Shown in pieces: positions 1 to 64,000 of a stretch of DNA of 64,000 nucleotides (position 1 is the stretch's first letter; every line of letters begins with the position of its first letter). Origin of the DNA: Palleronia salina (GTDB taxonomy: Bacteria; Pseudomonadota; Alphaproteobacteria; Rhodobacterales; Rhodobacteraceae); NCBI RefSeq assembly GCF_900141995.1, contig NZ_FQZA01000003.1, positions 310,001-374,000 of the forward strand. The letters run 5' to 3'. The notes beneath the pieces are model-generated. The model ran no database searches, was not told the origin of the DNA, and saw nothing but the letters and a program-made list of their open reading frames with translations. The position numbers were made by a program, and so were the translations under genes.

Positions 1-1325
1 TGACGCTGATGGATTTGCGGGTGCAACTGTCGTCCTGCGTGCCCTCGACCGACATGGAAACGGCGGGCGCCGAGCTGTCGGCTGAGGACATCGCCGAATT
101 GATGGGCGACCCCAGCGGTATCGGCCTGGCCGAGGTGATGAACTATCCCGGGGTCATCCATCGCGATCCCGGGATGATGGCCAAGCTGCGACTGTTCGCG
201 GACGGTCACATGGACGGGCACTGCCCGCTTCTGTCGGGGCGCGACCTGAACGCCTATGCCGCCGCCGGCATCCGGACCGAGCACGAGGCGACCAGCGCCG
301 CCGAGGCGCGCGAGAAGTTGCAGAAGGGCCTGCGCGTGCTGATCCGCGAAGGCTCGGTCAGCAAGGATCTGGAGGCCTTGCAGCCGCTGCTGACCGACAT
401 CACCGCGCCCTACATGTGCCTGTGCACCGACGACCGGAACCCGCTGGATATCGGCGAGGAAGGACACCTGGACCACATGATCCGGCGGCTGATCGCGCTG
501 GGCACTTCGCCGCTGGCCGCGTACCGCGCCGCGTCGCTGTCGGGGGCCGAGGCGTTCGGACTGAAGGACCGGGGCCAGATCGCCCCCGGCAAGCGCGCCG
601 ATATCGTGGCGGTCGGATCGCTCGAAGCGTGCGACGCGCGGCTGGTGGTCGCGGGCGGCCGGGTGGTGGACGACCGCGCCTTCGACGGGCGCGAAGACCT
701 GCCCGGGATCGGCCGCGGTTCGGTCAAGGCGCCGAGGCTGGTGGCGGAAAGCTTCCGCTCGACCGCCAACCGCGAGGAAACGCCCGTCATCGGTATCCGC
801 GAGGGGCAGATCCTGACCGATTACCTGACCGAGGCGGTGGCCGTCCGCGATGGCGACAAGCGGCCCGACCCGGCGCGCGACCTCGCGCGTATCGCGGTGA
901 TCGAGCGGCACGGCCGGAACGGCAACATCGCGACCGGCTTCGTGCGCGGCTTCGGGATGACGCGCGGGGCCATCGCGTCGACCGTGTGCCACGACCACCA
1001 CAACATCGCCTGCGTGGGGGTCGATTACGACGCCATGGCGCTGGCCGCGAACCGGCTGGCCGAGATCGAGGGCGGCTTCGTCGTGGCCGATGGCGGCGCG
1101 ATCCTCGCCGAGCTGGCGCTGCCCATTGCCGGGCTCATGTCTGACCAACCGTTCGAGCATGTGCGGGACCGGCTGATCGACCTGCGGGCCGCCGCGACAT
1201 CGCTGGGCGTCACCCTGAACGAACCCTTCCTGCAACTGGCCTTCCTCGCCCTGCCGGTGATCCCGTCGCTGAAGATCACCGACCGCGGGCTGGTGGACGT
1301 GCTGAAATTCGAGATCATTCCATGA
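1..1325 (+). CDS. ade: Adenine deaminase, C-terminal part (5' end outside window)
   Basis: Converts adenine to hypoxanthine and ammonia in purine salvage and nitrogen scavenging. The frame is open from base 3, so the gene starts upstream; about 440 of the family's usual 560-600 residues are present. The visible part holds the end of the amidohydrolase barrel (HCPLLSG, EHEAT, then CTDDRNP, the metal and catalytic Asp region), the [11 protein letters not shown] and [12 protein letters not shown] segments that close the composite domain, and the adenine-deaminase-specific C-terminal domain ([23 protein letters not shown]). The stop overlaps the start of the next gene by 4 nt (ATGA), so the two are co-transcribed. 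Assignment is strong; only the N-terminus is unseen. Confidence 0.93.
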
Positions 1326-2953
1326 AACACGGCGGACAGCTGCTGGTCGATTGCCTGCACGCCCAGGGCGTGAGCCGCGTCTTCTGCGTGCCGGGCGAGT
1401 CGTTTCTCGCCGCGCTCGACGGGCTCTACGATGCCGAGATCGACACGGTGACGGCCCGGCAGGAAGGCGGCGCCGCGATGATGGCCGAGGCGCATGGCAA
1501 GCTGACCGGCACGCCGGGCGTGGCCTTCGTCACGCGCGGCCCGGGCGCGACCAATGCCTCGGCGGGTGTTCACGTGGCGATGCAGGACAGCACCCCCATG
1601 ATCCTGTTCGTGGGGCAGGTCGCCCGCGACCAGCGCGACCGCGAGGCGTTCCAGGAGGTCGACTACCGCGCCATGTTCGGTCCGCTGGCCAAGTGGGTGG
1701 CCGAGATCGACCAGACCGATCGCATCCCGGAATACGTGTCGCGCGCCTTTCACGTGGCGCAGGCGGGCCGCCCCGGACCCGTGGTGCTGGCCCTGCCCGA
1801 GGACATGCTGTCGGCCGAAACCGATGCCGAAGCGGCCCCGGCCGCGACCTTGCCGCAGGGCGGCGCGCCCGAGGACCAGATCACGCGGGTGGTTGACGCC
1901 GTGGCGGCGGCCGAAAACCCGTTCCTGATCGTCGGCGGGGGCGGCTGGACCGGCGACGCCGCGCGCGCGCTGGGCGATTTCGCGGCGCACGCGCAGATCC
2001 CCGTGGGCGCGTCCTTCCGCTGCCAGGACTACCTGGACAACCGCCACCCGAACTACGCGGGCGACGTGGGCCTGGGCATCAATCCCAAGCTCGAGGCGCG
2101 CGTGAAGGAGGCCGACCTGCTGGTCGCGCTGGGCACCCGTCTGGGCGAGATCACGTCGGGCGGCTATACCCGCGTCGTGTCGCCCGTGCCCGCGCAGCGG
2201 CTGGTCCACATCTACAACGACCCGTCCGAGATCGGGCGCGTCTTCCGCCCCGAGATCGCGGTGACCGGCAACGTCGCGGCGATCACCCGGCAATTGGCCG
2301 AGGCCGCCCGCGCGCCCGACACGGATCGCGGCGACCAGGTGAAGGCCGCCCGCGCCGCCTACGAGGCGTGGCAGGAGCCGGTCGAGACCCCGGGCGATCT
2401 GAAGATGGAGCGGGTAATCGCCCATCTGAACGACACGCTGCCCGACGACGCGATCCTGACCAACGGGGCGGGCAATTACGCCGGATGGCTGCACCGGTAC
2501 TATCGCTTCCGTGGCTGGCGCACGCAGCTGGCGCCGACCTCGGGTTCCATGGGATACGGCCTGCCCGCCGCGATCGCGGCCAAGCTGCACGCGCCCGATC
2601 GCGACGTGATCTGCCTTGCGGGCGACGGGTGCTTCCAGATGGTCAGCCAGGAATTCGGGACGGCATGCCAATACGGCGCGAATGTGGTCGTGCTGGTGGT
2701 CAACAACGGCCATTACGGCACGATCCGGATGCACCAGCACCGCCACTACCCCGGCCGCCCCTCGGGCACCGCCATGGTCAATCCGGATTTCGCGGCGCTG
2801 GCCCGCGCCTACGGCGCCTTCGGCGCCACCGTGCAAACCGATGCCGAGTTCGCCGAGGCCTTCGCCGCCGCCCGCGCGGCCGGGACGCCGGCGCTGCTGG
2901 ATCTCAAGGTCTCGCCCAAGGCGCTTTCGACAACCTTGGAACTCCCCGAGTGA
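1322..2953 (+). CDS. Thiamine-diphosphate-dependent enzyme (acetolactate synthase-like)
   Basis: 543-aa protein with the three-domain layout of the acetolactate synthase/benzoylformate decarboxylase family. The N-terminal Pyr domain carries the cofactor-activating Glu in [10 protein letters not shown] (about residue 48) and the TRGPGATN loop. A central Rossmann-like domain follows. The C-terminal PP domain has the ThDP/Mg motif from GDGCFQM to NNGHYGT (about residues 438-468). No acetolactate synthase small subunit lies beside it, so a biosynthetic IlvB role is not implied. Translational coupling to adenine deaminase suggests a catabolic job, but the substrate cannot be read from sequence. 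Related proteins are often annotated only as thiamine pyrophosphate-binding protein. Confidence 0.85.
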
Positions 2954-2986
2954 GGCCGCGCGGCCAGACCTTTCCTCGGTGTGGGA

Positions 2987-3268
2987 TCAGCGGCGCGGCA
3001 CGGTGTAGAGCACGAAGCCACCGACCCGGTTGACCTCGATCGCGCCGGTCTCGGTCACGAAGACGCCCAGGTTCTCGGCGCCCGCGGGGCAGGCGACCAG
3101 GTCGGCCGCGTCGTCCAGGAACTGGTTGGTGTAGTCGCTTTCGCCCACGCGGCGGCACTGGTCCGCGGCATCGCGGTAACCGCCCATCAGCGGCAGCTCG
3201 ACCGGCGTGGCAGGCTGCGGCACGCAGGCGGCGAGCAGGGGCAGGGCGAGGGGGGCAAGGCGAGACAT
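2987..3268 (-). CDS. Small putative lipoprotein
   Basis: 93-aa protein beginning MSRLAPLALPLLAAC, a short signal peptide ending in an LAAC lipobox, so the mature protein should be lipidated at Cys15. The mature part contains two more Cys (DQCRRVGES and LVACPAGAE) that could form a disulfide in the periplasm. I chose the ATG at 3268 rather than the one at 3283 because it starts directly at the signal peptide. It resembles small conserved Rhodobacterales lipoproteins of unknown function. It lies convergent to the ThDP enzyme gene and upstream-adjacent to the M48 peptidase lipoprotein on the same strand. No function is assigned. Confidence 0.65.
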   Translation of the reverse strand: MSRLAPLALPLLAACVPQPATPVELPLMGGYRDAADQCRRVGESDYTNQFLDDAADLVACPAGAENLGVFVTETGAIEVNRVGGFVLYTVPRR

Positions 3269-3362
3269 TTTCGGCTCCATCATGCTGGCGGGGGTCTCTC
3301 CCCTGCTAGCATCTCGTCGCGCCCGAGGTCAGCCGGAAATCACGCCGGGGATCGCCTGTGGA

Positions 3363-4100
3363 TCATTGACCGGCCGCAACCCGCCGGACCAGCGCGATGC
3401 GATCCGCGTTCGGGGGGTGGGTGCCCAGGAACCGGTTGCCGGGGTCGGGCACGCGGTTGAAATAGGCCACGCCGCGCACCGGGTCGTAGCCTGCCCGCTG
3501 CGAGATCAAGGTGCCAAGCGCGTCTGCCTCGAGCTCGAAATCCTTCGAGAACCGGCGCGACCCGTAGAAGGCCCCCAGGTTCTGTGCCCGCTGGATCGTC
3601 ACCGCGTCGCCGCCGCCCAGCGTGGCGAGCGCCCCGGCCAGCACCGCGCCTGTCGCAGCCGAGGCCTGGCCGCGGGCGATGTGGCCCTCGATATGGTGTG
3701 CGGCCTCGTGCCCCAGAACGAAGGCCATCTCGTCCGCGTTTGCGGCGGTCTGGATCAGCGGCAGGGTGAAACCGACAACGGGCTGACCCCCGGGACCCAG
3801 GGTCTGGAACGCGTTGGGCGGCAGGCCCGGCCGGTCATCCACGACCACGGCATAGTCGCAGCGCACGCCCCGCGTCCGCGTGCGGCATTCCTGCTGGGCG
3901 ATGGGCATGACGCGGTTCACCACCGCCTGGAAGGTCCGTGCGCGGCTGGCGTCGATCCCCGAGGGCGGAGCCTGCGGCGCCGGCGCCTGGACCGGGGCGC
4001 CCGGCTCGGGGCCGGGCTGCATGATGACGACTTCGCCGCACCCGGCGAGGGCAAGCAGGGCGGCGACAAGAACTTGGCGGGCGTGGCGAACGATAGACAT
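3363..4100 (-). CDS. M48-family metallopeptidase lipoprotein
   Basis: 245-aa periplasmic zinc peptidase. A signal peptide with the lipobox LAGC (Cys21) is followed by a Pro/Ala-rich linker (PGPEPGAPVQAPAPQAPP) and the M48 domain. The HExxH zinc motif is seen as GHEAAHHIEGH (about residue 130), and the third ligand Glu lies in FELEADALG (about residue 189). A C-terminal GTHPPNADRI segment is typical of BepA/LoiP-like enzymes. These peptidases take part in outer-membrane protein quality control. The gene is shorter than E. coli BepA and has no TPR domain, so it is nearer to LoiP/YcaL. It is divergent from the DCC-family gene at 4176. Confidence 0.85.
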   Translation of the reverse strand: MSIVRHARQVLVAALLALAGCGEVVIMQPGPEPGAPVQAPAPQAPPSGIDASRARTFQAVVNRVMPIAQQECRTRTRGVRCDYAVVVDDRPGLPPNAFQTLGPGGQPVVGFTLPLIQTAANADEMAFVLGHEAAHHIEGHIARGQASAATGAVLAGALATLGGGDAVTIQRAQNLGAFYGSRRFSKDFELEADALGTLISQRAGYDPVRGVAYFNRVPDPGNRFLGTHPPNADRIALVRRVAAGQ

Positions 4101-4175
4101 GGAGCGGAGAATAATCCTGCCGGCTGCGGCGACCAGTCACGTTTTCGCAGAGCGCTGGCCACTATCTTCCAGCAC

Positions 4176-4541
4176 ATGAGCGAAACGCCCCTAGTCATCT
4201 ACAACGGCGCCTGCCCGATCTGCGCGCCCGAGGTCCGGTCGTACCAGCGGCAGGCCCGCGCGGCCGGGGCCGACCTGCGGTTCGAGGACCTCAACCACAT
4301 GGACCTGCGCCGGTTCGACCTGACCGAGGACCAGGCAGCCAAGCGACTGCACGTGGTGCGGGACGGCGAGCTGATCTCGGGCGTGGACGCGTTCCTGGTG
4401 ATCTGGCGCGAGCTGCCGAAGACCCACTGGCTCGCCCGGCTGATCGACCGGCCGGTGATCCGGCCCGTCGCGGGATGGGTCTATAACCGGGTCCTCGCCC
4501 CGATCCTCTTCGCCATGCACAAACGTCGACAAACCCGCTAG
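4176..4541 (+). CDS. DCC-type thiol-disulfide oxidoreductase family protein (DUF393)
   Basis: 121-aa protein with the N-terminal signature YNGACPICAPEV, a CxxC within the DCC/DUF393 pattern (usual form Y-D-G-x-C-x-x-C), followed by FEDLNHMDL and the central G-x-DAFLVIWRELP segment of the family. The C-terminal stretch with Arg and hydrophobic residues (VAGWVYNRVLAPI) is also family-typical. A redox role is predicted for the family but not established here. The start at 4176 (MSETPLV) places the CxxC near residue 13, as expected; the upstream extension of the frame is non-coding in character and overlaps the divergent M48 gene. Confidence 0.8.
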   Translation: MSETPLVIYNGACPICAPEVRSYQRQARAAGADLRFEDLNHMDLRRFDLTEDQAAKRLHVVRDGELISGVDAFLVIWRELPKTHWLARLIDRPVIRPVAGWVYNRVLAPILFAMHKRRQTR

Positions 4542-4573
4542 CGCCCGGCGGCACGCTGTCCTAGCGTGGGGTC

Positions 4574-4822
4574 ATGTTTACCATCGAGCACGATTTCGAC
4601 GCCACCGTCATAACCCTGGTCGACGAGGCCGCGGCCCACCGGCAGGAGGACGTGGTCGTGAACGCCTTCGACGATTGCGTGACCCTGGAACAGGTCGATC
4701 CGCGCACCGACATGGTCCGCACGGTGACCCTGTCGCTGGCACAGGTCCGCGACCTCGCCGCCGCGCTGGACCTGCCGGAGGGCGCTTATCGGCTGAACCT
4801 CAAGGCGACGTCCGGGGCATGA
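4574..4822 (+). CDS. Conserved hypothetical protein, 82 aa
   Basis: Small acidic soluble protein with no signal peptide or membrane segment and no recognised domain. The sequence alternates beta-like (ATVITLVDEA, VTLEQVDP, RTVTLSL) and helical (AQVRDLAAALDLP) stretches. Its stop overlaps the start of the HDAC-like gene by 4 nt (ATGA), so the two are translationally coupled and the protein may act with that enzyme. Function unknown. Confidence 0.6.
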   Translation: MFTIEHDFDATVITLVDEAAAHRQEDVVVNAFDDCVTLEQVDPRTDMVRTVTLSLAQVRDLAAALDLPEGAYRLNLKATSGA

Positions 4823-5925
4823 CCACGGGGTTCTACTGGGACGAGCGGTGCTTCTGGCACGGCGGCGGCAACTACGCCTTCCTGTCACCCGTGGGCGGGC
4901 TGGTGCAGCCGCTTGCGGCGGGCGGGCTGCCCGAGGGGCCCGAGTCCAAGAGGCGGCTGAAGGCGCTGCTGGATGTCACCGGCCTGGCGGCCGAGCTGCG
5001 CTGCCAATCGGCCCCGCCGGCCACCTGGGAAGACCTGGCGCGGGTGCATCCCGAAGCGTTCCTGCAGAAGTTCAAGGGGCTGTCGGATGCCAGCGGGGGT
5101 GAGCTGGGCCTGCGCACACCTTTCGGCCCCGGCGGGTTCGAGATCGCGTCGCTGTCGGCCGGGCTGGCCAAGGCGGCGCTGACCGACGTGCTGAAGGGCG
5201 ACATCCGCAACGCCTATTCCCTGTCGCGTCCGCCGGGGCACCACTGCCTGCCCGACTGGCCCAACGGTTTCTGCCTGCTGGCCAATATCGCCATCGCCAT
5301 CGAATCCGTGCAGGCCGCAGGGCTGGCCAGGCGCATCGCCGTCATCGACTGGGACGTGCATCACGGCAACGGGACCGAGGCGATTTTCTACGACCGCGAC
5401 GACGTGCTGACGGTGTCGCTGCACCAGGATCGCAACTACCCGCTGGACACCGGCGACGCGGCGGATCGCGGGCGTGGCGCGGGCGAGGGCTTCAACCGCA
5501 ACATCCCGCTGCCGCCGGGCGGTGGCCGCCACGCCTACCTGTCGGCCTGGGATCGGCTGGTGGACCAGCAGGTCGCCGACTTCGCGCCGGATGCCATCGT
5601 GATCGCCTGCGGGTTCGACGCGTCCGGTGTCGACCCGCTGGGCCGGATGATGCTGTCGGCGGCCGATTTCGGGGACCTGACCCGTCGGGCCATGGCGCTG
5701 GCCGACCGGGTCTGCGACGGACGGCTCGTCCTGGTGCACGAGGGCGGCTATTCCGAGGTGCACGTGCCCTTCTGCGGCCATGCCGCCATCGGCGCGCTGG
5801 CGGGCAGCGGGATCGAGGCCGCGGATCCCATGCACCCGCGCATCACCGGGCAGCAGCCGGGCGCGGCGTTCGACGCCTTCACCGACAGCTGGATCGACGG
5901 GTTGGCCCACACGCTGGACGGCTAG
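4819..5925 (+). CDS. Class II histone deacetylase-like amidohydrolase
   Basis: 368-aa zinc hydrolase of the HDAC/acetylpolyamine amidohydrolase/acetoin-utilization superfamily. Visible motifs in order: RPPGHHC with the catalytic His pair (about residue 138), the zinc ligands in DWDVHHGNGT (about residue 178), CGFDASGVDPLGRM with the third Asp ligand (about residue 270), and the substrate-loop EGGYSE (about residue 311). In bacteria such enzymes deacylate small molecules such as acetylated polyamines or lysine-like amides; histones are not the substrate. The ATG at 4819 is chosen because translation begins directly at MTTGFYWDERCFWH, the conserved family N-terminus, and overlaps the upstream stop. 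Confidence 0.87.
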   Translation: MTTGFYWDERCFWHGGGNYAFLSPVGGLVQPLAAGGLPEGPESKRRLKALLDVTGLAAELRCQSAPPATWEDLARVHPEAFLQKFKGLSDASGGELGLRTPFGPGGFEIASLSAGLAKAALTDVLKGDIRNAYSLSRPPGHHCLPDWPNGFCLLANIAIAIESVQAAGLARRIAVIDWDVHHGNGTEAIFYDRDDVLTVSLHQDRNYPLDTGDAADRGRGAGEGFNRNIPLPPGGGRHAYLSAWDRLVDQQVADFAPDAIVIACGFDASGVDPLGRMMLSAADFGDLTRRAMALADRVCDGRLVLVHEGGYSEVHVPFCGHAAIGALAGSGIEAADPMHPRITGQQPGAAFDAFTDSWIDGLAHTLDG

Positions 5926-5930
5926 CGCGC

Positions 5931-6530
5931 TCAGCCCACGCCGGTCAGGCGGAAGGACAGCGCCTCGGCCAGGTGCGGCGCTGCGATGGCGTCGGCGCCG
6001 TCCAGGTCGGCAATGGTGCGCGCTACCCGCAGCACACGGTGATAGCCCCGCGCGCTGAGGCCCAGCCGGTCCGCCGCCGCCGTCATCATTCTGCGCCCCT
6101 CGGCGTCCAGTGCGCAGCACGCATCCAGCACGGCACCCGTGGCGTCGGCGTTCTGGCGTACGCCGTCATGGCCGGCGAAGCGGTCGTCCTGCACCTTGCG
6201 CGCCGCCGCGACACGCGCCGCCACCGTGGCGCTGCTTTCGCCACCGGGCGCGGCGTCGAGATCGGCGAAGGCCACCGGCGGCACCTCGACCCGCAGGTCG
6301 AACCGGTCCATCAGCGGCCCCGAGATCCGGCCCAGGTAATCCGCACCGCACTCGGGCACCCGGGCGCAGGCGCGCGCCGGGTCGGGCAGGTATCCGCATT
6401 TGCAGGGGTTCGCGGCGGCCACCAGCAGGAACTTGCAGGGATAGCGGATATGGGCGTTGGCGCGCGCGATCACCACGTCGCCGGTCTCGATCGGCTGGCG
6501 CAGCGTCTCCAGCACGGGCCGCGCGAATTC
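5931..6530 (-). pseudogene. comM: comM (yifB), 3' part, separated by transposon
   Basis: C-terminal part of the ComM/YifB magnesium-chelatase-like AAA+ ATPase. It reads VLETLRQPIETGDVVIARA, FLLVAAANPCKCGY, CSGISGP-like ISGPLMDRFDL and the Mg-chelatase C-terminal helical domain ending in SFRLTGVG. The upstream coding part lies at 11529-12445, 5 kb away. Joining the two with one copy of the 8-bp duplication gives an uninterrupted 503-codon frame (FMDEFPEFARPVLETLRQ across the joint), the normal family length. ComM is a branch-migration helicase used in natural transformation. This fragment lacks Walker A and B and should have no function alone. Confidence 0.93.
6523..6530. repeat. 8-bp target-site duplication, left copy
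   Basis: GCGAATTC directly outside the left transposon end; the same 8 bases lie directly outside the right end at 11529-11536. An 8-bp duplication is normal for the IS1595 family. One copy belongs to comM. Confidence 0.92.
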
Positions 6531-6554
6531 CGGTATTATGGAGCAAACTCACCA
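6531..6554 (+). repeat. Left terminal inverted repeat of the IS1595-type element
   Basis: 24 bases identical to the reverse complement of 11505-11528. Just inside, at 6559-6588, lie nested palindromes (GGTGATGCACATCACC and ATCACC-N6-GGTGAT) that may bind transposase or a regulator. Confidence 0.93.
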
Positions 6555-6568
6555 AATAAGGTGATGCA

Positions 6569-6586
6569 CATCACCGTATGTGGTGA
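6569..6586. promoter_or_regulatory. Operator-like palindrome in left end
   Basis: ATCACC-N6-GGTGAT, perfect 6-bp arms (ATCACCGTATGTGGTGAT), preceded by an overlapping palindrome GGTGATG-CA-CATCACC. It sits 12 bases before the first cargo gene. TCACCGTATG recurs at about 9006 before the DUF6471-like gene, and a related TCACCATATGTGA occurs just inside the right end (reverse strand). A binding site shared by the element's promoters and ends is inferred. Confidence 0.45.
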
Positions 6587-6598
6587 TAAACCTCATGC

Positions 6599-7066
6599 AT
6601 GAGCAATGAATCAACATACCAACGCCCAAACACTGTAGCGGGCCTTGTTGCTAAGCATAAAGAACTGTCTGACCTGCGCGAGCGCTACAAGGCCCAGATC
6701 AAGAAGCTGACGGTAGACATAGACCACCTGGACGCGGCCATTCGCGTGTTCGATCCCAATGCGGACACCTACGCGATAAAAGAGTATGTCACGAAGCATC
6801 GCGCCCAGAAAGGCGCCGTGAAGCGCTTTGTACTGTCCTACATTCGCGAGGCCACCGGGCCCGTCACGTCGCGCCAGATCACTGAAGCATGGGCCGCAGA
6901 TCGCGGCCTAGCGGCTGACGAAGCCACCTACACCACACTGCGTAAACGCATTGGGGCCTGCATAAAGGGGTGTGTGCAGCAGGGGCTTATCGAAGACCAG
7001 GGCTGGACGAAGGACCATGGTGAGAACGGGCCGTACAAGCTGTGGTCGCTACGGAATCTTGACTAG
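6599..7066 (+). CDS. Transposon cargo: coiled-coil/winged-helix-like hypothetical protein
   Basis: 155-aa protein. Residues about 12-45 form a charged helical coil (KHKELSDLRERYKAQIKKL). Residues about 75-150 look like a winged-helix fold (FVLSYIREATGPVTSRQITEAW then a second helix pair LRKRIGACIKGCVQQGLIED). No enzyme motif is visible. The start ATG at 6599 lies only 68 bp inside the transposon end, with a poor ribosome binding site, so translation may be weak or nearly leaderless from a promoter within the terminal palindromes. General design (coil then HTH) resembles the cargo protein at 7191-7931, suggesting both bind DNA. Function unknown. Confidence 0.7.
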   Translation: MSNESTYQRPNTVAGLVAKHKELSDLRERYKAQIKKLTVDIDHLDAAIRVFDPNADTYAIKEYVTKHRAQKGAVKRFVLSYIREATGPVTSRQITEAWAADRGLAADEATYTTLRKRIGACIKGCVQQGLIEDQGWTKDHGENGPYKLWSLRNLD

Positions 7067-7084
7067 TAAGCAAAATTCCAATAG

Positions 7085-7116
7085 AAAAACCGGGACGGCT
7101 CCGCAGGCCGCCCCGG
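7085..7116 (-). terminator. Rho-independent terminator for the minus-strand transposon transcript
   Basis: 10-bp stem (CCGGGACGGC 7090-7099 with GCCGCCCCGG 7107-7116, one G-T wobble on the minus strand), followed in the minus direction by TTTTT (7085-7089). It closes the transposase/cargo transcript that runs leftward from about 8988. Confidence 0.75.
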
Positions 7117-7127
7117 TCGTTTGCTGA

Positions 7128-7178
7128 TTAGATCAGTCCGCGCCCCGCGGCGCTAGATATTCTGACGGTTTGCCACAT
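7128..7178 (-). CDS. Possible 16-aa micro-ORF at the end of the cargo operon
   Basis: ATG at 7178 encodes MWQTVRISSAAGRGLI then TAA. A near-perfect Shine-Dalgarno AAAGGAG lies 6 bases before the ATG, the best in the transposon, and starts beside the stop of the 7191-7931 gene. The stop is followed by the terminator at 7085-7116. The strong ribosome site is direct evidence for translation; the product is unknown and could be a leader or a chance remnant. Confidence 0.3.
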   Translation of the reverse strand: MWQTVRISSAAGRGLI

Positions 7179-7190
7179 GGGATGCTCCTT

Positions 7191-7931
7191 TCATTTCCCG
7201 GCTCGGGATTTGTTGGGGTCCTGAGCGCCGAAGAGGTCTGACCCCTCTTCGGCGTTCGCTTCTGAGGCACCTGCGGATGCCTCATTCTCGTAGCCAAGTG
7301 GAACATATGTTTTACCATTCTTGGCGATCTCGTTGTCTCGAACCATCCTAGCCAAAAGATTGTAGACCGAATTCTTATTCTTCATCGAACCAGGATTACG
7401 GCGCTTGATTTCAGCGAAGATCACATCGGCATCTACACCGGGATGACTGGCAACAAAATCTATCACGACTGTCTTGTTGCCTGTTTGGGAAGCCCTCTCT
7501 GACCGCACGTCTTCGCGCCGACCGGCCTGAACATCATCTTGAAAGCGTCGGAACAGGAAGGGCGTGAACATATGCCCGTTGTGCTCCACCAGCTCACCCT
7601 TCGCCACCGCCTTTGAAATTGTCCCGTAGAAGGCTGCGTCGGTTTCCGCCAACCGCTGAGACAAGTGAGTCTCGCTCAGCCGGTTCCGGATCTGACTGCG
7701 GGTCGCACCGCCGGAAAATTCAGACACAATTTCTAGAATTGTTTCCCGCCATCCCTTGTTATGCCGCAAGACGCGCCCAATGCTTGGATCAACCTCGACG
7801 GGCTCAACCTCGTTGATCGGAGATAGCGTCATACCGTACTTGGCTGCGAGCGCACTGGCTTCCTCAAGCTCAGCGATACGGCGCTCGGCCTCTTCTCGAA
7901 TTTTTTGTTTGGCTCGCTCTAGCGCGTCCAT
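7191..7931 (-). CDS. Transposon cargo: coiled-coil protein with two winged-helix-like segments
   Basis: 246 aa from the ATG at 7931, which has GAGG about 9 bases upstream and begins MDALERAKQKIREEAERR, a charged coil of about 35 residues. Two helix-turn-helix-like segments follow: about residues 60-120 (IVSEFSGGATRSQIRNRL ... GELVEHNGHMFTP) and about residues 150-205 (VVIDFVASHPGVDADVIFAEI ... NEIAKNGKTYVPL). The tail is acidic and Ala/Glu-rich. The frame continues upstream of 7931 into the transposase gene, but that part lacks coding character. Same strand as and 73 bp downstream of the transposase, so probably co-transcribed. A regulatory or DNA-binding role is inferred only. Confidence 0.65.
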   Translation of the reverse strand: MDALERAKQKIREEAERRIAELEEASALAAKYGMTLSPINEVEPVEVDPSIGRVLRHNKGWRETILEIVSEFSGGATRSQIRNRLSETHLSQRLAETDAAFYGTISKAVAKGELVEHNGHMFTPFLFRRFQDDVQAGRREDVRSERASQTGNKTVVIDFVASHPGVDADVIFAEIKRRNPGSMKNKNSVYNLLARMVRDNEIAKNGKTYVPLGYENEASAGASEANAEEGSDLFGAQDPNKSRAGK

Positions 7932-8004
7932 CGCTACCAACCTCGACTGTCCTGCGGATCGATATAGAAGAGTCGCGATGAGTGCAAGAGCGTCGTGATG
8001 AAAA

Positions 8005-8988
8005 TTAGGCCCGCCGCTGCCAATATCCGCACCACCGCGCCGATACTGGCGCAGCAGCAGATGCTGCCACGAGCATGGTAAACTGAGTGCCGTTAGCGGT
8101 GCGGCGCGCGTCCTCACGCCAAGCCATCTCTGCCGCGTAGGCGTCGAGGTAGCGACCGGCGATGTGGTGGTGGGTGCCGATCTCGGCGCGGCGCATCCGG
8201 CTAAAGAAGCTCTCGGCTTGGTTGGTGCAAGCACCGTCAAGGCTGTAGGCTTCTTTGTGGTTGATGCGCTTTATCGGAAAGTAGGCAGCTAGCCGGTCCC
8301 AATGGGAGGCTTCGTCAGCGTGAACGGTGGTGCCGGGCTGGACAGTCTGCGCCACAACCTTGACGCCTTCCATTTCGGCCTTCGCCACACGAGTGACGGT
8401 GCGCCCGCCACGTTCGCGCACGGCGATCACGACCTGACGCTTGCCGTTCTGATTGACCATCTTGCGACGATCCTTGCGGTCTTTCTTCTCGTTGGCAGGC
8501 TTCACGTAGCCACCGAAGTACGCGCCATCGACCTCCACGTCGCCAGACAGCGCGCCTTGCTCACGGGCCATCTCTATGGCCTCGCGAACCTTGTGCAGCA
8601 GCACAAAAGCCGTTTTGTAGTCCACGCCCAGGTCGCGGGACATGTGCAGCGCGCTGTAGCCCTTCGCACCGTTCACGAAGATTGCGATGGCGGCGAGAAT
8701 GTCGCGCACCGCCAGCTTGCGGCTGGCGAAAATCGTGCCGGACGTGATGGAGAACTGCTTGGAGCAAGCCTTGCATTTGTAGACCGGGCGGGTGGCGAGA
8801 TCGTAGCTCTCGGTTGATCCGCAGGCCGGACAGATCGGCGCGCCGTCCGTCTCGGGCCAACGCATCTTGGCGAACGCGGCCTTAGCGGCCTTGTCGCTCA
8901 TGCGCATGACCTTTACGAGCGAGAGCGTTTTGGCGGCGGGCGAGAGAAGAAAGTGCTGCGACATCATCATATCCGGTGTGTTATTCAC
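8005..8988 (-). CDS. IS1595-family (ISXO2-like) transposase
   Basis: 327-aa transposase. The N-terminal zinc-ribbon has paired CxxC motifs (ICPACGS and YKCKACSKQF, about residues 53-78), the form expected for this family, followed by the helical FSITSGTIFASRKL region. The DDE-type catalytic domain shows VEVDGAYFGGYVKP (first Asp, about residue 152), TTVHADEASHW (second Asp) and NQAESFFSRMRRAEIG (Glu plus basic helix, about residue 263). Length and motif order match intact family members with no frameshift, so this copy should be active. The first codons MNNTPDMMMSQ offer alternative starts. Its upstream region is shared with the divergent DUF6471-like gene. Confidence 0.92.
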   Translation of the reverse strand: MNNTPDMMMSQHFLLSPAAKTLSLVKVMRMSDKAAKAAFAKMRWPETDGAPICPACGSTESYDLATRPVYKCKACSKQFSITSGTIFASRKLAVRDILAAIAIFVNGAKGYSALHMSRDLGVDYKTAFVLLHKVREAIEMAREQGALSGDVEVDGAYFGGYVKPANEKKDRKDRRKMVNQNGKRQVVIAVRERGGRTVTRVAKAEMEGVKVVAQTVQPGTTVHADEASHWDRLAAYFPIKRINHKEAYSLDGACTNQAESFFSRMRRAEIGTHHHIAGRYLDAYAAEMAWREDARRTANGTQFTMLVAASAAAPVSARWCGYWQRRA

Positions 8989-9062
8989 TGTATATAGGGC
9001 TATGAATCACCGTATGCAAGGGCTATATCATCGAATACGATGTTTTTGCAGCGGAGGTCGCG

Positions 9063-9302
9063 ATGCCCAAGGATGTGTCAGTCGTCAACGACTACGAGAC
9101 GAAAGCGAAAAACATACTAAAGGCTGAGTTGAAGCGGCGAGGGATCACCTACGGCCAGCTAGCCGACCGGCTGACTGCTCTTGGCACTCCCGAGACAGAG
9201 CGGAACCTGGCCAACAAGATAAGCCGAGGCAGTTTTACGGCGGCGTTCTTTATGTTGTGTATGGATGCGGTGGGTGCACATAGCGTTAGTCTCGACGCCT
9301 AA
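9063..9302 (+). CDS. Transposon cargo: DUF6471-like protein
   Basis: 79-aa protein with AKNILKAELKRRGITYGQL, a short linker, then NLANKISRGSFTAAFFMLCMDAVG. This is the pattern of DUF6471 proteins, which look like small helix-turn-helix DNA-binding proteins of unknown role. A GGAGG ribosome site lies about 5 bases before the ATG. The gene is divergent from the transposase with a 74-bp gap that holds a TCACCGTATG half-site, so it may regulate the transposase and itself (inference). Confidence 0.72.
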   Translation: MPKDVSVVNDYETKAKNILKAELKRRGITYGQLADRLTALGTPETERNLANKISRGSFTAAFFMLCMDAVGAHSVSLDA

Positions 9303-9337
9303 CTGAGGTCACACTTGACGTACATCGTGAAGACAGG

Positions 9338-9393
9338 AGCGTTGCAAAACGCTTCATCGTCCTACATATCTGTGTATGTGCTGAACACACACA
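9338..9393. promoter_or_regulatory. Palindromes upstream of the antitoxin-like gene
   Basis: Two inverted repeats within 110 bases of the next start: AGCGTT-GCAA-AACGCT (9338-9353) and TGTGTATGTG with its partner ACACACACA (9371-9393). Antitoxins commonly repress their own operon through such sites; binding here is inferred. Confidence 0.4.
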
Positions 9394-9447
9394 ATCTAAA
9401 CCAACCCTAACGACACTACCGGAAAATCCCACAGACAGGAGAACACG

Positions 9448-9651
9448 ATGGCCATAAAGTCGCATGCTTTTGGCCGCGTGACGCTCACGAATGACGACGC
9501 AGAGAAGTTTTCTCGCCAAGTCAAATACGGGCGGCCGACCAAGACGGCAAAAGAGAGCGTTGCTCGCGGCCTAGAACTCACCAAGAAGTTCAAGGAAGGC
9601 GGAAAGGTCAGCTTCAAATCTTACCCCAGAGAAGAGAAGATCGCTGGCTGA
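9448..9651 (+). CDS. Antitoxin-like small protein paired with GNAT gene
   Basis: 67-aa basic protein (FGRVTLTNDDAEKFSRQV then GRPTKTAKESVARGLELTKKF). The start has a clear ACAGGAG site 6 bases upstream. It lies 22 bp before a GNAT acetyltransferase gene, the order seen in GNAT toxin-antitoxin pairs. The opening RVTLTNDDAEKF is reminiscent of the first strand and helix of small antitoxins, but I cannot place it in DUF1778 with confidence. With the partner broken by an IS3 element, it is now an orphan. The role is inferred from context, not from a proven domain. Confidence 0.6.
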   Translation: MAIKSHAFGRVTLTNDDAEKFSRQVKYGRPTKTAKESVARGLELTKKFKEGGKVSFKSYPREEKIAG

Positions 9652-9673
9652 GGAAGTCGAATTCGAACTAAAA

Positions 9674-10009
9674 ATGCTTGAACCCGGCGATAGCTTCGCC
9701 GGGTTTTCTTTGGGTGATCAGCAGTATCAGCCCCTCAAAACCTTCCTCACAAGAGACTCCAAGGGCTACTCTGAGCAGCTTCTTGCGAAGACCTACGTGT
9801 TTGTGAGGGACGCAAAGGTTCGGGCCTACGTCACCTTGGTTTGCGGCGAAATCCAGGCTGAGAAGCCAGATATGGCCGATCTAGAGGGCGCTCAGTACCG
9901 CTATCAGCACTACCCCGCGATGAAGATCGCTCGTTTGGCCGTGCATAAAGAGTTCCGGAAGTTCGGGTTGGGGCGAGAGCTGGTTGACTTGTCGCTAGGG
10001 CTATCAGCG
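9674..10009 (+). pseudogene. GNAT acetyltransferase (toxin-like), 5' part
   Basis: First 112 codons of a GNAT-fold N-acetyltransferase, ending in the acetyl-CoA-binding motif A region (MKIARLAVHKEFRKFGLGRELVDLSLGLSA). An IS3-family element follows at once. Joining 9674-10009 to 11324-11485 (one copy of the CAGCG duplication kept) gives an uninterrupted 165-aa protein, a normal length for GNAT toxins such as TacT/AtaT, which acetylate charged tRNAs. The fragment alone reads a few residues into the IS and stops at 10012, so acetyl-CoA binding would be incomplete. ATG 9674 lacks a strong ribosome site; translation may have been coupled to the antitoxin-like gene. Confidence 0.85.
10005..10009. 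repeat. 5-bp target duplication of the IS3-family element, left copy
   Basis: CAGCG, repeated at 11319-11323 directly after the right IS end. Five bases is usual for the IS2 group of IS3. Confidence 0.88.
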
Positions 10010-10065
10010 TGAACTGGCCCCCATTTCGACCGGACACTTGGGCATAACCATGGAGGCTTAGGCAT

Positions 10066-10461
10066 ATGCCTGAGCACGTGCTTATGTCTGAGATAGAGAT
10101 CATCACCGATGGCGGCCGTCGGCGCCGCTGGTCCGCGAGTGAAAAGATGCGGATCGTCGAGGAGACGCTGGAGGAAGGCACCAGCATCTCTGTCGTGGCC
10201 CGCCGCAATGGCGTTGCGCCGAACCTTCTGTATCGTTGGCGACGCCTGATGCTGGATGGAGGAGCCGTGGCCGTGTCCGAGGATGACGACGTGACCAGCA
10301 ATCGCGCTGTCCGGCAGATGGAGGAGCGCATCCGGGAGCTTGAGCGGCAGCTTGGCCGCAAGACGCTGGAGGTCGAGATCCTCAAGGAGGCGCTGGACAA
10401 GACCCGCTCAAAAAAACGGACGTGGCTCGCGCAGTCGCAGCCGAAGGACGGTTCCCGGTGA
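10066..10461 (+). CDS. IS3-family transposase OrfA
   Basis: 131-aa helix-turn-helix protein: SASEKMRIVEETLEEGTSISVVARRNGVAPNLLYRWRR is the DNA-binding HTH of the IS2 group, followed by a leucine-zipper-like coil (RQMEERIRELERQLGRKTLEVEILKEAL) used for multimerisation. GGAGG lies 10 bases before the ATG. The run of seven A at 10410-10416 near the end is a standard site for -1 ribosomal frameshifting to make the OrfAB transposase. Confidence 0.9.
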   Translation: MPEHVLMSEIEIITDGGRRRRWSASEKMRIVEETLEEGTSISVVARRNGVAPNLLYRWRRLMLDGGAVAVSEDDDVTSNRAVRQMEERIRELERQLGRKTLEVEILKEALDKTRSKKRTWLAQSQPKDGSR

Positions 10462-11291
10462 CGGTCGTGGCCGAGACCCTGGGCGTCTCCCGTTCGAACC
10501 TGCACGCCCGGCTGAACGGGAGCGCGAAGCCGCGGCGGCGCTACCATAAGGCGCAAGACGCGGCGGTCCTGCCGTTGATCACGACGCTGGTGGCGGCGCG
10601 CCCCACATACGGCTATCGCCGGATCACCGCGCTCCTGAACCGGCAGCTCCGGGCGCAAGGGACCGGGCCCGTGAACCACAAGCGTGTCTACCGCATCATG
10701 AAGGCGCACAACCTCCTCCTGGCTCGGAAATACACCGAACGACCAGAGCTGACCCACGAAGGCAAGGTGGTCACGATGCGCTCGAACATTCGCTGGTGCT
10801 CGGACGGCTTCGAGTTCATCTGCTGGAACGGTGATGTCGTGCGTGGCGCCTTCATCATCGACGCGCACGATCGGGAGATCATCTCCTGGCGGGCTGTCGT
10901 GAACGCCGGCATCAGCGGATCGGACGTCCGCGACATGATGCTGGAGGCGGTCGAGCGGCGGTTCGGGGTTTACCGGACCCCGCATCCTGTCGAGATGCTG
11001 AGCGACAACGGCTCCTGTTACATCGCCCGGGACACGCGCATCTTCGCACACCAGCTCGGCCTGAGGCCCTGCTACACGCCGGTGAAGAGCCCGCAGAGCA
11101 ATGGCATCGCCGAGGCGTTCGTGAAGACGCTGAAGCGCGACTACGTCCACGTAACGCCGTTGCCGGACGCCGCCACAGTCCTCGGATTGATCGCTGGGTG
11201 GATCGAGGACTACAACAACAACCACCCGCACTCAGGGCTGAAGATGCGCTCGCCTCGCGAGTTCATCGCAGCTCAAACTGCAACCGCCTGA
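10422..11291 (+). CDS. IS3-family transposase OrfB (DDE integrase domain)
   Basis: 289-aa product read from a GTG, or more likely as the C-terminal part of the OrfAB frameshift fusion. An HTH_21 region (PTYGYRRITALLNRQL) precedes the rve integrase core, with the first Asp in IIDAHDREIISW, the second in MLSDNGSCYIA and the Glu in NGIAEAFVKTLKRDYV, the normal DDE spacing. It overlaps OrfA in the -1 frame by 40 bases. All catalytic residues are present. Confidence 0.92.
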   Translation: MARAVAAEGRFPVTVVAETLGVSRSNLHARLNGSAKPRRRYHKAQDAAVLPLITTLVAARPTYGYRRITALLNRQLRAQGTGPVNHKRVYRIMKAHNLLLARKYTERPELTHEGKVVTMRSNIRWCSDGFEFICWNGDVVRGAFIIDAHDREIISWRAVVNAGISGSDVRDMMLEAVERRFGVYRTPHPVEMLSDNGSCYIARDTRIFAHQLGLRPCYTPVKSPQSNGIAEAFVKTLKRDYVHVTPLPDAATVLGLIAGWIEDYNNNHPHSGLKMRSPREFIAAQTATA

Positions 11292-11318
11292 GTGTCCGTT
11301 GAAACGGGGGCAAGACCA

Positions 11319-11323
11319 CAGCG
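11319..11323. repeat. 5-bp target duplication of the IS3-family element, right copy
   Basis: CAGCG, matching 10005-10009. Confidence 0.88.
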
Positions 11324-11485
11324 GAAGTAGCAAAAATCGCAGGATGCCGCTTTGTTGTCGTCGATGCAAAGCGCCCATCCATAGCATTTTATGAAAGATG
11401 TGGTTTTCGTATGCTTGACACAGACGAGAACCGAGAGCGCCAAGAGCCCATCATGTTTATCGACTTGAAGGGGTATGATTTATAG
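11324..11485 (+). pseudogene. GNAT acetyltransferase (toxin-like), 3' part
   Basis: Last 53 codons and stop of the interrupted GNAT gene: EVAKIAGCRFVVVDAKRPS then AFYERCGFRML, the last strands and the conserved Tyr-containing motif B region, ending KGYDL. It is in frame with 9674-10009 once the IS and one CAGCG copy are removed. It has no start of its own. The stop lies 19 bases before the right inverted repeat, so the gene nearly fills the transposon end. Confidence 0.87.
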
Positions 11486-11504
11486 CGATAAACATCATCA
11501 CATA

Positions 11505-11528
11505 TGGTGAGTTTGCTCCATAATACCG
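11505..11528 (-). repeat. Right terminal inverted repeat of the IS1595-type element
   Basis: Perfect 24-bp reverse complement of 6531-6554. TCACATATGGTGA overlaps its inner border, resembling the palindromes inside the left end. Confidence 0.93.
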
Positions 11529-11536
11529 GCGAATTC
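11529..11536. repeat. 8-bp target-site duplication, right copy
   Basis: GCGAATTC, matching 6523-6530; marks the insertion point in comM. Confidence 0.92.
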
Positions 11537-12445
11537 GGGGAACTCGTCCATGAACAGAACCCCGTTATGGGCGAGGCTGATCTGCCCGGGCTTCGCACCC
11601 TTCCCGCCGCCCACGATAGCGGGCATGGACGCGGTGTGGTGCGGCTCCATGAAGGGGCGGGTGCGGCTGATGCCGCCATCGCTGATAAGGCCCGCCAGCG
11701 AATGGATCATCGACGTCTCCAGCGCCTCGGCCGGGGTCAGCGGCGGCAGGATTCCCGACAGCCGCTGGGCCAGCATCGACTTGCCCGATCCGGGCGTGCC
11801 GACCATCATCAGGTGGTGTCGCCCGGCGGCCGCGATTTCCAGCGCGCGCTTGGCCCGTTCCTGGCCCTTCATGTCGGACAGGTCGCGCAGGGCGGGGCCG
11901 TCGGTGACCTCGCCCGGCTCGGCCGGGTTCAGCGGGGATTGGCCGGTCAGGTGCTGGATCGCGGCGGCCAGCGTCGGTGGCGCGATGACCGTCGTGGCGC
12001 CGACCCACGCCGCCTCGGCGCCGCAGGGGGCGGGGCAAAGCAGCGTGCGGTCGCATTCGGCCGCGGCCATGGCGGCGGGCAGCGCGCCGACCACGGCGGT
12101 CAGGCGGCCATCCAGCGACAGCTCGCCCAGGGCGACCGTCTCGGCCACGGTATCGCGCGGCACCACGTCCAGTGCCGCGAGGATGGCGAGCGCGATGGGC
12201 AGATCGAAATGGCTGCCTTCCTTGGGCAGGTCGGCGGGGGCCAGGTTGATGACGATCCGGTTGGGCGGCAGCGCGATGGACATGGTCTCCAACGCGGCGC
12301 GCACCCGGTCGCGCGCCTCGGACACCGCCTTGTCGGGCAGGCCCACGACCGAAAAGGCCGGCAGACCGGGCGCCACGGCGCACTGCACCTCGACCAGGCG
12401 GGCCTCGATCCCTTCGAACGCCACCGTGAAGGCGCTGGCGACCAT
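11529..12445 (-). pseudogene. comM: comM (yifB), 5' part, truncated by transposon
   Basis: N-terminal 305 codons of the ComM/YifB AAA+ protein, starting MVASAFTVAFEGIEARLVEV. It holds the N-terminal Lon-protease-like ChlI domain (LPAFSVVGLPDKAVSEARDR), then the Mg-chelatase ATPase with Walker A GTPGSGKS (about residue 219) and Walker B VLFMDEFPEF (about residue 297), at which point the insertion lies. Translation runs 11 codons into the transposon and stops at 11498, leaving a 315-aa product without sensor and arginine-finger regions. In Acinetobacter comM is a known island target. Here the insertion is of a different kind. The strain should be impaired in transformation-type recombination if no second comM exists. 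Confidence 0.94.
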
Positions 12446-12460
12446 CGCACCCCTTTCCCG

Positions 12461-12478
12461 TTAACCGAGGTTAACCAT
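12461..12478. promoter_or_regulatory. CtrA-like binding motifs upstream of comM
   Basis: TTAACCGAGGTTAACCAT begins 16 bases before the comM start codon. It has two TTAAC elements and an exact TTAACCAT, the half-site reported for CtrA in Rhodobacterales. The spacing is TTAA-N6-TTAA rather than the classic N7. A further GTTAAC lies at 12501. CtrA control of competence-type genes including comM is known in Rhodobacter capsulatus. Binding here is inferred. Confidence 0.45.
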
Positions 12479-12518
12479 GGCGGGGGGCGGTTGATGAAAG
12501 GTTAACGTCCAAGGGCGC

Positions 12519-13202
12519 TCAGGCCGCGGGCCAGTCGATCCGCGGCCAGGTTTGGCGATAGACGCTGTCTTCGAGCGCGGCGCCCCGCTCGAGCCCCAGT
12601 TGCCGCCAGCGCCGGAAGGCCGGCTCGGCCAGGTGGGCGTCGACATAGGCGCGTGCCGTTCCCCCGACCGGCAGGCTGTAGCCGGCGATCCGCGCCGCGA
12701 CCGGCGCGAAGAACGCGTCCGCGATGGAATAGTCGCCCGCCAGCCAGGGGCCGCCCGACCGCGCGAGCGCGTCCGACCAGATCACGTCGAGCCGCGCGAG
12801 GTCTGCGGCCACTTTCTCGGGCACCTCGACCTCGGCATAGGCCGTGCGCAGGCACATCGGGCAGTGCGACCGCAGCGCGGCGAAGCCCGCGTGCATCTCG
12901 GCCGCGAGGCTGCGCGCCAGCGCGCGCCGCTTCGGATCCGCGGGCCACAGGGGCTGGTCGGGCAACCGTGCCGCCAGTTCCTCGGCGATGGCCAGCGACT
13001 CGGCCACCTCGGCCCCGTCATCGCAGAGCAGGAACGGCACCGTGCGGGCCGGGGGGTGGCCGATCTGCTGCGCAAGCGGCGGCGTGCCGTAGATCTCGAG
13101 CCAGCGGATGTCGATCGGCAGGTCGAAGCGGAACGCCAGAAGGCCCACGCGCATGGACCAGGAGGAAAAGCCGGGATCGGCCAGGAAAAGCGTGTGTGTC
13201 AT
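12519..13202 (-). CDS. Glutathione S-transferase family protein
   Basis: 227-aa soluble protein. The N-terminal thioredoxin-fold begins TLFLADPGFSSWSMRVGLL with a Ser (SSWS) in the place of the catalytic Ser/Tyr/Cys, and the cis-Pro with glutathione-binding residues in RTVPFLLCDDGAEVAESLAIAEEL (VPFL-x-ES pattern). The C-terminal helical GST domain has the N-capping motif WLAGDYSIADAFFAP (about residue 155). It probably acts in conjugation or as a redox enzyme; substrate not predictable. Monocistronic on the minus strand between comM and the phosphatase/cobU pair. Confidence 0.85.
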   Translation of the reverse strand: MTHTLFLADPGFSSWSMRVGLLAFRFDLPIDIRWLEIYGTPPLAQQIGHPPARTVPFLLCDDGAEVAESLAIAEELAARLPDQPLWPADPKRRALARSLAAEMHAGFAALRSHCPMCLRTAYAEVEVPEKVAADLARLDVIWSDALARSGGPWLAGDYSIADAFFAPVAARIAGYSLPVGGTARAYVDAHLAEPAFRRWRQLGLERGAALEDSVYRQTWPRIDWPAA

Positions 13203-13261
13203 GGGGCGAGCTTAGGGCCGGGCGATCGCGCCGCGCAAATTCCCAATGGTGCGCGGGGACG

Positions 13262-13828
13262 TCACGGGTGGTGATTGATCGCCTGGACCTCGGCCGGATC
13301 GGCATAGCGGAACCGCGACAGGGACAGGTTCTCGATCCGCTGGGCGAAGGCGTCCGTGGTCCGCAGCCGGGCGACACGCTGGTACTGCGTCAGGATCGCG
13401 CCGAAATGGGCCACCACGATCACGTCGCCGCCCCGCGCCAGCAGCCGGTCGGCGGCGGCATCCACCCGCGCCTGAAGGTCGTGCCAGCTTTCGCCGCCGG
13501 GCGGGCGGTTGTCGCCGGGCTGGTCCCAGAAGGCGCGGATGCGGTCGGGATCCTCGGCGGACACGTCGTCATGCGTCCGCATCTCCCAATCGCCGAAATG
13601 GATCTCGCGCAGGTCCGGGTCGTCGGGCAGGCGCGGGCGGTTGCCCTGGATCGCGTCGGCGGTGGCGCGCGCGCGGTCCAGCGTGGAAGAGATCACGGGC
13701 GCGTCCGGCAGCGTTTCGGCCAGCCGTTTCAGCCTGTTGGCGTCCGAAAGGTCAGCGGGCAGGTCGGTCCAGCCCACCATGCCCTTGGCGTGGGTGGGAC
13801 CGTGCCGGATCCACCACAGCACGCTCAC
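13262..13828 (-). CDS. Histidine phosphatase family protein, possible alpha-ribazole phosphatase
   Basis: 188 aa from a GTG at 13828 that overlaps the cobU stop (GTGA), giving MSVLWWIRHGPTHAKG with the phospho-accepting RHG motif at residues 8-10. Further family residues: second Arg in SSTLDRARATA (about residue 52), acidic EIHFGDWEMRT (GDWE, about residue 77), and the second catalytic His in IVVAHFGAIL (about residue 143). Coupling to cobU suggests a CobC-like step, removing phosphate from alpha-ribazole phosphate in cobalamin nucleotide-loop assembly. The general phosphatase fold is certain, the substrate is inferred from the neighbour. Confidence 0.8.
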   Translation of the reverse strand: MSVLWWIRHGPTHAKGMVGWTDLPADLSDANRLKRLAETLPDAPVISSTLDRARATADAIQGNRPRLPDDPDLREIHFGDWEMRTHDDVSAEDPDRIRAFWDQPGDNRPPGGESWHDLQARVDAAADRLLARGGDVIVVAHFGAILTQYQRVARLRTTDAFAQRIENLSLSRFRYADPAEVQAINHHP

Positions 13829-14349
13829 GGAACCGCTCCCTTCAGCACCAGCGGCAGCCCCGCGGCCACGAGGACGGCCAGGTCGGCCTCGGCCGCGACA
13901 CGCTGGTTCAGACGGCCCTGGGCGTTGCGGAACCGGCGGCCCAGCGGGGTGTCGGGGACGATGCCCTGCCCGGTCTCGTTCGACACGACGATCAGCGGTC
14001 CCGGATGTGCGGACAGCGCGGCCATCAGCGCGTCGCAATCCGCCGCCTCGTCCCGCTCGGCCAGGAGGACGTTCGACAGCCACAGGGTCAGGCAATCCAC
14101 GAGGACCAGCGCGCCCGGCGGGGTTTCGGACAGCGCGGAGGGCAGGTCCAGCGGGGCCTCGATCGTCTGCCACCCGTCGCCGGCGCGCGCGGCACGGTGA
14201 CGGGCGATCTTTTGCGTCATCTCGTCGTCGAAGGCCTGTGCGGTGGCCATGTAGATGCGCAGAATGTCGCACCCTTTTGCCAATGTTTCCGCATAGTTGG
14301 ACTTACCCGAGGCCGCCCCGCCTAGAATGAAAGTGAGTCTTGGCAACAA
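13825..14349 (-). CDS. cobU: Adenosylcobinamide kinase/adenosylcobinamide-phosphate guanylyltransferase
   Basis: 174-aa bifunctional enzyme of the late B12 pathway; phosphorylates adenosylcobinamide and transfers GMP to it. The P-loop GGAASGKSNYAE is at residues 10-21, the guanylylated-His region ARHRAARAGDGWQTIEAP at about residue 50, LVDCLTLWLSN at about residue 84 and VSNETGQGIVPDTPLGRRFRN at about residue 122, the last two being CobU/CobP signatures. The length matches the family. The start ATG at 14349 faces the rpoH gene across a 118-bp divergent region. The phosphatase downstream overlaps by 4 nt. Confidence 0.95.
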   Translation of the reverse strand: MLPRLTFILGGAASGKSNYAETLAKGCDILRIYMATAQAFDDEMTQKIARHRAARAGDGWQTIEAPLDLPSALSETPPGALVLVDCLTLWLSNVLLAERDEAADCDALMAALSAHPGPLIVVSNETGQGIVPDTPLGRRFRNAQGRLNQRVAAEADLAVLVAAGLPLVLKGAVP

Positions 14350-14355
14350 AAAAAC

Positions 14356-14381
14356 GGAACTTTCTTCGTGACGCGGCGTCT
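14356..14381 (+). promoter_or_regulatory. Possible ECF-type promoter upstream of rpoH
   Basis: GGAAC (14356-14360), 16 bases, then CGTCT (14377-14381). This resembles the GGAAC-N16/17-CGTT class recognised by stress ECF sigma factors, about 90 bp before the rpoH start. The -10 is not exact and no start site is known, so it is only a suggestion. Confidence 0.3.
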
Positions 14382-14467
14382 GGAGATCATAGGGCTATGT
14401 GAAAAGATAACCAATGCACCGTTCGCACATGCCCAGCCAAGGACGAAGACCACTGGGAGATTGATGA

Positions 14468-15346
14468 ATGGCATTCGATGGCTTTTCCGACCAGACACTT
14501 TCGCGCCGCGCGATGCAAGCCGAGCTGCTGGACGCCGAGACCGAGCTGAAGCTCGCCTACGCGTGGCGGGACGAGCGGGATGAAGCCGCCCTGCACCGCC
14601 TGATTACCGCCTACATGCGCCTCGCCATTTCGATGGCCGCCAAGTTCCGCCGCTACGGCGCGCCGATGAACGACCTCATTCAGGAGGCCGGTCTCGGCCT
14701 CATGAAAGCTGCTGACAAGTTCGATCCCGACCGGGGCGTGCGCTTCTCGACCTACGCCGTCTGGTGGATCAAGGCGTCGATCCAGGACTATGTGATGCGC
14801 AACTGGTCCATGGTGCGGACGGGGTCGACCAGCAGCCAGAAGTCGCTCTTCTTCAACCTGCGTCGCGTGCAGGCCCGGCTTGAGCGCGAGGCCGCGGCCC
14901 GGGGCGAACCGCTGGATCGCCACCAGATGCGCCACATGATCTCGGTCGAGGTCGGTGTCCCGCTGCACGACGTCGAGATGATGGAAGGCCGCCTGGCCGG
15001 GTCCGACTTCTCGCTGAACGCGACCCAGTCGACCGAGGACGAGGGCCGCCAGTGGATCGACGCGCTGGAAGACGACAGCGCCCAGGCCGACGAGACCGTC
15101 AGCCACCGCAAGGACATCGACACCCTGCGCGAATGGCTGGTGGACGCCATGGGCCAGCTGAACGAGCGCGAGCAGTTCATTGTCCGCGAACGCAAGCTGC
15201 GCGACCAGGCCCGCACGCTGGAAAGCCTCGGGACCGAGCTGGGCCTGTCGAAGGAACGGGTTCGCCAACTCGAAGCGGCGGCGTTCCAGAAGATGCGCAA
15301 GTCGCTCGAGACCCAGTCCGCCGAAGTGCGTCACTTCCTCGCGTGA
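14468..15346 (+). CDS. rpoH: RNA polymerase sigma-32 factor (RpoHII-like)
   Basis: 292-aa heat-shock sigma factor. Region 2 (LITAYMRLAISMAAKFRRYG, then DLIQEAGLGLMKAADKFDP and the -10-reading FSTYAVWWIKASIQDYVMRN) is followed by the RpoH box as SSQKSLFFNLRRVQARL (about residues 118-134), and by region 4 with the -35-reading helix LGLSKERVRQLEAAAFQKMRK near the C-terminus. Rhodobacterales usually carry two RpoH proteins; the divergence of the RpoH box (Q-K-S in place of Q-R-K) favours the oxidative-stress RpoHII type, though this is inference. A hairpin with TTTT follows its stop directly. Confidence 0.9.
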   Translation: MAFDGFSDQTLSRRAMQAELLDAETELKLAYAWRDERDEAALHRLITAYMRLAISMAAKFRRYGAPMNDLIQEAGLGLMKAADKFDPDRGVRFSTYAVWWIKASIQDYVMRNWSMVRTGSTSSQKSLFFNLRRVQARLEREAAARGEPLDRHQMRHMISVEVGVPLHDVEMMEGRLAGSDFSLNATQSTEDEGRQWIDALEDDSAQADETVSHRKDIDTLREWLVDAMGQLNEREQFIVRERKLRDQARTLESLGTELGLSKERVRQLEAAAFQKMRKSLETQSAEVRHFLA

Positions 15347-16155
15347 ACGCTACACGTTCGATTTGGGCCGCCCTGTTCCTCGGGGCGGCCTTTTCCGTTG
15401 CGGCGGCGCAGGCGCAGGACGCGCCGGATGTGCCGCTGGAGGCGGATATCGTGGTCATGGGCGAGCTGCACGATATCGCGCTGCACCATGACAACCAGGC
15501 CGCGTGGGTGGCCCGCATGGCACCGGCGGCGGTCGTGTTCGAGATGCTCCCGCCCGAGCTTGCCGACATCGCCGAAAACATGCGCGGGGCGGACGCCGGG
15601 ACGCTGGGCGATGCGTTGGCGTGGGAAGAACGGGGCTGGCCCGATTTTCCGAGCTACCACCCGATCTTTACCGCGGTCGGCGAGGCGCGCATCTACGGGG
15701 CCGAAGTCCCGCGCGATGACCTTTCGCGCGCAGTGTCCCAGGGGGCGGCGGCGGTCTTCGGCGACGGGGCGGAGCGGTTCCTGCTGGATCTGGATCTGCC
15801 GCTGGAAGAGCAGACGCTGCGCGAGGATCTGCAGGACCGCGCCCATTGCGGGCTGATGCCGCCCGAGATGCTTCCCGGCATGGTCGAGGTGCAGCGTCTG
15901 CGCGACGCTGTGCTGGCGCGCACGGCGCTGACCGCGCTGGACGAGACCGGCGGTCCGGTCGCGGTCATCACCGGCAACGGCCACGCGCGGACCGACTGGG
16001 GGGTGCCCGCGTACCTGCGGGCGGCCGATCCGGACGTCACGGTGCACGCCATCGGGCAGGTCCTGCCGGATGACGAGGCCATGCCCTTCGACACGCGCCT
16101 GTCCTTCGCGGTGGACCTGTCCCATCGCGGCGATCCCTGCGATGCGCTGCGCTGA
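15343..16155 (+). CDS. ChaN/Tiki-fold family exported protein
   Basis: 270 aa from a GTG that overlaps the rpoH stop (GTGA). The first 23 residues (MNATRSIWAALFLGAAF, then SVAAAQAQ) form a signal peptide, here with an AQA-type cleavage site and no lipobox Cys. The mature part carries the ChaN signatures VVMGELHDIALHHDNQ and VVFEMLPPELAD (His/Glu/Asp residues) and VAVITGNGHARTDWGVP. ChaN-like proteins bind haem or metal at the cell surface. The rpoH terminator hairpin (15366-15394) lies within the signal-peptide codons, so this gene is expressed only by read-through or from an unseen promoter. Confidence 0.82.
   Translation: MNATRSIWAALFLGAAFSVAAAQAQDAPDVPLEADIVVMGELHDIALHHDNQAAWVARMAPAAVVFEMLPPELADIAENMRGADAGTLGDALAWEERGWPDFPSYHPIFTAVGEARIYGAEVPRDDLSRAVSQGAAAVFGDGAERFLLDLDLPLEEQTLREDLQDRAHCGLMPPEMLPGMVEVQRLRDAVLARTALTALDETGGPVAVITGNGHARTDWGVPAYLRAADPDVTVHAIGQVLPDDEAMPFDTRLSFAVDLSHRGDPCDALR
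15366..15394 (+). terminator. Intrinsic terminator of rpoH, inside the next gene's coding sequence
   Basis: GGCCGCCC (15366-15373), a loop of 9 bases, GGGCGGCC (15383-15390) and TTTT (15391-15394): an 8-bp perfect stem with a T run 20 bases after the rpoH stop. It codes for part of the ChaN-like protein's signal peptide. Confidence 0.6.
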
Positions 16156-16198
16156 GCGGCTGGACGCCATCGCCCCCCCGGCCTAGGGTCACGCCGAC

Positions 16199-17422
16199 AT
16201 GCTGGACGGCAAGCACATTCTCCTGATCGTGGGTGGCGGAATCGCCGCCTACAAGACGCTCGACCTGATCCGCCGCCTGCGCGACCGGGGCGCCGAGGTC
16301 ACGCCGGTGCTGACCCGGGCGGGCGCGGAATTCGTCACGCCCCTGTCGATCAGCGCGCTGGCCGGGCGCAAGGTCTATTCCGACCTGTGGGACCTCACCG
16401 ACGAGGCCGAGATGGGGCATATCCAGCTGAGCCGCGTGGCCGACCTGGTGGTCGTCGCGCCCGCCACCGCCGACCTGATGGCGAAGATGGCGCAGGGGCA
16501 CGCGGACGACCTCGCATCGACCCTGCTGCTGGCCACCGACACGCCGGTCCTGGTCGCGCCGGCCATGAACGTGCGGATGTGGGAGCATCCGGCCACCCGG
16601 CGCAACCTGGCCACGTTGACCTCGGACGGTATCGCCCGCGTCGGCCCGAACGCCGGCGGCATGGCCTGCGGCGAATACGGCCCCGGGCGCATGGCCGAGG
16701 TCCCCGAGATCATCGCGGCGATCGAGACGCGCCTGGGCGGCGGGCCGCTGTCGGGGCGGCACGTGATCGTCACCTCGGGCCCGACGCACGAGCCCATCGA
16801 CCCGGTCCGCTACATCGCCAACCGGTCCTCGGGCGCGCAGGGCAGCGCCATCGCCGCCGCGCTGCGGGATCTGGGCGCGCGGGTCAGCTTCGTCACCGGG
16901 CCCGCGACAGCCGCGCCGCCACAGGGTGTCGACGTGATCGCCGTGGAAACGGCGCAGCAGATGCTCGACGCGGTCGAGACCGCGCTGCCCGCGGACGCGG
17001 CCGTCTTCGCCGCCGCCGTGGCCGACTGGCGCGTCACCGGCGCCGCCGCGCAGAAGATGAAGAAGGGCCCCGCCGGTCTGCCCCAACTGGCGCTGGCCGA
17101 GAACCCAGACATCCTGGCCGCCGTGTCCGCCAAGGGCGCGGATCGACCGTCGCTCGTGGTGGGCTTCGCGGCCGAGACGGAGAACGTGATCGAACACGCC
17201 ACCGCCAAGCGCCTGCGCAAGGGCTGCGACTGGATCGTCGCCAACGACGTGTCCGAGGGCACGGGGATCATGGGCGGGACCGAGAACGCGGTGACCCTGA
17301 TCTCGGCGGACGGCGCCGAGGCCTGGCCGCGCGACAGCAAGGCAGCCGTGGCGCGGAAGCTGGCGCAGCGCATCGCGGACCACCTCTCTGCCGGCCAGGC
17401 GCAAGGGTCGGCGGCGGAATGA
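16199..17422 (+). CDS. coaBC: Phosphopantothenoylcysteine decarboxylase/phosphopantothenate-cysteine ligase
   Basis: 407-aa bifunctional coenzyme A enzyme. The CoaC flavoprotein half (residues 1-180) shows [16 protein letters not shown], the catalytic His in MGHIQLSR, the PAMN motif in [10 protein letters not shown] (about residue 120) and the Cys-containing lid [14 protein letters not shown] (about residue 155). The CoaB half (from about 190) shows [30 protein letters not shown] and KMKKG with the Lys used in cysteine ligation, and VGFAAETE. The stop overlaps dut by 4 nt. Essential housekeeping gene of normal length. Confidence 0.96.
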
Positions 17423-17892
17423 CCAACAGGATCGACGTCAGGATACGGCGGCTCGACACCGCAGACCCCGCCATCGCGCTGCCCGATTACGCCAGCGCCG
17501 GTGCGGCGGGTGCCGACCTGCGCGCCAACTTCCCGGCCGCGGCGCGCGACGAGGGGCTGAGCCTTGGCCCCATGGAGCGCGCGCTCGTGCCCACCGGGCT
17601 GGCCGTCGCGCTGCCCGACGGGTTCGAAATGCAGATCCGCCCCCGCTCGGGCCTCGCCCTGCGGCACGGCCTGACGCTGCTGAACACGCCCGGCACCGTC
17701 GATGCCGATTACCGGGGCGAGGTCGGCGTGCTGATGGTCAACCTCGGGGCCACGCCGGTCACGATCACCCACGGCATGCGGATCGCGCAGGCGGTGGTGG
17801 CGCCGGTGGTGCAGGCCGCCTTCACCGGGACCGAAAGCCTCGACGACACCGATCGCGGCACGGGCGGCTTCGGATCCACAGGGGTCGACTGA
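17419..17892 (+). CDS. dut: dUTP diphosphatase
   Basis: 157-aa trimeric dUTPase: hydrolyses dUTP to dUMP, keeping uracil out of DNA and feeding dTMP synthesis. The five dUTPase motifs are visible in order: [25 protein letters not shown] (PRSG), [16 protein letters not shown] with the catalytic Asp, [10 protein letters not shown] and the flexible C-terminal [10 protein letters not shown]. Overlaps coaBC by 4 nt at its start and the moeB-like gene by 1 nt at its stop. The coaBC-dut order is common in alphaproteobacteria. Confidence 0.96.
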
Positions 17893-18923
17893 TGCTCATC
17901 GTCCTGATCATCGCGGGCGCGCTGTGGTGGTGGACCGGGCGCAAGGGATGGCCGACGCAGCCGCGCCTTCTGCTGCTGGGCCTGCTTTACGTCACCGTGC
18001 TGGCGCTGACGCTGATTCCCGGGCCGCTTCGTCAACTGCTGGGCGGCTCCACCGGCGAATGGCTGGTGGTGGGCGGCATCGGCGCGCTGGTCGCGGCCTA
18101 CGGGTTGGGTCTACGTCGTCTGCGCAAGCGTGTACGGCCCGAGAACCGCCCGAAAGAGCAGCCCACCGGCACCTTCGCCCCGGGCGAGCTGGATCGCTAC
18201 GCCCGCCACGTGGTGCTGCGCGAGATCGGCGGCACGGGACAGAAGCGGCTGAAACAGGCGCGGGTGCTGGTGGTCGGCGCGGGTGGTCTTGGCAGCCCGG
18301 CGATGCTGTACCTTGCGGCCGCGGGCGTGGGCACCATCGGGGTCATCGACGACGACCACGTCGAGGCCACCAACCTGCAACGCCAGGTGATCCACGCCGA
18401 CGCGCGGATCGGGATGCCCAAGGTGTTCTCGGCCGAGGCCGCGATGAAGGCGGTTAATCCGTTTGTCGAGGTGAAGCCGTATCACCGGCGCCTGGATGCG
18501 GACATCGCCGGTGATCTTGTCGCCGACTACGATATCGTGCTGGAAGGCTGCGATGATTTCCGGACGCGGCAGGCCGTCAACGCGGCCTGCGTCGCGGCGG
18601 GCGTGCCGTTGGTCTCGGGCGCCCTGTCCCCGTGGGAGGGGCAGGTGTCGGTGTTCGAAGGGCGCGGCGCTGTGCCCTGTTATGCGTGCATTTTTCCCAA
18701 GGCGCCGGCGCCGGGACAGTCGGCCACCTGCGCCGAGGCGGGCGTGCTGGGTCCACTGCCGGGGATCATCGGGTCGATGATGGCGTCCGAAGCGGTGAAG
18801 GTGTTGACCGGCGCGGGCGAGCCCCTGCGCGGGCGCATGGCGATCCACGACGCGCTTTATGCCGAGAACCGGACGATCACCCTGTCGCGACGGGCCGACT
18901 GCGCCGTTTGCGGCAAGACGTGA
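17892..18923 (+). CDS. moeB: Membrane-anchored HesA/MoeB/ThiF family adenylyltransferase
   Basis: 343-aa protein. An N-terminal stretch of about 75 residues contains two or three hydrophobic segments ([14 protein letters not shown], then LLLLGLLYVTVLALTLIPG, then WLVVGGIGALVAAYG) that should anchor it in the membrane. The E1-like domain follows: RHVVLREIGGTGQ, nucleotide-binding GAGGLGSPAMLYLAAAG (about residue 130), DDDHVEATNLQRQ, and zinc-type Cys pairs in PCYACIFP and DCAVCGK. MoeB/ThiF enzymes adenylate the C-terminus of sulfur carriers MoaD or ThiS. Which carrier it serves is not shown by the context. Operon with coaBC-dut. Confidence 0.88.
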   Translation: MLIVLIIAGALWWWTGRKGWPTQPRLLLLGLLYVTVLALTLIPGPLRQLLGGSTGEWLVVGGIGALVAAYGLGLRRLRKRVRPENRPKEQPTGTFAPGELDRYARHVVLREIGGTGQKRLKQARVLVVGAGGLGSPAMLYLAAAGVGTIGVIDDDHVEATNLQRQVIHADARIGMPKVFSAEAAMKAVNPFVEVKPYHRRLDADIAGDLVADYDIVLEGCDDFRTRQAVNAACVAAGVPLVSGALSPWEGQVSVFEGRGAVPCYACIFPKAPAPGQSATCAEAGVLGPLPGIIGSMMASEAVKVLTGAGEPLRGRMAIHDALYAENRTITLSRRADCAVCGKT

Positions 18924-18995
18924 TCGGCGCGCGGCGGGGTTGCAGCCCACCGCCATGCGCGGTCTGATCGCCCAATGCCATTCAGGAGAACGCCC

Positions 18996-19784
18996 ATGAA
19001 ATCCGTGATTCTTGCCGCCGCCCTTGGCGTGCTCGCCATCCCCGCCCTTGCCGAGTCGCACCTGCCTGACCTGGACGGGCGCGAAGTCGTCGTCGTGACC
19101 GAAAACGCCTATCCGCCGCTGCAATACATCAAGCCCAGCACGGGCGAGGCGGTGGGCTGGGAATACGACGCGATGGCCGAGATCGCCGAGCGCATCAACA
19201 TCGACGTCAGCTACGAGAACACGAGCTGGGACGCGATGATCCCGGCCATCTCGAACGCGCAGTACGACATGGGCATGACCGGGATCACCATCCGCGACGA
19301 CCGGGCCGAGGTGGTGGATTTCTCGGATCCCTACATGCGCTCGGAAATGGTGATGCTGGTGGCCGCGGGCGAGGATCGGTTTTCCTCGGCCGAGGAATTC
19401 GCCGCGAACGAGGACCTGCTGATCGGCACCCAGCCGGGCACCACGCCCTTCTACGTGGGCATTTACGAGGTGCTGGACGGGTACGAGCAGAACCCCCGCA
19501 TGCGCCTGTTCGAGACCTTCGGTGCGGCGGTGCAGGCCCTGCGGATCGGCGATATCGACCTGGTTCTGACCGACGGCACGGCCGGGCAGGGCTACGTCGC
19601 GGCCTCCAACGGTGCGCTCGAGATCATCGGCGAAAAGCTCGGGACCGAGGATTTCGGCTTCATTTTCCCCAAGGGCAGTGACCTTGTCGCGCCGATCAAC
19701 GCCGCCATCGCCGACATGCGCGAGGACGGGACGATCGAGGCACTGAACCAGAAGTGGTTCATCGACACGCCCCTGGGCCAGTAG
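18996..19784 (+). CDS. Amino-acid ABC transporter substrate-binding protein
   Basis: 262-aa periplasmic protein (SBP_bac_3 family). ATG at 18996 is chosen because AGGAG lies 8 bases upstream and translation begins at the signal peptide [16 protein letters not shown], with cleavage near ALAES. The mature protein shows the ligand-contact pattern [47 protein letters not shown] and the hinge region IGTQPGTT. The specific ligand, probably a polar amino acid, cannot be fixed. The permease gene follows without a gap; no ATPase gene is adjacent, so the complex must borrow one or have it elsewhere. Confidence 0.9.
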
Positions 19785-20552
19785 GTGCAAACGCGCGGCG
19801 ACTTTCCGTGGTGGCTGGTCGCCGCCTCTGCCCTCGGGCTTTATTTCCTGTGGCGGATCGTCTCGGACGATCTGTATTCGCAGGTCCTGACGACCCTGTC
19901 GCGGGGTGTGGCGATCACGCTGTTCGTGACGGTCGTGGGCTTCGCGCTGGCATCGCTGCTGGGCCTGCTGCTGGCGCTGGGATCGACGGCGCGCTGGCTA
20001 GTGGTGCGGCAGGCCGTGCGCTTCTACGTGGAGATCGTTCGCGGCATCCCGATCCTCGTGCTGCTGCTCTACGTGGCCTTCGTGCTGGCGCCGTTCCTGG
20101 TCGAGCTTTGGAACCTCATCGGCCTGCCCGAGGCGCGCACCCGTGACTTTCCGCTGATCTGGCGGGCCATCCTCGCGCTGGTGATCGGCTATTCCGCGTT
20201 CATTGCCGAGGTGTTCCGCGCCGGATTGCTGAGCGTCGATCCCGGCCAGATCGAAGCGGCCAAGGCGCTGGGGCTGAGCTCGTGGCAGCGGTTCCGGCTG
20301 ATCGTGCTGCCGCAGGCGATCAAGACGATCCTGCCGCCGCTGGGCAACGACTTCATCGCGATGATCAAGGATTCCAGCCTCGTCTCGGTGCTGGGCGTGC
20401 TGGACATCACGCAACTGGGCAAGGTCACCGCCGCTGGCAATTTCCGCTATTTCGAGACCTACAACGTCGTGGCGTTCCTGTACCTCGCCATGACCATCGG
20501 GCTGTCGCTGCTGCTCAGACGGCTCGAGCGGCACCTGAACCGCAAGCCCTGA
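19785..20552 (+). CDS. Amino-acid ABC transporter permease
   Basis: 255-aa membrane protein starting with GTG directly after the binding-protein stop. About five hydrophobic segments can be seen (WWLVAASALGLYFL, then GVAITLFVTVVGFALASLLGLLL, then IPILVLLLYVAFVLAPFLV, then AILALVIGYSAFIAEVF and the C-terminal VVAFLYLAMTIGLSLLL). The EAA loop that contacts the ATPase is EAAKALGLSSWQRFRLIVLPQ (about residue 163). This is the HisM/GlnP type, with the typical GIPILV motif. Works with the 18996-19784 protein; the ATPase is not in the window. Confidence 0.92.
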   Translation: MQTRGDFPWWLVAASALGLYFLWRIVSDDLYSQVLTTLSRGVAITLFVTVVGFALASLLGLLLALGSTARWLVVRQAVRFYVEIVRGIPILVLLLYVAFVLAPFLVELWNLIGLPEARTRDFPLIWRAILALVIGYSAFIAEVFRAGLLSVDPGQIEAAKALGLSSWQRFRLIVLPQAIKTILPPLGNDFIAMIKDSSLVSVLGVLDITQLGKVTAAGNFRYFETYNVVAFLYLAMTIGLSLLLRRLERHLNRKP

Positions 20553-20616
20553 CGGGGTAGCCAAGCGGCGCGTTGCACCATAGCTCTTGTCACAGACCCC
20601 GATCAGGAGCCGATAC

Positions 20617-22644
20617 GTGAAGAACCCCCTATTGCAAGATTGGACCACGCCGTACGAGATGCCGCCCTTCGGCGACATCACCGACGATCACTTCGAAGAG
20701 GCGGTGGATGCCGCGCTGGACGAGGCGCGCGCCAACGTGGCCGCCATCGCCGACAGCGACGCGGCCCCGACCTTCGCCAACACGATCGAGGCGCTGGAGC
20801 GCGCGGACGAGACGCTGGGCCGCGTGCTGGGCGTATTCTACACGCTGGCGGGCACCGACGCGAACGACCGGCGCGAGGCGCTGAGCCGCGCATTTTCGCC
20901 CAAGCTGTCGGCCTACGGATCCGAAATCGCGTCGAACGCGGCGCTGTTCGCGCGGATCGAGACGCTGTGGCAGGACCGCGACACGCTGGACCTGACCGAC
21001 GAGCAGGCGCGCCTGCTGTATCTGACCCGCCGGTCCTTCGTGCGCCGCGGCGCCGAGCTGGACGGCATCGCCAAGGACCGACTGGCGCAGGTCATGCAAC
21101 GGCTGGGCGCGCTGGGCGTCCAGTTCAGCCAGAACCTGCTGGCCGATGAACGCGAATGGGTGATGGAACTGGGCGAGGACGACCTGGACGGGCTGCCCGA
21201 GTGGCTCGTCGAGGCCGCGCGCGCCGCGGGCGAGGAGAAGGGCCGCAAGGGACCGGTCATCACCCTGTCGCGGTCGCTGATCGTGCCGTTCCTGCAATTC
21301 TCGTCCCGACGTGACCTGCGCGAGGCCGCCCATAGCGCCTGGACCGCGCGCGGCGCCAATGGCGGTTCCACCGACAACCGGGACATCGCCGCCGAGATCC
21401 TTGCCCTGCGCGAGGAACGGGCGGGATTGCTCGGCTATGACAGCTTCGCCGAATTCAAGCTCGAGACCGAGATGGCGGGCACGCCCGAGGCGGTGCGTGA
21501 CCTGCTGATGAAGGTCTGGGAGCCCGCGCGCGCCAAGGCGGTCGAGGACCAGCAGCGCCTGTCCGCGATGATGCACAATGATGGCGTCAACGGCGAGCTC
21601 GAGCCTTGGGACTGGCGATATTACTCGGAAAAGCGCCGCGCGGAGGAACACGATCTCGATGACAGCGCGCTGAAGCCCTACCTGCAACTCGACCGGATGA
21701 TCGAGGCGGCGATGGATTGCGCCAACCGTCTGTTCGGGCTGGAATTCGCGCCGGTGGACGTGCCGCTTTACCACCCGGATGTCCGCGCGTGGGAGGTCAC
21801 GCGCGACGGGCGGCACATGGCCATCTTCCTCGGTGACTATTTCGCGCGCGGGTCGAAGCGGTCGGGTGCGTGGTGTTCGGCCATGCGGTCGCAGCAGAAG
21901 CTGACGGGCGACATCCGGCCCATCGTGATGAATGTCTGCAACTTCGCCAAGCCGCCCAAGGGCAAACCCGCGCTGCTGAGCTATGACGATGCGCGCACGC
22001 TGTTTCACGAGTTCGGCCATGCCTTGCACCAGATGCTGTCCGACGTGACCTACGAGTCGATCAGCGGCACCAGCGTGGCGCGGGACTTCGTGGAGTTGCC
22101 CAGTCAGCTTTACGAGCATTGGCTGGAGGTGCCCGAGGTGCTCGAGAAATACGCCACCCACGCCGAGACGGGCGAGGCGATGCCGCGCGAGATGCTCGAC
22201 CGGCTGTTGGCCGCGAACACCTACGACATGGGGTTCAGCACGGTCGAATACGTGGGCTCGGCGCTGGTCGATCTCGAGTTCCACGCCGGCGAGGCGCCCG
22301 AGGATCCCATGGCGTTCCAGGCCGAGGTGCTGGACGGGATCGAGATGCCGCGCGCCATCGGCATGCGCCACGCCACCCCGCATTTCGCCCATGTGTTCTC
22401 GGGCGACGGGTATTCGTCCGGCTACTACAGCTACATGTGGTCCGAGGTGATGGACGCCGATGCCTTCGCCGCCTTCAAGGAAGCGGGCGGGCCCTTCGAC
22501 GCCGAGACCGCGCAGAAGCTCGAACGTCACATCCTCAGCGCCGGCGGCAGCCAGGACGCGCAGGAGGCCTATGTCGCGTTTCGCGGGCGGATGCCCGGGG
22601 TCGATGCGCTGCTGAAGGGCAGGGGACTGGACGACGCGGCCTGA
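20617..22644 (+). CDS. M3-family oligopeptidase (peptidyl-dipeptidase Dcp / oligopeptidase A type)
   Basis: 675-aa cytoplasmic zinc peptidase that degrades short peptides. The HExxH motif is HEFGHALHQ at residues 464-468, followed by the third-ligand region SISGTSVARDFVELPSQLYEHWL (conserved E in FVELPSQ). The substrate-binding Tyr-Gly segment is seen as FSGDGYSSGYYSYMWSEV near the C-terminus. The GTG at 20617 is chosen because AGGAG lies 7 bases upstream; an earlier TTG in frame has no ribosome site. Length matches Dcp and OpdA; the choice between these two cannot be made from motifs alone. Confidence 0.9.
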   Translation: MKNPLLQDWTTPYEMPPFGDITDDHFEEAVDAALDEARANVAAIADSDAAPTFANTIEALERADETLGRVLGVFYTLAGTDANDRREALSRAFSPKLSAYGSEIASNAALFARIETLWQDRDTLDLTDEQARLLYLTRRSFVRRGAELDGIAKDRLAQVMQRLGALGVQFSQNLLADEREWVMELGEDDLDGLPEWLVEAARAAGEEKGRKGPVITLSRSLIVPFLQFSSRRDLREAAHSAWTARGANGGSTDNRDIAAEILALREERAGLLGYDSFAEFKLETEMAGTPEAVRDLLMKVWEPARAKAVEDQQRLSAMMHNDGVNGELEPWDWRYYSEKRRAEEHDLDDSALKPYLQLDRMIEAAMDCANRLFGLEFAPVDVPLYHPDVRAWEVTRDGRHMAIFLGDYFARGSKRSGAWCSAMRSQQKLTGDIRPIVMNVCNFAKPPKGKPALLSYDDARTLFHEFGHALHQMLSDVTYESISGTSVARDFVELPSQLYEHWLEVPEVLEKYATHAETGEAMPREMLDRLLAANTYDMGFSTVEYVGSALVDLEFHAGEAPEDPMAFQAEVLDGIEMPRAIGMRHATPHFAHVFSGDGYSSGYYSYMWSEVMDADAFAAFKEAGGPFDAETAQKLERHILSAGGSQDAQEAYVAFRGRMPGVDALLKGRGLDDAA

Positions 22645-22719
22645 CGGCGGGGCGGTAACGGCTCTGGTGCGCGGTTCGCCGCGCGCCTAGGCTTCCCCGA
22701 ACGCGCGAGGGAGGCCGCC

Positions 22720-23811
22720 ATGACGAAGATCACCGGGGTCGACGCCCGCCTGTACAACATCCCGCTGGACGAGGTGCTGGAGGACGCCAAGCACGGCGCC
22801 CACAGCCATTTCCACCTGGTCACCGCGACCGTGCGGCTGGACGACGGCTCGGAAGGGACGGGCTACACCTATACCGGCGGGCGCGGCGGCCATTCCATCC
22901 TGGCGATGATCGAGCACGATCTCGCGCCGTGGCTCGTCGGGCAGGACGGCGCGGACCCCGAGGCCCTGCATGATGCCATGCAATGGCACATGCATTACGT
23001 CGCGCGCGGCGGGGTGGCGAGCTTCGCGATCTCGGCCGTGGATATCGCGCTGTGGGATGCGAAGGGGCGGCGCAGCGGGCAATCGCTGTTGCAGATGGCC
23101 GGCGGGCACGCCGACCGCTGCCATGCCTACGCGGGCGGGATCGATCTGAATTTCACGCTTGAGAAATTGCAGCGCCAGACCGAGGGCTACCTGTCGCGCG
23201 GCTTCACCGCCATCAAGATCAAGGTCGGGCGTCCGGACCTGGAAGACGACGTGGCGCGGTTGACCGCCATCCGCGCGATGCTGGGGCCGGACCGTCCGCT
23301 TATGGCCGACGCCAACTATGCCCTGAGCGTGGACGAGGCCATTGCCGCCGCGCGCGCGTTCCAGCCGCTGGATCTCATGTGGTTCGAGGAGCCGACGATC
23401 CCCGACGACTACAAGGGATACGGGCGCATCGCGGCCGAGACGGGCATGCCGCTCGCCATGGGCGAGAACCTGCACACGATCCACGAGTTCGAATACGCCT
23501 TCGCCGAGGCGGGGCTGAGCTATGTGCAGCCGGATGCCAGCAATTGCGGCGGGATCACCGGGTGGCTGCGGGTCGCCGCGCTGGCCAAGCGGCATGGCAT
23601 CCCGGCCTGTTCCCACGGGATGCAGGAACTGCACGTGAGCCTCGTTTCGGCCCAGCCCAACGCGGGCTGGCTCGAGGCGCACAGCTTTCCCATCGACCGC
23701 TACACGCATCGCCCCCTGGCACTGGAGGACGGGCTGGCGGTGGCGCCGGACGTGCCGGGCATCGGGGTCACGTTCGACCGCGAAAAGCTTGCGGCGGCCC
23801 ACGAAGCGTAG
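22720..23811 (+). CDS. Mandelate racemase/muconate lactonizing enzyme family protein
   Basis: 363-aa enolase-superfamily enzyme. The N-terminal capping domain ends with the 20s/50s loop region [12 protein letters not shown]. The barrel holds the general base K-x-K in [10 protein letters not shown] (about residue 165), metal ligands in MADANYALS (Asp), [10 protein letters not shown] (Glu) and AMGENLHT (Glu), and the second-side acid or base in CSHGMQE. Both Lys and the His side are present, as in racemases and in some dehydratases (for example cis-3-hydroxyproline dehydratase or sugar-acid dehydratases). The substrate cannot be settled. Transcribed alone, with a GAGG-type ribosome site before ATG 22720. 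Confidence 0.85.
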
Positions 23812-23859
23812 GCCGCCGCGGCGTTCATCGGGCCGGCGGGATCACCGGCCCGGGCCGGT

Positions 23860-25569
23860 TCAGGCGGCGATCAGGCCCATGGCTTCCAGCTTCAGCAGGA
23901 CCTGGTGGGCGCAGTTGTCGACATCCACGCTTTCGGTATCCAGCCGCAGCTCGGGGTTCTTCGGCTCGTCATACGGGTCCGAGATGCCGGTGAACTCCTT
24001 GATCTTGCCTTCGCGCGCCAGCTTGTAGAGCCCCTTGCGGTCGCGGCGCTCGCATTCCTCCAGCGACGTGGCGACGTGGACTTCCACGAAGGCGCCGAAG
24101 GCCTCGATGTCCTCGCGCACCGCCCGGCGGGTGGCCGAATAGGGCGCGATGGGCGCGCAGATGGCGATACCGCCGTTCTTGGTGATCTCGGACGCGACAT
24201 AGCCGATGCGGCGGATGTTCAGGTCGCGGTGTTCCTTCGAGAAGCCCAGCTCGGAGCTGAGGTTCTTGCGCACGATGTCGCCGTCCAGCAGCGTCACCGG
24301 GCGGCCGCCCATCTCCATCAGCTTGACCATCAGCGCGTTCGCGATGGTAGATTTGCCGCTGCCCGAGAAACCGGTGAAGAAGACGGTGAAGCCCTGCTGC
24401 GAACGGGGCGGCGACGTGCGGCGCAGTTCCTTCACCACCTCGGGGAAGCTGAACCACTCGGGGATTTCCAGGCCTTCGCGCAGGCGGCGGCGCAGCTCGG
24501 TGCCCGAGATGTTCAGGATGGTGACGTTGTCCTTGTCCGCGATCTCGTCCGCGGGCTCGTACTGGGCGCGTTCCTGCACGTAGACCATGTGTTTGAAGTC
24601 GACCATCTCGATGCCCATTTCGTCCTGATGCTCGCGGAACAGGTCCTGGGCGTCGTAGGGGCCGTAGAAGTCGTCACCGGCCGAGTTCTTGCCGGGGCCC
24701 GCGTGGTCGCGGCCGACGATGAAGTGGGTGCAGCCATAGTTCTTGCGGATCAGCCCGTGCCAGACAGCCTCGCGCGGGCCGGCCATCCGCATGGCCAGCG
24801 GCAGCAGCGACATGGTGGTGGTGGCGGCCGGGTACTTGTCCAGCACCGCCTCGTAGCAGCGCACGCGGGTGAAGTGATCGACGTCGCCGGGCTTGGTCAT
24901 GCCCACGACGGGGTGGATCAGCAGGTTGGCCTGCGCCTCGCGCGCGGCGCGGAAGGTCAGCTCCTGGTGGGCGCGGTGCAGCGGGTTGCGCGTCTGGAAC
25001 GCCACCACGCGGCGCCAGCCCATCTTGCGGAAATAGGCGCGCAGCTCGTTCGGGGTGTCGCGGCGGGCCTTGAAGTCGTAATGCACGGGCTGCTGGATGC
25101 CGGTGACGGGGCCGCCCAGGTACACGGCGCCGGCCTTGTTGTGCAGGTAATTCACGGCCGGGTGCGCGTCGTCATCGGCGCCGAATACCTTCTCGGCCTC
25201 GTGCGCCTTGTTGGGCACCCACTTGTCGGTGACGGTCATGGTGGCGAGGATCACGCCTTCCTGGTCGCGCAGGGCGATGTCCTGGCCCAGCTCGATGCCG
25301 TCGGCGAATTTCTCGGACACGTCCAGCGTGATGGGCATGGGCCAGAGGGTTCCGTCGGCCAGCCGCATCGTGTCGACCACGCTGTTGTAATCCTCTTCGC
25401 CCAGGAAGCCCTTCAGCGGCGCGAAGCCGCCATTCATCAGGAGTTCCAGGTCGCAGATCTGGCGCGGGGTCAGATCGTGGCTGGTCAGCTCGCCCGCCTC
25501 GGTCTTCAGCTTCTGGGCGCTGTCATACGACACGAACAGTTCGGGGATGGGGGACAAATTGCTTTGCAT
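23860..25569 (-). CDS. Bifunctional sulfate adenylyltransferase/APS kinase
   Basis: 569 aa from ATG 25569 (AGGA 10 bases upstream, starting MQSNLSPIPELFVSYDSAQ). The sulfurylase half (residues 1-390) has the ATP-binding QTRNPLHRAHQELT (about residue 190), GRDHAGPGKN and the family's ISGTELRRRLREG. The APS kinase half (from about 395) has the P-loop FTGFSGSGKST, LLDGDIVRKNLSSELGFS and the FVEVHVATSLEECERRDRKGLY segment. It makes APS, then PAPS, from sulfate. The reading frame stays open for 122 further codons upstream and encodes a MarR_EPS-like module (25570-25935), so a 691-aa three-domain protein is also possible. Confidence 0.93.
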   Translation of the reverse strand: MQSNLSPIPELFVSYDSAQKLKTEAGELTSHDLTPRQICDLELLMNGGFAPLKGFLGEEDYNSVVDTMRLADGTLWPMPITLDVSEKFADGIELGQDIALRDQEGVILATMTVTDKWVPNKAHEAEKVFGADDDAHPAVNYLHNKAGAVYLGGPVTGIQQPVHYDFKARRDTPNELRAYFRKMGWRRVVAFQTRNPLHRAHQELTFRAAREAQANLLIHPVVGMTKPGDVDHFTRVRCYEAVLDKYPAATTTMSLLPLAMRMAGPREAVWHGLIRKNYGCTHFIVGRDHAGPGKNSAGDDFYGPYDAQDLFREHQDEMGIEMVDFKHMVYVQERAQYEPADEIADKDNVTILNISGTELRRRLREGLEIPEWFSFPEVVKELRRTSPPRSQQGFTVFFTGFSGSGKSTIANALMVKLMEMGGRPVTLLDGDIVRKNLSSELGFSKEHRDLNIRRIGYVASEITKNGGIAICAPIAPYSATRRAVREDIEAFGAFVEVHVATSLEECERRDRKGLYKLAREGKIKEFTGISDPYDEPKNPELRLDTESVDVDNCAHQVLLKLEAMGLIAA

Positions 25570-25935
25570 GGGAGAAATCCTGTTGAGGTTCGGGACTAGC
25601 TTGCTGGACGCGCCCGTGAGCTCGGCGTGGAGCGCGTCGTATTCTGCGAATTTGCGGGCGAGGAAGAGATCGGTGAGCCGGGACTTTTCCGCCGCCCCTT
25701 TCGCGGTAAGGCCATAGGCGACCCGCTGGCGCCGGTCGGCGCTGTCGCGCTGGTCGAGGCGGATGAAGCCCCGCGCGATGGCGTCCTTGATCTGGGCGTT
25801 GAGTCGGCCAAGACTGACCCCGAGCGCCGCCGCGGTGGCCCGCTGGGACGCGGCAGGGGCAAGGTCCAGCTGCCGGAGCAGTTGGAACAGCGCCGCATCG
25901 GCGTCGGTCATCAGGGGCTTAGTTGCGGTGGGCAC
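25570..25935 (-). CDS. MarR_EPS-like winged-helix module, continuous in frame with Sat/APS kinase
   Basis: 122 codons from a GTG at 25935 (alternative ATG at the MTDADAALF position, 25911) with no stop before the Sat start at 25569. Residues about 9-108 match the MarR-family EPS-associated regulator pattern: ALFQLLRQLDLAPAASQRATAA, helix-turn-helix ALGVSLGRLNAQIKDAIARGFI, YGLTAKGAAEKSRLT and FLARKFAEYDALHAEL. Such regulators are normally separate proteins of about 105 residues. Here only 14 linker residues separate it from Sat. Either a true HTH-Sat-kinase fusion is made, or both a fusion and a shorter Sat from the internal start. Palindromes lie just upstream. Confidence 0.6.
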
Positions 25936-25951
25936 GGGCGACTCGGAAGTT

Positions 25952-25990
25952 CGTTCACGATTGAACGCATACGCAGGAATGTACGTTCAA
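25952..25990. promoter_or_regulatory. CGTTCA/TGAACG palindromes upstream of the HTH-Sat gene
   Basis: CGTTCA-N4-TGAACG (25952-25967) and a further CGTTCAA at 25984-25990, which pairs with TTGAACG at 25961-25967 across 16 bases. Three copies of one half-site within 40 bases, 17 bp before the GTG start, look like an operator, perhaps for the MarR-like module itself (inference). Confidence 0.5.
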
Positions 25991-26080
25991 TAAAGAACAA
26001 ACTTCAGTCGGGCCGAAATCACCGGAGTCCTGCCGCGCGCAGGGAACCGGTGCCGCGCCGCGTGCCCGATTGTTTCCCGC

Positions 26081-27580
26081 TCAGCCCTCGGCGGCGCGAT
26101 TCCGCAAGGCCGCCTTCTGCACCTTGCCCATGGTGTTGCGCGGCAGGGCGTCGATGACGGCGTAGCGCGCGGGGTGCTTGTAGCGGGCCAGCCTGTCGCG
26201 CACCGTCGCCTCGATCGCCGCGATGTCCGGCCCGTCGCCCTCGGGCACCAGGAAGGCCACCGGCGTTTCGCCGAAATCGGGATGCGGTGCGCCGACCACG
26301 GCGGATTCAAGCACGCCGGGTTGGCGGTCGAGCAGGTCCTCGAGCTCTTTCGGATAGACGTTATAGCCGCCCGAGATGATGAGATCCTTCGCGCGGCCGA
26401 CGATGGTGACGTAGCCGTCGGCATCTTGCGTCGCCAGGTCGCCGGTGATGAAGAAGCCGTCCTCCCGCAGCTCTCCGGCGGTCTTCTCGGGCATCTGCCA
26501 GTAGCCCTTGAAGACGTTCGGGCCGCGCACCTCGATGACGCCGGTTTCGCCCACAGGCACGACGTCACCCGTCTCGGGATCGCAGATCTTCAGCTCGACC
26601 CCCGGCAGCGGCAGGCCCACGGTGCCGGCCCGACGGTCCCCCTCGTAGGGGTTCGAGGTGTTCATGTTCGTCTCGGTCATGCCGTAGCGTTCGAGGATGC
26701 GGTGTCCGGTCCGGTCCTCGAACCGGCGGTGGGTCTCGGCCAGCAGCGGCGCCGAGCCCGAGATGAAGACCCGCATTTTCGCCGTCAGCTCGCCGTCGAA
26801 GCGGTCGTCGTCCAGCAGGCGGGTGTAAAAGGTCGGAACGCCCATCAGCGCCGTGGCCCGCGGCATATGGGCGATCATCGCATCGATATCGAAGCCGGGC
26901 AGGAAGATCATCGAACCGCCCGCCAGGAGCGTGACGTTGGTGCCGACGAACAGCCCGTGGGTGTGGAAGATCGGCAGCGCGTGCAGCAGCGTGTCCCCCT
27001 GAGAGAAGCGCCAGTGATCGACCAGCGTGCGCGCGTTCGAAAGCAGGTTGTCGTGGCTGAGCATCGCGCCCTTGGACCGGCCCGTGGTGCCCGAGGTGTA
27101 GAGAAACGCGGCCAGGTCGTCCGGGCCGCGCGTCACGGTCGCGAAACTGTCGGGCGCGGCGTCTGCGCGGCCCTGCAGCGTCCCGCCCGTGGCCCCGAGC
27201 GTCAGCAGGCGCACGCCGGCGCCTTTGGCCATGGGCGCGAGCGCGTCCGCGCTATCGGGGGCGCAGACGAAGACGCGGGCGCCGCTGTCTTCGACGAAAT
27301 AGGCAAGTTCGTCGGCGGTGTAGCCGGTGTTGAGCGGCAGGAAGATCAGGCCCGCCTGCGTGCAGCCCGCCATCAGCGCCAGCGTGTCCGGCAGCTTGGG
27401 CAGTTGCAGCGCCACCCGATCGCCCGGCGCAAGGCCGAGGTCGGTCAGGGCGTGGGCGAATTGGGCCGCGCGGCCGACGAAGGCGGCGTAGCTGATCGTT
27501 CCGCCATCGGGCAGATGCAGAAAGGGGGCCGCGTTGTCCGCGTGCCCCCCGTAAAGCGCGTCGTAGAGCGTATTGGCCAT
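26081..27580 (-). CDS. matB: Malonyl-CoA synthetase (acyl-CoA synthetase family)
   Basis: 499-aa adenylate-forming enzyme that activates malonate to malonyl-CoA. The ANL core motifs are in order: A3 P-loop FLYTSGTTGRSKGAMLSH (about residue 157), A5 ERYGMTETNMNTSNPYEGDRR (the TETxMNTSNP form with a conserved Arg pair is typical of MatB), A7 FFITGDLATQDADGYV, A8 GRAKDLIISGGYNVYPKELE and the C-terminal catalytic Lys in RNTMGKVQK (A10). It is separated from trxB by only 7 bp on the same strand and is probably co-transcribed with it. Methylmalonate may also be a substrate. Confidence 0.88.
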   Translation of the reverse strand: MANTLYDALYGGHADNAAPFLHLPDGGTISYAAFVGRAAQFAHALTDLGLAPGDRVALQLPKLPDTLALMAGCTQAGLIFLPLNTGYTADELAYFVEDSGARVFVCAPDSADALAPMAKGAGVRLLTLGATGGTLQGRADAAPDSFATVTRGPDDLAAFLYTSGTTGRSKGAMLSHDNLLSNARTLVDHWRFSQGDTLLHALPIFHTHGLFVGTNVTLLAGGSMIFLPGFDIDAMIAHMPRATALMGVPTFYTRLLDDDRFDGELTAKMRVFISGSAPLLAETHRRFEDRTGHRILERYGMTETNMNTSNPYEGDRRAGTVGLPLPGVELKICDPETGDVVPVGETGVIEVRGPNVFKGYWQMPEKTAGELREDGFFITGDLATQDADGYVTIVGRAKDLIISGGYNVYPKELEDLLDRQPGVLESAVVGAPHPDFGETPVAFLVPEGDGPDIAAIEATVRDRLARYKHPARYAVIDALPRNTMGKVQKAALRNRAAEG

Positions 27581-27587
27581 GGCCGGA

Positions 27588-28589
27588 TTACTGCGCCGGG
27601 ACTTCCGCGCCGTAGCCGAGCGGATTGGTCTCGACCTTGCCGCTGTCCTCGCCCTGCGCTGCCAGGAAGCGCTCGGCCTCGAGCGCGGCCATGCAGCCCA
27701 TGCCGGCGCTGGTCACCGCCTGGCGGTAGACGTGGTCGGTCAGGTCGCCCGCGGCGAAGACGCCGGGAATCGACGTCTCGGTGCTGTCGGGCTTGGTGAC
27801 GACGTATCCGCCGTGATGGGTGTCGAGCTGGTCGGCCACCAGCTCGGACGCGGGCGCGTGGCCGATGGCGATGAACACGCCCGTCACCGGCACCTTGGTG
27901 ATCTCGCCCGTTTCCACATGCTTGGCCGCGACGCCCTCGACGCCCTTGGGGCTGTCGGCGCCGTAGACATGGTCCAGCTGATGGTCCCACAGAACCTCGA
28001 CCTTGGGGTGGTTCAGCAGGCGGTGCTGGAGGATCTTCTCGGCCCGCAGGGTGTCGCGGCGATGGATCAGGGTCACCTTGCTGGCGAAGTTGGTGAGGAA
28101 CAGGGCCTCCTCCACCGCGGTGTTGCCGCCGCCGACAACGGCGACCTCCTGCCCGCGATAGAAGAAGCCGTCGCAGGTGGCGCAGGCCGACACGCCGAAG
28201 CCCTTGAACTCGTCCTCGGACGGCAGGCCCAGCCACTTGGCCTGGGCGCCGGTGGCGAGGATCAGCGCGTCGGCGGTGTAGACGTCACCGCTGTCGCAGG
28301 TGGCGGTGAACGGGCGCTTGGACAGGTCGACCGAGGTGACGTAGTCCGACACGATCTCGGCGCCGGTGTCGCGGGCGTGGGCTTCCATCCGCACCATCAG
28401 GTCGGGCCCCATGATCGACGACTCGCCCGGCCAGTTCTCGACATCGGTGGTGATGGTCAGCTGGCCGCCCGGTTGCAGGCCCTGGATCAGCACCGGGGCG
28501 AGCATCGCGCGTGCGGCATAGACGGCGGCGGTGTAGCCCGCGGGCCCCGAGCCGATGATCAGAACTTTTACGTGGCGGGTGTCGGCCAT
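27588..28589 (-). CDS. trxB: Thioredoxin-disulfide reductase
   Basis: 333-aa FAD/NADPH enzyme that reduces thioredoxin. The N-terminal FAD motif is [15 protein letters not shown] (residues 13-27), the redox-active site is CATCDG (about residue 144), the NADPH motif is [15 protein letters not shown] (about residue 159), and the C-terminal FAD motif is [31 protein letters not shown]. The family length is about 320. It is divergent from an Lrp-type regulator, an arrangement that recurs in Rhodobacterales, with direct repeats in the shared 179-bp region. Confidence 0.96.
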
Positions 28590-28687
28590 CGGAACGCTCC
28601 TGCGGATCTGTGGTTTACAGGGATATAGGCGCAGACCGGTCGGGCCGAAACCCCCGGCGTCGTTCGGCAGGTGACGCGAATGTGCCG

Positions 28688-28721
28688 AATAATGTTGCGC
28701 GCTCTTGAAATAATATTGCGC
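28688..28721. promoter_or_regulatory. Direct repeats in the trxB-lrp divergent region
   Basis: AATAATGTTGCGC (28688-28700) and AATAATATTGCGC (28709-28721), 12 of 13 identical, with a 21-bp period (two helical turns). The AT-rich repeats in GC-rich DNA, on one face of the helix, suit binding by the adjacent Lrp-family octamer. Binding is inferred. Confidence 0.5.
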
Positions 28722-28768
28722 CGAGCGTAAGGCAAACGTAAGTCTCAGAAAATAGCGGCGAGGATGAC

Positions 28769-29269
28769 ATGGCCGGGCACAAGCTTGACGCGATCGACCG
28801 ACTGATCCTTGCGGAATTGCAGGCCGACGGGCGCATGACCAATGTCGAACTGGCCAAGCGCGTGGGCATTTCCGCGCCGCCCTGCCTGCGCCGGGTGCGC
28901 ACGTTGGAAGAGCAGGGCTTCATCAAGGGCTACCACGCGAAGGTCGATTCGCGGGGCCTGGGGTTCGAGGTGCAGGTCTTCGCCATGGTGGGTCTGCAAA
29001 GCCAGGCCGAGGCCGACCTGTCGGCTTTCGAGGCGCGCTGCCGCGATTGGCCGCTGGTTCGCGAATGCCACATGCTGAACGGCGAGGTCGATTTCATCCT
29101 GAAATGCGTGGCGCCCGATCTGTCGACTTTCCAGGCGTTCCTGACGTCGCAACTGACCAGCGCGCCGAACGTGGGCAGCGTGAAGACATCGCTGGTCATC
29201 CGGGTGGCCAAGGACGCGCCGGGCGTGCCCTTCGACGTGCTGGAAGATCGGTTGGCGCGCACCGCCTGA
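28769..29269 (+). CDS. Lrp/AsnC family transcriptional regulator
   Basis: 166-aa regulator. The N-terminal HTH reads [47 protein letters not shown], and the C-terminal RAM effector-binding domain reads [26 protein letters not shown], then [12 protein letters not shown] and SVKTSLVIR. It is probably an amino-acid-responsive global or local regulator that controls itself and possibly the divergent trxB. GGCGAGGA lies before the ATG. Confidence 0.93.
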
Positions 29270-29284
29270 GGCGGGCCGTTCCCC

Positions 29285-29316
29285 CAAAGACAAAGGGCCG
29301 ACGCGTGGCCGGCCCT
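29285..29316 (-). terminator. Intrinsic terminator after the Hint-domain gene
   Basis: AGGGCCG (29294-29300) pairs with CGGCCCT (29310-29316). In the minus direction the stem is followed by TTTGTCTTT (29285-29293). It lies 30 bp after the Hint gene stop in the convergent gap with lrp. Confidence 0.6.
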
Positions 29317-29345
29317 CGATCCCTAAACGAGTAGATTTCAGGGCG

Positions 29346-30113
29346 TCAGGCGGCCACCAGGTCGGCCACCTGGTGTTCGGCGAGCCGTGTCATGGCGAGC
29401 TTGCCGAAATCGCGGGCCGAGTTCAGGTGCGGGAACATCGACATGTAGAAGCGCTGCATCTCGTGGCCCATGGCGGGGTCTAGCGTGCCGGGATGCACGC
29501 TTTCCAGCTCGATCCCGTTGACCTTGAAGGTCACGTGCCGCGCGAAGCCAAGGTGATAGCACTGCACCGCGGACAGGGGCGTGATCTGGATGACGCTTTG
29601 CCCGTCGACCAGCCCCCCGATGGGGACCAAAGCCTCGTCCGCGCCGATCAGCGATTGCAGCACCGAGCGGCGGGTGACGATCCGGGCGGCCGTGCCCAGG
29701 ATCAGGTCGGGCGTCGGGCGACCCACCCCCAGCGCATCCACCGGCAGACGGTAGAGCGGTTTGCCCCGCGCGCCGGGAAGGACGGTGTGACTGCCCACCC
29801 AGGCCAGTTGCATGACGCCTTTCTCGGTCACGATCTCGAGCCCGGGATAGGCATCCTCGACCGCGATGGGCCCGTTCGGCGTGTTCAGCAGCGCGCCGCG
29901 CACCAGCGCGGTGAAGGCCTGCGTGAACAAGGGCACCTGCGGCCCCATGCGCACGAAATCCTGGACCTGTCCCGCGCTGTCGAGCCACGCCACCTGGTAG
30001 CGCTGGGTCAGCGGCGGCATGATCTGTTCGGGCGCGGTCTGGCGCCGTACCGTCCACGGCTTGTTCGAGGGCGGAAAAGCGTGCGGCGGCGTATTGGTGT
30101 CGAGGCTGGCCAT
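29346..30113 (-). CDS. Hint-domain (Hedgehog/intein fold) protein
   Basis: 255-aa protein. The central region follows the bacterial Hint domain of Rhodobacterales: FTALVRGALLNTPNGPIAVEDAYPG, IVTEKGVMQLAWVGSHTV, LYRLPVDALGVGRPTPDLILG and the HP-like substitute region PIGGLVDGQSVIQITPLSAVQCYHL. In proteins that self-splice or cleave, a Cys or Ser nucleophile starts the domain; here the equivalent position (QAFTALVRG) has Ala. Autoprocessing is therefore unlikely. No signal peptide or RTX repeats are seen. Function unknown. It is followed by a terminator. Confidence 0.72.
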   Translation of the reverse strand: MASLDTNTPPHAFPPSNKPWTVRRQTAPEQIMPPLTQRYQVAWLDSAGQVQDFVRMGPQVPLFTQAFTALVRGALLNTPNGPIAVEDAYPGLEIVTEKGVMQLAWVGSHTVLPGARGKPLYRLPVDALGVGRPTPDLILGTAARIVTRRSVLQSLIGADEALVPIGGLVDGQSVIQITPLSAVQCYHLGFARHVTFKVNGIELESVHPGTLDPAMGHEMQRFYMSMFPHLNSARDFGKLAMTRLAEHQVADLVAA

Positions 30114-30201
30114 GAACCCTCCTGGCTGTTGTCGGACGCCGCGACAGGCGCGGGCAACGGTCGGGATGAAAACGCCGCCCGGCGGGGCGGCGCGTCGGGC
30201 C

Positions 30202-30327
30202 TCAGGCGCTGGCGCGCAGGGCGGGGACCACCTTGCGGTCGCTCCGGGCGCCGCGCGCGAACGCGGGCGTGGGCTGAGGCTTCTTGGATTCGGCGATGGC
30301 GGCGGCGAGCCAGCGGCGCTTGGTCAT
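30202..30327 (-). CDS. Conserved small basic protein, 41 aa (MTKRRW type)
   Basis: Encodes MTKRRWLAAAIAESKKPQPT followed by a basic tail with AFARGAR and ending RASA. AAAGGA lies 9 bases before the ATG at 30327. Small proteins opening MTKRRW-x-AAIAE recur in Rhodobacterales with no known function; the N-terminal amphipathic helix and high Arg/Lys content suggest nucleic-acid or membrane binding. The gene is shorter than most automatic cut-offs. Evidence is the ribosome site and family resemblance. Confidence 0.6.
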   Translation of the reverse strand: MTKRRWLAAAIAESKKPQPTPAFARGARSDRKVVPALRASA

Positions 30328-30452
30328 CTGGGGCATCCTTTCAAGTGGCTCATCGAGCCGGTTTGCCTTGAAAAGATGCGGGTCAATTGGGGCGGTTTCT
30401 GGACGTCTGGGCGACCATTCGGCGGTGAGACCGTGCCGTCCCGTGCGCCGTG

Positions 30453-31211
30453 TCAGGCCCGGATCGCCGCGATCAGGCGGCCGTAATCGGCCTCCTGCCG
30501 GTGCGTGGAGCGGCGATACGAGAAGAAGCGCAGCGGGTCTGCATAGGTGCAATGGCGCACCCATTCGGCCTGGCCCACCCCTGCGCGGCGCAGCCGCCAG
30601 AGCCCGTATCCCGGCAGGTCGAACTGCATCCTGTCGCCCGCGCCCGCGGCGAAGAAGCGCTGCGTCTCGGGGGCGTCGGCGGTGATGTCGTCGAACATCT
30701 CGGGGCCGACCTCGTAGGATGCCTGGCTGATGCTGGGGCCTATGACGGCGGCGACCCGTTCGCGCCGGGCGCCGGCCGTCTCCATGGCGTCGAGCGTCGC
30801 CTCGATCACGCCGGACAGCGCGCCGCGCCAGCCGGCATGGGCCGCGCCGACGACCCCGGCCTCGGGGTCGCCCAGAAGGATCGGCATGCAATCGGCGGTC
30901 AGCACGCTGATGGCCCGATCGGGACGGGTGCTGACGATGCCGTCGGCCTCGGGCGGGGCTGTCGGGTCGACCTCGTCCACATGCACGACGCGCGGCGAAT
31001 GGACCTGGTGCACCCCTGTCAGCGCCGGTGGCGCCACATCCATCGCGTGGGCCACGCGGTCGCGGTTGATCCGCACGATATCGTGTTGGTCGGACGAGCC
31101 GTACCCGCAGTTCAGCCCGTGGAACACGCCCGACGACGCGCCGCCCGCCCGGGTGAAAAAGCCGTGGCGGAAGGGCTGCAGCAGGTCGGAGGTAAGGATT
31201 TCAAGCGTCAT
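30453..31211 (-). CDS. pgeF: Peptidoglycan editing factor PgeF (laccase-domain)
   Basis: 252 aa from ATG 31211 (MTLEILTSDLL). The multicopper-like DUF152 fold shows HGFFTRAGGASSGVFHGLNCG, the metal-binding HQVHSPRV (His), LTADCMPILLGDP (Cys) and GAAHAGWRGALSGVIEATL (His), then SQASYEVGPE. PgeF removes mis-incorporated L-Ser-containing muropeptide precursors; older annotations call it polyphenol oxidase. It starts 11 nt inside the end of midA, so it is the last gene of the lgt-midA-pgeF operon. Confidence 0.93.
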   Translation of the reverse strand: MTLEILTSDLLQPFRHGFFTRAGGASSGVFHGLNCGYGSSDQHDIVRINRDRVAHAMDVAPPALTGVHQVHSPRVVHVDEVDPTAPPEADGIVSTRPDRAISVLTADCMPILLGDPEAGVVGAAHAGWRGALSGVIEATLDAMETAGARRERVAAVIGPSISQASYEVGPEMFDDITADAPETQRFFAAGAGDRMQFDLPGYGLWRLRRAGVGQAEWVRHCTYADPLRFFSYRRSTHRQEADYGRLIAAIRA

Positions 31212-32277
31212 CTGGCACGAAGGGATCAAGACCGGGAGGCGGACCCGCAGCATCGTGCAAGGCCATCACCTTGAAAAGGGTGCCCATCTCGTCGGGGTGG
31301 GTCAACCGCCTGTGCGCGGCCACGTGGGTGTCGAGCGCCTCGCCGGTGAGACCACGCGCCAGCGATTGCGCCCGGGCGGTGATGCCCAGCCGCTCGAGCC
31401 AGACGCCCTGCGGCACCGCCGCAGTCGCCGCGCAGGGGGCCGCGTCCGCCAGTGCCCCGAAATCCACATGCGCGGTCAGGTCGGCCTGACCGGGGGTGGC
31501 GAGCGGATCGACCTTCTGATGCGCCCGCAGAGCCTGGAACGTGTCCCCCAGTGATCTTTCCGACCCGTAATCGACGATCAACGCCGCGCCGCCGTGGTCT
31601 GCCACGTGGCCACCGATCTCGGCCGCAAGCGCTCGGGCGGGTCCGCAGGTCTCGACCATGTCGCCGTCGGCCGTGTCGTCGAGGCGCGGCGCCAGGTCCG
31701 CCATGGGCGCGGGGTCGCTGAGACCGAAGCCCAACGCGCCGTCGCGCACCGCGACCAGCCGTTCCCGCCACAGGTCGCCGTCGCGCAGGAACTGGCGGAC
31801 GGGCAGGGCGTCGAACAGCTCGTTGGCGACGAGGAAAATCGGCTTGGGCGGAACGTCGGACAGGGTGTCGATCCACTCCATGGCCGAATCCTTCAGCGTT
31901 TCGGCCTGCGCGGCGCGCAGACGGGGGGATCCCTCGATCAGCAAGACCTTCACCCGGTCGCGAAAGCCGGGCACGCCACGCGTGGCGCGCAGGAGGTCCG
32001 CCATCAGCGTGCCGCGCCCGGGTCCAAGCTCGACCAGCACCGCCTCGGGGGCGCCCCGGTCCAGCCAGGCCTGGGCCAGCGCGAGTCCCACCAGCTCGCC
32101 GAACATCTGACTGATCTCGGGCGCGGTCACGAAATCGCCCGTGGCGCCCAGCGGATCGCGGGTGGTGTAGTAGCCGTGCTCGGGGTGCATCAGGCAGGCG
32201 GTCATGTAGTCCGCCACGGTGATCGGCCCGGTGGCGTGGATCTGGCGGACGAGACGCTCGGCCAGCGGTGTCGTCAT
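31201..32277 (-). CDS. MidA-family SAM-dependent protein-arginine methyltransferase
   Basis: 358-aa protein of the MidA/NDUFAF7 family. Begins with RLVRQIHATGPITVADYM and the family's HPEHGYYTTRDPLGATGDFVTAPEISQMFGEL. The SAM site is VLVELGPGRGTLMADLLR (about residue 81). FLVANELFDALPVRQF (about residue 150) and LIVDYGSER are further signatures. In mitochondria the homologue methylates an arginine of complex I; a similar respiratory assembly role is likely. Overlaps lgt by 4 nt and pgeF by 11 nt, a conserved alphaproteobacterial order. Confidence 0.93.
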   Translation of the reverse strand: MTTPLAERLVRQIHATGPITVADYMTACLMHPEHGYYTTRDPLGATGDFVTAPEISQMFGELVGLALAQAWLDRGAPEAVLVELGPGRGTLMADLLRATRGVPGFRDRVKVLLIEGSPRLRAAQAETLKDSAMEWIDTLSDVPPKPIFLVANELFDALPVRQFLRDGDLWRERLVAVRDGALGFGLSDPAPMADLAPRLDDTADGDMVETCGPARALAAEIGGHVADHGGAALIVDYGSERSLGDTFQALRAHQKVDPLATPGQADLTAHVDFGALADAAPCAATAAVPQGVWLERLGITARAQSLARGLTGEALDTHVAAHRRLTHPDEMGTLFKVMALHDAAGPPPGLDPFVPDDA

Positions 32278-33164
32278 GCGGCCGCCCGCGTCCGGGCGCG
32301 CAGCCAGAAGGCCGCACCCAGCGCCACCATGGGCAGCGACAGGAGCTGTCCCATCGAAAGGCCCGCAGCGCCGATCTGCACCACGTATCCCATGGGGTTA
32401 TCGGGTGTGATGAACTGCGCGTCGGCCTGGCGGAAGAGCTCGACGAAGATGCGCGCCGCGCCGTAGCCCATGAGGAACAGCCCCGTGACCTGGCCCGGCC
32501 GCTTCAACCAGCGCCGCGCGAACACGGCCAGCAGGATCAGTCCGCCCAGGACGATCCCCTCCAGCCCCGCCTCGTAGAGCTGCGAGGGGTGCCGCGCGCA
32601 AGGGCCGGTGACGCCCGGGCAATCCTGCGCGGCGGGGCCCGGGAAGATCACGCCCCAGGGCAGGTCGGTGGGCCGCCCCCACAGCTCGGCGTTGATGAAG
32701 TTGGCGATGCGCCCCAGCAACAGGCCGGGCGGCGTGCCGAGCGCCAGCAGGTCCAGCACCGACATCCACGCCATCCCGTTGCGCCGGGCGAACCAGGCGG
32801 CGCCCGCCGCCATGCCCAGCATCCCGCCGTGAAACGACATGCCCCCCTGCCAGATCGCGGGGATCTGCGCGGGGTTCGCCAGGTAATACCCGGGCTGGTA
32901 GAACAGCACGAAGCCCAGCCGCCCGCCGACCAGGATTCCCAGGATCACGGCGGTGATCAGGTCCTCGACCCGGCCCGGTTCGATCGGCGCGCGATTGCCG
33001 GCCCACAGGTGGTCGCGCCGCACGGCCATCACCGCCAGTCGCCAGCCCAGCAGGATGCCCACGACATAGGCCATCGCGTACCAGCGCAGCGCGAAGGTGA
33101 ACCCGCCCAGGTCGATCGAGAAGATCTCGGGCGAGATGTCGGGGAAGGGGATCGCGAAAACCAT
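32274..33164 (-). CDS. lgt: Prolipoprotein diacylglyceryl transferase
   Basis: 296-aa inner-membrane enzyme that attaches diacylglycerol to lipobox Cys, the first step in lipoprotein maturation. About seven hydrophobic segments are seen. The signature GRIANFINAELWGRPT (with the essential Arg and Asn) is at about residue 150, and GGMSFHGGMLG carries the essential His. HPSQLYEAGLEG and the FVELFRQ region follow. ATG 33164 is chosen because it begins the typical MVFAIPFPDISPEIF; the open frame extends further but without coding character. First gene of the lgt-midA-pgeF operon. Confidence 0.95.
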   Translation of the reverse strand: MVFAIPFPDISPEIFSIDLGGFTFALRWYAMAYVVGILLGWRLAVMAVRRDHLWAGNRAPIEPGRVEDLITAVILGILVGGRLGFVLFYQPGYYLANPAQIPAIWQGGMSFHGGMLGMAAGAAWFARRNGMAWMSVLDLLALGTPPGLLLGRIANFINAELWGRPTDLPWGVIFPGPAAQDCPGVTGPCARHPSQLYEAGLEGIVLGGLILLAVFARRWLKRPGQVTGLFLMGYGAARIFVELFRQADAQFITPDNPMGYVVQIGAAGLSMGQLLSLPMVALGAAFWLRARTRAAA

Positions 33165-33260
33165 GGCCGGTGTTGAGCCCGCGGGTGCGGGAAGTGTCAA
33201 GGTTGAGAATCCGCGCGGCCGGGGCCATATCGGGTGAAAGCACGCGAAAGGACCGCCGCC

Positions 33261-33506
33261 ATGCAAACCCGCTCGAAGATGTTCGATGACCTCAGCCAGC
33301 TGATGACCAACGCCATGGGCGTGGCCCAGGGCGCAAGGGACGAGGCCGAGACAGCCATGAAAGGCATGATCGACCGTTGGCTGGCCGATCGCGACTTCGT
33401 GACGCGCGAGGAGTTCGACGCCGTGCGCGCCATGGCCCAGAAGGCCCGCGAAGAGAACGCCGCGCTGAAGGCTCGGCTCGACGCGATGGAAGGCAAGGGC
33501 GACTGA
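33261..33506 (+). CDS. ubiK: UbiK accessory factor (BMFP domain)
   Basis: 81-aa coiled-coil protein: MFDDLSQLMTNAMGVAQGARDE, then MKGMIDRWLADRDFVTREEFDAVRAMAQKAREENAALKARL. This is the BMFP (YqiC) pattern that forms a trimeric coil and helps the ubiquinone-biosynthesis complex associate with lipid. AAAGGA lies about 9 bases before ATG 33261. Divergent from lgt. Confidence 0.9.
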   Translation: MQTRSKMFDDLSQLMTNAMGVAQGARDEAETAMKGMIDRWLADRDFVTREEFDAVRAMAQKAREENAALKARLDAMEGKGD

Positions 33507-33531
33507 GCCTTTCGCGGGACCGTTCCGGCCG

Positions 33532-34332
33532 ATGCGCATCACTTGTCTCAATGGCTGGGGCGGCACGCTGCATGACCACCTCCTGCCGTGGCTGGCGGAC
33601 GCGCCGCCCGATATCCTGTGCCTGCAGGAGGTCGTGCATTCCCCCGACACTGAGGCCGACTGGCTGACCTACCGGGACGGCGATCACGTCCTGCCGCAGC
33701 GCGCGAATTTCTTTCGCGACGTATGCGCGGCCATGCCGGACCACCAGGCCGTCTTCTGCCCCGCCGCGCGCGGCGTGCTGTGGCAGGGCGAGACGGCGAT
33801 CCCGTCGTTCTGGGGGTTGGCCACGTTTGTGCACCGGGCGCGGCCCATCATCGGGCAGGTTCAGGGGTTCGTTCACAAGGACTATGCGCACGACGGCTAC
33901 GGCGAGCATCCCCGCTCGCGCAGCGCCCACGGCGTGCGGGTCCATGATGCCGATCTCGGCCGGTCCGTGAGCGTCGTGCATATGCACGGCCTGCGCGATC
34001 TCGCCGGCAAGATGGACACGCCCGAACGCGCGGCGCAGGCGGCGCGGCTGCGGGACATGTCGCGCCAGATGTCACGTCCGGGCGACCTGCGCGTGGTCTG
34101 CGGGGATTTCAACGTTCTGCCGGACAGCGAAACACTGGAGATCCTGCGCGCCGACGGCCTGACAGAGCTGGTGACGGCGGGCGGCCATGACGGCACCCGG
34201 ACCTCGCATTATACGAAGCCCGGGAAATTCGCCGATTACATGCTGGTCGATGATCCCGATGCCGTGCGCCGGTTCGACGTGGTCCGCGCGCCCGAGGTGT
34301 CGGACCACTGCCCGCTGGAACTTGAGCTATGA
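33532..34332 (+). CDS. Endonuclease/exonuclease/phosphatase family protein
   Basis: 266-aa protein of the EEP fold. The motifs are MRITCLNGWGG at the N-terminus, PDILCLQEVV with the metal-binding Glu (about residue 31), VVHMHGL, VVCGDFNVLPDSETLEIL (GDFN, about residue 187) and the terminal catalytic VSDHCPLELEL (SDH). It is a metal-dependent phosphodiesterase or nuclease; whether it cuts DNA, RNA or a phosphorylated small molecule cannot be told. No signal peptide. Convergent with and overlapping the aminotransferase gene by 6 nt. Confidence 0.85.
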   Translation: MRITCLNGWGGTLHDHLLPWLADAPPDILCLQEVVHSPDTEADWLTYRDGDHVLPQRANFFRDVCAAMPDHQAVFCPAARGVLWQGETAIPSFWGLATFVHRARPIIGQVQGFVHKDYAHDGYGEHPRSRSAHGVRVHDADLGRSVSVVHMHGLRDLAGKMDTPERAAQAARLRDMSRQMSRPGDLRVVCGDFNVLPDSETLEILRADGLTELVTAGGHDGTRTSHYTKPGKFADYMLVDDPDAVRRFDVVRAPEVSDHCPLELEL

Positions 34333-35523
34333 GCGGTCGGCCAGCAGCGTCCCGATCCGCTCGATCGCCCGTTCGATGTTCTCCATCGAGTTCGCATAGC
34401 TGAAGCGCAGGTAGCCCTCGCCATGGGCGCCGAACGACGTGCCCGCCACGGTCGCCACATGCGCGTCGGACAGGAACACGTCCTGCGCCTGCCGCGCCGA
34501 CTGGCCCGTGCCCTCGATATTCGGGAAGGCATAGAAGGCCCCGCCCGGATCGGCGCAGCGCATGCCCGGCACGGCGTTCAGCAATTCCACGATGCGCGTC
34601 CGGCGGCGGTCGAACTGGGCCACCATGTCCCGCACCGCGTCCTGCGGCCCCTTGAGCGCGGCGATCCCCGCGTGCTGGGTGGCCGCGTTCACGCAGGAGT
34701 GGTCGTTGATGCACAGCCGTGTGACGTGATCGACCATGCTGTCGGGCCAGATCGCGAAGCCCAGCCGCCAGCCGGTCATGGCGTATGTCTTGGACCAGCC
34801 GTCCAGCAGGATCAGCCGGTCCCGGATCTCGGGGTAGCTCAGAAGCGAGACATGCGCCCGCCCGCCATACAGCATCTGCGAATAGATCTCGTCGGACATC
34901 AGCGCCACGTGCGGGTGGTCCTGCAGGCCCGCGACCAGCTTGTCGATCTCGGCCTTCGGCGTGACGCCGCCCGTGGGATTGGCGGGCGAGTTGATGATGA
35001 TCAGCCGCGTGCGCTCGGTGATCTGGCCCAGCACCGTGTCGGCGTCGAAGGCGAAGCCGTTCTCTTCCTTCAGGGCGACGGGGACGGGTGTCGCGCCGGT
35101 GTAGTTGATGACGCTCTCGTAGATCGGGAAGCCCGGGTTGGGATACAGGATCTCGACCCCTGGGCGTCCGAACATGAGACAGGCGAAGAACATGGTCGGC
35201 TTGCCGCCCGGCTGGACCACCACGCTGTCGGGATGCACCGCCGTGTCGCCGCCCAGCCTGTGCCGCGCCTCGAGATCCGCCGCCACCGCCTCGCGCAGGG
35301 CGGGCAGGCCGTTGGCGGGCGTGTAGCCGTGGGCGCCGTCCGCCAGCGCCTTGCGGCCCGCCTCGACGATATGGTCGGGCGTGCGAAAATCGGGCTGCCC
35401 GATGCCAAGATTGATGACATCGTGCCCCTCGGCCTGCATGCGCGCGGCGCGGGCCAGCACCTCGAACGCGGATTCGGTGCCCAGCCGCGACAGCGACGGG
35501 GCGAAATCGGGCTGGAACGTCAT
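34327..35523 (-). CDS. Class I/II PLP-dependent aminotransferase
   Basis: 398-aa aminotransferase. LGIGQPDFRTPDHI, HGYTPANGLPALREAV and QPGGKPTMFFACLM begin the fold; NSPANPTGG carries the PLP-contacting Asn (about residue 173), SDEIYSQMLYGG the Asp-Tyr pair, and GWSKTYAMTGWRLGF the Schiff-base Lys (about residue 235). A late FSYANSMENIERAIERI helix contains the carboxylate-binding Arg region just before it (YLRFSYA). The substrate is not defined. It starts inside the stop of the upstream SDR gene (TGATG), so the pair is coupled. Confidence 0.9.
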   Translation of the reverse strand: MTFQPDFAPSLSRLGTESAFEVLARAARMQAEGHDVINLGIGQPDFRTPDHIVEAGRKALADGAHGYTPANGLPALREAVAADLEARHRLGGDTAVHPDSVVVQPGGKPTMFFACLMFGRPGVEILYPNPGFPIYESVINYTGATPVPVALKEENGFAFDADTVLGQITERTRLIIINSPANPTGGVTPKAEIDKLVAGLQDHPHVALMSDEIYSQMLYGGRAHVSLLSYPEIRDRLILLDGWSKTYAMTGWRLGFAIWPDSMVDHVTRLCINDHSCVNAATQHAGIAALKGPQDAVRDMVAQFDRRRTRIVELLNAVPGMRCADPGGAFYAFPNIEGTGQSARQAQDVFLSDAHVATVAGTSFGAHGEGYLRFSYANSMENIERAIERIGTLLADRS

Positions 35524-36266
35524 CAGTAGGTGGCCCGCCCGCCCGACAGGTCGAACGCCGCCCCGGTGGTGAAGCTGTTCTCGCGCGAGCACAGGAAGCC
35601 GATCATCTGCGCCGCCTCGGGCAGTTCCAGGAACCGGCCGCGCGGGATCTTCGACAGCATGTAGTCGATATGCTCCTGGCTCATCTGGTCGAAGATGCGG
35701 GTGCGCGCGGCGGCTGGCGTCACGCAGTTCACGGCGATGTCCATGTCGGCCAGCTCCTTGCCCAGCGACTTGGTCAGCCCGATCACGCCGGCCTTCGACG
35801 AGGAATAGGCGCTGGCGTTGGGGTTGCCTTCCTTCCCGGCGATGGAGGCGATGTTGACGATCCGCCCGTAGCCCGCCTTGCGCATCCCCGGCACCACGGC
35901 CCGGTTCACGTGGAAGGTGCCCATCAGGTTCACGTTCACGATGCGCTGGAACTCGGCGACATCGTAATCGGCCAGCGGCGAATTGCTGCCCGCGATCCCG
36001 GCCGAGTTCACGCAGATCGACACCGCGCCCAGCGCGTTCTCGGTCGCGGCCATGGCCTCCGACACGCTGTCCCAGTCGGCCACGTCCGCGCCGAAGCCTT
36101 CGCAGCCGTCCATGCTGCGGGCGACCTCGGCCACCAGGTCGGCGTCGCGGTCCCACAGGGCGACCTTCGCGCCGGCGCCCGACAGGACCTGCGCCACGGC
36201 AAGCCCGATCCCCTGCGCGCCGCCCGTCACGACCGCTGTCTGTCCCTCGAAATCGAATGTCATCAT
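35523..36266 (-). CDS. Short-chain dehydrogenase/reductase
   Basis: About 247 aa, NAD(P)-binding SDR with TGGAQGIGLAVAQVL (TGxxxGIG, about residue 13), CVNSAGIAGSNSP (NNAG-like, NSAG), IVNIASIAGKEGNPNASAYSSSKAG with the catalytic Ser and the Y-x-x-x-K (about residues 142-158) and the C-terminal FDLSGGRATY. Similar to 3-oxoacyl-ACP reductase-like and sugar dehydrogenases. AGGAGG lies 6 bases before ATG 36266 and 9 before the next ATG at 36263; either may be used. Operon with the aminotransferase downstream. The substrate is unknown. Confidence 0.88.
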   Translation of the reverse strand: MMTFDFEGQTAVVTGGAQGIGLAVAQVLSGAGAKVALWDRDADLVAEVARSMDGCEGFGADVADWDSVSEAMAATENALGAVSICVNSAGIAGSNSPLADYDVAEFQRIVNVNLMGTFHVNRAVVPGMRKAGYGRIVNIASIAGKEGNPNASAYSSSKAGVIGLTKSLGKELADMDIAVNCVTPAAARTRIFDQMSQEHIDYMLSKIPRGRFLELPEAAQMIGFLCSRENSFTTGAAFDLSGGRATY

Positions 36267-36378
36267 CTGGTGCCTCCTTTTGGTATACCAAATACCATTC
36301 CGCGGGCGCATGGAAGGGGGCTGGTCACCCCGGCGCGCGAATGGTCAAATGCCGCGACAAGGGAAAAGGAGCCAACCG

Positions 36379-36615
36379 ATGCAGTGCGTCTTCGTCCAGA
36401 TCCGGTGCCGGCCCGGTACGGCCTACAAGGTCGCGGAAGAAATCGTCCTGCGCGAATTGCAGTCCGAGCTCTACTCGACCTCGGGCGATTTCGACCTGCT
36501 GCTGAAGCTCTACATCCCCAAGGGCCAGGACGTGGGCAAGTACATCAACGATCACCTGCTGGATATCGACGGGATCGAGCGGACGCTGACGACGCTGACC
36601 TTCCGGGCCTTCTGA
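36379..36615 (+). CDS. Stand-alone Lrp/AsnC ligand-binding (RAM) domain protein
   Basis: 78-aa protein consisting only of the RAM fold: MQCVFVQIRCRPGTAYKVAEE, then STSGDFDLLLKLYIP and GIERTLTTLTFRAF. There is no helix-turn-helix. Stand-alone RAM proteins can bind amino acids and modulate full-length Lrp proteins by mixing in oligomers, but that is only known for some family members. AAAAGGAG lies 7 bases before the ATG. Divergent from the SDR gene. Confidence 0.85.
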   Translation: MQCVFVQIRCRPGTAYKVAEEIVLRELQSELYSTSGDFDLLLKLYIPKGQDVGKYINDHLLDIDGIERTLTTLTFRAF

Positions 36616-36680
36616 TCCGGCGGCGCCTCACCGCGCCGCCCCCGTCTCGGCTCCTGCCCGACCGACGAGGCGCAAATCCA

Positions 36681-36703
36681 CATCACTGGTCTGCAAATAC
36701 TCA
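36681..36703 (+). repeat. Dispersed CATCACTGGTC...AAATACTCA repeat, copy 1
   Basis: Begins CATCACTGGTCTGCAAATAC and runs 3 bases further; nearly identical to one arm of the palindrome at 60550-60617. Lies in the 211-bp gap between the RAM-domain gene and the class III aminotransferase. Confidence 0.65.
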
Positions 36704-36754
36704 CGGCGCACCGTTGGCAGGCAGAACGCCGCCCGAAACGGCGCGGCGGTCGCT

Positions 36755-36779
36755 TTCATCACGGGTCGTCGAATACCTC
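36755..36779 (+). repeat. Dispersed repeat, degenerate copy 2
   Basis: Begins TTCATCACGGGTCGTCGAAT and continues to a CCTC end, in the same orientation as copy 1, 74 bp away. Matches the consensus TTCATCAC-x-GGTC-x-x-C-x-AATAC. It holds no ORF. Confidence 0.45.
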
Positions 36780-36826
36780 TGCGGACCGTCCGCATGCCTG
36801 CGTGCAAGCCCGGCGCGGGGCGGCGA

Positions 36827-38167
36827 TCAGGCCGCGGCGATGGCGGTGTCGATGGCGCGGCCCAGCTTGTCGGTCAGCTCGTCGATCTGGTCGTCATTGA
36901 TGATGAAGGGCGGGGCCAGCAGGATGTGGTCGCCTGATTTGCCATCGACCGTGCCACCCGCGGGATAGCAGATCAGGCCTTCGGCCATGGCGGCCTTCTT
37001 GACCTTCACGTTGATCTTGCGGCTCGGCTCGAACGGGGCCTTGGTCTCGCGGTTCTCGACCAGTTCGACCCCGCGGAAGAGGCCGCGACCGCGGATATCG
37101 CCCACATGGGGATGCTGGCCGAACCGCGCCTGCAGCGCCTGGACCAGCCGGTCGCCCTTGCCGGGAACGCCTGCGACCAGCCCGTCATCCACCAGCCGCT
37201 CCAGCACCGCGCCCCCCGCGGCGGCGGCCAGCGGGTGGCCGTGATAGGTGTGGCCGTGCTGGAAACTGCCCGAGCCGTCGGCGATGGCGCGATAGATGCG
37301 TTCGGAGGCCAGCATCGCGCCGATGGGTGCGTAGCCCGCGCCCAGGCCCTTGGCGATGGTCACGATATCGGGGGCGATGCCGTCCTGCTCGCAGGCGAAC
37401 AGGCTGCCCGTCCGCCCCATTCCGCACATCACCTCGTCAAGGATCAGCAGGATGCCGTGGGCGTCGCAGATCTCGCGTATGCGCTGGAAATAACCGGGTG
37501 CGGGATCGACCGCCCCTGCCGTGGCGCCTACCACGGGCTCGGCGATGAAGGCCATGACGCTGTCGGGACCCAGCCGCTGGATCTCGGCCTCGAGCTCGTT
37601 CGCGGCGCGCTGGCCATAGGCCTCCAGGCTCTCGTCCGCGTGCTTTTCGCGGTAGGCGAAGCAGGGCGCGATGTGGCTGACCTCGATGAGCAGGGGCGCG
37701 TATTTCTCGCGCCGCCAGGCGTTGCCGCCGGCCGCCAGCGCGCCCAGCGTGTTGCCGTGATAGCTCTGCCGCCGGGCGATGACGCGGTGGCGGCCCGGCT
37801 GGCCGATTTCCAGGAAGTACTGGCGTGCGAGCTTCAGCGCGGCCTCGACCGCCTCGGATCCGCCGGCCAGCAGGTAGGCGCGGGCTATGTCGCCCGGCGC
37901 GTTGTCGATCAGCTTGCGGGCCAGCCGCTCGGCCGGCTCGGAGGTGAAGAACCCGGTATGGGCGAAGGCCAGCTTGTCCAGCTGCCCGTGGATGGCCGCG
38001 CGCACCTTCTCGTCCGAATGGCCCAGGCACGAAACCGCCGCGCCGCCGGACCCGTCCAGGTATTGCCGCCCGTCGGTGTCGTAGAGGTAGACGCCCTCGC
38101 CGTGGCTGGCCGTGGACAGCGTGGCGGAGGAGCGGCCGAAGACCGCGCTGTCAGCCCCGGACGACAT
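36827..38167 (-). CDS. Class III PLP-dependent aminotransferase
   Basis: 446-aa omega-type aminotransferase. The fold starts with GVYLYDTDGRQYLDGSGGAAVSCLGH, then LLAGGSEAVEAALKLARQYF, SYHGNTLGALAAGG, FIAEPVVGATAGAVDP, LILDEVMCGMGRTGSLFACEQ (Asp contacting the pyridine) and VTIAKGLGAGYAPIGAML with the Schiff-base Lys (about residue 275). QHGHTYHGHPLA follows. It transfers amino groups from omega-amines or amino acids. It starts 17 nt inside the end of the universal stress gene, which precedes it on the minus strand, and is likely in one operon with the TRAP transporter, suggesting catabolism of the imported compound. Confidence 0.88.
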   Translation of the reverse strand: MSSGADSAVFGRSSATLSTASHGEGVYLYDTDGRQYLDGSGGAAVSCLGHSDEKVRAAIHGQLDKLAFAHTGFFTSEPAERLARKLIDNAPGDIARAYLLAGGSEAVEAALKLARQYFLEIGQPGRHRVIARRQSYHGNTLGALAAGGNAWRREKYAPLLIEVSHIAPCFAYREKHADESLEAYGQRAANELEAEIQRLGPDSVMAFIAEPVVGATAGAVDPAPGYFQRIREICDAHGILLILDEVMCGMGRTGSLFACEQDGIAPDIVTIAKGLGAGYAPIGAMLASERIYRAIADGSGSFQHGHTYHGHPLAAAAGGAVLERLVDDGLVAGVPGKGDRLVQALQARFGQHPHVGDIRGRGLFRGVELVENRETKAPFEPSRKINVKVKKAAMAEGLICYPAGGTVDGKSGDHILLAPPFIINDDQIDELTDKLGRAIDTAIAAA

Positions 38168-38573
38168 AGACCGACTTCTTCGAGTGGCGCACGACCCGGG
38201 CCGCGTTGGGGCCCAGCAGATACTCGGTCATGTGATGCGGCGGCGTGCCCATGACGATCGTGTCCACGTCCAGGTTCTCGCCCGCCTTGATGATCTCCTC
38301 GTAGATCCGGCCGTGCACCACGTGGGGGTTCACGTCCTGCTCGGACGGAATGTTGGCGTTGACCCACTTGGTCAGGTCCTCGCCGATCTCGTGCAGAGCC
38401 TGCTCCATGAAGCTGTCGGAGAAATAACCGCCCACCATCGACGAGCCGAAGTTCGGGATGACCGTGACGACATGCAGCGTACCGCCCTTCGCCATCTCAA
38501 GCGCCTTGGGCAGCGCGTGTTCCCACGAGGGGGACGAGGACAGGTCGACGGGCAGCAGGATGGTCTGTGACAT
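38151..38573 (-). CDS. Universal stress protein (UspA family)
   Basis: 140-aa single-domain Usp fold: MSQTILLPVDLSSSPSWEHALPKALEMAK, a helix-rich middle, DTIVMGTPPHHMTEYLLGPNAARVVRHSKKSVYVV with the ATP-binding G-x2-H-x9-G-S/N-like pattern near the C-terminus. Usp genes are frequently located beside TRAP transporters (as with TeaD and TeaABC, where the Usp binds ATP and regulates uptake). The same is inferred here, as the TRAP permease gene is 13 bp upstream. Confidence 0.92.
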   Translation of the reverse strand: MSQTILLPVDLSSSPSWEHALPKALEMAKGGTLHVVTVIPNFGSSMVGGYFSDSFMEQALHEIGEDLTKWVNANIPSEQDVNPHVVHGRIYEEIIKAGENLDVDTIVMGTPPHHMTEYLLGPNAARVVRHSKKSVYVVRG

Positions 38574-38586
38574 GGATGTATCCCTC

Positions 38587-41229
38587 TCAGAAGGCGGGTT
38601 TGGTCTGGCGGCGGCGTTGCAACACGATCACCAGGCCCAGCACAAGCAAGGCGGGGATGTAGAAGATCTGCGCCGGCATCCGGTCACGCGGGGCCAGCAC
38701 CTGGCTGATGCGCACGGGGTCGTCGGCATAGAAATCGAAATTGCTCAGCTGCTCCTGGACGCTGGTGCCGAACATCGGCTCTTCCAGCGCGCCCTCGGTC
38801 TCGCCCGGGCGCAGCATCAGGCCCGTTTCCTGAACGCGGGTCGAGGGGTCGCCCTCGGCCACGTCGATGGGCAGCGTGGTCTCGGTCATGTTGCCGGTGT
38901 TGAAGTCCGGCCCCGAGATCCTGACCCGGATCCGAGATCCCGGCTCGGCATCGGCCAGCGCCTGTTCGAACTGCGCGGGCGGGATGTCGGCGAAGCGCGG
39001 GCTCACCTGGTTCAGCCAGAAGTTCGGCACGAAGAAGGTGAAGGCCACCAGCAGAAGCAGGATCGATTCGAAGATCTTGGACTTGGCCAGGAAATAGCCC
39101 TGCGTCGCGGCAGCGAACAGCAGCATGGCGAAGGTCGCGACGATGAAGACGAACACCGCCTGCAGGATGCCCGCCGTCGTGCCCAGGTCGACGCCGTAAA
39201 GGATCAGCGTCGGGTTGTAGATGAACAGGAAGGGCAGGGCGACGGTCCGCAGGCTGTAGAAGAACGCGGTGAAGCCGGTCTTGATCGGGTCGCCCCCCGA
39301 CACCGCGGCGGCCGCGAAACTGGCCAGGCCCACAGGTGGCGTCACGTCGGCCATGATGCCGAAGTAGAACACGAAGAGGTGCGCGGCGATCAGCGGCACG
39401 ATCAGGCCTTCCTGCGCGCCGAGGCTGACGACGACGCCCGCCATGAGCGAGCTGACCACGATGTAGTTCGCGGTCGTCGGCAGGCCCATGCCCAGCACCA
39501 GGCTGAAGAGGCCGACGAGCACCAGCATGATGATCAGCACGCCGCCCGACAGCTGTTCGACCAGCGCGGCCAGTTCGGTGCCGATGGGGGTCTTCGTCAC
39601 GGTCGCCACGATGATACCGGCGGCGGCGGTCGCGACGCCGATGCCGATCATGTTGCGCGCGCCGGCGATCAGGCCATCGATCAGGTCATAGAACCCTTCG
39701 GAGGTTGCGACCGCGACGGACTCGCCCTTGCGGAACATGGCCTTCAGCGGTTTCTGCGTGATGATGATGAACAGCATCAGCGCGGTCGCGTAGAAAGCCG
39801 ACTTGGCCGGGCTTTGCTGTTCGACCATCAGGAACCAGACGAGGACCAGGATGGGCAGCACGTAGTGAAGGCCGGTCTTCCAGACATCGGCAACCTTGGG
39901 CAGCGTGATCTCGCCGCCCTTCTCTTCAAGCGTTTCGGGGTCGAGGTCGGTCTGACGCGCGGCCACCCACACCAGGTAGAGATAGACGACGCCGAGCCCG
40001 ATCATGGCGATGGGCGCGACCAGCGACGGCACCACGGCGTTCAGCCCGTTCAGCAGATAGATCAGGGCGGTGAAGCCCGCGCCGAAGATCGCGAAGCCGA
40101 TGGCGAAGTTCAGGGCCATGCGCAACAGCGAGGCGCCTTCGCCCAGCGATTTCATGTCCTTTTTCAGGGCTTCGAGGTGCACGATGTAGACCAGCGCGAT
40201 GTACGAGATCACGGCAGGAATGAAGGCGTGCTTGATGACCTGCACGTAGGAAATGCCGATGAATTCCACCATCAGGAAGGCCGCGGCGCCCATGACCGGG
40301 GGCATGATCTGGCCGTTCACCGACGATGCCACCTCGACCGAGCCGGCCTGTTCGCTGGTGAAACCAACCCGCTTCATCAGGGGAATCGTGAACGTGCCGG
40401 TGGTCACCACGTTGGCGATGGACGAGCCCGAGATCAGGCCGGTCATGGCCGATCCGACGACCGCCGCCTTGGCCGGTCCGCCGCGCAGGTGGCCGAGCCC
40501 CGCGAAGGCAAGCTGGATGAAGTAGTTGCCGGCGCCGGCCTTGTCGAGCAGCGAGCCGAACAGCACGAAGAGGAACACGAAGGCCGTCGAAACGCCCAGC
40601 GGGATGCCGAAGACACCCGCCGTATCCAGCCATTGCGCGTTGATGAGCGCGGTGAAGGACAGGCCCTCATGCGCGATGAGATCGGGGATCAGCCAGCCCT
40701 CGCCGAAATAGGCGTAGGCCAGGAAGATCGCGCCGACGATGGTCAGCGCGGGGCCCAGGGCGCGGCGCGACGCTTCGAGCAGCAGGACGATACCGATGGA
40801 GCCGATGATGACCTGCGTCTGCGTCGGCAGGCCCGAGCGTGCGGTTTCGGCCAGGTAGTCGGCGAACCAGAACACGTAGAGCGCACAGGCCGTCGCCACG
40901 ATGCCGAGCACCCAGTCAGCCAGCGGCACGCGGTCGCGCGGGCTGGACTTGAAAGCGGGGTAGCAGAGATAGGCGAGGATCAGTGCAAAGGCCAGGTGGA
41001 TCGGCCGCGTCTGCGACGAGTTCAGGACCGTGACCCAGCTGAACCCGCCGAACCACAGCTGCGGCTGCGCGATCCAGAGCTGGAACAGCGACCAGGCCAG
41101 CGACAGCCCCCCGATCAGAAGCGCGACGCCCTTGGCATTGGGCGTGCGCGCGCCCGCATCCGACGAGGCGACGAGATCTTGGAGTTCCTCGTCCGTGAAC
41201 TGGCGGTCACTGCTCTGCTGATCGGCCAT
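38587..41229 (-). CDS. TRAP transporter fused permease (TAXI type)
   Basis: 880-aa membrane protein with the small (DctQ-like) and large (DctM-like) permease parts in one chain, the normal form of TAXI-TRAP systems. Many hydrophobic segments are seen; the large domain shows GSSIANVVTTGTFTIPLMKRVGF, then QIMPPVMGAAAFLMVEF and LGMGLPTTANYIVVSSLMAGVV. ATG 41229 (MADQQSSDRQF) is used; the longer open frame lacks a signal. The last 150 residues extend outside the usual core with a helical tail and a soluble loop. Na+-driven uptake of a carboxylate or amino acid is expected. Confidence 0.92.
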   Translation of the reverse strand: MADQQSSDRQFTDEELQDLVASSDAGARTPNAKGVALLIGGLSLAWSLFQLWIAQPQLWFGGFSWVTVLNSSQTRPIHLAFALILAYLCYPAFKSSPRDRVPLADWVLGIVATACALYVFWFADYLAETARSGLPTQTQVIIGSIGIVLLLEASRRALGPALTIVGAIFLAYAYFGEGWLIPDLIAHEGLSFTALINAQWLDTAGVFGIPLGVSTAFVFLFVLFGSLLDKAGAGNYFIQLAFAGLGHLRGGPAKAAVVGSAMTGLISGSSIANVVTTGTFTIPLMKRVGFTSEQAGSVEVASSVNGQIMPPVMGAAAFLMVEFIGISYVQVIKHAFIPAVISYIALVYIVHLEALKKDMKSLGEGASLLRMALNFAIGFAIFGAGFTALIYLLNGLNAVVPSLVAPIAMIGLGVVYLYLVWVAARQTDLDPETLEEKGGEITLPKVADVWKTGLHYVLPILVLVWFLMVEQQSPAKSAFYATALMLFIIITQKPLKAMFRKGESVAVATSEGFYDLIDGLIAGARNMIGIGVATAAAGIIVATVTKTPIGTELAALVEQLSGGVLIIMLVLVGLFSLVLGMGLPTTANYIVVSSLMAGVVVSLGAQEGLIVPLIAAHLFVFYFGIMADVTPPVGLASFAAAAVSGGDPIKTGFTAFFYSLRTVALPFLFIYNPTLILYGVDLGTTAGILQAVFVFIVATFAMLLFAAATQGYFLAKSKIFESILLLLVAFTFFVPNFWLNQVSPRFADIPPAQFEQALADAEPGSRIRVRISGPDFNTGNMTETTLPIDVAEGDPSTRVQETGLMLRPGETEGALEEPMFGTSVQEQLSNFDFYADDPVRISQVLAPRDRMPAQIFYIPALLVLGLVIVLQRRRQTKPAF

Positions 41230-41400
41230 GTGTGGTCCCTCTTTCCCTGTCTCGCGCCTTCGTTCTGGGCGCGACTCGTTAAGCTTAACGTCAAAAGATG
41301 TGACCGGAAGGGGGAAAAAGGACCGCAAAACAAGGCTCACAGGGAAGACGCGGGTGTTTTTGCGCCGGTGCCCGCTAATTGGGCGCCTCTCCGGAACGCG

Positions 41401-41425
41401 AAAGGGGGCGACCGAAGTCGCCCCC
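41401..41425 (-). terminator. Hairpin between the TAXI binding-protein gene and the permease gene
   Basis: GGGGGCGAC (41404-41412), CGAA loop, GTCGCCCCC (41417-41425), followed in the minus direction by TTT. It may act as a partial terminator or mRNA-end stabiliser, so that the binding protein is made in excess over the permease. Confidence 0.6.
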
Positions 41426-41456
41426 TTGCAGGAAGTGTCGAAGGTCGCGGCGCGCC

Positions 41457-42419
41457 TTACTCGGCCAGACCGGCTTCCTCGTAGTAGCGCGCGGCACCCG
41501 GGTGGATGGGCGCCGACAGGCCGTCATTGGCCATCTGCTGGGGCTCGAGGTTGGCGAAAGCCGGGTGCAGGCTGCGGAACTGGTCGATGTTCTCGAACAC
41601 CGCCTTCACGACCTCGTAGACCACGTCTTCGCTGACCGCGTCCGAGGTGACGAAGGTCGCGCCGACGCCGAAGGTTTGCGTGTCCTCGTCATTGCCGCGA
41701 TACATGCCGCCGGGGATGGTGGCCACGCGGTAGTAGCCGTTTTCCTCGACCAGCTTCTCGACCTCGGGGCCGGACACTTCGACCAGGACCGAGTCACAAG
41801 CGGTGGTGGCTTCCTGGATCGAGCCGGACGGGTGGCCGACCGAGTAGACCATCGCGTCGATGTTGTTATCGCACAGCGCCTGGCTCTGCTCGGCGGCCTG
41901 GAGCTCGGAGGCGAGAGCGAAGTCGTCGGTCGTCCAGCCCTTCTCGGCCATCAAGCGCTCCATCAGCGCGCGCTGGCCCGAGCCGGGGTTGCCGATGTTG
42001 ACGCGCTTGCCTTCCAGGTCGTCGAAGGTCTCGATGCCGGCGCCGGCACGGGCGACGACGGTAAAGGGCTCGGGGTGGACCGAGAACACCGCGCGCAGGC
42101 CCTCGAAGGCCTCTTCGAACTGGCCTTCGCCGTTATAGCTCTGGCTCTGCACGTCCGACTGGGCGACGCCGAATTCCAGTTCGCCCTGGCGGATGGCGTT
42201 CACGTTGAAGACCGAACCGCCGGTCGATTCGACCGAGCAGCGGATGCCGTGGTCGGCGCGGCCGCGGTTCACCAGCCGGCAGATCGCGCCGCCGGTGGGA
42301 TAGTAGACGCCGGTCACACCGCCGGTGCCGATGGTGATGAACGTCTCTTCCTGCGCGGCCACGGGGCCGGCCAGGCCGACGGTCAGGGCGGCGATGGCAG
42401 CTGTTCTGAGATAGGACAT
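41457..42419 (-). CDS. TAXI-family TRAP transporter solute-binding protein
   Basis: 320-aa periplasmic protein. The signal peptide [18 protein letters not shown] ends near PVAAQE. Mature motifs of the TAXI family: [54 protein letters not shown], and [24 protein letters not shown] proteins bind glutamate/glutamine-like or other organic acids; the ligand is not predictable. First gene of the operon SBP-permease-Usp-aminotransferase. Confidence 0.94.
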
Positions 42420-42623
42420 GGTGTCTCCCTGTTTCGCTTACTTCTTTTTCAGGGGGCCCGCCTTCTGGCGCGCCCCGATACCCTTAAGGATGGCAGAGTT
42501 TTCCCGGTGGGCAAGTCCTTGGTTTCGGCCGCCGCCCGGAGCGCGCCGCGGGGCCGACAGCGCCGACATGGCTATTGTTGCCAAACCGGCGCCTAGCGTT
42601 TCCGAGTCCGACGCCGAATTTTC

Positions 42624-42654
42624 TTGACGTGGATCGAGACTTGCCCGCTAGGAT
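42624..42654 (+). promoter_or_regulatory. Possible sigma-70 promoter of the RTX-like gene
   Basis: TTGACG (42624-42629), 19-bp spacer, TAGGAT (42649-42654), 30 bp before the ATG. The spacer is longer than the optimal 17. GCTAGGAT also occurs 15 bases before the ureD start at the right end of the window. Confidence 0.35.
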
Positions 42655-42683
42655 AAGTCGTTGATCCGTGGGGGATTTCTGAA

Positions 42684-43682
42684 ATGATTGGCTTCGTTTT
42701 CGCCGCCGGGCTGCTGGCGGTGCTGGGTTTTGCGATTTTCGACGACGATGATGATTCGGAGCCGCGGGATGCGGACCTGGAGCTGGAGGGCACGAACGGT
42801 GCGGATACCCTCCAGGGGGGCGCGGGGAATGACTTGCTGCTCGGGCTCGACGGCAATGACCGCATCGACGCGGATGCGGGGGCCGACACGGTCGAGGGCG
42901 GCCCCGGCGACGACAGGCTTTTCGGCGGACCGGGCAACGACCGGATCGACGGCGGCGAGGGCTGGGACCGGATCGACGGGGGACAGGGCAACGACCTGCT
43001 GGTCCCGGGCGCGCCGACGCCGCCCGAAGCCCCGTTCGGCACCGATGAAAACGGTGACCTGATCGTCCCCAATCCGCCCTTCGACTACATCACCGGCGGC
43101 CCGGGCGACGACACCATCGCCGGGATCGAAGGGGAGTTCTTCGCCGCGAACGGCGATGCAGGCGACGACCGCATCACCGGGTCGACCGACGGAGACCTGC
43201 TGGTCGGCGGTGCCGGCGCCGACTTCATCAACGGCGCGCAGGGCGACGACTACCTTTACGGCGGCGACCTTGCCTTGCCGCTGGACCAGGGCGGCGGGTC
43301 CGAGTTCGTCGAGGACATGGCCCCCGACACCCTTCAGGGCGGACGCGGCGATGACCTGCTGCTTCTGCAAGGCGGTGACACCGGTACAGGCGGCCTGGGC
43401 CTGGATGTCTTCGCCATGGCCGAAAGCGGCGAGGATGTGGCGCCCGGCGCGCAGATCACGGTCACCGACTTTACCCTGGGCGAGGATTTCCTGCTGCTGT
43501 TCTTCCCGCCCGGCGCCGAGGCCGAGAACAGCCTGGAAACCTATATCGACGCCCAGCGCCTGACCGAGGCCGGCGTCGAGATCGACCTGGGCTCGGGCGC
43601 GACGCTGGTGCTGCAAGGTGTGGCGCAGCGGCTGGGTCTCGGCGACATTGCCGTCGTCGAACAGGACGAAGTCGCCCTTTGA
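42684..43682 (+). CDS. RTX calcium-binding repeat protein
   Basis: 332-aa acidic protein. An N-terminal hydrophobic segment (MIGFVFAAGLLAVLGFAIF) followed by DDDDDSEPRD acts as an anchor or uncleaved signal. Glycine-Asp-rich nonapeptide repeats of the hemolysin type follow: GTNGADTLQGGAGNDLLLG, then GNDRIDADAGADTVEGGPGDD, GGPGNDRIDGGEGWDRID and others to about residue 110, and again at about residues 140-240 (GGPGDDTIAG, GDDRITGSTDGDLLVGG). These bind calcium as beta-rolls. The C-terminus (ITVTDFTLGEDFLLLFFPPG) is the usual cap. No enzyme domain. The export route is unclear because a type I C-terminal signal is not evident. Confidence 0.82.
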   Translation: MIGFVFAAGLLAVLGFAIFDDDDDSEPRDADLELEGTNGADTLQGGAGNDLLLGLDGNDRIDADAGADTVEGGPGDDRLFGGPGNDRIDGGEGWDRIDGGQGNDLLVPGAPTPPEAPFGTDENGDLIVPNPPFDYITGGPGDDTIAGIEGEFFAANGDAGDDRITGSTDGDLLVGGAGADFINGAQGDDYLYGGDLALPLDQGGGSEFVEDMAPDTLQGGRGDDLLLLQGGDTGTGGLGLDVFAMAESGEDVAPGAQITVTDFTLGEDFLLLFFPPGAEAENSLETYIDAQRLTEAGVEIDLGSGATLVLQGVAQRLGLGDIAVVEQDEVAL

Positions 43683-43687
43683 GCGAC

Positions 43688-43729
43688 GGCCACCCGCGCA
43701 GGATGGTGATCGCTGCGCGGGTGGCCTTT
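43688..43729 (+). terminator. Intrinsic terminator after the RTX-like gene
   Basis: Perfect 13-bp stem: GGCCACCCGCGCA (43688-43700), 13-base loop, TGCGCGGGTGGCC (43714-43726), then TTTC. It begins 6 bases after the stop codon. Confidence 0.75.
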
Positions 43730-43803
43730 CGGCAGGTGCCGGTTATAACGTCCGGAACTGGCAGCCAATATGCTGCCATTCGCCCGACTGGACCCGTTGA
43801 CCC

Positions 43804-44442
43804 ATGCCGCACCACCGGACCGATGACCTGGACGAGCTGATCGCCTGCCCGGTCTGTGACGCGCTCTACCACGCACGCATGCCCGAAACGGGCGAGCGGG
43901 TGACCTGCTCGCGGTGCCACCACGTGCTGATCGCGCCGAAGGAAGGGGCGTTCCTCCGGGTCATCGCGCTGGCCCTGACGGTGATGATCCTGATGCTGGG
44001 CGCGACCTTCTTTCCGTTCCTGTCGATCGACGCGCAGGGCTTTTCCAACGCGGCGTCGGTTTTCGACTCGGCCCTGGCCTTCACGGATGGCGGCTGGATG
44101 GTGGCGCTGTCCTTCGCCACCGCCGCGCTGATCGTGCTGATCCCGGTGCTGCGGGCCGCGCTGGTGATCTACGTGCTGGGGCCGCTGGCCTTCGGGCGCA
44201 AGCCGTGGCCCGGTGCCCGCGCCGCGTTCCGCTGGTCCGAGGACCTGCGCCCGTGGTCCATGGCAGAGATCTTCGTCATCGGGGTCGCCGTGGCGCTGGT
44301 GAAGGTCAGCGACCTTGCCCGCGTGGATTACGGACCGGCCTTCTTCATGTTCGCGGCGCTGGTGGTGGTGATCGTGCTGCAGGACGGATCGATGTGCAGA
44401 TGGACCATATGGAAGACGCTGGAAGACAAGAAAAGCTCGTAA
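43804..44442 (+). CDS. pqiA: Paraquat-inducible protein A (first copy)
   Basis: 212-aa inner-membrane protein. The N-terminal zinc-ribbon has LIACPVCDALYHARM and VTCSRCHHVLIAPK. Four hydrophobic segments follow (IALALTVMILMLGATFFPFL, then MVALSFATAALIVLIPVL, then AEIFVIGVAVALVKVSDL and FFMFAALVVVIVLQ). In E. coli one longer PqiA contains two such halves; here they are two adjacent genes. It is thought to drive or gate lipid transport through the PqiB MCE tunnel. Overlaps the next gene by 43 nt in another frame. Confidence 0.9.
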   Translation: MPHHRTDDLDELIACPVCDALYHARMPETGERVTCSRCHHVLIAPKEGAFLRVIALALTVMILMLGATFFPFLSIDAQGFSNAASVFDSALAFTDGGWMVALSFATAALIVLIPVLRAALVIYVLGPLAFGRKPWPGARAAFRWSEDLRPWSMAEIFVIGVAVALVKVSDLARVDYGPAFFMFAALVVVIVLQDGSMCRWTIWKTLEDKKSS

Positions 44443-45047
44443 GCGCCCGGCGCGCGGGGCTGGTCGCCTGCACCCGCTGCACCCGCGTCTGGCCCGCCGG
44501 CACCGATGTCTGCGGCCGGTGCGGCAGCGACTTAAGGTCGCGCGACTACCGATCGCTCCAGCGGGTCTGGGCGTGGCTGACGGTGGGCATCATCTGCTAC
44601 ATCCCCGCCAACCTCTACCCGATGCTGCGCACGCGCGTGCTGTTCACCGAGACCGAGTCGACCATCGTCGAGGGCGCGCTGGACCTTGCGCTGCACGGCG
44701 CGGTGGGCATCGCGCTCATCATTTTCATCGCGTCGGTGATGATCCCGGTCGGCAAGTTCATCGCCATCGGCTGGCTGGCCTACTCGGTCGCCAAGCCCCT
44801 GACGATGGAGCCGCATCGCCGCCACAAGTTGTATGAATTCGTCGAATTCATCGGCCGCTGGTCCATGATAGACGTCTTCGTTGTTGCCATTCTGTCGGCC
44901 TTGGTACAGCTAAATGTAGCGGCAGCCATCAATCCCGGCCCTGCCGCCTTCACCTTCGCGCTGTCGGTGATCTTCACGATGCTGGCCGCCCAGAGTTTCG
45001 ACGCCCGGATGATCTGGGACACCGACGAGGATCCCCGCGCCAGATGA
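44400..45047 (+). CDS. pqiA: Paraquat-inducible protein A (second copy)
   Basis: 215 aa from ATG 44400 (alternative ATG 44409). The zinc-ribbon is LVACTRCTRVWPAGTDVCGRCGSDL. The PqiA core shows LTVGIICYIPANLYPMLRTR (the PANLYPM signature), VGIALIIFIASVMIPVGKF and GRWSMIDVFVVAILSALVQLN (WSMIDVFV, also typical). Together with the 43804 gene it makes the two-module PqiA found fused in enterobacteria. Overlaps pqiB by 4 nt (ATGA). Confidence 0.92.
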   Translation: MDHMEDAGRQEKLVSARRAGLVACTRCTRVWPAGTDVCGRCGSDLRSRDYRSLQRVWAWLTVGIICYIPANLYPMLRTRVLFTETESTIVEGALDLALHGAVGIALIIFIASVMIPVGKFIAIGWLAYSVAKPLTMEPHRRHKLYEFVEFIGRWSMIDVFVVAILSALVQLNVAAAINPGPAAFTFALSVIFTMLAAQSFDARMIWDTDEDPRAR

Positions 45048-47899
45048 GTGACAGCAATTCACCCGGGTCGCCGGGCGCGGCCGAGCCCGAAATGCGTCGC
45101 GCGAAGCGGTCGATCCTGAACCGTGTCTCCATCGTCTGGCTGGTGCCGATCCTGGCATTGATCGTGTCGCTGCTGGTGGTCTGGCAGAACGTCAACGACC
45201 GGGGCCCCCTGATCGAGGTCGTCTTCGAGGATGCATCGGGCATCAGCACGGACGAGACCGAAGTGCGCTATCGCGACGTGGCGGTGGGCGTGGTCGAGGC
45301 GCTGGATTTCACCGAGGACCTGCAACAGGTTGTGGCCCAGATCCGCATGGACAAGGAAATCGCCGCGTACCTGGACGAGGATGCCGAGTTCTGGGTGGTC
45401 AAGCCCGAGGTCTCGGCGCGTGGTGTGTCGGGGCTCGATACCGTTCTGAGCGGTGTCTACATCGAGGCCAGCTGGGACAGCGATATCGGCGCGCCGCAGT
45501 CCCGCTTCGATGGCCGTCCGCAGGCGCCGCTGGCGCCTTACGGCCGCGAGGGCGTGTCGTTCCAGCTGCGGGGCCAGTCGGTCGAGGGCCTGTCGGAGGG
45601 CACCGAGATCTACTACCGCGGCATCGCGGTGGGTCAGATCGCCAACCTGCGTCTGAGCGAGGATGGCGCGTCGGTCATCGCCGATGCGTTCGTGCAGGCG
45701 CCGCAGTCACGCCTGATCTCGACCGCCACGCGGTTCTGGGACACCTCGGGCTTCACCTTCAGTTTCGGCGCGCAGGGCGCGCAGCTGAGCGTGTCCTCCC
45801 TCGCTTCGCTGGTCTCGGGCGGGATCAGCTTCGACACGCCCGTCTCGGGCGGCGAGCCGGTGACCGACGATACGGTCTTCCGCCTGTTCGGCGACGAGGA
45901 AACCGCCCGCAGCTCGGTCTTTTCCGACAGTTCGGACGGCGAGCCGGTGAACCTGTCCATCGTGTTCGAGGAAAGCGTGCCGGGGCTGGAGCAGGGCGCG
46001 GACGTGGATTTCGGCGGCATCGTCGTCGGCTCGGTCACCGCGCTGACGGGCCTCGTGGACGAGGCGCGGTTCGGCGACCGCGACATCCGGCTGCTGACGA
46101 CGATCGAGATCCGGCCCGGCAAGCTGGGGTTGGAAGGCGGCGCGACCGAGGACGACGTCTACGACTTCTTCGATTTCGCCGTGGCGCGCGGGCTGCGGGC
46201 GCAGCTGCAATCGGCCTCGATCCTGGGCGGTTTGCAGATCGCGCTGGTCGAAACCCAGTCGCTGACCGACGCCGAGCTCGACTTCGATGCCGAGCCCTAT
46301 CCGCAGATTCCGTCGATCGCGCCCGACCTGTCGGATTTCACCGACACGGCGCAGGGCGTGTTCAACCGGATCAACGCGCTGCCCATCGAAGAGCTTCTGG
46401 ACAACGCCAATTCCCTCATGTCGTCGGTCACCCGGCTCGTGAACGAGGATGGCGTGCAGGAAACCCCGGACGAGATCCTGCGCATCCTGGCCGCCGTGCG
46501 GGGGCTGATCTCGTCGGAGGGGATCCAGTCGATCCCGAACCAGGCGAACGAGCTGATGCTCACCCTGAACGAGACCGCCACCGACCTGCGTGGTGTCGTG
46601 GCCGAGCTTCAGGCCGCCGGCGCGGTCGAGCAACTGACCGAGGCGCTGGCCGCGGCCGAGGAAGCCGCCGACGCGGTCGTGGTCGCGACCGCCGATTTCC
46701 CGCAACTGGTCCAGAGCGCGGATGGCGTCGCGCAGGAGGTCCAGTCCCTGGTGGTGTCGGTGAACGAGCTGCCGCTGGACGTGGCGGTGAACAACGTGAA
46801 CGACCTGATCGCGCGGATCGATACACTGATCGCGGGCGCCGAGGTGCAGGCGCTGCCGGGCGAGGTGAACGATACGCTCGCCGTCCTGCGCGACACGCTC
46901 ACCCAGGTCGAGGAAAGCGGGCTTCTGCCCCAGGCGACCCAGACCCTGGCCACCGCCGAGGGTGCGCTCACCGACCTGACCGCCGATCTGCAGTCCGCGC
47001 TGGCCGAGGCCGAGCGTGCGGCCGCGGCCGTGACCGAGGCCACCGCCGACCTGCCGCAGGTCCTGTCCACGGCCGACACCGCGGCCGCCGAGGTGGCGGC
47101 CCTGGTGCGCAGCGTGAACGAGATGCCCCTGGGCGACGTGGTCGCCAATGCCGAAAGCCTGGTGGGCCGGATCGACACGCTGGTCGCCGGCGCCGAGGTG
47201 CAGGCGCTCCCGGGCGAGGTGAACGACACGCTGTTCGTCCTGCGCGACACGCTGGCCCAGATCGAGGAGTCGGGGCTGCTCGAACAGGCCACCCGGACGC
47301 TCGCCACCGCCGAGACATCGGTCACCGACCTGACCCTGCAATTGCAGGAGGTCCTGACCGAGGCGCAACGCGCCGCCACCTCGGTCGCCAACGCCACGGA
47401 CCAGACGCCTGAGCTGATCGACCGGGCCAACCGCATCGCCGAGGACCTGGAAACGCTGTCCTCCGAGGCGGCGACCATCCCGGTGCAGGAGCTTTCGGCG
47501 CAGGTGTCCGAGCTGGTCGCCTCGGCCAACACGCTGGTGTCCAGCGACGATACCCAGCGGCTGCCGGGCGCCCTGGCCGATGCCCTGAACGAGGTGCAGC
47601 GCGTGCTGATCACCATCCAGGACGGCGGGCTGATCGAGAACGCGAACCAGACCATGGCCTCGGCCGAGCAGGCCGCCGACGCGATCCGCCGCGCCGCCGA
47701 CCAGCTGCCCGCGCTGCTGACCACCACGTCGCGCCTGCTGGTGCAGTCGGGCGAGGTTCTGCAGGGCTACGAGGCCAATGGCCAGCTGGGCTCGCAGGCC
47801 CGCGCCACCCTGCGCGAAGTGCAGGAAGCGGCCCAGTCCATCGACTCGCTCGCCCGCCAGATCGAACGTTCCCCCAACTCGCTGCTGTTTGGACGCTGA
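45044..47899 (+). CDS. pqiB: Long PqiB-type MCE-domain intermembrane transport protein
   Basis: 951-aa protein, about 400 residues longer than E. coli PqiB. An N-terminal transmembrane helix (SIVWLVPILALIVSLLVVWQ) is followed by three MCE domains (starting near GPLIEVVFEDASGISTDETEVRYRDV; GREGVSFQLRGQSVEGL; PVNLSIVFEESVPGLEQGADV). The C-terminal 500 residues are coiled-coil with tandem units of 118 aa (period 354 nt, marked by AGAEVQALPGEVNDTL and related forms at about nt 46832, 47186 and 47540, with a shorter-spaced degenerate unit before). In PqiB the coil forms a syringe-like needle bridging the periplasm; a longer coil could mean a longer needle. Operon with pqiA and pqiC. Confidence 0.9.
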   Translation: MSDSNSPGSPGAAEPEMRRAKRSILNRVSIVWLVPILALIVSLLVVWQNVNDRGPLIEVVFEDASGISTDETEVRYRDVAVGVVEALDFTEDLQQVVAQIRMDKEIAAYLDEDAEFWVVKPEVSARGVSGLDTVLSGVYIEASWDSDIGAPQSRFDGRPQAPLAPYGREGVSFQLRGQSVEGLSEGTEIYYRGIAVGQIANLRLSEDGASVIADAFVQAPQSRLISTATRFWDTSGFTFSFGAQGAQLSVSSLASLVSGGISFDTPVSGGEPVTDDTVFRLFGDEETARSSVFSDSSDGEPVNLSIVFEESVPGLEQGADVDFGGIVVGSVTALTGLVDEARFGDRDIRLLTTIEIRPGKLGLEGGATEDDVYDFFDFAVARGLRAQLQSASILGGLQIALVETQSLTDAELDFDAEPYPQIPSIAPDLSDFTDTAQGVFNRINALPIEELLDNANSLMSSVTRLVNEDGVQETPDEILRILAAVRGLISSEGIQSIPNQANELMLTLNETATDLRGVVAELQAAGAVEQLTEALAAAEEAADAVVVATADFPQLVQSADGVAQEVQSLVVSVNELPLDVAVNNVNDLIARIDTLIAGAEVQALPGEVNDTLAVLRDTLTQVEESGLLPQATQTLATAEGALTDLTADLQSALAEAERAAAAVTEATADLPQVLSTADTAAAEVAALVRSVNEMPLGDVVANAESLVGRIDTLVAGAEVQALPGEVNDTLFVLRDTLAQIEESGLLEQATRTLATAETSVTDLTLQLQEVLTEAQRAATSVANATDQTPELIDRANRIAEDLETLSSEAATIPVQELSAQVSELVASANTLVSSDDTQRLPGALADALNEVQRVLITIQDGGLIENANQTMASAEQAADAIRRAADQLPALLTTTSRLLVQSGEVLQGYEANGQLGSQARATLREVQEAAQSIDSLARQIERSPNSLLFGR

Positions 47900-47900
47900 C

Positions 47901-48452
47901 ATGACCCGTATCGCCCTTGCCCTCGTCCTGACGCTCGCCGCCTGCGGTGGCACGCCGCTGCGCTACGAGCTGCCGCCTGTGCCCGAGACCGACCGCATCG
48001 CGGTGTCTTCGGGATCGGTCGAGGTGCGCGACGTGTCGCTGCCCACCTACGCCAGCCAGGAGGTGATCTTCGTCGAGGACGAGACCGGCGCGCTGGTCAG
48101 CGACGACAACCTGCTTTGGGCGGACGACCCCGAGCGGGCCTTCACCGAGGGACTCGCGCTGGGCCTGGCCCGGCTGACCCGCGCCCGCGTCGCGGCCGAG
48201 CCCTGGCCGTTCTACGAGCCGCCCGCTGCCCGGGTCGAGGTGCGCTTTTCGCGCGCGCTGGCGGGCGCGGACGGCCAGTTCCGCATCGCGGGGCAGTATT
48301 TCGTGGCCTCGCCCGACGGTACCCGCCGCGACACCGCGCGCCGCTTCGATCTGTCGGCGCCCTACGCCGCGGCCAATGCCACGGCCATCGCCGCCGCCAA
48401 GGCCCGGGTCATCGACGACCTGGCCCGGATGATCGCGCGCGACGGGCTCTAG
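47901..48452 (+). CDS. pqiC: PqiC-family outer-membrane lipoprotein
   Basis: 183-aa lipoprotein: signal peptide MTRIALALVLTLAACGGTPLRYEL with the lipobox LAAC (Cys15). The mature ABC-trans_aux-type fold shows RIAVSSGSVEVRDVSLPTYASQEVIF, then DDPERAFTEGLALGLAR and the late helix AAAKARVIDDLARMIA. It caps the PqiB needle at the outer membrane. ATG 47901 lies 1 base after the pqiB stop. Confidence 0.88.
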   Translation: MTRIALALVLTLAACGGTPLRYELPPVPETDRIAVSSGSVEVRDVSLPTYASQEVIFVEDETGALVSDDNLLWADDPERAFTEGLALGLARLTRARVAAEPWPFYEPPAARVEVRFSRALAGADGQFRIAGQYFVASPDGTRRDTARRFDLSAPYAAANATAIAAAKARVIDDLARMIARDGL

Positions 48453-48465
48453 GGCTCCGACCCGC

Positions 48466-48487
48466 TTCATCTTTCCAGAAATACCTA
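48466..48487 (+). repeat. Roseobacter-type dispersed repeat fragment
   Basis: TTCATCTTTCCAGAAATACC plus two bases. It shares TTCATC and AAATAC with the repeats at 36681, 36755 and 60593 and lies in the 32-bp convergent gap between pqiC and the ABC1 kinase gene. Confidence 0.4.
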
Positions 48488-49843
48488 AAGGGGCGGCTTC
48501 CCGGCCCGCCGGTCCTGCGCCTGGCGGAACCGCTCGACGATCGGCCGAAGGGCCACGTTGGCCCCCAGCCGCGCGGCCAGCAGGTAGGTGCCGGCCACCT
48601 TGCGCTGCACGAACAGGGTTTCGGTGGGCGGCACGTGCCAGAAATCGCGCTCGGCGCCGATGGACATGCCCTTGCGCCGCAGCCGGCCCAGCAGGTCCGA
48701 ACCGGCGAAATCGTGGGGCCGGTCGCTCAGCACCGGCTCCAATGCCGTCTCGAACATGTCGAGGATGGTCTCGCGGTGGCGCGTGGGATCATCCGCGCCG
48801 AAGATGCCCACCGCCTGCATGGCCGTGCTCTCGGCGGCACGGTCGCGGGCGAAACCGGCCTCCATCAGCGCGCGGTACGCGGCGACCAACGCGGGCGACA
48901 GCGCCCGCGTCGCCCCGAAATCGAGCAGCACGATCCGGCCGGTGTCGGGCTGCCAGCGGTAATTGGCGAAGTTCGGATCGGTCTGCATGTAGCCGAGGTC
49001 GAACAGTTCGCGCAGAACCAGCGCGATCAGTCGCGCGGCGATCGTGTCGCGCGTCTCCTGCGGTCCCGTCTCGACCGCGTCGAGCGGCTGGCTTTCGATG
49101 TAGTCCATCGCCAGGATGTCGCGCGTGGACAGGTCCGGTTGCAAACGGGGCACGACGAACTCCGGATCGTCGCCCAGCAGCCCGTGGATCCGCTCCAGCG
49201 CCTCGGCCTCGCGGATGTAATCCGCCTCTTCGTGCAGCTGCCGTCGCGCGTCGTCCAGCAGCCCCGAGAGATCCATCTGTCGCGGCACCACGCCCGGCAT
49301 CCGCATGAGCCCGCCGATATTGCGCACGTCGCTGTCGATGGAGCCGCGCACGCCGGGATACTGCACCTTGATCGCCAGGTCGCGCCCGTCTTTCGTCTGC
49401 GCGCGGTGCACCTGCCCGATGCTGGCCGCCGCGATGGGCCGTACGTCGAAACGGCGGAACCGCTTCTGCCAGTCTGACCCCCAATTTTCCTCCAGCACCC
49501 GGCGTAGCTGTTTCGGCGGCATCGGGTCCGCGTCGGCGCGCAGCCGGGCGAAGATCGCGGCCAGCTCGGGCGGCAGCAGGTCCGCCGTCTCCATCGAGAT
49601 GAGCTGCCCCACCTTCATCGCCGCGCCGCGCATGCGCGACAGCTCGTCCGTCAGGGCCTTGGCGTTCGCGGGCGTCATCAACAGGTCGTTCAGCCGGGGG
49701 CGCCGCCCGCGCGCCACCTGTCCCGCGCCCGAGGCCAGCGCCCGGCCCGCCATGCCACCGGACATGCGGCCCATGCCGAACAGGCGCGATAGCCGGTCGG
49801 CGGGCACGGCGCGCCCGGTATTGCCGTTGAAATCCTCGGACAT
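48485..49843 (-). CDS. ABC1/UbiB-family atypical kinase
   Basis: 452 aa from ATG 49843 (CAGGAG 5 bases upstream). Family motifs: the N-terminal extension with K-x-G-Q in AAMKVGQLISMETADLLPPEL (about residue 72), the Ala-rich nucleotide loop RPIAAASIGQVHRA, the catalytic Lys in DLAIKVQYPGV, MDYIESQPLD, the metal-binding DPNFANYRW and the DFG-like LLDFGATRALS. Such kinases (UbiB, COQ8) support ubiquinone or lipid metabolism through ATPase activity. A more basic N-terminus is missing compared with UbiB and there is no C-terminal membrane pair, so it is not necessarily UbiB itself. Confidence 0.9.
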   Translation of the reverse strand: MSEDFNGNTGRAVPADRLSRLFGMGRMSGGMAGRALASGAGQVARGRRPRLNDLLMTPANAKALTDELSRMRGAAMKVGQLISMETADLLPPELAAIFARLRADADPMPPKQLRRVLEENWGSDWQKRFRRFDVRPIAAASIGQVHRAQTKDGRDLAIKVQYPGVRGSIDSDVRNIGGLMRMPGVVPRQMDLSGLLDDARRQLHEEADYIREAEALERIHGLLGDDPEFVVPRLQPDLSTRDILAMDYIESQPLDAVETGPQETRDTIAARLIALVLRELFDLGYMQTDPNFANYRWQPDTGRIVLLDFGATRALSPALVAAYRALMEAGFARDRAAESTAMQAVGIFGADDPTRHRETILDMFETALEPVLSDRPHDFAGSDLLGRLRRKGMSIGAERDFWHVPPTETLFVQRKVAGTYLLAARLGANVALRPIVERFRQAQDRRAGKPPL

Positions 49844-49925
49844 AGGGTCTCCTGTGGTCTGGCACTGATCTATCCCGGACCACGCGGCCCGCCAGCCGCA
49901 AACGGTCGCAGCCCCGGAGCCCGCC

Positions 49926-51206
49926 ATGCCGCCCGACACTCTCTGGCACGACAGCAGCGCCGAACCCGCGCCGGGCACGTCGTTGCAAACCGATATGCGC
50001 GTCGACCTGGCGGTGATCGGCGGCGGTTTCACCGGCTGTTCCGCCGCGCTCGAGGCCGCGGGGCAGGGCGCATCGGTCGCCCTGTTCGAGGCGGGCGAGA
50101 TCGGCGACGGCGGATCGGGCCGCAACGTGGGGCTGGTGAACGCGGGGCTCTGGCTGCCGCCCGACGCCATCGCCCAGGCCATCGGCGCGGAGGAGGCCGG
50201 ACGGCTGGTCGACCTGCTGGCGGGCGCGCCGGACCGGGTGTTCGACCTGATCGACCGCCACGGCATCGACTGCGCGGCGCTGCGGGCGGGGACGCTTCAT
50301 TGCGCCCACGCGCCCGGGGCATTGAACGGCCTGCGCGACCGGCTGGCGCAAGGAAACCGTCTAGGGGCCCCGCTGCGGCTGCTGGATTCGGACGAGACCG
50401 CCCGGCGCACCGGCGCGACCGGCCTTGCCGGGGCGCTGTTCGATCCGCGGGCGGGCACGATCCAGCCGCTGGCCTACGCCCGCGGCCTGGCGCGCGCAGC
50501 GGCCGCCGCCGGGGCGAAGATCCACGTGCAAAGCCCGGTGCGCCGCATCATCCGCCATGGGGAGGATTGGCGGCTCGAGGTTGGCGGACACACCGTCACC
50601 GCGCGGGCGGTCCTTCTGGCCACCAACGCCTATCACCGAGACCTGAGCGGGCCGGTGCGCCCGCGCTTCGTCACGGTGGGCTACTCGCAATTCGCCACCG
50701 ACCCGCTGCCCGGGGACTTGCGGGAACGGATCCTGCCCGGGGGCGAGGGCTGCTGGGACACCGCGCGGGTGATGAGCAGTTTCCGGGTGGACGGAGCGGG
50801 CCGGCTGATCCTCGGCGGTATCGGCGACCTGTCTCTGCCCGGCGGACGCATTCACCGGGCCTGGGCGCGCCGCAAGCTCGCCGCGCTGTTCCCCGAGGCG
50901 GCCCACCTGCCCTTCGCCCATGCGTGGTCGGGGCGCATCGCGATGACCGGCGACCACGTTCCGAAGATCGTGGCGTTCGGGCAGGACGCGCTGGCCGTGT
51001 TCGGCTACTCCGGCCGGGGCATCGGGCCCGGAACCGCGTTCGGCACGCTGGCCGCGCGGGCCCTGCTCGCCCGTGATCCCGCCCACCTGCCGTTGACGCC
51101 GGTGCCCTCGCACGACGAACCGTTCGCGCGCGGCCGGGCCGCCGCGTTCGAGCTGGGGGCCGGCGCCGTGCACGCGACGACGATGCTGCGGCGGGGGCGG
51201 GGCTAG
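49926..51206 (+). CDS. FAD-dependent amine/amino-acid oxidase (DadA/PuuB-like)
   Basis: 426-aa oxidoreductase of the DAO fold. FAD motif VDLAVIGGGFTGCSAALEAAG (about residue 28), FEAGEIGDGGSGRNVGLVNAGLW (the GSGRNxG pattern of gamma-glutamylputrescine oxidase and related enzymes), then AGTIQPLAYARGLARAAAAAGA, VLLATNAYHRDL, and the C-terminal FAD contact FGYSGRGIGPGTAFG. It oxidises a secondary amine or amino acid; the substrate is unknown. Divergent from the ABC1 kinase gene and followed by the RutR-like site of preT. Confidence 0.85.
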   Translation: MPPDTLWHDSSAEPAPGTSLQTDMRVDLAVIGGGFTGCSAALEAAGQGASVALFEAGEIGDGGSGRNVGLVNAGLWLPPDAIAQAIGAEEAGRLVDLLAGAPDRVFDLIDRHGIDCAALRAGTLHCAHAPGALNGLRDRLAQGNRLGAPLRLLDSDETARRTGATGLAGALFDPRAGTIQPLAYARGLARAAAAAGAKIHVQSPVRRIIRHGEDWRLEVGGHTVTARAVLLATNAYHRDLSGPVRPRFVTVGYSQFATDPLPGDLRERILPGGEGCWDTARVMSSFRVDGAGRLILGGIGDLSLPGGRIHRAWARRKLAALFPEAAHLPFAHAWSGRIAMTGDHVPKIVAFGQDALAVFGYSGRGIGPGTAFGTLAARALLARDPAHLPLTPVPSHDEPFARGRAAAFELGAGAVHATTMLRRGRG

Positions 51207-51235
51207 CGAAGGGGCCGTTCACATCCTGCCCAAAA

Positions 51236-51251
51236 TTTACCGTTTGATAAA
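51236..51251. promoter_or_regulatory. RutR-like operator upstream of preT
   Basis: TTTACCGTTTGATAAA, matching 10 of 14 defined bases of the RutR palindrome TTGACCA-N2-TGGTCAA and sharing TTTACCG with the site at 56802. It lies 51 bp before the preT start in a locally AT-rich stretch. Binding is inferred. Confidence 0.45.
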
Positions 51252-51301
51252 AAATTTTTTCGTGCAAAGCTCGATCCCGAACCAGCCGTTGAGGAGCGCG
51301 C

Positions 51302-52672
51302 ATGTCCAACCCCCTGACCCCCGGTATCGCCGCAGGCCGCCTGTCCGCCGACGAGATCGCCGAGAACTTCGCCGACCTGCACGCGCCGCTGGACATGCAC
51401 GAGGCGCGCGTCGCCGCCGACCGGTGCTATTTCTGCTACGACGCGCCCTGCGTCACCGCGTGCCCGACCGAGATCGACATCCCGCTGTTCATCCGCCAGA
51501 TCGCCAACGGCCAGCCCGAAAGCGCGGGGCGCACCATCCTGAACCAGAACATTCTTGGTGGCATGTGCGCGCGGGTCTGCCCGACCGAGGACCTGTGCGA
51601 AGGCGCCTGCGTGCGCGAGGCGGCCGAGGGCAAGCCGGTGCAGATCGGCCGGCTTCAGCGCCACGCCACCGACAGCGTGATGGCGCGGCAGGGCCACCCC
51701 TTCGACCGTGCGCCCGCGACGGGCAAGCGCGTGGCGGTGGTCGGCGCGGGGCCTGCGGGCTTGGCCTGCGCGCACCGGCTGGCCATGCGCGGCCATGATA
51801 TCGTGCTTTACGATGCCAAGGACAAGCCCGGCGGGCTTAACGAGTTCGGGATCGCCGCCTACAAGTCCACCGACGATTTCGCCGCGCGCGAAGTCGACTG
51901 GCTGTGCCAGATCGGCGGGATCGAGCTGAAGCCCGGCCACGCGCTGGGCCGCGACATCACGCTGGACGGTTTGAAGGCCGAGTTCGACGCCGTCTTCGTG
52001 GGCGTGGGCCTTGGCGGGGTGAACGACCTCGACGCGCCGGGGGCCGAGCGCGACGGTGTGCAGGACGCGGTGGGCTTCATCGCCGCGCTGCGCCAGGCCG
52101 ACGACTTGACCAAGCTGCCCGTGGGCCGCAACGTGGTCGTGATCGGCGGCGGCATGACGGCGGTGGACGCCTCCGTGCAGTCCAAGCTGCTGGGCGCCGA
52201 GAACGTGACCATCGCCTATCGTCGCGGCAAGGACCGCATGGGCGCCTCGGAATTCGAGCAGGACCTGGCCACGTCGAAGGGCGTGCGCATCATCTGCAAC
52301 GCGCAGCCGGTGGCGATCCATGGCAACGGCGCGGCCGCCGAGATCGAGTTGGAATACACCGCCGACGACGGATCGGGCCTCAAGGGCACGGGCGAGACGC
52401 TGCGCCTGCCCGCCGACCAGGTGTTCAAGGCCATCGGCCAGACGCTGACCTTCGAGGGCCTCGCGCTCGACGGCCGCAAGATCGCCGTGACCGGCGCCGG
52501 CCGCACCTCGGTCGAAGGCGTCTGGGCGGGCGGCGACTGCACGCCGGGCGACGACCTGACCGTCGTGGCGGTGGCCGAGGGGCGCGATGCGGCCGAGGAT
52601 ATCCACGCGACGCTCATGGGCGTCGCCGCGCCCGAAACCGGCGCCGTGATCGGCGAAGCGGCGCGTGCCTGA
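51302..52672 (+). CDS. preT: Dihydropyrimidine dehydrogenase, PreT subunit
   Basis: 456-aa flavoprotein/iron-sulfur subunit that takes electrons from NAD(P)H for PreA. N-terminal Cys clusters for Fe-S centres: [20 protein letters not shown] (about residues 43-62) and [21 protein letters not shown] (about residues 87-107). FAD-binding [19 protein letters not shown] (about residue 145) and the NAD(P) motif [21 protein letters not shown] (about residue 281). The layout is as in glutamate synthase small chain and E. coli PreT. It starts the operon preT-fpg-preA-glycerate kinase. A GGAG ribosome site precedes ATG 51302. Confidence 0.92.
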
Positions 52673-53453
52673 ACTTCCCGAGGTCGAGGCCGCGCGCCGC
52701 CGGATCGAACGCGGCGCGCTCAACCGCACGATCGAAGCGGTGACCTACGGCGACGACATCACGCATATGGACCTGCCCGACCGCGCGGCGCTGGACCGGT
52801 TCACGGGCACGCAATTCTCCACCGCCACGCGGCACGGCAAGTTCATCTTCGCGGGCACGCAGGGCGGGCCGTGGATGATGATCCACCTTGGCATGGCCGG
52901 ATCGATCCGCGTCATGGACGCGGACGAGGTCGACGCCGACTACATCCGGCTGACGGTTGCGTTCGAGGGCGGCACCCGCCTGACCTTCCGCGATCCGCGC
53001 AAGTTCGGCGAGATCGTCGTGGTCGAGGATGTCGAGGATTACGTGGCCGAACGCGGGCTTGGCCCAGATGCGCTGACCATCGGCGACAACGCGTTCGCCG
53101 ACGTGATCGGCGGCACGCGCGGGGCCGTGAAGTCCGCGCTGCTGGCGCAATCCAAGCTGGCCGGCGTCGGCAACCTCTGGGCGGACGAGTCGCTCTACCG
53201 CGCCGGAATCCTGCCCGACGCGCGGGCCTGCGACCTGGAGGCAGGCCGGATCGGGAAGCTGCATGGCGTCGTCGGCGACACGCTGAAGGCCGTCGTCGAT
53301 ACAGATGCCGTCTATTCGAAACTGCCCGCCGACTGGCTGATCCACCGCCGTGACGAGGGTGCCGATTGCGGGATCTGCGACGGCGCCATCGCGAAAACGA
53401 AGGTGGGCGGGCGCACGTCCTATTTCTGCCCGGACCACCAGACCGGGGCGTGA
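52665..53453 (+). CDS. Fpg/Nei-family DNA glycosylase within the pre operon
   Basis: 262-aa base-excision enzyme. GTG 52665 is chosen because the family needs Pro as residue 2 (the nucleophile, giving [13 protein letters not shown]); it overlaps preT by 8 nt. Further motifs: catalytic Lys in RHGKFIF (about residue 55), the wedge region MIHLGMAGSIRV, FRDPRKFGE with the Arg/Phe pair, and NLWADESLYRAGI. The zinc finger is CGICDGAIAKTKVGG then YFCPDHQ, so the fourth ligand is His in place of Cys. This sets it apart from canonical MutM. It probably removes oxidised bases; its placing in a pyrimidine operon is odd. Confidence 0.88.
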   Translation: MPELPEVEAARRRIERGALNRTIEAVTYGDDITHMDLPDRAALDRFTGTQFSTATRHGKFIFAGTQGGPWMMIHLGMAGSIRVMDADEVDADYIRLTVAFEGGTRLTFRDPRKFGEIVVVEDVEDYVAERGLGPDALTIGDNAFADVIGGTRGAVKSALLAQSKLAGVGNLWADESLYRAGILPDARACDLEAGRIGKLHGVVGDTLKAVVDTDAVYSKLPADWLIHRRDEGADCGICDGAIAKTKVGGRTSYFCPDHQTGA

Positions 53454-53509
53454 TACTGCGCGGCCGGATCCCGGGGCGCGTCCTGAATTGATGAACGGGA
53501 GGGCCTGAC

Positions 53510-54811
53510 ATGGCTGATCTGACGACCGATTTCGTGGGCATCAAGAGCCCCAACCCCTTCTGGCTGGCCTCGGCCCCGCCCACCGACAAGGAATACAACG
53601 TCCGCCGCGCCTTCGAGGCCGGCTGGGGCGGCGTCGTGTGGAAGACGCTGGGCGCCGAGGGCCCGCCCGTGGTCAACGTGAACGGCCCGCGCTACGGCGC
53701 GATCTGGGGCGCGGACCGCAGGCTTCTGGGACTGAACAACATCGAGCTCATCACCGACCGCCCGCTCGAGGTGAACCTCGAGGAAATGGCGCGGGTGAAG
53801 TCGGACTATCCCGACCGCGCGCTGATCGCGTCGATCATGGTGCCCTGCGAGGAAAGCGCCTGGAAGGCGATCCTGCCGCGGGTAATGGAAACGGGCGCCG
53901 ACGGGATCGAGCTGAACTTCGGCTGCCCCCACGGCATGGCCGAACGCGGCATGGGCAGCGCGGTGGGGCAGGTGCCCGAATACATCGAAATGGTCACCCG
54001 CTGGTGCAAGCAGTATTACGACCGCCCCGTGATCGTGAAGCTGACCCCCAACATCACCGACATCCGCAAGCCCGCCCAGGCGGCGAAGAACGGCGGTGCG
54101 GACGCGGTGAGCCTGATCAACACGATCAACTCGATCACCTCGGTCAATCTCGACACCATGTCGCCCGAGCCGTCCATCGACGGCAAGGGCAGCCATGGCG
54201 GCTATTGCGGCCCGGCGGTGAAGCCCATCGCCATGAACATGGTGGCCGAGATCGCCCGTGATCCCGAAACCCACGGCCTTCCGATCAGCGGCATCGGCGG
54301 GATCACCACCTGGCGCGACGCGGCCGAGTTCATGAGCCTCGGCGCGGGCAACGTGCAGGTCTGCACCGCCGCCATGACCTATGGCTTCCGCATCGTGGAA
54401 GAGATGAAGGCGGGCCTGTCGGCCTGGATGGACGAAAAGGGCTACGCCTCGGTCGCCGAGGTCGTGGGGCGCGCGGTGCCCAACGTCACCGACTGGCAGT
54501 ACCTGAACCTGAACTACGTCACCAAGGCGCGGATCAGCCAGGACGACTGCATCAAGTGCGGCCGCTGCTTCGCCGCCTGCGAGGACACGTCCCACCAGGC
54601 CATCGCCATGTCGCCGGACCGGACCTTCACCGTGATCGACGAGGAATGCGTGGCCTGCAACCTGTGCGTGGATGTGTGCCCGGTCGAGAACTGCATCACC
54701 ATGGAAGAGCTGCCCAAGGGCGCCGTCGACCCGCGCACAGGCAAGACCGTGGGCGACTATGCCAACTGGACGACGCACCCGAACAACCCCGCGGCGCAAG
54801 CGGCGGAGTGA
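53510..54811 (+). CDS. preA: Dihydropyrimidine dehydrogenase, PreA subunit
   Basis: 433-aa catalytic subunit that reduces uracil and thymine to 5,6-dihydropyrimidines. The DHODH-like FMN barrel shows NPFWLASAPPTDKEYNVRRAFEAGWGG, LNFGCPHGMAERGMGSAVGQ, KLTPNITDI, NTINSITS and SGIGGITTWRDAAEF. The C-terminal ferredoxin domain has two [4Fe-4S] motifs, CIKCGRCFAACED (about residue 347) and CVACNLCVDVCPVENC (about residue 380). The substrate loop reads SAVGQ in place of the ACGQ of mammalian DPD, as in other bacterial PreA proteins as far as I recall. Acts with PreT. Confidence 0.95.
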   Translation: MADLTTDFVGIKSPNPFWLASAPPTDKEYNVRRAFEAGWGGVVWKTLGAEGPPVVNVNGPRYGAIWGADRRLLGLNNIELITDRPLEVNLEEMARVKSDYPDRALIASIMVPCEESAWKAILPRVMETGADGIELNFGCPHGMAERGMGSAVGQVPEYIEMVTRWCKQYYDRPVIVKLTPNITDIRKPAQAAKNGGADAVSLINTINSITSVNLDTMSPEPSIDGKGSHGGYCGPAVKPIAMNMVAEIARDPETHGLPISGIGGITTWRDAAEFMSLGAGNVQVCTAAMTYGFRIVEEMKAGLSAWMDEKGYASVAEVVGRAVPNVTDWQYLNLNYVTKARISQDDCIKCGRCFAACEDTSHQAIAMSPDRTFTVIDEECVACNLCVDVCPVENCITMEELPKGAVDPRTGKTVGDYANWTTHPNNPAAQAAE

Positions 54812-54814
54812 CGG

Positions 54815-56089
54815 GTGGATGACGCCGACCGCCGTCTGCTGACGGACCTGTTCGACGCGGCCGTCGCCGCGGCGGACCCCGCTCGCGCCATCGCGCGCGC
54901 CATGCCCGCGCCGCCCAAGGGGCGCACGGTCGTGGTGGGCTGCGGCAAGGGCGCGGCGCAGCTGGCCGCGGCGTTCGACGCGGCGTGGGAGGGGGACCTG
55001 ACCGGCGTCGTCGTCACGCGTTATGGCTACGCGACCGACGCAGGCCGTATCCGGGTGATGGAGGCGTCGCACCCCGTGCCCGACGCGGCCGGGCTCGAGG
55101 CATCACGGGCGCTGATGGACGCGGTGTCGGGGCTTGGCCCGGACGACCTGGTGGTCGCGCTCATCTGCGGCGGGGGATCGGCCCTTCTGCCGCTGCCGCC
55201 CGAGGGGATGGATCTCGACGATGAACGCGCGCTGAACGAGGCGCTTCTGGCCTCGGGCGCGCCCATCGGCGTGATGAACGCCATCCGCAAGCACGCCAGC
55301 CGGATCAAGGGCGGACGCCTCGCCGCCGCCGCGCATCCGGCGCGGGTCGTATCACTGGTCGTGTCGGACGTGCCGGGCGATGATCCGGCCGAGGTCGCGT
55401 CGGGGCCCACGGTACCGTCGGCTGTCACGCTGGAAGAGACCCGCGCGCTGATCGAAAGCTACGGGATCGACCTGCCCGAGATCATCCGCGGCCACCTGGA
55501 AACCGACGCTGCCCGCGCGCCCGCGCCGGGCGACGACGTGTTCGCGGGAAACGAGGTCCACGTGGTCGCCTCGGCCAGCATCTCGCTCGAGGCCGCGGCG
55601 GCGCGGGCGCGCGAAGCGGGCTACGACGCCGTAATCCTGTCGGACGCGATCGAGGGCGAGGCGCGGGACGTTGGCCAGGTTCACGCCGCCATCGCGCGCG
55701 AGGTGGCCATGCGCGGGCGGCCCTTCTCCGCGCCGGTCGTGATCCTGTCGGGGGGCGAGACCACGGTCAGCCTGCGCGGCAAGGGGGGGCGCGGAGGGCG
55801 CAACACCGAGTTCCTGTTGTCCTTCGCGCGGGCCATCGACGGGCTGCCGGGCATCGCCGCGCTGGCCGCCGATACCGATGGTATCGACGGGTCCGAAGAC
55901 AACGCTGGCGCCTTCGCGACCGGCGACACGGCGGCGGCCTTGCGTGCGGCTGGTGTCGATCCGGGCGGCGCGTTGGGGCGCAACGATGCCTGGGGTGCGT
56001 TCGAAGCTGTGGATGCGCTGTTCGTGCCCGGTCCCACCGGCACCAACGTGAACGACTTTCGCGCGATCCTCGTCCGCGCCGCCGACTAG
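54815..56089 (+). CDS. Glycerate 2-kinase (TtuD/GckA, MOFRL family)
   Basis: 424 aa from a GTG 3 bases after the preA stop. The family pattern is seen as [52 protein letters not shown] (about residue 116), [33 protein letters not shown] and the C-terminal MOFRL segment [28 protein letters not shown]. Phosphorylates D-glycerate to 2-phosphoglycerate; some members are annotated as hydroxypyruvate reductase. Its place after preA suggests co-expression but there is no obvious step for it in uracil breakdown. Convergent with the TetR gene, overlapping by 4 nt. Confidence 0.9.
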
Positions 56090-56688
56090 GCGCCCGGCCG
56101 CAGCAGGCGGTCGAAGAGCTTCGTCAGGTGTGCCTCGGCCCCCCGCAGCGGGTCGTCGGTATCGAGCACCGCGCGCACCTGCACATCGAAATCGGCGTAG
56201 TGCTGGGTCAGTGCCCAGACCGACATGATGGTGTGATGCGGGTCCACCTGCGCCAGCCGCCCCTCGGCCACCCAGTCGGCGATCAGCGCGGCGGCGCCGT
56301 CGACGAGGTCGCGCAGGGTGCTGGCCAGCGTGTCGTCGATATGCGGCGCGCCAGACAGGATCTCGTTCGCGAACAGCCGGCTTTCGCGCGGGTAGTCGCG
56401 GCTCAGCGCCAGCTTGCGCCGAACGTAGTCCAGCATCTCGTCCAGAGGCTCGCCCGCCGGATCGATGTCGCGCAGCGGCTCGAGCCAAGCATCCATCAGC
56501 TGCAACAGAAGCGCGCGGTGGATCGCCTCTTTCGACTGGAAATAATAGAGCAGGTTGGGCTTCGACAGGCCCGCCTCGCCGGCGATCTGGTCCAGTGTTG
56601 CGCCGCGGAAGCCATAGCGCGAGAATACCTCGAGCCCGGCGTCGAGAATGGCGGCCCGGTTGCGGGACTGGATGCGCGTCTCAGGCAT
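56086..56688 (-). CDS. rutR: TetR-family regulator, RutR-like
   Basis: 200-aa repressor. The HTH is [51 protein letters not shown] (SKPNLLYYF is the RutR-type recognition helix). The C-terminal ligand domain includes [13 protein letters not shown] and [20 protein letters not shown], close to RutR's C-terminal domain, which binds uracil or thymine. ATG 56688 is taken as the start; a TTG start at 56745 would add 19 residues, and neither has a clear ribosome site. It faces the amidohydrolase gene over a region with a RutR-like palindrome and should control this locus. Confidence 0.85.
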
Positions 56689-56801
56689 TTGCGGGACGGC
56701 CAAGCTTCGTGCGTCGCGGGCGCATTCCGCCGGTTTTTTGAGCAATTGCCGCCTGCATGGTCGCGATCCTTGACTGGTTCCGAACCTCTGTTAGCGTGCA
56801 T

Positions 56802-56817
56802 TTTACCGATTGGTCAA
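56802..56817. promoter_or_regulatory. RutR-like operator in the rutR/amidohydrolase divergent region
   Basis: TTTACCGATTGGTCAA, matching 12 of 14 defined bases of the RutR palindrome TTGACCA-N2-TGGTCAA. It lies 20 bp before the amidohydrolase ATG, well placed for repression that pyrimidine would relieve. Confidence 0.6.
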
Positions 56818-56836
56818 ATCATTGCGAGGACGCCCC

Positions 56837-58093
56837 ATGCCCCCAGCCGCCCCCGGTGAAAACATGCGCATTAACGGCGACCGGCTGTGGGACAGCTTGA
56901 TGGACATGGCGAAGATCGGACCCGGCGTCGCGGGCGGCAACAACCGCCAGACGCTGACCGATGACGATGCGCGGGGCCGCGCGCTGTTCCAGGCCTGGTG
57001 CGAGGATGCGGGCTGTACCATGGGCCTCGACCAGATGGGCAACATGTTCGCGCGGCGCGAGGGGACGGACCCCGACGCGCTGCCGGTCTACGTGGGCAGC
57101 CACCTCGACACCCAGCCCACCGGTGGCAAGTACGACGGCGTGCTGGGCGTGCTGGGCGGACTCGAGATCATCCGCAGCCTCAATGATCTGGGCGTGAAGA
57201 CGAAACATCCGATCGTGGTGACGAACTTCACCAACGAGGAGGGCACCCGCTTCGCGCCCGCCATGCTCAGCTCGGGCGTCTTCGCCGGCATCCACGAGCA
57301 GGACTGGGCCTATGCGAGGACCGACGCCAAGGGCCTGAGCTTCGGCGACGAGCTGGAGCGGATCGGCTGGAAGGGCGCGGAAGAGGTCGGCGCCCGCAAG
57401 ATGCACGCCTTCTTCGAGCTGCATATCGAGCAGGGCCCGATTCTCGAAGCCGAGGGCAAGGATATCGGCGTGGTCACGCACGGGCAGGGCCTGTGGTGGC
57501 TCCAGATCACGCTGACCGGCAAGGACAGCCACACCGGCTCGACCCCCATGAACATGCGCAAGAACGCCGGGCTCGGCATGGCGCGCATCCTCGAGCGCGT
57601 GCACGAGATCGCGATGGAGGCGCAGCCCGACGCCGTGGGCGCGGCGGGCCATATCGACGTCTACCCGAACTCACGCAACGTGATCCCCGGCAAGGTGGTC
57701 TTCACCGTGGATTTCCGCTCGCCCGACCAGGCCAAGCTCGACGGCATGAAGGCGCGGCTGGAAGAGGAAGGCCCGAAGATCGCCGAGGACCTGGGCCTGG
57801 GCTTCGAGATCGAGACCGCCGGCCATTTCGACCCCGTGACCTTCGACGAGGGCTGCGTGAAGGCGGTCCGCGACGCGGCCGAGCGGCTGGGCTATTCGCA
57901 CCGCGACATCGTCTCGGGCGCGGGCCACGATGCCTGCTGGATCAACCGCGTGGCCCCCACCGCGATGGTCATGTGCCCCTGCGTCGACGGGCTGAGCCAC
58001 AACGAGGCCGAGGAAATCACCAAGGACTGGGCCAAGGCCGGCGCCGACGTGCTGCTGCACGCGGTGGTCGAGACGGCCGTGGTCGAGGCGTAG
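56837..58093 (+). CDS. Beta-ureidopropionase / N-carbamoyl amidohydrolase (Zn, M20 family)
   Basis: 418-aa zinc amidohydrolase of the hydantoinase/carbamoylase family. The metal-site motifs are GSHLDTQPTGGKYDGVLGVLGGLE (His and Asp), NFTNEEGTRFAPAML (Glu pair) and FFELHIEQGPILE (His), with the dimerisation domain at HTGSTPMNMRKNAGLGMARI and the C-terminal SGAGHDACWI (last His). It cleaves N-carbamoyl-beta-alanine to beta-alanine, CO2 and ammonia, the third step of reductive pyrimidine degradation. ATG 56837 is preceded by GCGAGGA. It starts the hydrolase-hydA-ABC transporter operon. Confidence 0.88.
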   Translation: MPPAAPGENMRINGDRLWDSLMDMAKIGPGVAGGNNRQTLTDDDARGRALFQAWCEDAGCTMGLDQMGNMFARREGTDPDALPVYVGSHLDTQPTGGKYDGVLGVLGGLEIIRSLNDLGVKTKHPIVVTNFTNEEGTRFAPAMLSSGVFAGIHEQDWAYARTDAKGLSFGDELERIGWKGAEEVGARKMHAFFELHIEQGPILEAEGKDIGVVTHGQGLWWLQITLTGKDSHTGSTPMNMRKNAGLGMARILERVHEIAMEAQPDAVGAAGHIDVYPNSRNVIPGKVVFTVDFRSPDQAKLDGMKARLEEEGPKIAEDLGLGFEIETAGHFDPVTFDEGCVKAVRDAAERLGYSHRDIVSGAGHDACWINRVAPTAMVMCPCVDGLSHNEAEEITKDWAKAGADVLLHAVVETAVVEA

Positions 58094-58142
58094 GCGCAAC
58101 CGCCCCCACGCGTCGCGCCCTCAACAAACAGGGAGAATGCCA

Positions 58143-59597
58143 ATGACCAAAGTCATCAAGAACGGCACCATCGTCACCCACGATCTGACCTACAAGGCGG
58201 ACGTCCTGGTCGACGGCGGCAAGATCATCGAGATCGGCGAAGGGCTGACCGGCGACGAGGAAATCGACGCCACGGGCTGCTACGTCATGCCCGGCGGGAT
58301 CGACCCGCATACCCATCTCGAGATGCCGTTCATGGGCACCTATTCCGCCGATGATTTCGAGTCCGGCACCCGCGCGGCGCTGGCTGGCGGCACGACGATG
58401 GTCGTCGACTTCGCGCTGCCCAGCCCCGGCCAAGGGCTGCTCGACGCGCTGAAGATGTGGGACAACAAGTCGACGCGCGCGCATTGCGACTATTCCTTCC
58501 ACATGGCCGTGACGTGGTGGGGCGAGCAGGTCTTCGACGAGATGGAGACCGTCGTGAAGGAGCGCGGCATCAACACCTTCAAGCACTTCATGGCCTACAA
58601 GGGCGCGCTGATGGTGCAGGATGACGAGATGTACGCCTCGTTCCAGCGGTTGGCGGAACTCGGCGCCATCGCCATGGTCCACGCCGAGAACGGCGACGTG
58701 GTGGCGGATCTGTCGGCCAAGCTGCTGGCCGAGGGCAATAACGGCCCCGAGGGCCATGCCTATTCCCGTCCGCCCCAGGTCGAGGGCGAGGCGACGAACC
58801 GCGCGATCATGATCGCCGACATGGCGGGCGTGCCGCTCTACGTCGTGCACACCTCGTGCGAGGACAGCCACGAGGCCATCCGCCGCGCGCGCCAGCAGGG
58901 CAAGCGCGTCTGGGGCGAGCCGCTGATCCAGCACCTGACGCTGGACGAGTCCGAATACTTCAACCAGGACTGGGACCACGCCGCGCGCCGGGTGATGTCG
59001 CCGCCCTTCCGCAACAAGCAGCACCAGGACAGCCTGTGGGCCGGGCTGCAGGCGGGGTCGCTGTCGGTCGTGGCCACCGACCATTGCGCATTCACCACCG
59101 ATCAGAAGCGCACCGGCATCGGCGATTTCACCAAGATCCCGAATGGGACCGGCGGGCTCGAGGACCGGATGCCGATGCTCTGGACCCACGGGGTGGGCAC
59201 CGGGCGGCTGACCCCGAACGAGTTCGTGGCGATCACGTCGGCCAACATCGCGAAGATCCTCAACTGCTATCCCCGCAAGGGCGCGATCCGCGTTGGCAGC
59301 GACGCCGACATCGTCGTCTGGGATCCCGAGGCCGAGAAGACGATCACCGCGGGCGCGCAGCAGTCGGCCATCGACTACAACGTGTTCGAGGGCAAGAAGG
59401 TGAAGGGCCTGCCGCGCTATACCCTGTCGAAGGGCCGCGTGATGTTCGACACCGGCAAGATGCTGGGCCAGGAAGGCCACGGCGAATTCGTCAAACGCGC
59501 GCCCCTGGGCGAGGTCAACAAGGCGCTGTCGTCGTGGAAGCAGATCACCGCGCCGCGGCCGGTGGAACGCTCGGGCATCCCGGCGAGCGGGGTGTGA
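58143..59597 (+). CDS. hydA: Dihydropyrimidinase
   Basis: 484-aa cyclic amidohydrolase that opens dihydrouracil and dihydrothymine. The metal-site motif is GGIDPHTHLEMPFMGTYSADDF (about residue 58), the carboxylated Lys lies in TFKHFMAYKGALMV (about residue 148), then His ligands in VHAENGDVV and YVVHTSCEDSHEAI, the Asp in ATDHCAF and the composite-domain closing GAIRVGSDADIVVWDP. ATG 58143 is preferred to 58137 because AGGGAG is 7 bases upstream. The stop overlaps the ABC ATPase start by 1 nt (TGATG). Confidence 0.95.
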   Translation: MTKVIKNGTIVTHDLTYKADVLVDGGKIIEIGEGLTGDEEIDATGCYVMPGGIDPHTHLEMPFMGTYSADDFESGTRAALAGGTTMVVDFALPSPGQGLLDALKMWDNKSTRAHCDYSFHMAVTWWGEQVFDEMETVVKERGINTFKHFMAYKGALMVQDDEMYASFQRLAELGAIAMVHAENGDVVADLSAKLLAEGNNGPEGHAYSRPPQVEGEATNRAIMIADMAGVPLYVVHTSCEDSHEAIRRARQQGKRVWGEPLIQHLTLDESEYFNQDWDHAARRVMSPPFRNKQHQDSLWAGLQAGSLSVVATDHCAFTTDQKRTGIGDFTKIPNGTGGLEDRMPMLWTHGVGTGRLTPNEFVAITSANIAKILNCYPRKGAIRVGSDADIVVWDPEAEKTITAGAQQSAIDYNVFEGKKVKGLPRYTLSKGRVMFDTGKMLGQEGHGEFVKRAPLGEVNKALSSWKQITAPRPVERSGIPASGV

Positions 59598-60403
59598 TGC
59601 AGGCAACGGCCCAGGGTCGCGCGCCGGCCGGATCCGTGGTCGAAGCCAAGGCGCTGAACCTGACCTTTCACACCAATGACGGACCGGTTCACGCGCTGAA
59701 GGACGTGAACCTCGCGGTCGAGCGGGGGGAGTTCGTCAGTTTCATCGGCCCGTCGGGCTGCGGCAAGACCACGTTCCTGCGCTGTGTCGCCGGGTTGGAG
59801 ACGCCCACGGGCGGCAGCTTGTCGGTCAACGGGCTGGACCCCGACGCCGCCCGCCGCGCGCGGGCCTACGGCTACGTGTTCCAGGCGGCGGGGCTTTATC
59901 CCTGGCGGACCATCGGTGGAAACATCCGCCTGCCGCTCGAGATCATGGGCTTTTCCGAGGAGGAAAAAAAGCGCCGTGTGCGCGATACGCTGGCCCTGGT
60001 CGACCTGGACGGGTTCGAGAACAAGTATCCCTGGCAGCTCTCCGGTGGCATGCAGCAGCGGGCGTCGATCGCACGGGCGCTCAGCTTCGATGCGGACCTG
60101 TTGTTGATGGACGAACCGTTCGGCGCGCTGGACGAGATCGTGCGCGACCGGCTGAACGAGGAGCTGCTGTCGCTCTGGGCGCGGACCGGCAAGACGATGC
60201 TGTTCGTCACCCACTCGATCCCCGAGGCGGTGTATCTGTCCACGAAGATCGTCGTGATGTCCCCCCGCCCGGGCCGCATCAGCGACGTGATCGACAGTCC
60301 GCTTCCGAAGGAGCGACCGCTCGACATCCGCGACAGCCGCGACTTCATCGACATCGCCCACCGCGTGCGCGAAGGCCTCCGCGCCGGGATGGAGGCGGCA
60401 TGA
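59597..60403 (+). CDS. ABC transporter ATP-binding protein (nitrate/sulfonate/pyrimidine type)
   Basis: 268-aa ATPase. Walker A GPSGCGKTTFLRCVAG (about residue 53), Q-loop FQAAGLYPWRTI, signature LSGGMQQRASIARAL (about residue 147), Walker B LLLMDEPFGALDEI and the switch His in FVTHSIPEAV. This is the SsuB/TauB/ThiZ-like group, pairing with two permeases and an NMT1/THI5-type binding protein encoded downstream. It overlaps hydA, which ties the importer to pyrimidine or hydantoin substrates. Confidence 0.93.
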   Translation: MQATAQGRAPAGSVVEAKALNLTFHTNDGPVHALKDVNLAVERGEFVSFIGPSGCGKTTFLRCVAGLETPTGGSLSVNGLDPDAARRARAYGYVFQAAGLYPWRTIGGNIRLPLEIMGFSEEEKKRRVRDTLALVDLDGFENKYPWQLSGGMQQRASIARALSFDADLLLMDEPFGALDEIVRDRLNEELLSLWARTGKTMLFVTHSIPEAVYLSTKIVVMSPRPGRISDVIDSPLPKERPLDIRDSRDFIDIAHRVREGLRAGMEAA

Positions 60404-60549
60404 GACGGGCGGATACGAGGGGCACGCGGCCCCCCGCATCACTGGTCACGGTCATCGGCTCTCCAGCCTGTACCGTAGATTCATGGTTGCCCCGGATTTC
60501 TGAACATTCTCTTAACGGCTGCCGCTTGGCTCCCTTGCTCCGTCGCACC

Positions 60550-60617
60550 ATGAGTATTTTCGGACCAGTGATGACCGGAGCGCGCGTCAGCTTCATCACT
60601 GGTCTTCAAATACTCAT
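60550..60617. repeat. Palindromic repeat between ABC ATPase and permease genes
   Basis: Two 24-base arms (60551-60574 and 60593-60616; the left begins TGAGTATTTTCGGACCAGTG) pair at 21 of 24 positions around an 18-base loop, with three mismatched bases in mid-stem. The arm sequence recurs in single copy at 36681. The 253-bp gap that contains it has no convincing gene; it interrupts an otherwise tight operon. It may stabilise or terminate the upstream mRNA. Confidence 0.75.
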
Positions 60618-60656
60618 GTCGAAGCCGTGCAACTCGGACGCCGGGAGGACGGCGGG

Positions 60657-61655
60657 ATGACCGACACGCCGCTTTCCGCCCCGGGCGCGGGGGTCGGCCG
60701 CTCGGGCCGCGTGGCGCTGTGGCTGCGGGGCGCGGGCGGGCGGATCGTGCCGGTCCTGACCGTGATCGCGGCGCTGATCGCGTTGTGGTACGTCGCCTGC
60801 ATCCCCATGAACGCGCATCAGTCCGTTCTGCTGGCCGAGCGGTCCGGCGCCGAGGTGACCCCCGCGGCCGCGTCCGAGCGGCGCAACATGGGGGGCATCG
60901 CGCTCAGCCTGCGGAATCCGGGCCCCGCGCTGTCGGCTGCCTTCGCGCAGGATCGACCGGTCCTGCCCGCGCCGCACCAGGTGGCGGTCGAGTTGTGGGA
61001 CAGCACGGCGGGCATGCGGCCGACTTCGAAGCGCAGCCTGATCTTCCACGGCTGGATCACTCTTTCGGCCACGCTCGCTGGGTTCGCCGTGGGCACCGCG
61101 CTGGGCATCCTGCTGGCCGTGGGGATCGTGCACAGCCGCGTCATGGACATGAGCGTCATGCCCTGGGCCATCGTCAGCCAGACCATTCCGATCATCGCCA
61201 TCGCACCGATGATCATCGTTGTGCTGTATTCCGTGGGCGTGCAGGGCCTGCTGCCGAAGGCGGTGATCAGCGCCTACCTGTCCTTCTTCCCGGTCGTCGT
61301 GGGGATGGTAAAGGGGCTGCGCAGCCCCGACGCCATGCAGCTGGACCTGTTGCGCACCTACGGCGCGACGGGCGGGCAGACCTTCTGGAAACTGCGGCTG
61401 CCCGCGTCGCTGCCCTACCTTTTCGCGTCTCTGAAGATCGGGGTTGCCGCGTCGCTGATCGGTGCCATCGTGGGCGAACTGCCCACCGGCGCGGTGCGGG
61501 GTCTGGGCGCGCGGCTGCTGGCCGGTAGCTACTACGGGCAGACGGTGCAGATCTGGTCGGCGCTCTTTGCCGCCGCGATCCTGGCCGCGGTGCTGGTGGC
61601 GATCATCGCCGGGATCGAGCGGATGCTGCTGCGGCGCATGGGGCTGGCGCGATGA
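60657..61655 (+). CDS. ABC transporter permease (BPD_transp_1), long N-terminal form
   Basis: 332-aa membrane protein. ATG 60657 follows GGGAGG with good spacing. An N-terminal helix (IVPVLTVIAALIALWYVACIPMN) and a loop of about 100 residues precede the permease core: LSATLAGFAVGTALGILLAVGI, then PWAIVSQTIPIIAIAPMIIVVLYSVG, the EAA loop DLLRTYGATGGQTFWKLRLPASLPY and the last helices. SsuC-like family. Overlaps the second permease by 4 nt. Forms the importer with 59597, 61652 and 62531 products. Confidence 0.92.
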   Translation: MTDTPLSAPGAGVGRSGRVALWLRGAGGRIVPVLTVIAALIALWYVACIPMNAHQSVLLAERSGAEVTPAAASERRNMGGIALSLRNPGPALSAAFAQDRPVLPAPHQVAVELWDSTAGMRPTSKRSLIFHGWITLSATLAGFAVGTALGILLAVGIVHSRVMDMSVMPWAIVSQTIPIIAIAPMIIVVLYSVGVQGLLPKAVISAYLSFFPVVVGMVKGLRSPDAMQLDLLRTYGATGGQTFWKLRLPASLPYLFASLKIGVAASLIGAIVGELPTGAVRGLGARLLAGSYYGQTVQIWSALFAAAILAAVLVAIIAGIERMLLRRMGLAR

Positions 61656-62497
61656 CGCTGGTGATCTTCGCACTCGTCCTCTGGGCCGCTGGCTTCGCGC
61701 TGAACGCGCGGCTGGCCACCGGCCCGGCCGCCGACACCCGTTCGGTGCAACTGGCCGTCCCGGCGATCTTCGGCCTGACCCTGATCGGGATGTGGGAGCT
61801 GATCGTCCGCGGGCTCGACGTGCCCGGCGTCATCCTGCCCCCGCCCAGTGCCGTCGCCGCCGCCTTCGCGGGGGAGCTCGACGTGATCTGGGCCGATTTC
61901 GTGCAGACCTTCGTGAAGGGCGCCCTGTCGGGTTACCTCATCGGCGCGCTGGCCGCGTTCGCCTTCGCCATCCTCGCCGACCGCTACGATTTCCTGAAAC
62001 GCGGACTGCTGCCCGTGGGCAACTTCATGGCCGCGCTGCCCATCGTCGGCACCGCGCCGATCCTGGTGATGTGGTTCGGCTTCGACTGGGAGTCGAAATC
62101 CGCCGTGGTCGTGGTCATGGTGTTCTTTCCGATCCTCGTGAACACCGTGGCGGGGCTGGCCGATACGCAGGCCATGCAGCGCGACCTGATGCGCACCTAC
62201 GGGGCGAGCTATGTCCAGACGCTGTTCAAGCTGCGTCTGCCGGCGGCCATGCCCTTCATCTTCAACGGGCTGAAGATCAGCACGACGCTGGCCCTGATCG
62301 GTGCGATCGTTGCCGAATTTTTCGGCTCTCCCACGCTCGGGATGGGCTTTCGCATCTCGACCAGCGTCGGACAGCTGGCGCTGGACATGGTCTGGGCCGA
62401 GATCGTGGCCGCGGCCCTTGCGGGCTCGGCCTTTTACGGCATCATCGCCTTCATCGAGAAGCGGGTGACCTTCTGGCACCCGTCCCACCGGGGCTGA
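61652..62497 (+). CDS. ABC transporter permease, second subunit
   Basis: 281-aa membrane protein. Starts TLVIFALVLWAAGFALNARL, then FGLTLIGMWELIVRGL and LPPPSAVAAAFAGE (LPxP, typical of SsuC/TauC). The EAA loop is DLMRTYGASYVQTLFKLRLPAAMPFIF (about residue 182). The final segment EIVAAALAGSAFYGIIAFIEKRV is family-typical. It overlaps the first permease (ATGA) and is followed 33 bp later by the binding-protein gene. Confidence 0.93.
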   Translation: MTLVIFALVLWAAGFALNARLATGPAADTRSVQLAVPAIFGLTLIGMWELIVRGLDVPGVILPPPSAVAAAFAGELDVIWADFVQTFVKGALSGYLIGALAAFAFAILADRYDFLKRGLLPVGNFMAALPIVGTAPILVMWFGFDWESKSAVVVVMVFFPILVNTVAGLADTQAMQRDLMRTYGASYVQTLFKLRLPAAMPFIFNGLKISTTLALIGAIVAEFFGSPTLGMGFRISTSVGQLALDMVWAEIVAAALAGSAFYGIIAFIEKRVTFWHPSHRG

Positions 62498-62530
62498 ACC
62501 TCGGGGAGATCCAACAAGGAGAAACATGTA

Positions 62531-63514
62531 ATGAAGACCAGGATCATAGCCGCGGCCGTGGCCGCATTTGCCGGTGGCGCAGCGTATGCTCAGGACGAGG
62601 TCACCCTTCAGCTGAAATGGGTCACCCAGGCCCAGTTCGCCGGATACTACGTGGCCGAGGACCAGGGGTTCTACGACGAAGAGAGCCTGGACGTGACTAT
62701 CCTGCCGGGCGGACCCGACATCGCGCCGCCGCAGGTTCTGGCAGGCGGCGGGGCCGACGTCATGGTCGACTGGATGCCGTCGGCCCTGTCGGCGCGCGAA
62801 AAGGGCCTGCCGATCGTCAACATCGCCCAGCCGTTCAAGACCTCGGGCCTGATGCTGACCTGCTGGAAGGACACCGGCATCACCGGCCCCGAGGATTTCC
62901 GCGGCCGCACCATCGGCGTCTGGTTCTTCGGCAACGAATACCCCTTCCTGAGCTGGATGAGCCAGGAAGGCATTCCCACGGACGCCTCGGATGACGGCAT
63001 CACCGTCTTGAAGCAGGGCTTCAACGTCGACCCGCTGTTGCAGCGCCAGGCCGACTGCATCTCGACCATGACCTACAACGAGTACGGCCAGGTGCTGGAC
63101 GCGGGCGTCGGCGAGGACGAGCTGGTGAACTTCAAGTACGAGGACCAGGGCGTCGCCACGCTGGAAGACGGGCTTTACGTGCTCGAGGAGAATCTCGAGG
63201 ACCCGGCATTCGTCGACAAGATGGAGCGCTTCGTCCGGGCCTCGATGAAGGGCTGGAAATGGGCCGAGGAGAACCCCGAAGACGCCGCGATGATCGTGCT
63301 CGACAACGACGAGACCGGCGCCCAGACCGAGTCGCACCAGATCCGCATGATGCAGGAGATCGCCAAGCTGACCGCCGGCTCGAACGGCGCGCTTGCGGAA
63401 GAGGATTACCGCCGCACCGTCGATACTCTGCTGGCCGGCGGGTCCGACCCGGTCATCTCGAAGGAGCCCGAGGGCGCCTGGACCCACGAGATCACCGACG
63501 CCGCGCTGAACTGA
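62531..63514 (+). CDS. NMT1/THI5-like ABC substrate-binding protein
   Basis: 327-aa periplasmic protein. Signal peptide MKTRIIAAAVAAFAGGAAYA (cleavage at AYAQ). The mature part begins VTLQLKWVTQAQFAGYYVAEDQGFYDEE, the opening signature of the NMT1/THI5 family, followed by GGADVMVDWMPSALSARE and TIGVWFFGNEYPFLSWM. Such proteins bind pyrimidine-like molecules (for example hydroxymethylpyrimidine precursors). With the dihydropyrimidinase operon upstream, a uracil-type, dihydropyrimidine or hydantoin ligand is inferred. Confidence 0.92.
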   Translation: MKTRIIAAAVAAFAGGAAYAQDEVTLQLKWVTQAQFAGYYVAEDQGFYDEESLDVTILPGGPDIAPPQVLAGGGADVMVDWMPSALSAREKGLPIVNIAQPFKTSGLMLTCWKDTGITGPEDFRGRTIGVWFFGNEYPFLSWMSQEGIPTDASDDGITVLKQGFNVDPLLQRQADCISTMTYNEYGQVLDAGVGEDELVNFKYEDQGVATLEDGLYVLEENLEDPAFVDKMERFVRASMKGWKWAEENPEDAAMIVLDNDETGAQTESHQIRMMQEIAKLTAGSNGALAEEDYRRTVDTLLAGGSDPVISKEPEGAWTHEITDAALN

Positions 63515-63549
63515 GCTCGGCGCGCGGCCTTCGGGCCACGATGGAAGAC

Positions 63550-63585
63550 GCAGCCGCCCGATATTTGGGCGGCTGCTGTCGTTTT
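63550..63585 (+). terminator. Intrinsic terminator of the pyrimidine operon
   Basis: Perfect 10-bp stem GCAGCCGCCC (63550-63559) and GGGCGGCTGC (63567-63576), 7-base loop, then TGTCGTTTT. It lies 35 bp after the binding-protein stop. Confidence 0.82.
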
Positions 63586-63645
63586 GCCGGCCTCGCCCGC
63601 CCAAGCCCTGTGCAAACGCGCGCGGCTTGCTAGGATCGCCGCAGG

Positions 63646-64000
63646 ATGAACGACACGCAGACCCTTGGATCACCCCAGGTGCAGCCCCGCTCGGTGGGGG
63701 GGCTGTCCGTTGTCGCCGCGGCGCGCGGCGGGGTCAGCGCGCTGTCGGACCTGCGCCAGTCGGGCGCGCTGAAGGCGCTGTTCCCGACCCCGCGCGGCGC
63801 GGGTGTGACGGCGGTCTGCATCAATACCGGGGGAGGCATCGCCGGGGGGGACCGGTTCGAGATCTCGGCGACGGCCCACGCGGACGCGCGCCTGACCCTG
63901 ACGACGCAGGCGGCCGAGCGGGTCTACCGGGCCGCGGCGGCCGTGCCCGGCCGTGTGACGACGCGCCTGACGGTCGAGCGGGGTGCGACCCTGCACTGGC
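63646..64000 (+). CDS. ureD: Urease accessory protein UreD, N-terminal part (cut by window end)
   Basis: The frame is open from ATG 63646 (GCAGG just before it) to the end of the window, 118 codons. It reads RSVGGLSVVAAARGGVSALSDLRQSGALKALFP, then AVCINTGGGIAGGDRFEI and LTLTTQAAERVYRA, the N-terminal signature of UreD (also called UreH), the chaperone that binds apo-urease before UreF and UreG for nickel insertion. A urease operon ureDABCEFG very probably continues to the right. It starts after a terminator and so has its own promoter; GCTAGGAT at about 63629-63636 may be its -10. Confidence 0.93.
   Translation, partial: MNDTQTLGSPQVQPRSVGGLSVVAAARGGVSALSDLRQSGALKALFPTPRGAGVTAVCINTGGGIAGGDRFEISATAHADARLTLTTQAAERVYRAAAAVPGRVTTRLTVERGATLHW

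What the first reader, a model, noticed from the sequence alone, without database searches (positions are those of the whole stretch)
5931..12445. comM split by a 4998-bp IS1595-family transposon, exactly reversible on paper
Seen: perfect 24-bp inverted ends, 8-bp GCGAATTC duplication, and a 503-codon comM frame when 6531-11528 and one duplication copy are removed. Known: ComM is a branch-migration helicase for transformation, and comM is an island target in Acinetobacter. Inferred: the insertion is recent and the strain has reduced recombination of incoming DNA.
Basis: partly seen in the sequence, partly recalled or inferred. Interest (0 to 1): 0.75.

Follow-up and report, generated by a model that had tools for sequence, protein, structure and literature searches.

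The report
comM-targeting IS1595 transposon with target selector
A jumping DNA element has split a bacterial DNA-recombination gene, and its relatives hit that same spot again and again in many other bacteria, apparently steered by a small DNA-binding protein that each element carries.

Summary
In detail: a 4998-bp insert with perfect 24-bp inverted ends and a GCGAATTC duplication splits comM, and a sister genome (96.7% identical there) has the empty site. But it is neither a chance hit nor one unit: it is a 3684-bp IS1595 transposon holding a nested 1309-bp IS3-family (IS2-like) element. Among 77 bounded relatives found without regard to target (index case and one duplicate removed), 31 sit in comM at two codon positions: 22 at the E-F codons beside Walker B (this site), 9 at E-x-L codons 64 residues upstream. 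All 79 distinct bounded elements also hold a second, unannotated gene (here 6599-7066): long helix plus winged helix, usually about 68 bp from one end. This protein, not the transposase, tracks the target (nearest relative shares it in 49 of 50; transposase 24 of 50), while the inverted ends track the transposase. Best reading: a swappable target selector in IS1595 transposons, converging on the comM motif used by TnsF of Tn6022 and Tsy. Targeting of comM is very well supported; the selector role is correlational, has off-target exceptions and needs a transposition assay. Loss of ComM function is likely but untested.

The parts
11537..12445 (-). comM 5' part, 303 codons (Walker A included); the duplicated target codes for E304-F305, just after Walker B D300-E301
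   Evidence: PF13541 and first part of PF01078; tblastn 1-306; motif positions
5931..6530 (-). comM 3' part (C-terminal about 200 codons, one TSD copy included)
   Evidence: PF13335 and second part of PF01078; tblastn 302-502
6523..6530 (.). target-site duplication, copy 1 (GCGAATTC)
11529..11536 (.). target-site duplication, copy 2 (GCGAATTC)
6531..6554 (+). terminal inverted repeat next to the second gene
   Evidence: 24 of 24 match
11505..11528 (-). terminal inverted repeat, other end
   Evidence: 24 of 24 match
6599..7066 (+). conserved second gene (155 aa): long N-terminal helix, linker, C-terminal winged helix; proposed target selector
   Evidence: a member in all 79 distinct bounded elements; AF2 mean pLDDT 81.2; no convincing Pfam, NCBIfam or PADLOC match; tracks target
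7191..7931 (-). cargo ORF, 246 aa, unknown
   Evidence: no Pfam, NCBIfam or PADLOC match
8005..8988 (-). IS1595-family transposase (327 aa) with zinc ribbon
   Evidence: PF12762 144.7 bits, PF12760 53.9 bits; NF033547 151.2 bits
9063..9302 (+). DUF6471 protein, cargo
   Evidence: PF20075 102 bits
9448..9651 (+). 67-aa cargo ORF
   Evidence: ORF; no family
9674..10009 (+). 5' part of a gene with weak GNAT acetyltransferase matches, cut by the nested element
   Evidence: Acetyltransf_7 and Acetyltransf_1, both below cut-off
10010..11318 (+). nested IS3-family element with two overlapping frames (10066-10461, 10422-11291); 5-bp repeat CAGCG; IS2-like by best subfamily matches
   Evidence: NF033516 226 bits, over cut-off, for the second frame; IS2 models PRK09409 and PRK09413 score best but under their cut-offs; ends

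Best explanation
The insert is one member of a large alphaproteobacterial group of cargo-carrying IS1595 transposons that favour chosen, mostly coding, sites. The transposase recognises the inverted ends and does the cutting and joining; a separate winged-helix protein, usually encoded about 68 bp from one end, chooses the target. [quoted passage not shown] Shown: two exact comM sites, repeated independent insertion, second gene in all bounded elements, target follows that protein and ends follow the transposase. Inferred: that the protein binds the target or recruits the transposase to it, and that ComM loss lowers recombination of incoming DNA, which could also protect the element from removal.
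For: 31 of 77 bounded elements found by transposase alone lie in comM, 22 at site A and 9 at site B, at the same codons with wobble differences (duplicate found). Across host families elements are closer than the ComM they sit in (window vs Methyloligella: ComM 54%, transposase 79%, second protein 75%); both orientations occur (A 11/13, B 2/7, L194 included); the sister is empty. Second gene in 80 of 80 rows. Target labels need 15 changes on its tree, 33 on the transposase tree. Nearest relative shares the target in 49 of 50 vs 24 of 50; partial Mantel 0.67 (p 0.0005) vs -0.14. Ends track the transposase: 0.50 vs 0.10. With same-target, same-orientation rows removed still 32 of 33 vs 13 of 33. 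Natural swaps: L194, L068/L079, L031/L099. Six new elements at known targets: nearest second protein right for 5, transposase for 1. comM survey: 5 of 395 family genomes, own included, all at site A.
Against: No biochemical evidence. Elements with A-like second proteins lie elsewhere: L057, L065, L067, L091, and L058/L064 at a site of their own. Among new loci L235 (B-like, 72%), L236 (B-like, 58%), L266 (A-like, 54%) and L229 (GT2-like, 48%) were not found at the predicted target. On the second protein's own tree site A still needs 6 changes. Within the own family ComM and element identities are about equal (for example L074: 76% vs 73%), so the argument from identity has no force there, and for L082 ComM (61%) is closer than the second protein (47%). 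Foldseek gives no match at E 0.001 or below. Two elements hold the gene on the other strand, and in L028 and L037 it is short (72 and 65 aa). I had seen the second proteins before setting the labels, and partial Mantel does not fully model shared ancestry.
Confidence: 0.75

Rival explanations
1. Chance insertion with only a loose preference for an 8-bp GARTTYNC-like sequence; comM is one of many hits.
For: The TSD is near-palindromic and both orientations occur, and 46 of the 79 bounded rows lie outside comM.
Against: GARTTYNC occurs 18 times in the 64-kb window, so by extrapolation about 1000 times per genome, yet 22 of 77 elements sit at one of them. log10 P is about -89 for 33 or more of 79 in comM under uniform insertion and about -52 for 24 or more of 79 at one of 1000 sites (both figures still count the index case and one duplicate).
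Confidence: 0.02
2. A few old comM insertions were inherited or passed between strains together with their flanks, so shared site and shared second gene reflect linkage, not function.
For: The second gene lies a median of 68 bp from an element end, next to the flank; within the own family ComM and element identities are about equal.
Against: Across families elements are more alike than the ComM flanks; both orientations at each site and 32 of 33 after dropping same-orientation rows; sister genome empty; non-comM targets show the same pattern with distant transposases (L068/L079, L031/L099).
Confidence: 0.08
3. The second protein is a regulator or has another role, and some other part of the element linked to it (noncoding end or cargo) sets the target.
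For: The weak Foldseek matches are mostly winged-helix regulators; the gene sits next to the end.
Against: Ends follow the transposase, not this protein; the longest exact element-target match is no longer than with foreign targets (mean 9.52 vs 9.40 nt over 79 elements), which speaks against a long guide-like stretch but not against a short or split one.
Confidence: 0.15

Closest known systems
IS1595 family insertion sequences
   Same: Zinc ribbon plus DDE_Tnp_IS1595 transposase, inverted ends, 8-bp duplication, one transposase gene.
   Different: A conserved second gene and site preference, which the family summary seen in PMC8101967 (passages) does not mention. That some IS1595 members carry passenger genes, and the subgroup name ISNha5 for them, is recalled, not tested.
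Tn6022 (Tn7-like) and Tsy with target selector TnsF
   Different: Unrelated machinery: IS1595 transposase and a roughly 150-aa winged-helix protein instead of the tyrosine-recombinase-related TnsF; both orientations; also a second comM site and other genes.
AbaR and other comM-interrupting elements of Acinetobacter baumannii
   Same: comM inactivated by mobile elements, associated there with low transformation (PMC11472951, passages).
   Different: Different element family; hosts here are Alphaproteobacteria.
Serine-recombinase islands at comM Walker A (G337, G026, seen here)
   Same: Also split comM at a conserved ATPase motif.
   Different: Large serine recombinase, inserts of about 9-12 kb, residue about 210-217 rather than 304.

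Membership tests
IS1595 family | DDE_Tnp_IS1595 domain and zinc ribbon | tested here: met
   PF12762 144.7 bits, PF12760 53.9 bits; NF033547 151.2 bits, all over cut-off
IS1595 family | 8-bp target duplication and inverted ends | tested here: met
   also 77 of 110 related loci at the stricter setting
IS1595 family | single transposase gene (family summary in PMC8101967, passage) | tested here: met
   one IS1595 transposase gene; the conserved second gene (80 of 80 rows) comes on top; the nested IS3-family genes belong to another element
IS1595 subgroup ISNha5 | closest ISfinder subgroup by transposase | not testable with these tools
   ISfinder not held; name recalled
Tn7-like / TnsF-guided elements | tnsABC or tyrosine-recombinase-related selector | tested here: not met
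   no such domain among the element proteins of the window scanned with Pfam
Site-directed transposon with separable target selector (works like) | repeated insertion at fixed sites, independent of transposase type | tested here: met
   exceptions
Site-directed transposon with separable target selector (works like) | selector binds target DNA and is needed for targeting | not testable with these tools
   needs an assay
IS3 family (nested element) | two overlapping frames and IS3-type transposase | tested here: met
   NF033516 226 bits against cut-off 160 for the second frame
IS2 subgroup of IS3 (nested element) | IS2 transposase models over their cut-offs | tested here: not met
   PRK09409 270 of 597 bits, PRK09413 77.5 of 229 bits; hence only IS2-like

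The most novel reading that the evidence does not exclude
IS1595 transposons own an undescribed family of small, swappable winged-helix target selectors, each type aimed at a conserved motif of a different gene (comM Walker B, a second comM motif, glycosyltransferase motifs, an HNH-like motif, the apparent mnmE 3' end). comM Walker B would then be attacked by three transposition machineries, two of which share TnsF, which fits the idea that elements gain by silencing recombination.
Probability: 0.7. Interest if true: 0.9.

Novelty: new variant of a known kind. Interest (0 to 1): 0.85.

Why it matters
If true, a common insertion-sequence family has evolved protein-guided targeting with a very small, exchangeable module (about 150 aa). 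It also makes an open question testable: is comM hit because it is a safe, conserved address, or because silencing recombination protects the element? Convergence of unrelated elements on the same motif, with many independent insertions and an empty sister site, gives natural replicates for that test.

Tried and rejected
Rejected: chance insertion; inheritance with the flanks as the main cause; a long guide-like stretch shared by element and target; second protein as the end-recognition protein. Led nowhere: PADLOC and NCBIfam for the cargo and second protein; Foldseek (weak matches only). Literature, all as listings with titles and abstract starts unless said otherwise: 'IS1595' + 'passenger gene' 15 papers; 'comM' + 'gene transfer agent' 829, 20 listed (the term also catches words such as community); 'comM' + 'natural transformation' + 'insertion' + 'helicase' 31, 20 listed; 'comM' + 'IS1595' 5, none opened; 'ISNha5' 3, two looked into for passages; 'comM' + 'transposon' + 'target site' + 'Alphaproteobacteria' none; 'TnsF' + 'comM' 3; 'IS1595' + 'target specificity' 6, none opened; a four-term winged-helix search none. 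Passages of PMC9765227 held nothing on comM; PMC11612176 was seen as outline and abstract. A control gene for break frequency in the family was planned and not run. The label 'rep' in the trees was set by eye and left out of the 50-row test.
Full report
Observation. The element occupies 6531-11528, with 24 of 24 matching end bases and GCGAATTC on both sides; the comM flanks give 502 aa plus stop. A same-genus genome, G006, has the uninterrupted gene with one GCGAATTC (96.7% over 2539 nt, no gaps). All 14 genomes searched in the genus match the N-terminal part of comM; the own genome has the shortest frame (320 aa; the others 438-692 aa; the 438 of G012 was not examined). The own genome (99.86% complete) has one strong comM match and one copy of the element; comEC and dprA have long open frames (710 and 490 aa). 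comM differs from the sister in 45 synonymous and 5 non-synonymous codons, so the break looks recent relative to that split.

Anatomy, in window order: the second gene (6599-7066, 155 aa); a 246-aa ORF; the transposase with zinc ribbon and DDE_Tnp_IS1595; DUF6471; a 67-aa ORF; and a GNAT-like gene cut by a nested IS3-family element at 10010-11318 with 5-bp repeat CAGCG. The nested element has one further match in the genome, 121 bp at C2:3131-3251.

Relatives and targets. Loci were collected by transposase similarity only: 30 loci from 295 family genomes (70 with a match; L021 is the own element) and the best 80 of 105 relatives in genome contigs. In 79 of 111 sequences (110 loci plus window) the element could be bounded by ends and an 8-bp duplication; 33 of the 79 lie in comM. 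L022 and L074 are the same element. Taking off that duplicate and the index case leaves 31 of 77: 22 at site A, 9 at site B. L082 and L103 show comM on one side only. Site A is the E-F codons right after Walker B (FMDEFPEF at 298-305 of the sister protein), duplication GARTTYNC or nearly so (L109 has GAATACAC); site B falls on E240-A241-L242. L112 and L092 also have comM matches but were not bounded. Hosts at site A span Roseobacteraceae, Paracoccaceae, Rhizobiaceae, Hyphomicrobiaceae, Hyphomonadaceae, Parvularculaceae, Caulobacteraceae, Sphingomonadaceae and Thalassobaculaceae.

A survey from the other side: comM was sought in 395 family genomes; 376 match (the 19 without a match were not examined). 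I rechecked 26, namely the 21 besides the own with two or more pieces and 5 of the weak single matches (other weak ones were not rechecked), and took 18 stretches from 14 of them. Five of 395, the own genome included, carry an IS1595 element in comM, all at site A (own, G279, G322, G355, G359). In G126 the contig ends at site A, which may hide one more. G337 and G026 carry serine-recombinase islands at residue 210-217. The others include contig breaks and frameshifts and were not resolved.

Second gene. One cluster holds a protein from 80 of 80 bounded rows (79 distinct), 78 on the strand opposite the transposase, its edge a median of 68 bp from an element end (79 elements, range 48-1919). AlphaFold2 gives helix 10-51, a loose linker, and a C-terminal part with helices 73-84, 91-101, 108-127 and strands 131-136, 147-151, mean pLDDT 81.2; Foldseek finds winged-helix proteins weakly, best E 0.003. 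A class-wide search with its profile gave 18 matches in 17 of 289 genomes; 10 of the 18 loci showed the transposase within 1.5 kb and wider stretches added L229 and L230. Of the six without it, two (L232 of G643, L234 of G641) come from genomes that have the transposase on another contig; L231, L233, L241 and L242 showed none, three of these from weak matches of 40 bits or less.

What sets the target. Labels come from flank comparisons; I had already seen the second proteins, so this was not blind. In trees of 77 rows (of 80; L022 dropped as duplicate, L028 and L037 for short second proteins; L194, found through comM, kept) all labels need 33 changes on the transposase tree and 15 on the second protein's tree; site B goes from 7 to 1, site A from 12 to 6. 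On the 50 rows with flank-defined targets the nearest second protein shares the target in 49, the nearest transposase in 24; partial Mantel 0.67 against -0.14. Two of these labels join different sites of one gene (L081 in GT1, L130 in GT2). The ends behave the other way: 0.50 with the transposase, 0.10 with the second protein. The winged-helix half alone gives 48 of 50, the helix half 46 of 50. L194 is the clearest swap: its transposase lies in a clade that otherwise inserts elsewhere (54% to the window's), its second protein is 66% identical to the window's, and it sits at site A. L068/L079 and L031/L099 show the same for the apparent mnmE end and an HNH-like motif (named by eye from the translated flanks, not by a family search).

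New elements. Of 20 loci (L263 repeats L102; L236, L237 and L240 came only through the second protein's profile) six lie at a known target: L237 and L240 (A), L269 (B), L238 and L262 (GT2), L271 (mnmE); L262 and L271 by flank match without bounded ends, and L262's second protein is taken from another contig, L232. By bit score the nearest second protein is right in 5 (L238's best is an unlabelled one, its second best GT2), the nearest transposase in 1. Against: L235, L236, L266 and L229 carry B-, B-, A- and GT2-like proteins (48-72%) and were not found at those targets.

Function. Insertion cuts the ATPase domain between the two parts of PF01078, so loss of ComM is expected. In Acinetobacter, comM inactivation goes with low transformation, and the text says that loss hits recombination of heterologous DNA most (PMC11472951, passages). 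A role of ComM in gene-transfer-agent uptake in Rhodobacter is recalled, not read here.

Known context. TnsF of Tn6022 and Tsy targets a 10-bp region in comM Walker B (PMC10293859, passages). In the held library the searches listed no title that joins IS1595 and comM targeting; the listed papers were not opened, and subscription papers are largely missing.

Noticed in passing
L196 (G337), L197 (G026): comM is split at the Walker A region (residue about 210-217) by inserts of about 9-12 kb with a large serine recombinase.
   Followed up: partly
L237:1775-3648: A 1874-bp derivative with only a C-terminal transposase match, a second-gene match over 145 residues and 20 of 20 matching end bases sits at comM site A.
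   Followed up: partly
L075, L078, L085, L087; L072, L125; L130, L238; L073, L076, L077; L068, L079, L271; L031, L099: Other recurrent conserved targets of the same transposon group: glycosyltransferase-like motifs, an unknown gene, the apparent mnmE 3' end, an HNH-like motif (gene names by eye).
   Followed up: partly
window 9448-10009: 67-aa ORF followed by a GNAT-like gene resembles a toxin-antitoxin-like pair (recalled impression), broken by the nested element.
   Followed up: no
L098:5001-7908: A related transposase lies about 500 bp from a comM matched in one piece (residues 10-497); the element was not bounded.
   Followed up: no
G000:C2:3131-3251: A 121-bp fragment 92% identical to the nested IS3-family element.
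   Followed up: no
L198 (G126:C254 start): A contig ends at comM site A, possibly an unassembled insertion.
   Followed up: no
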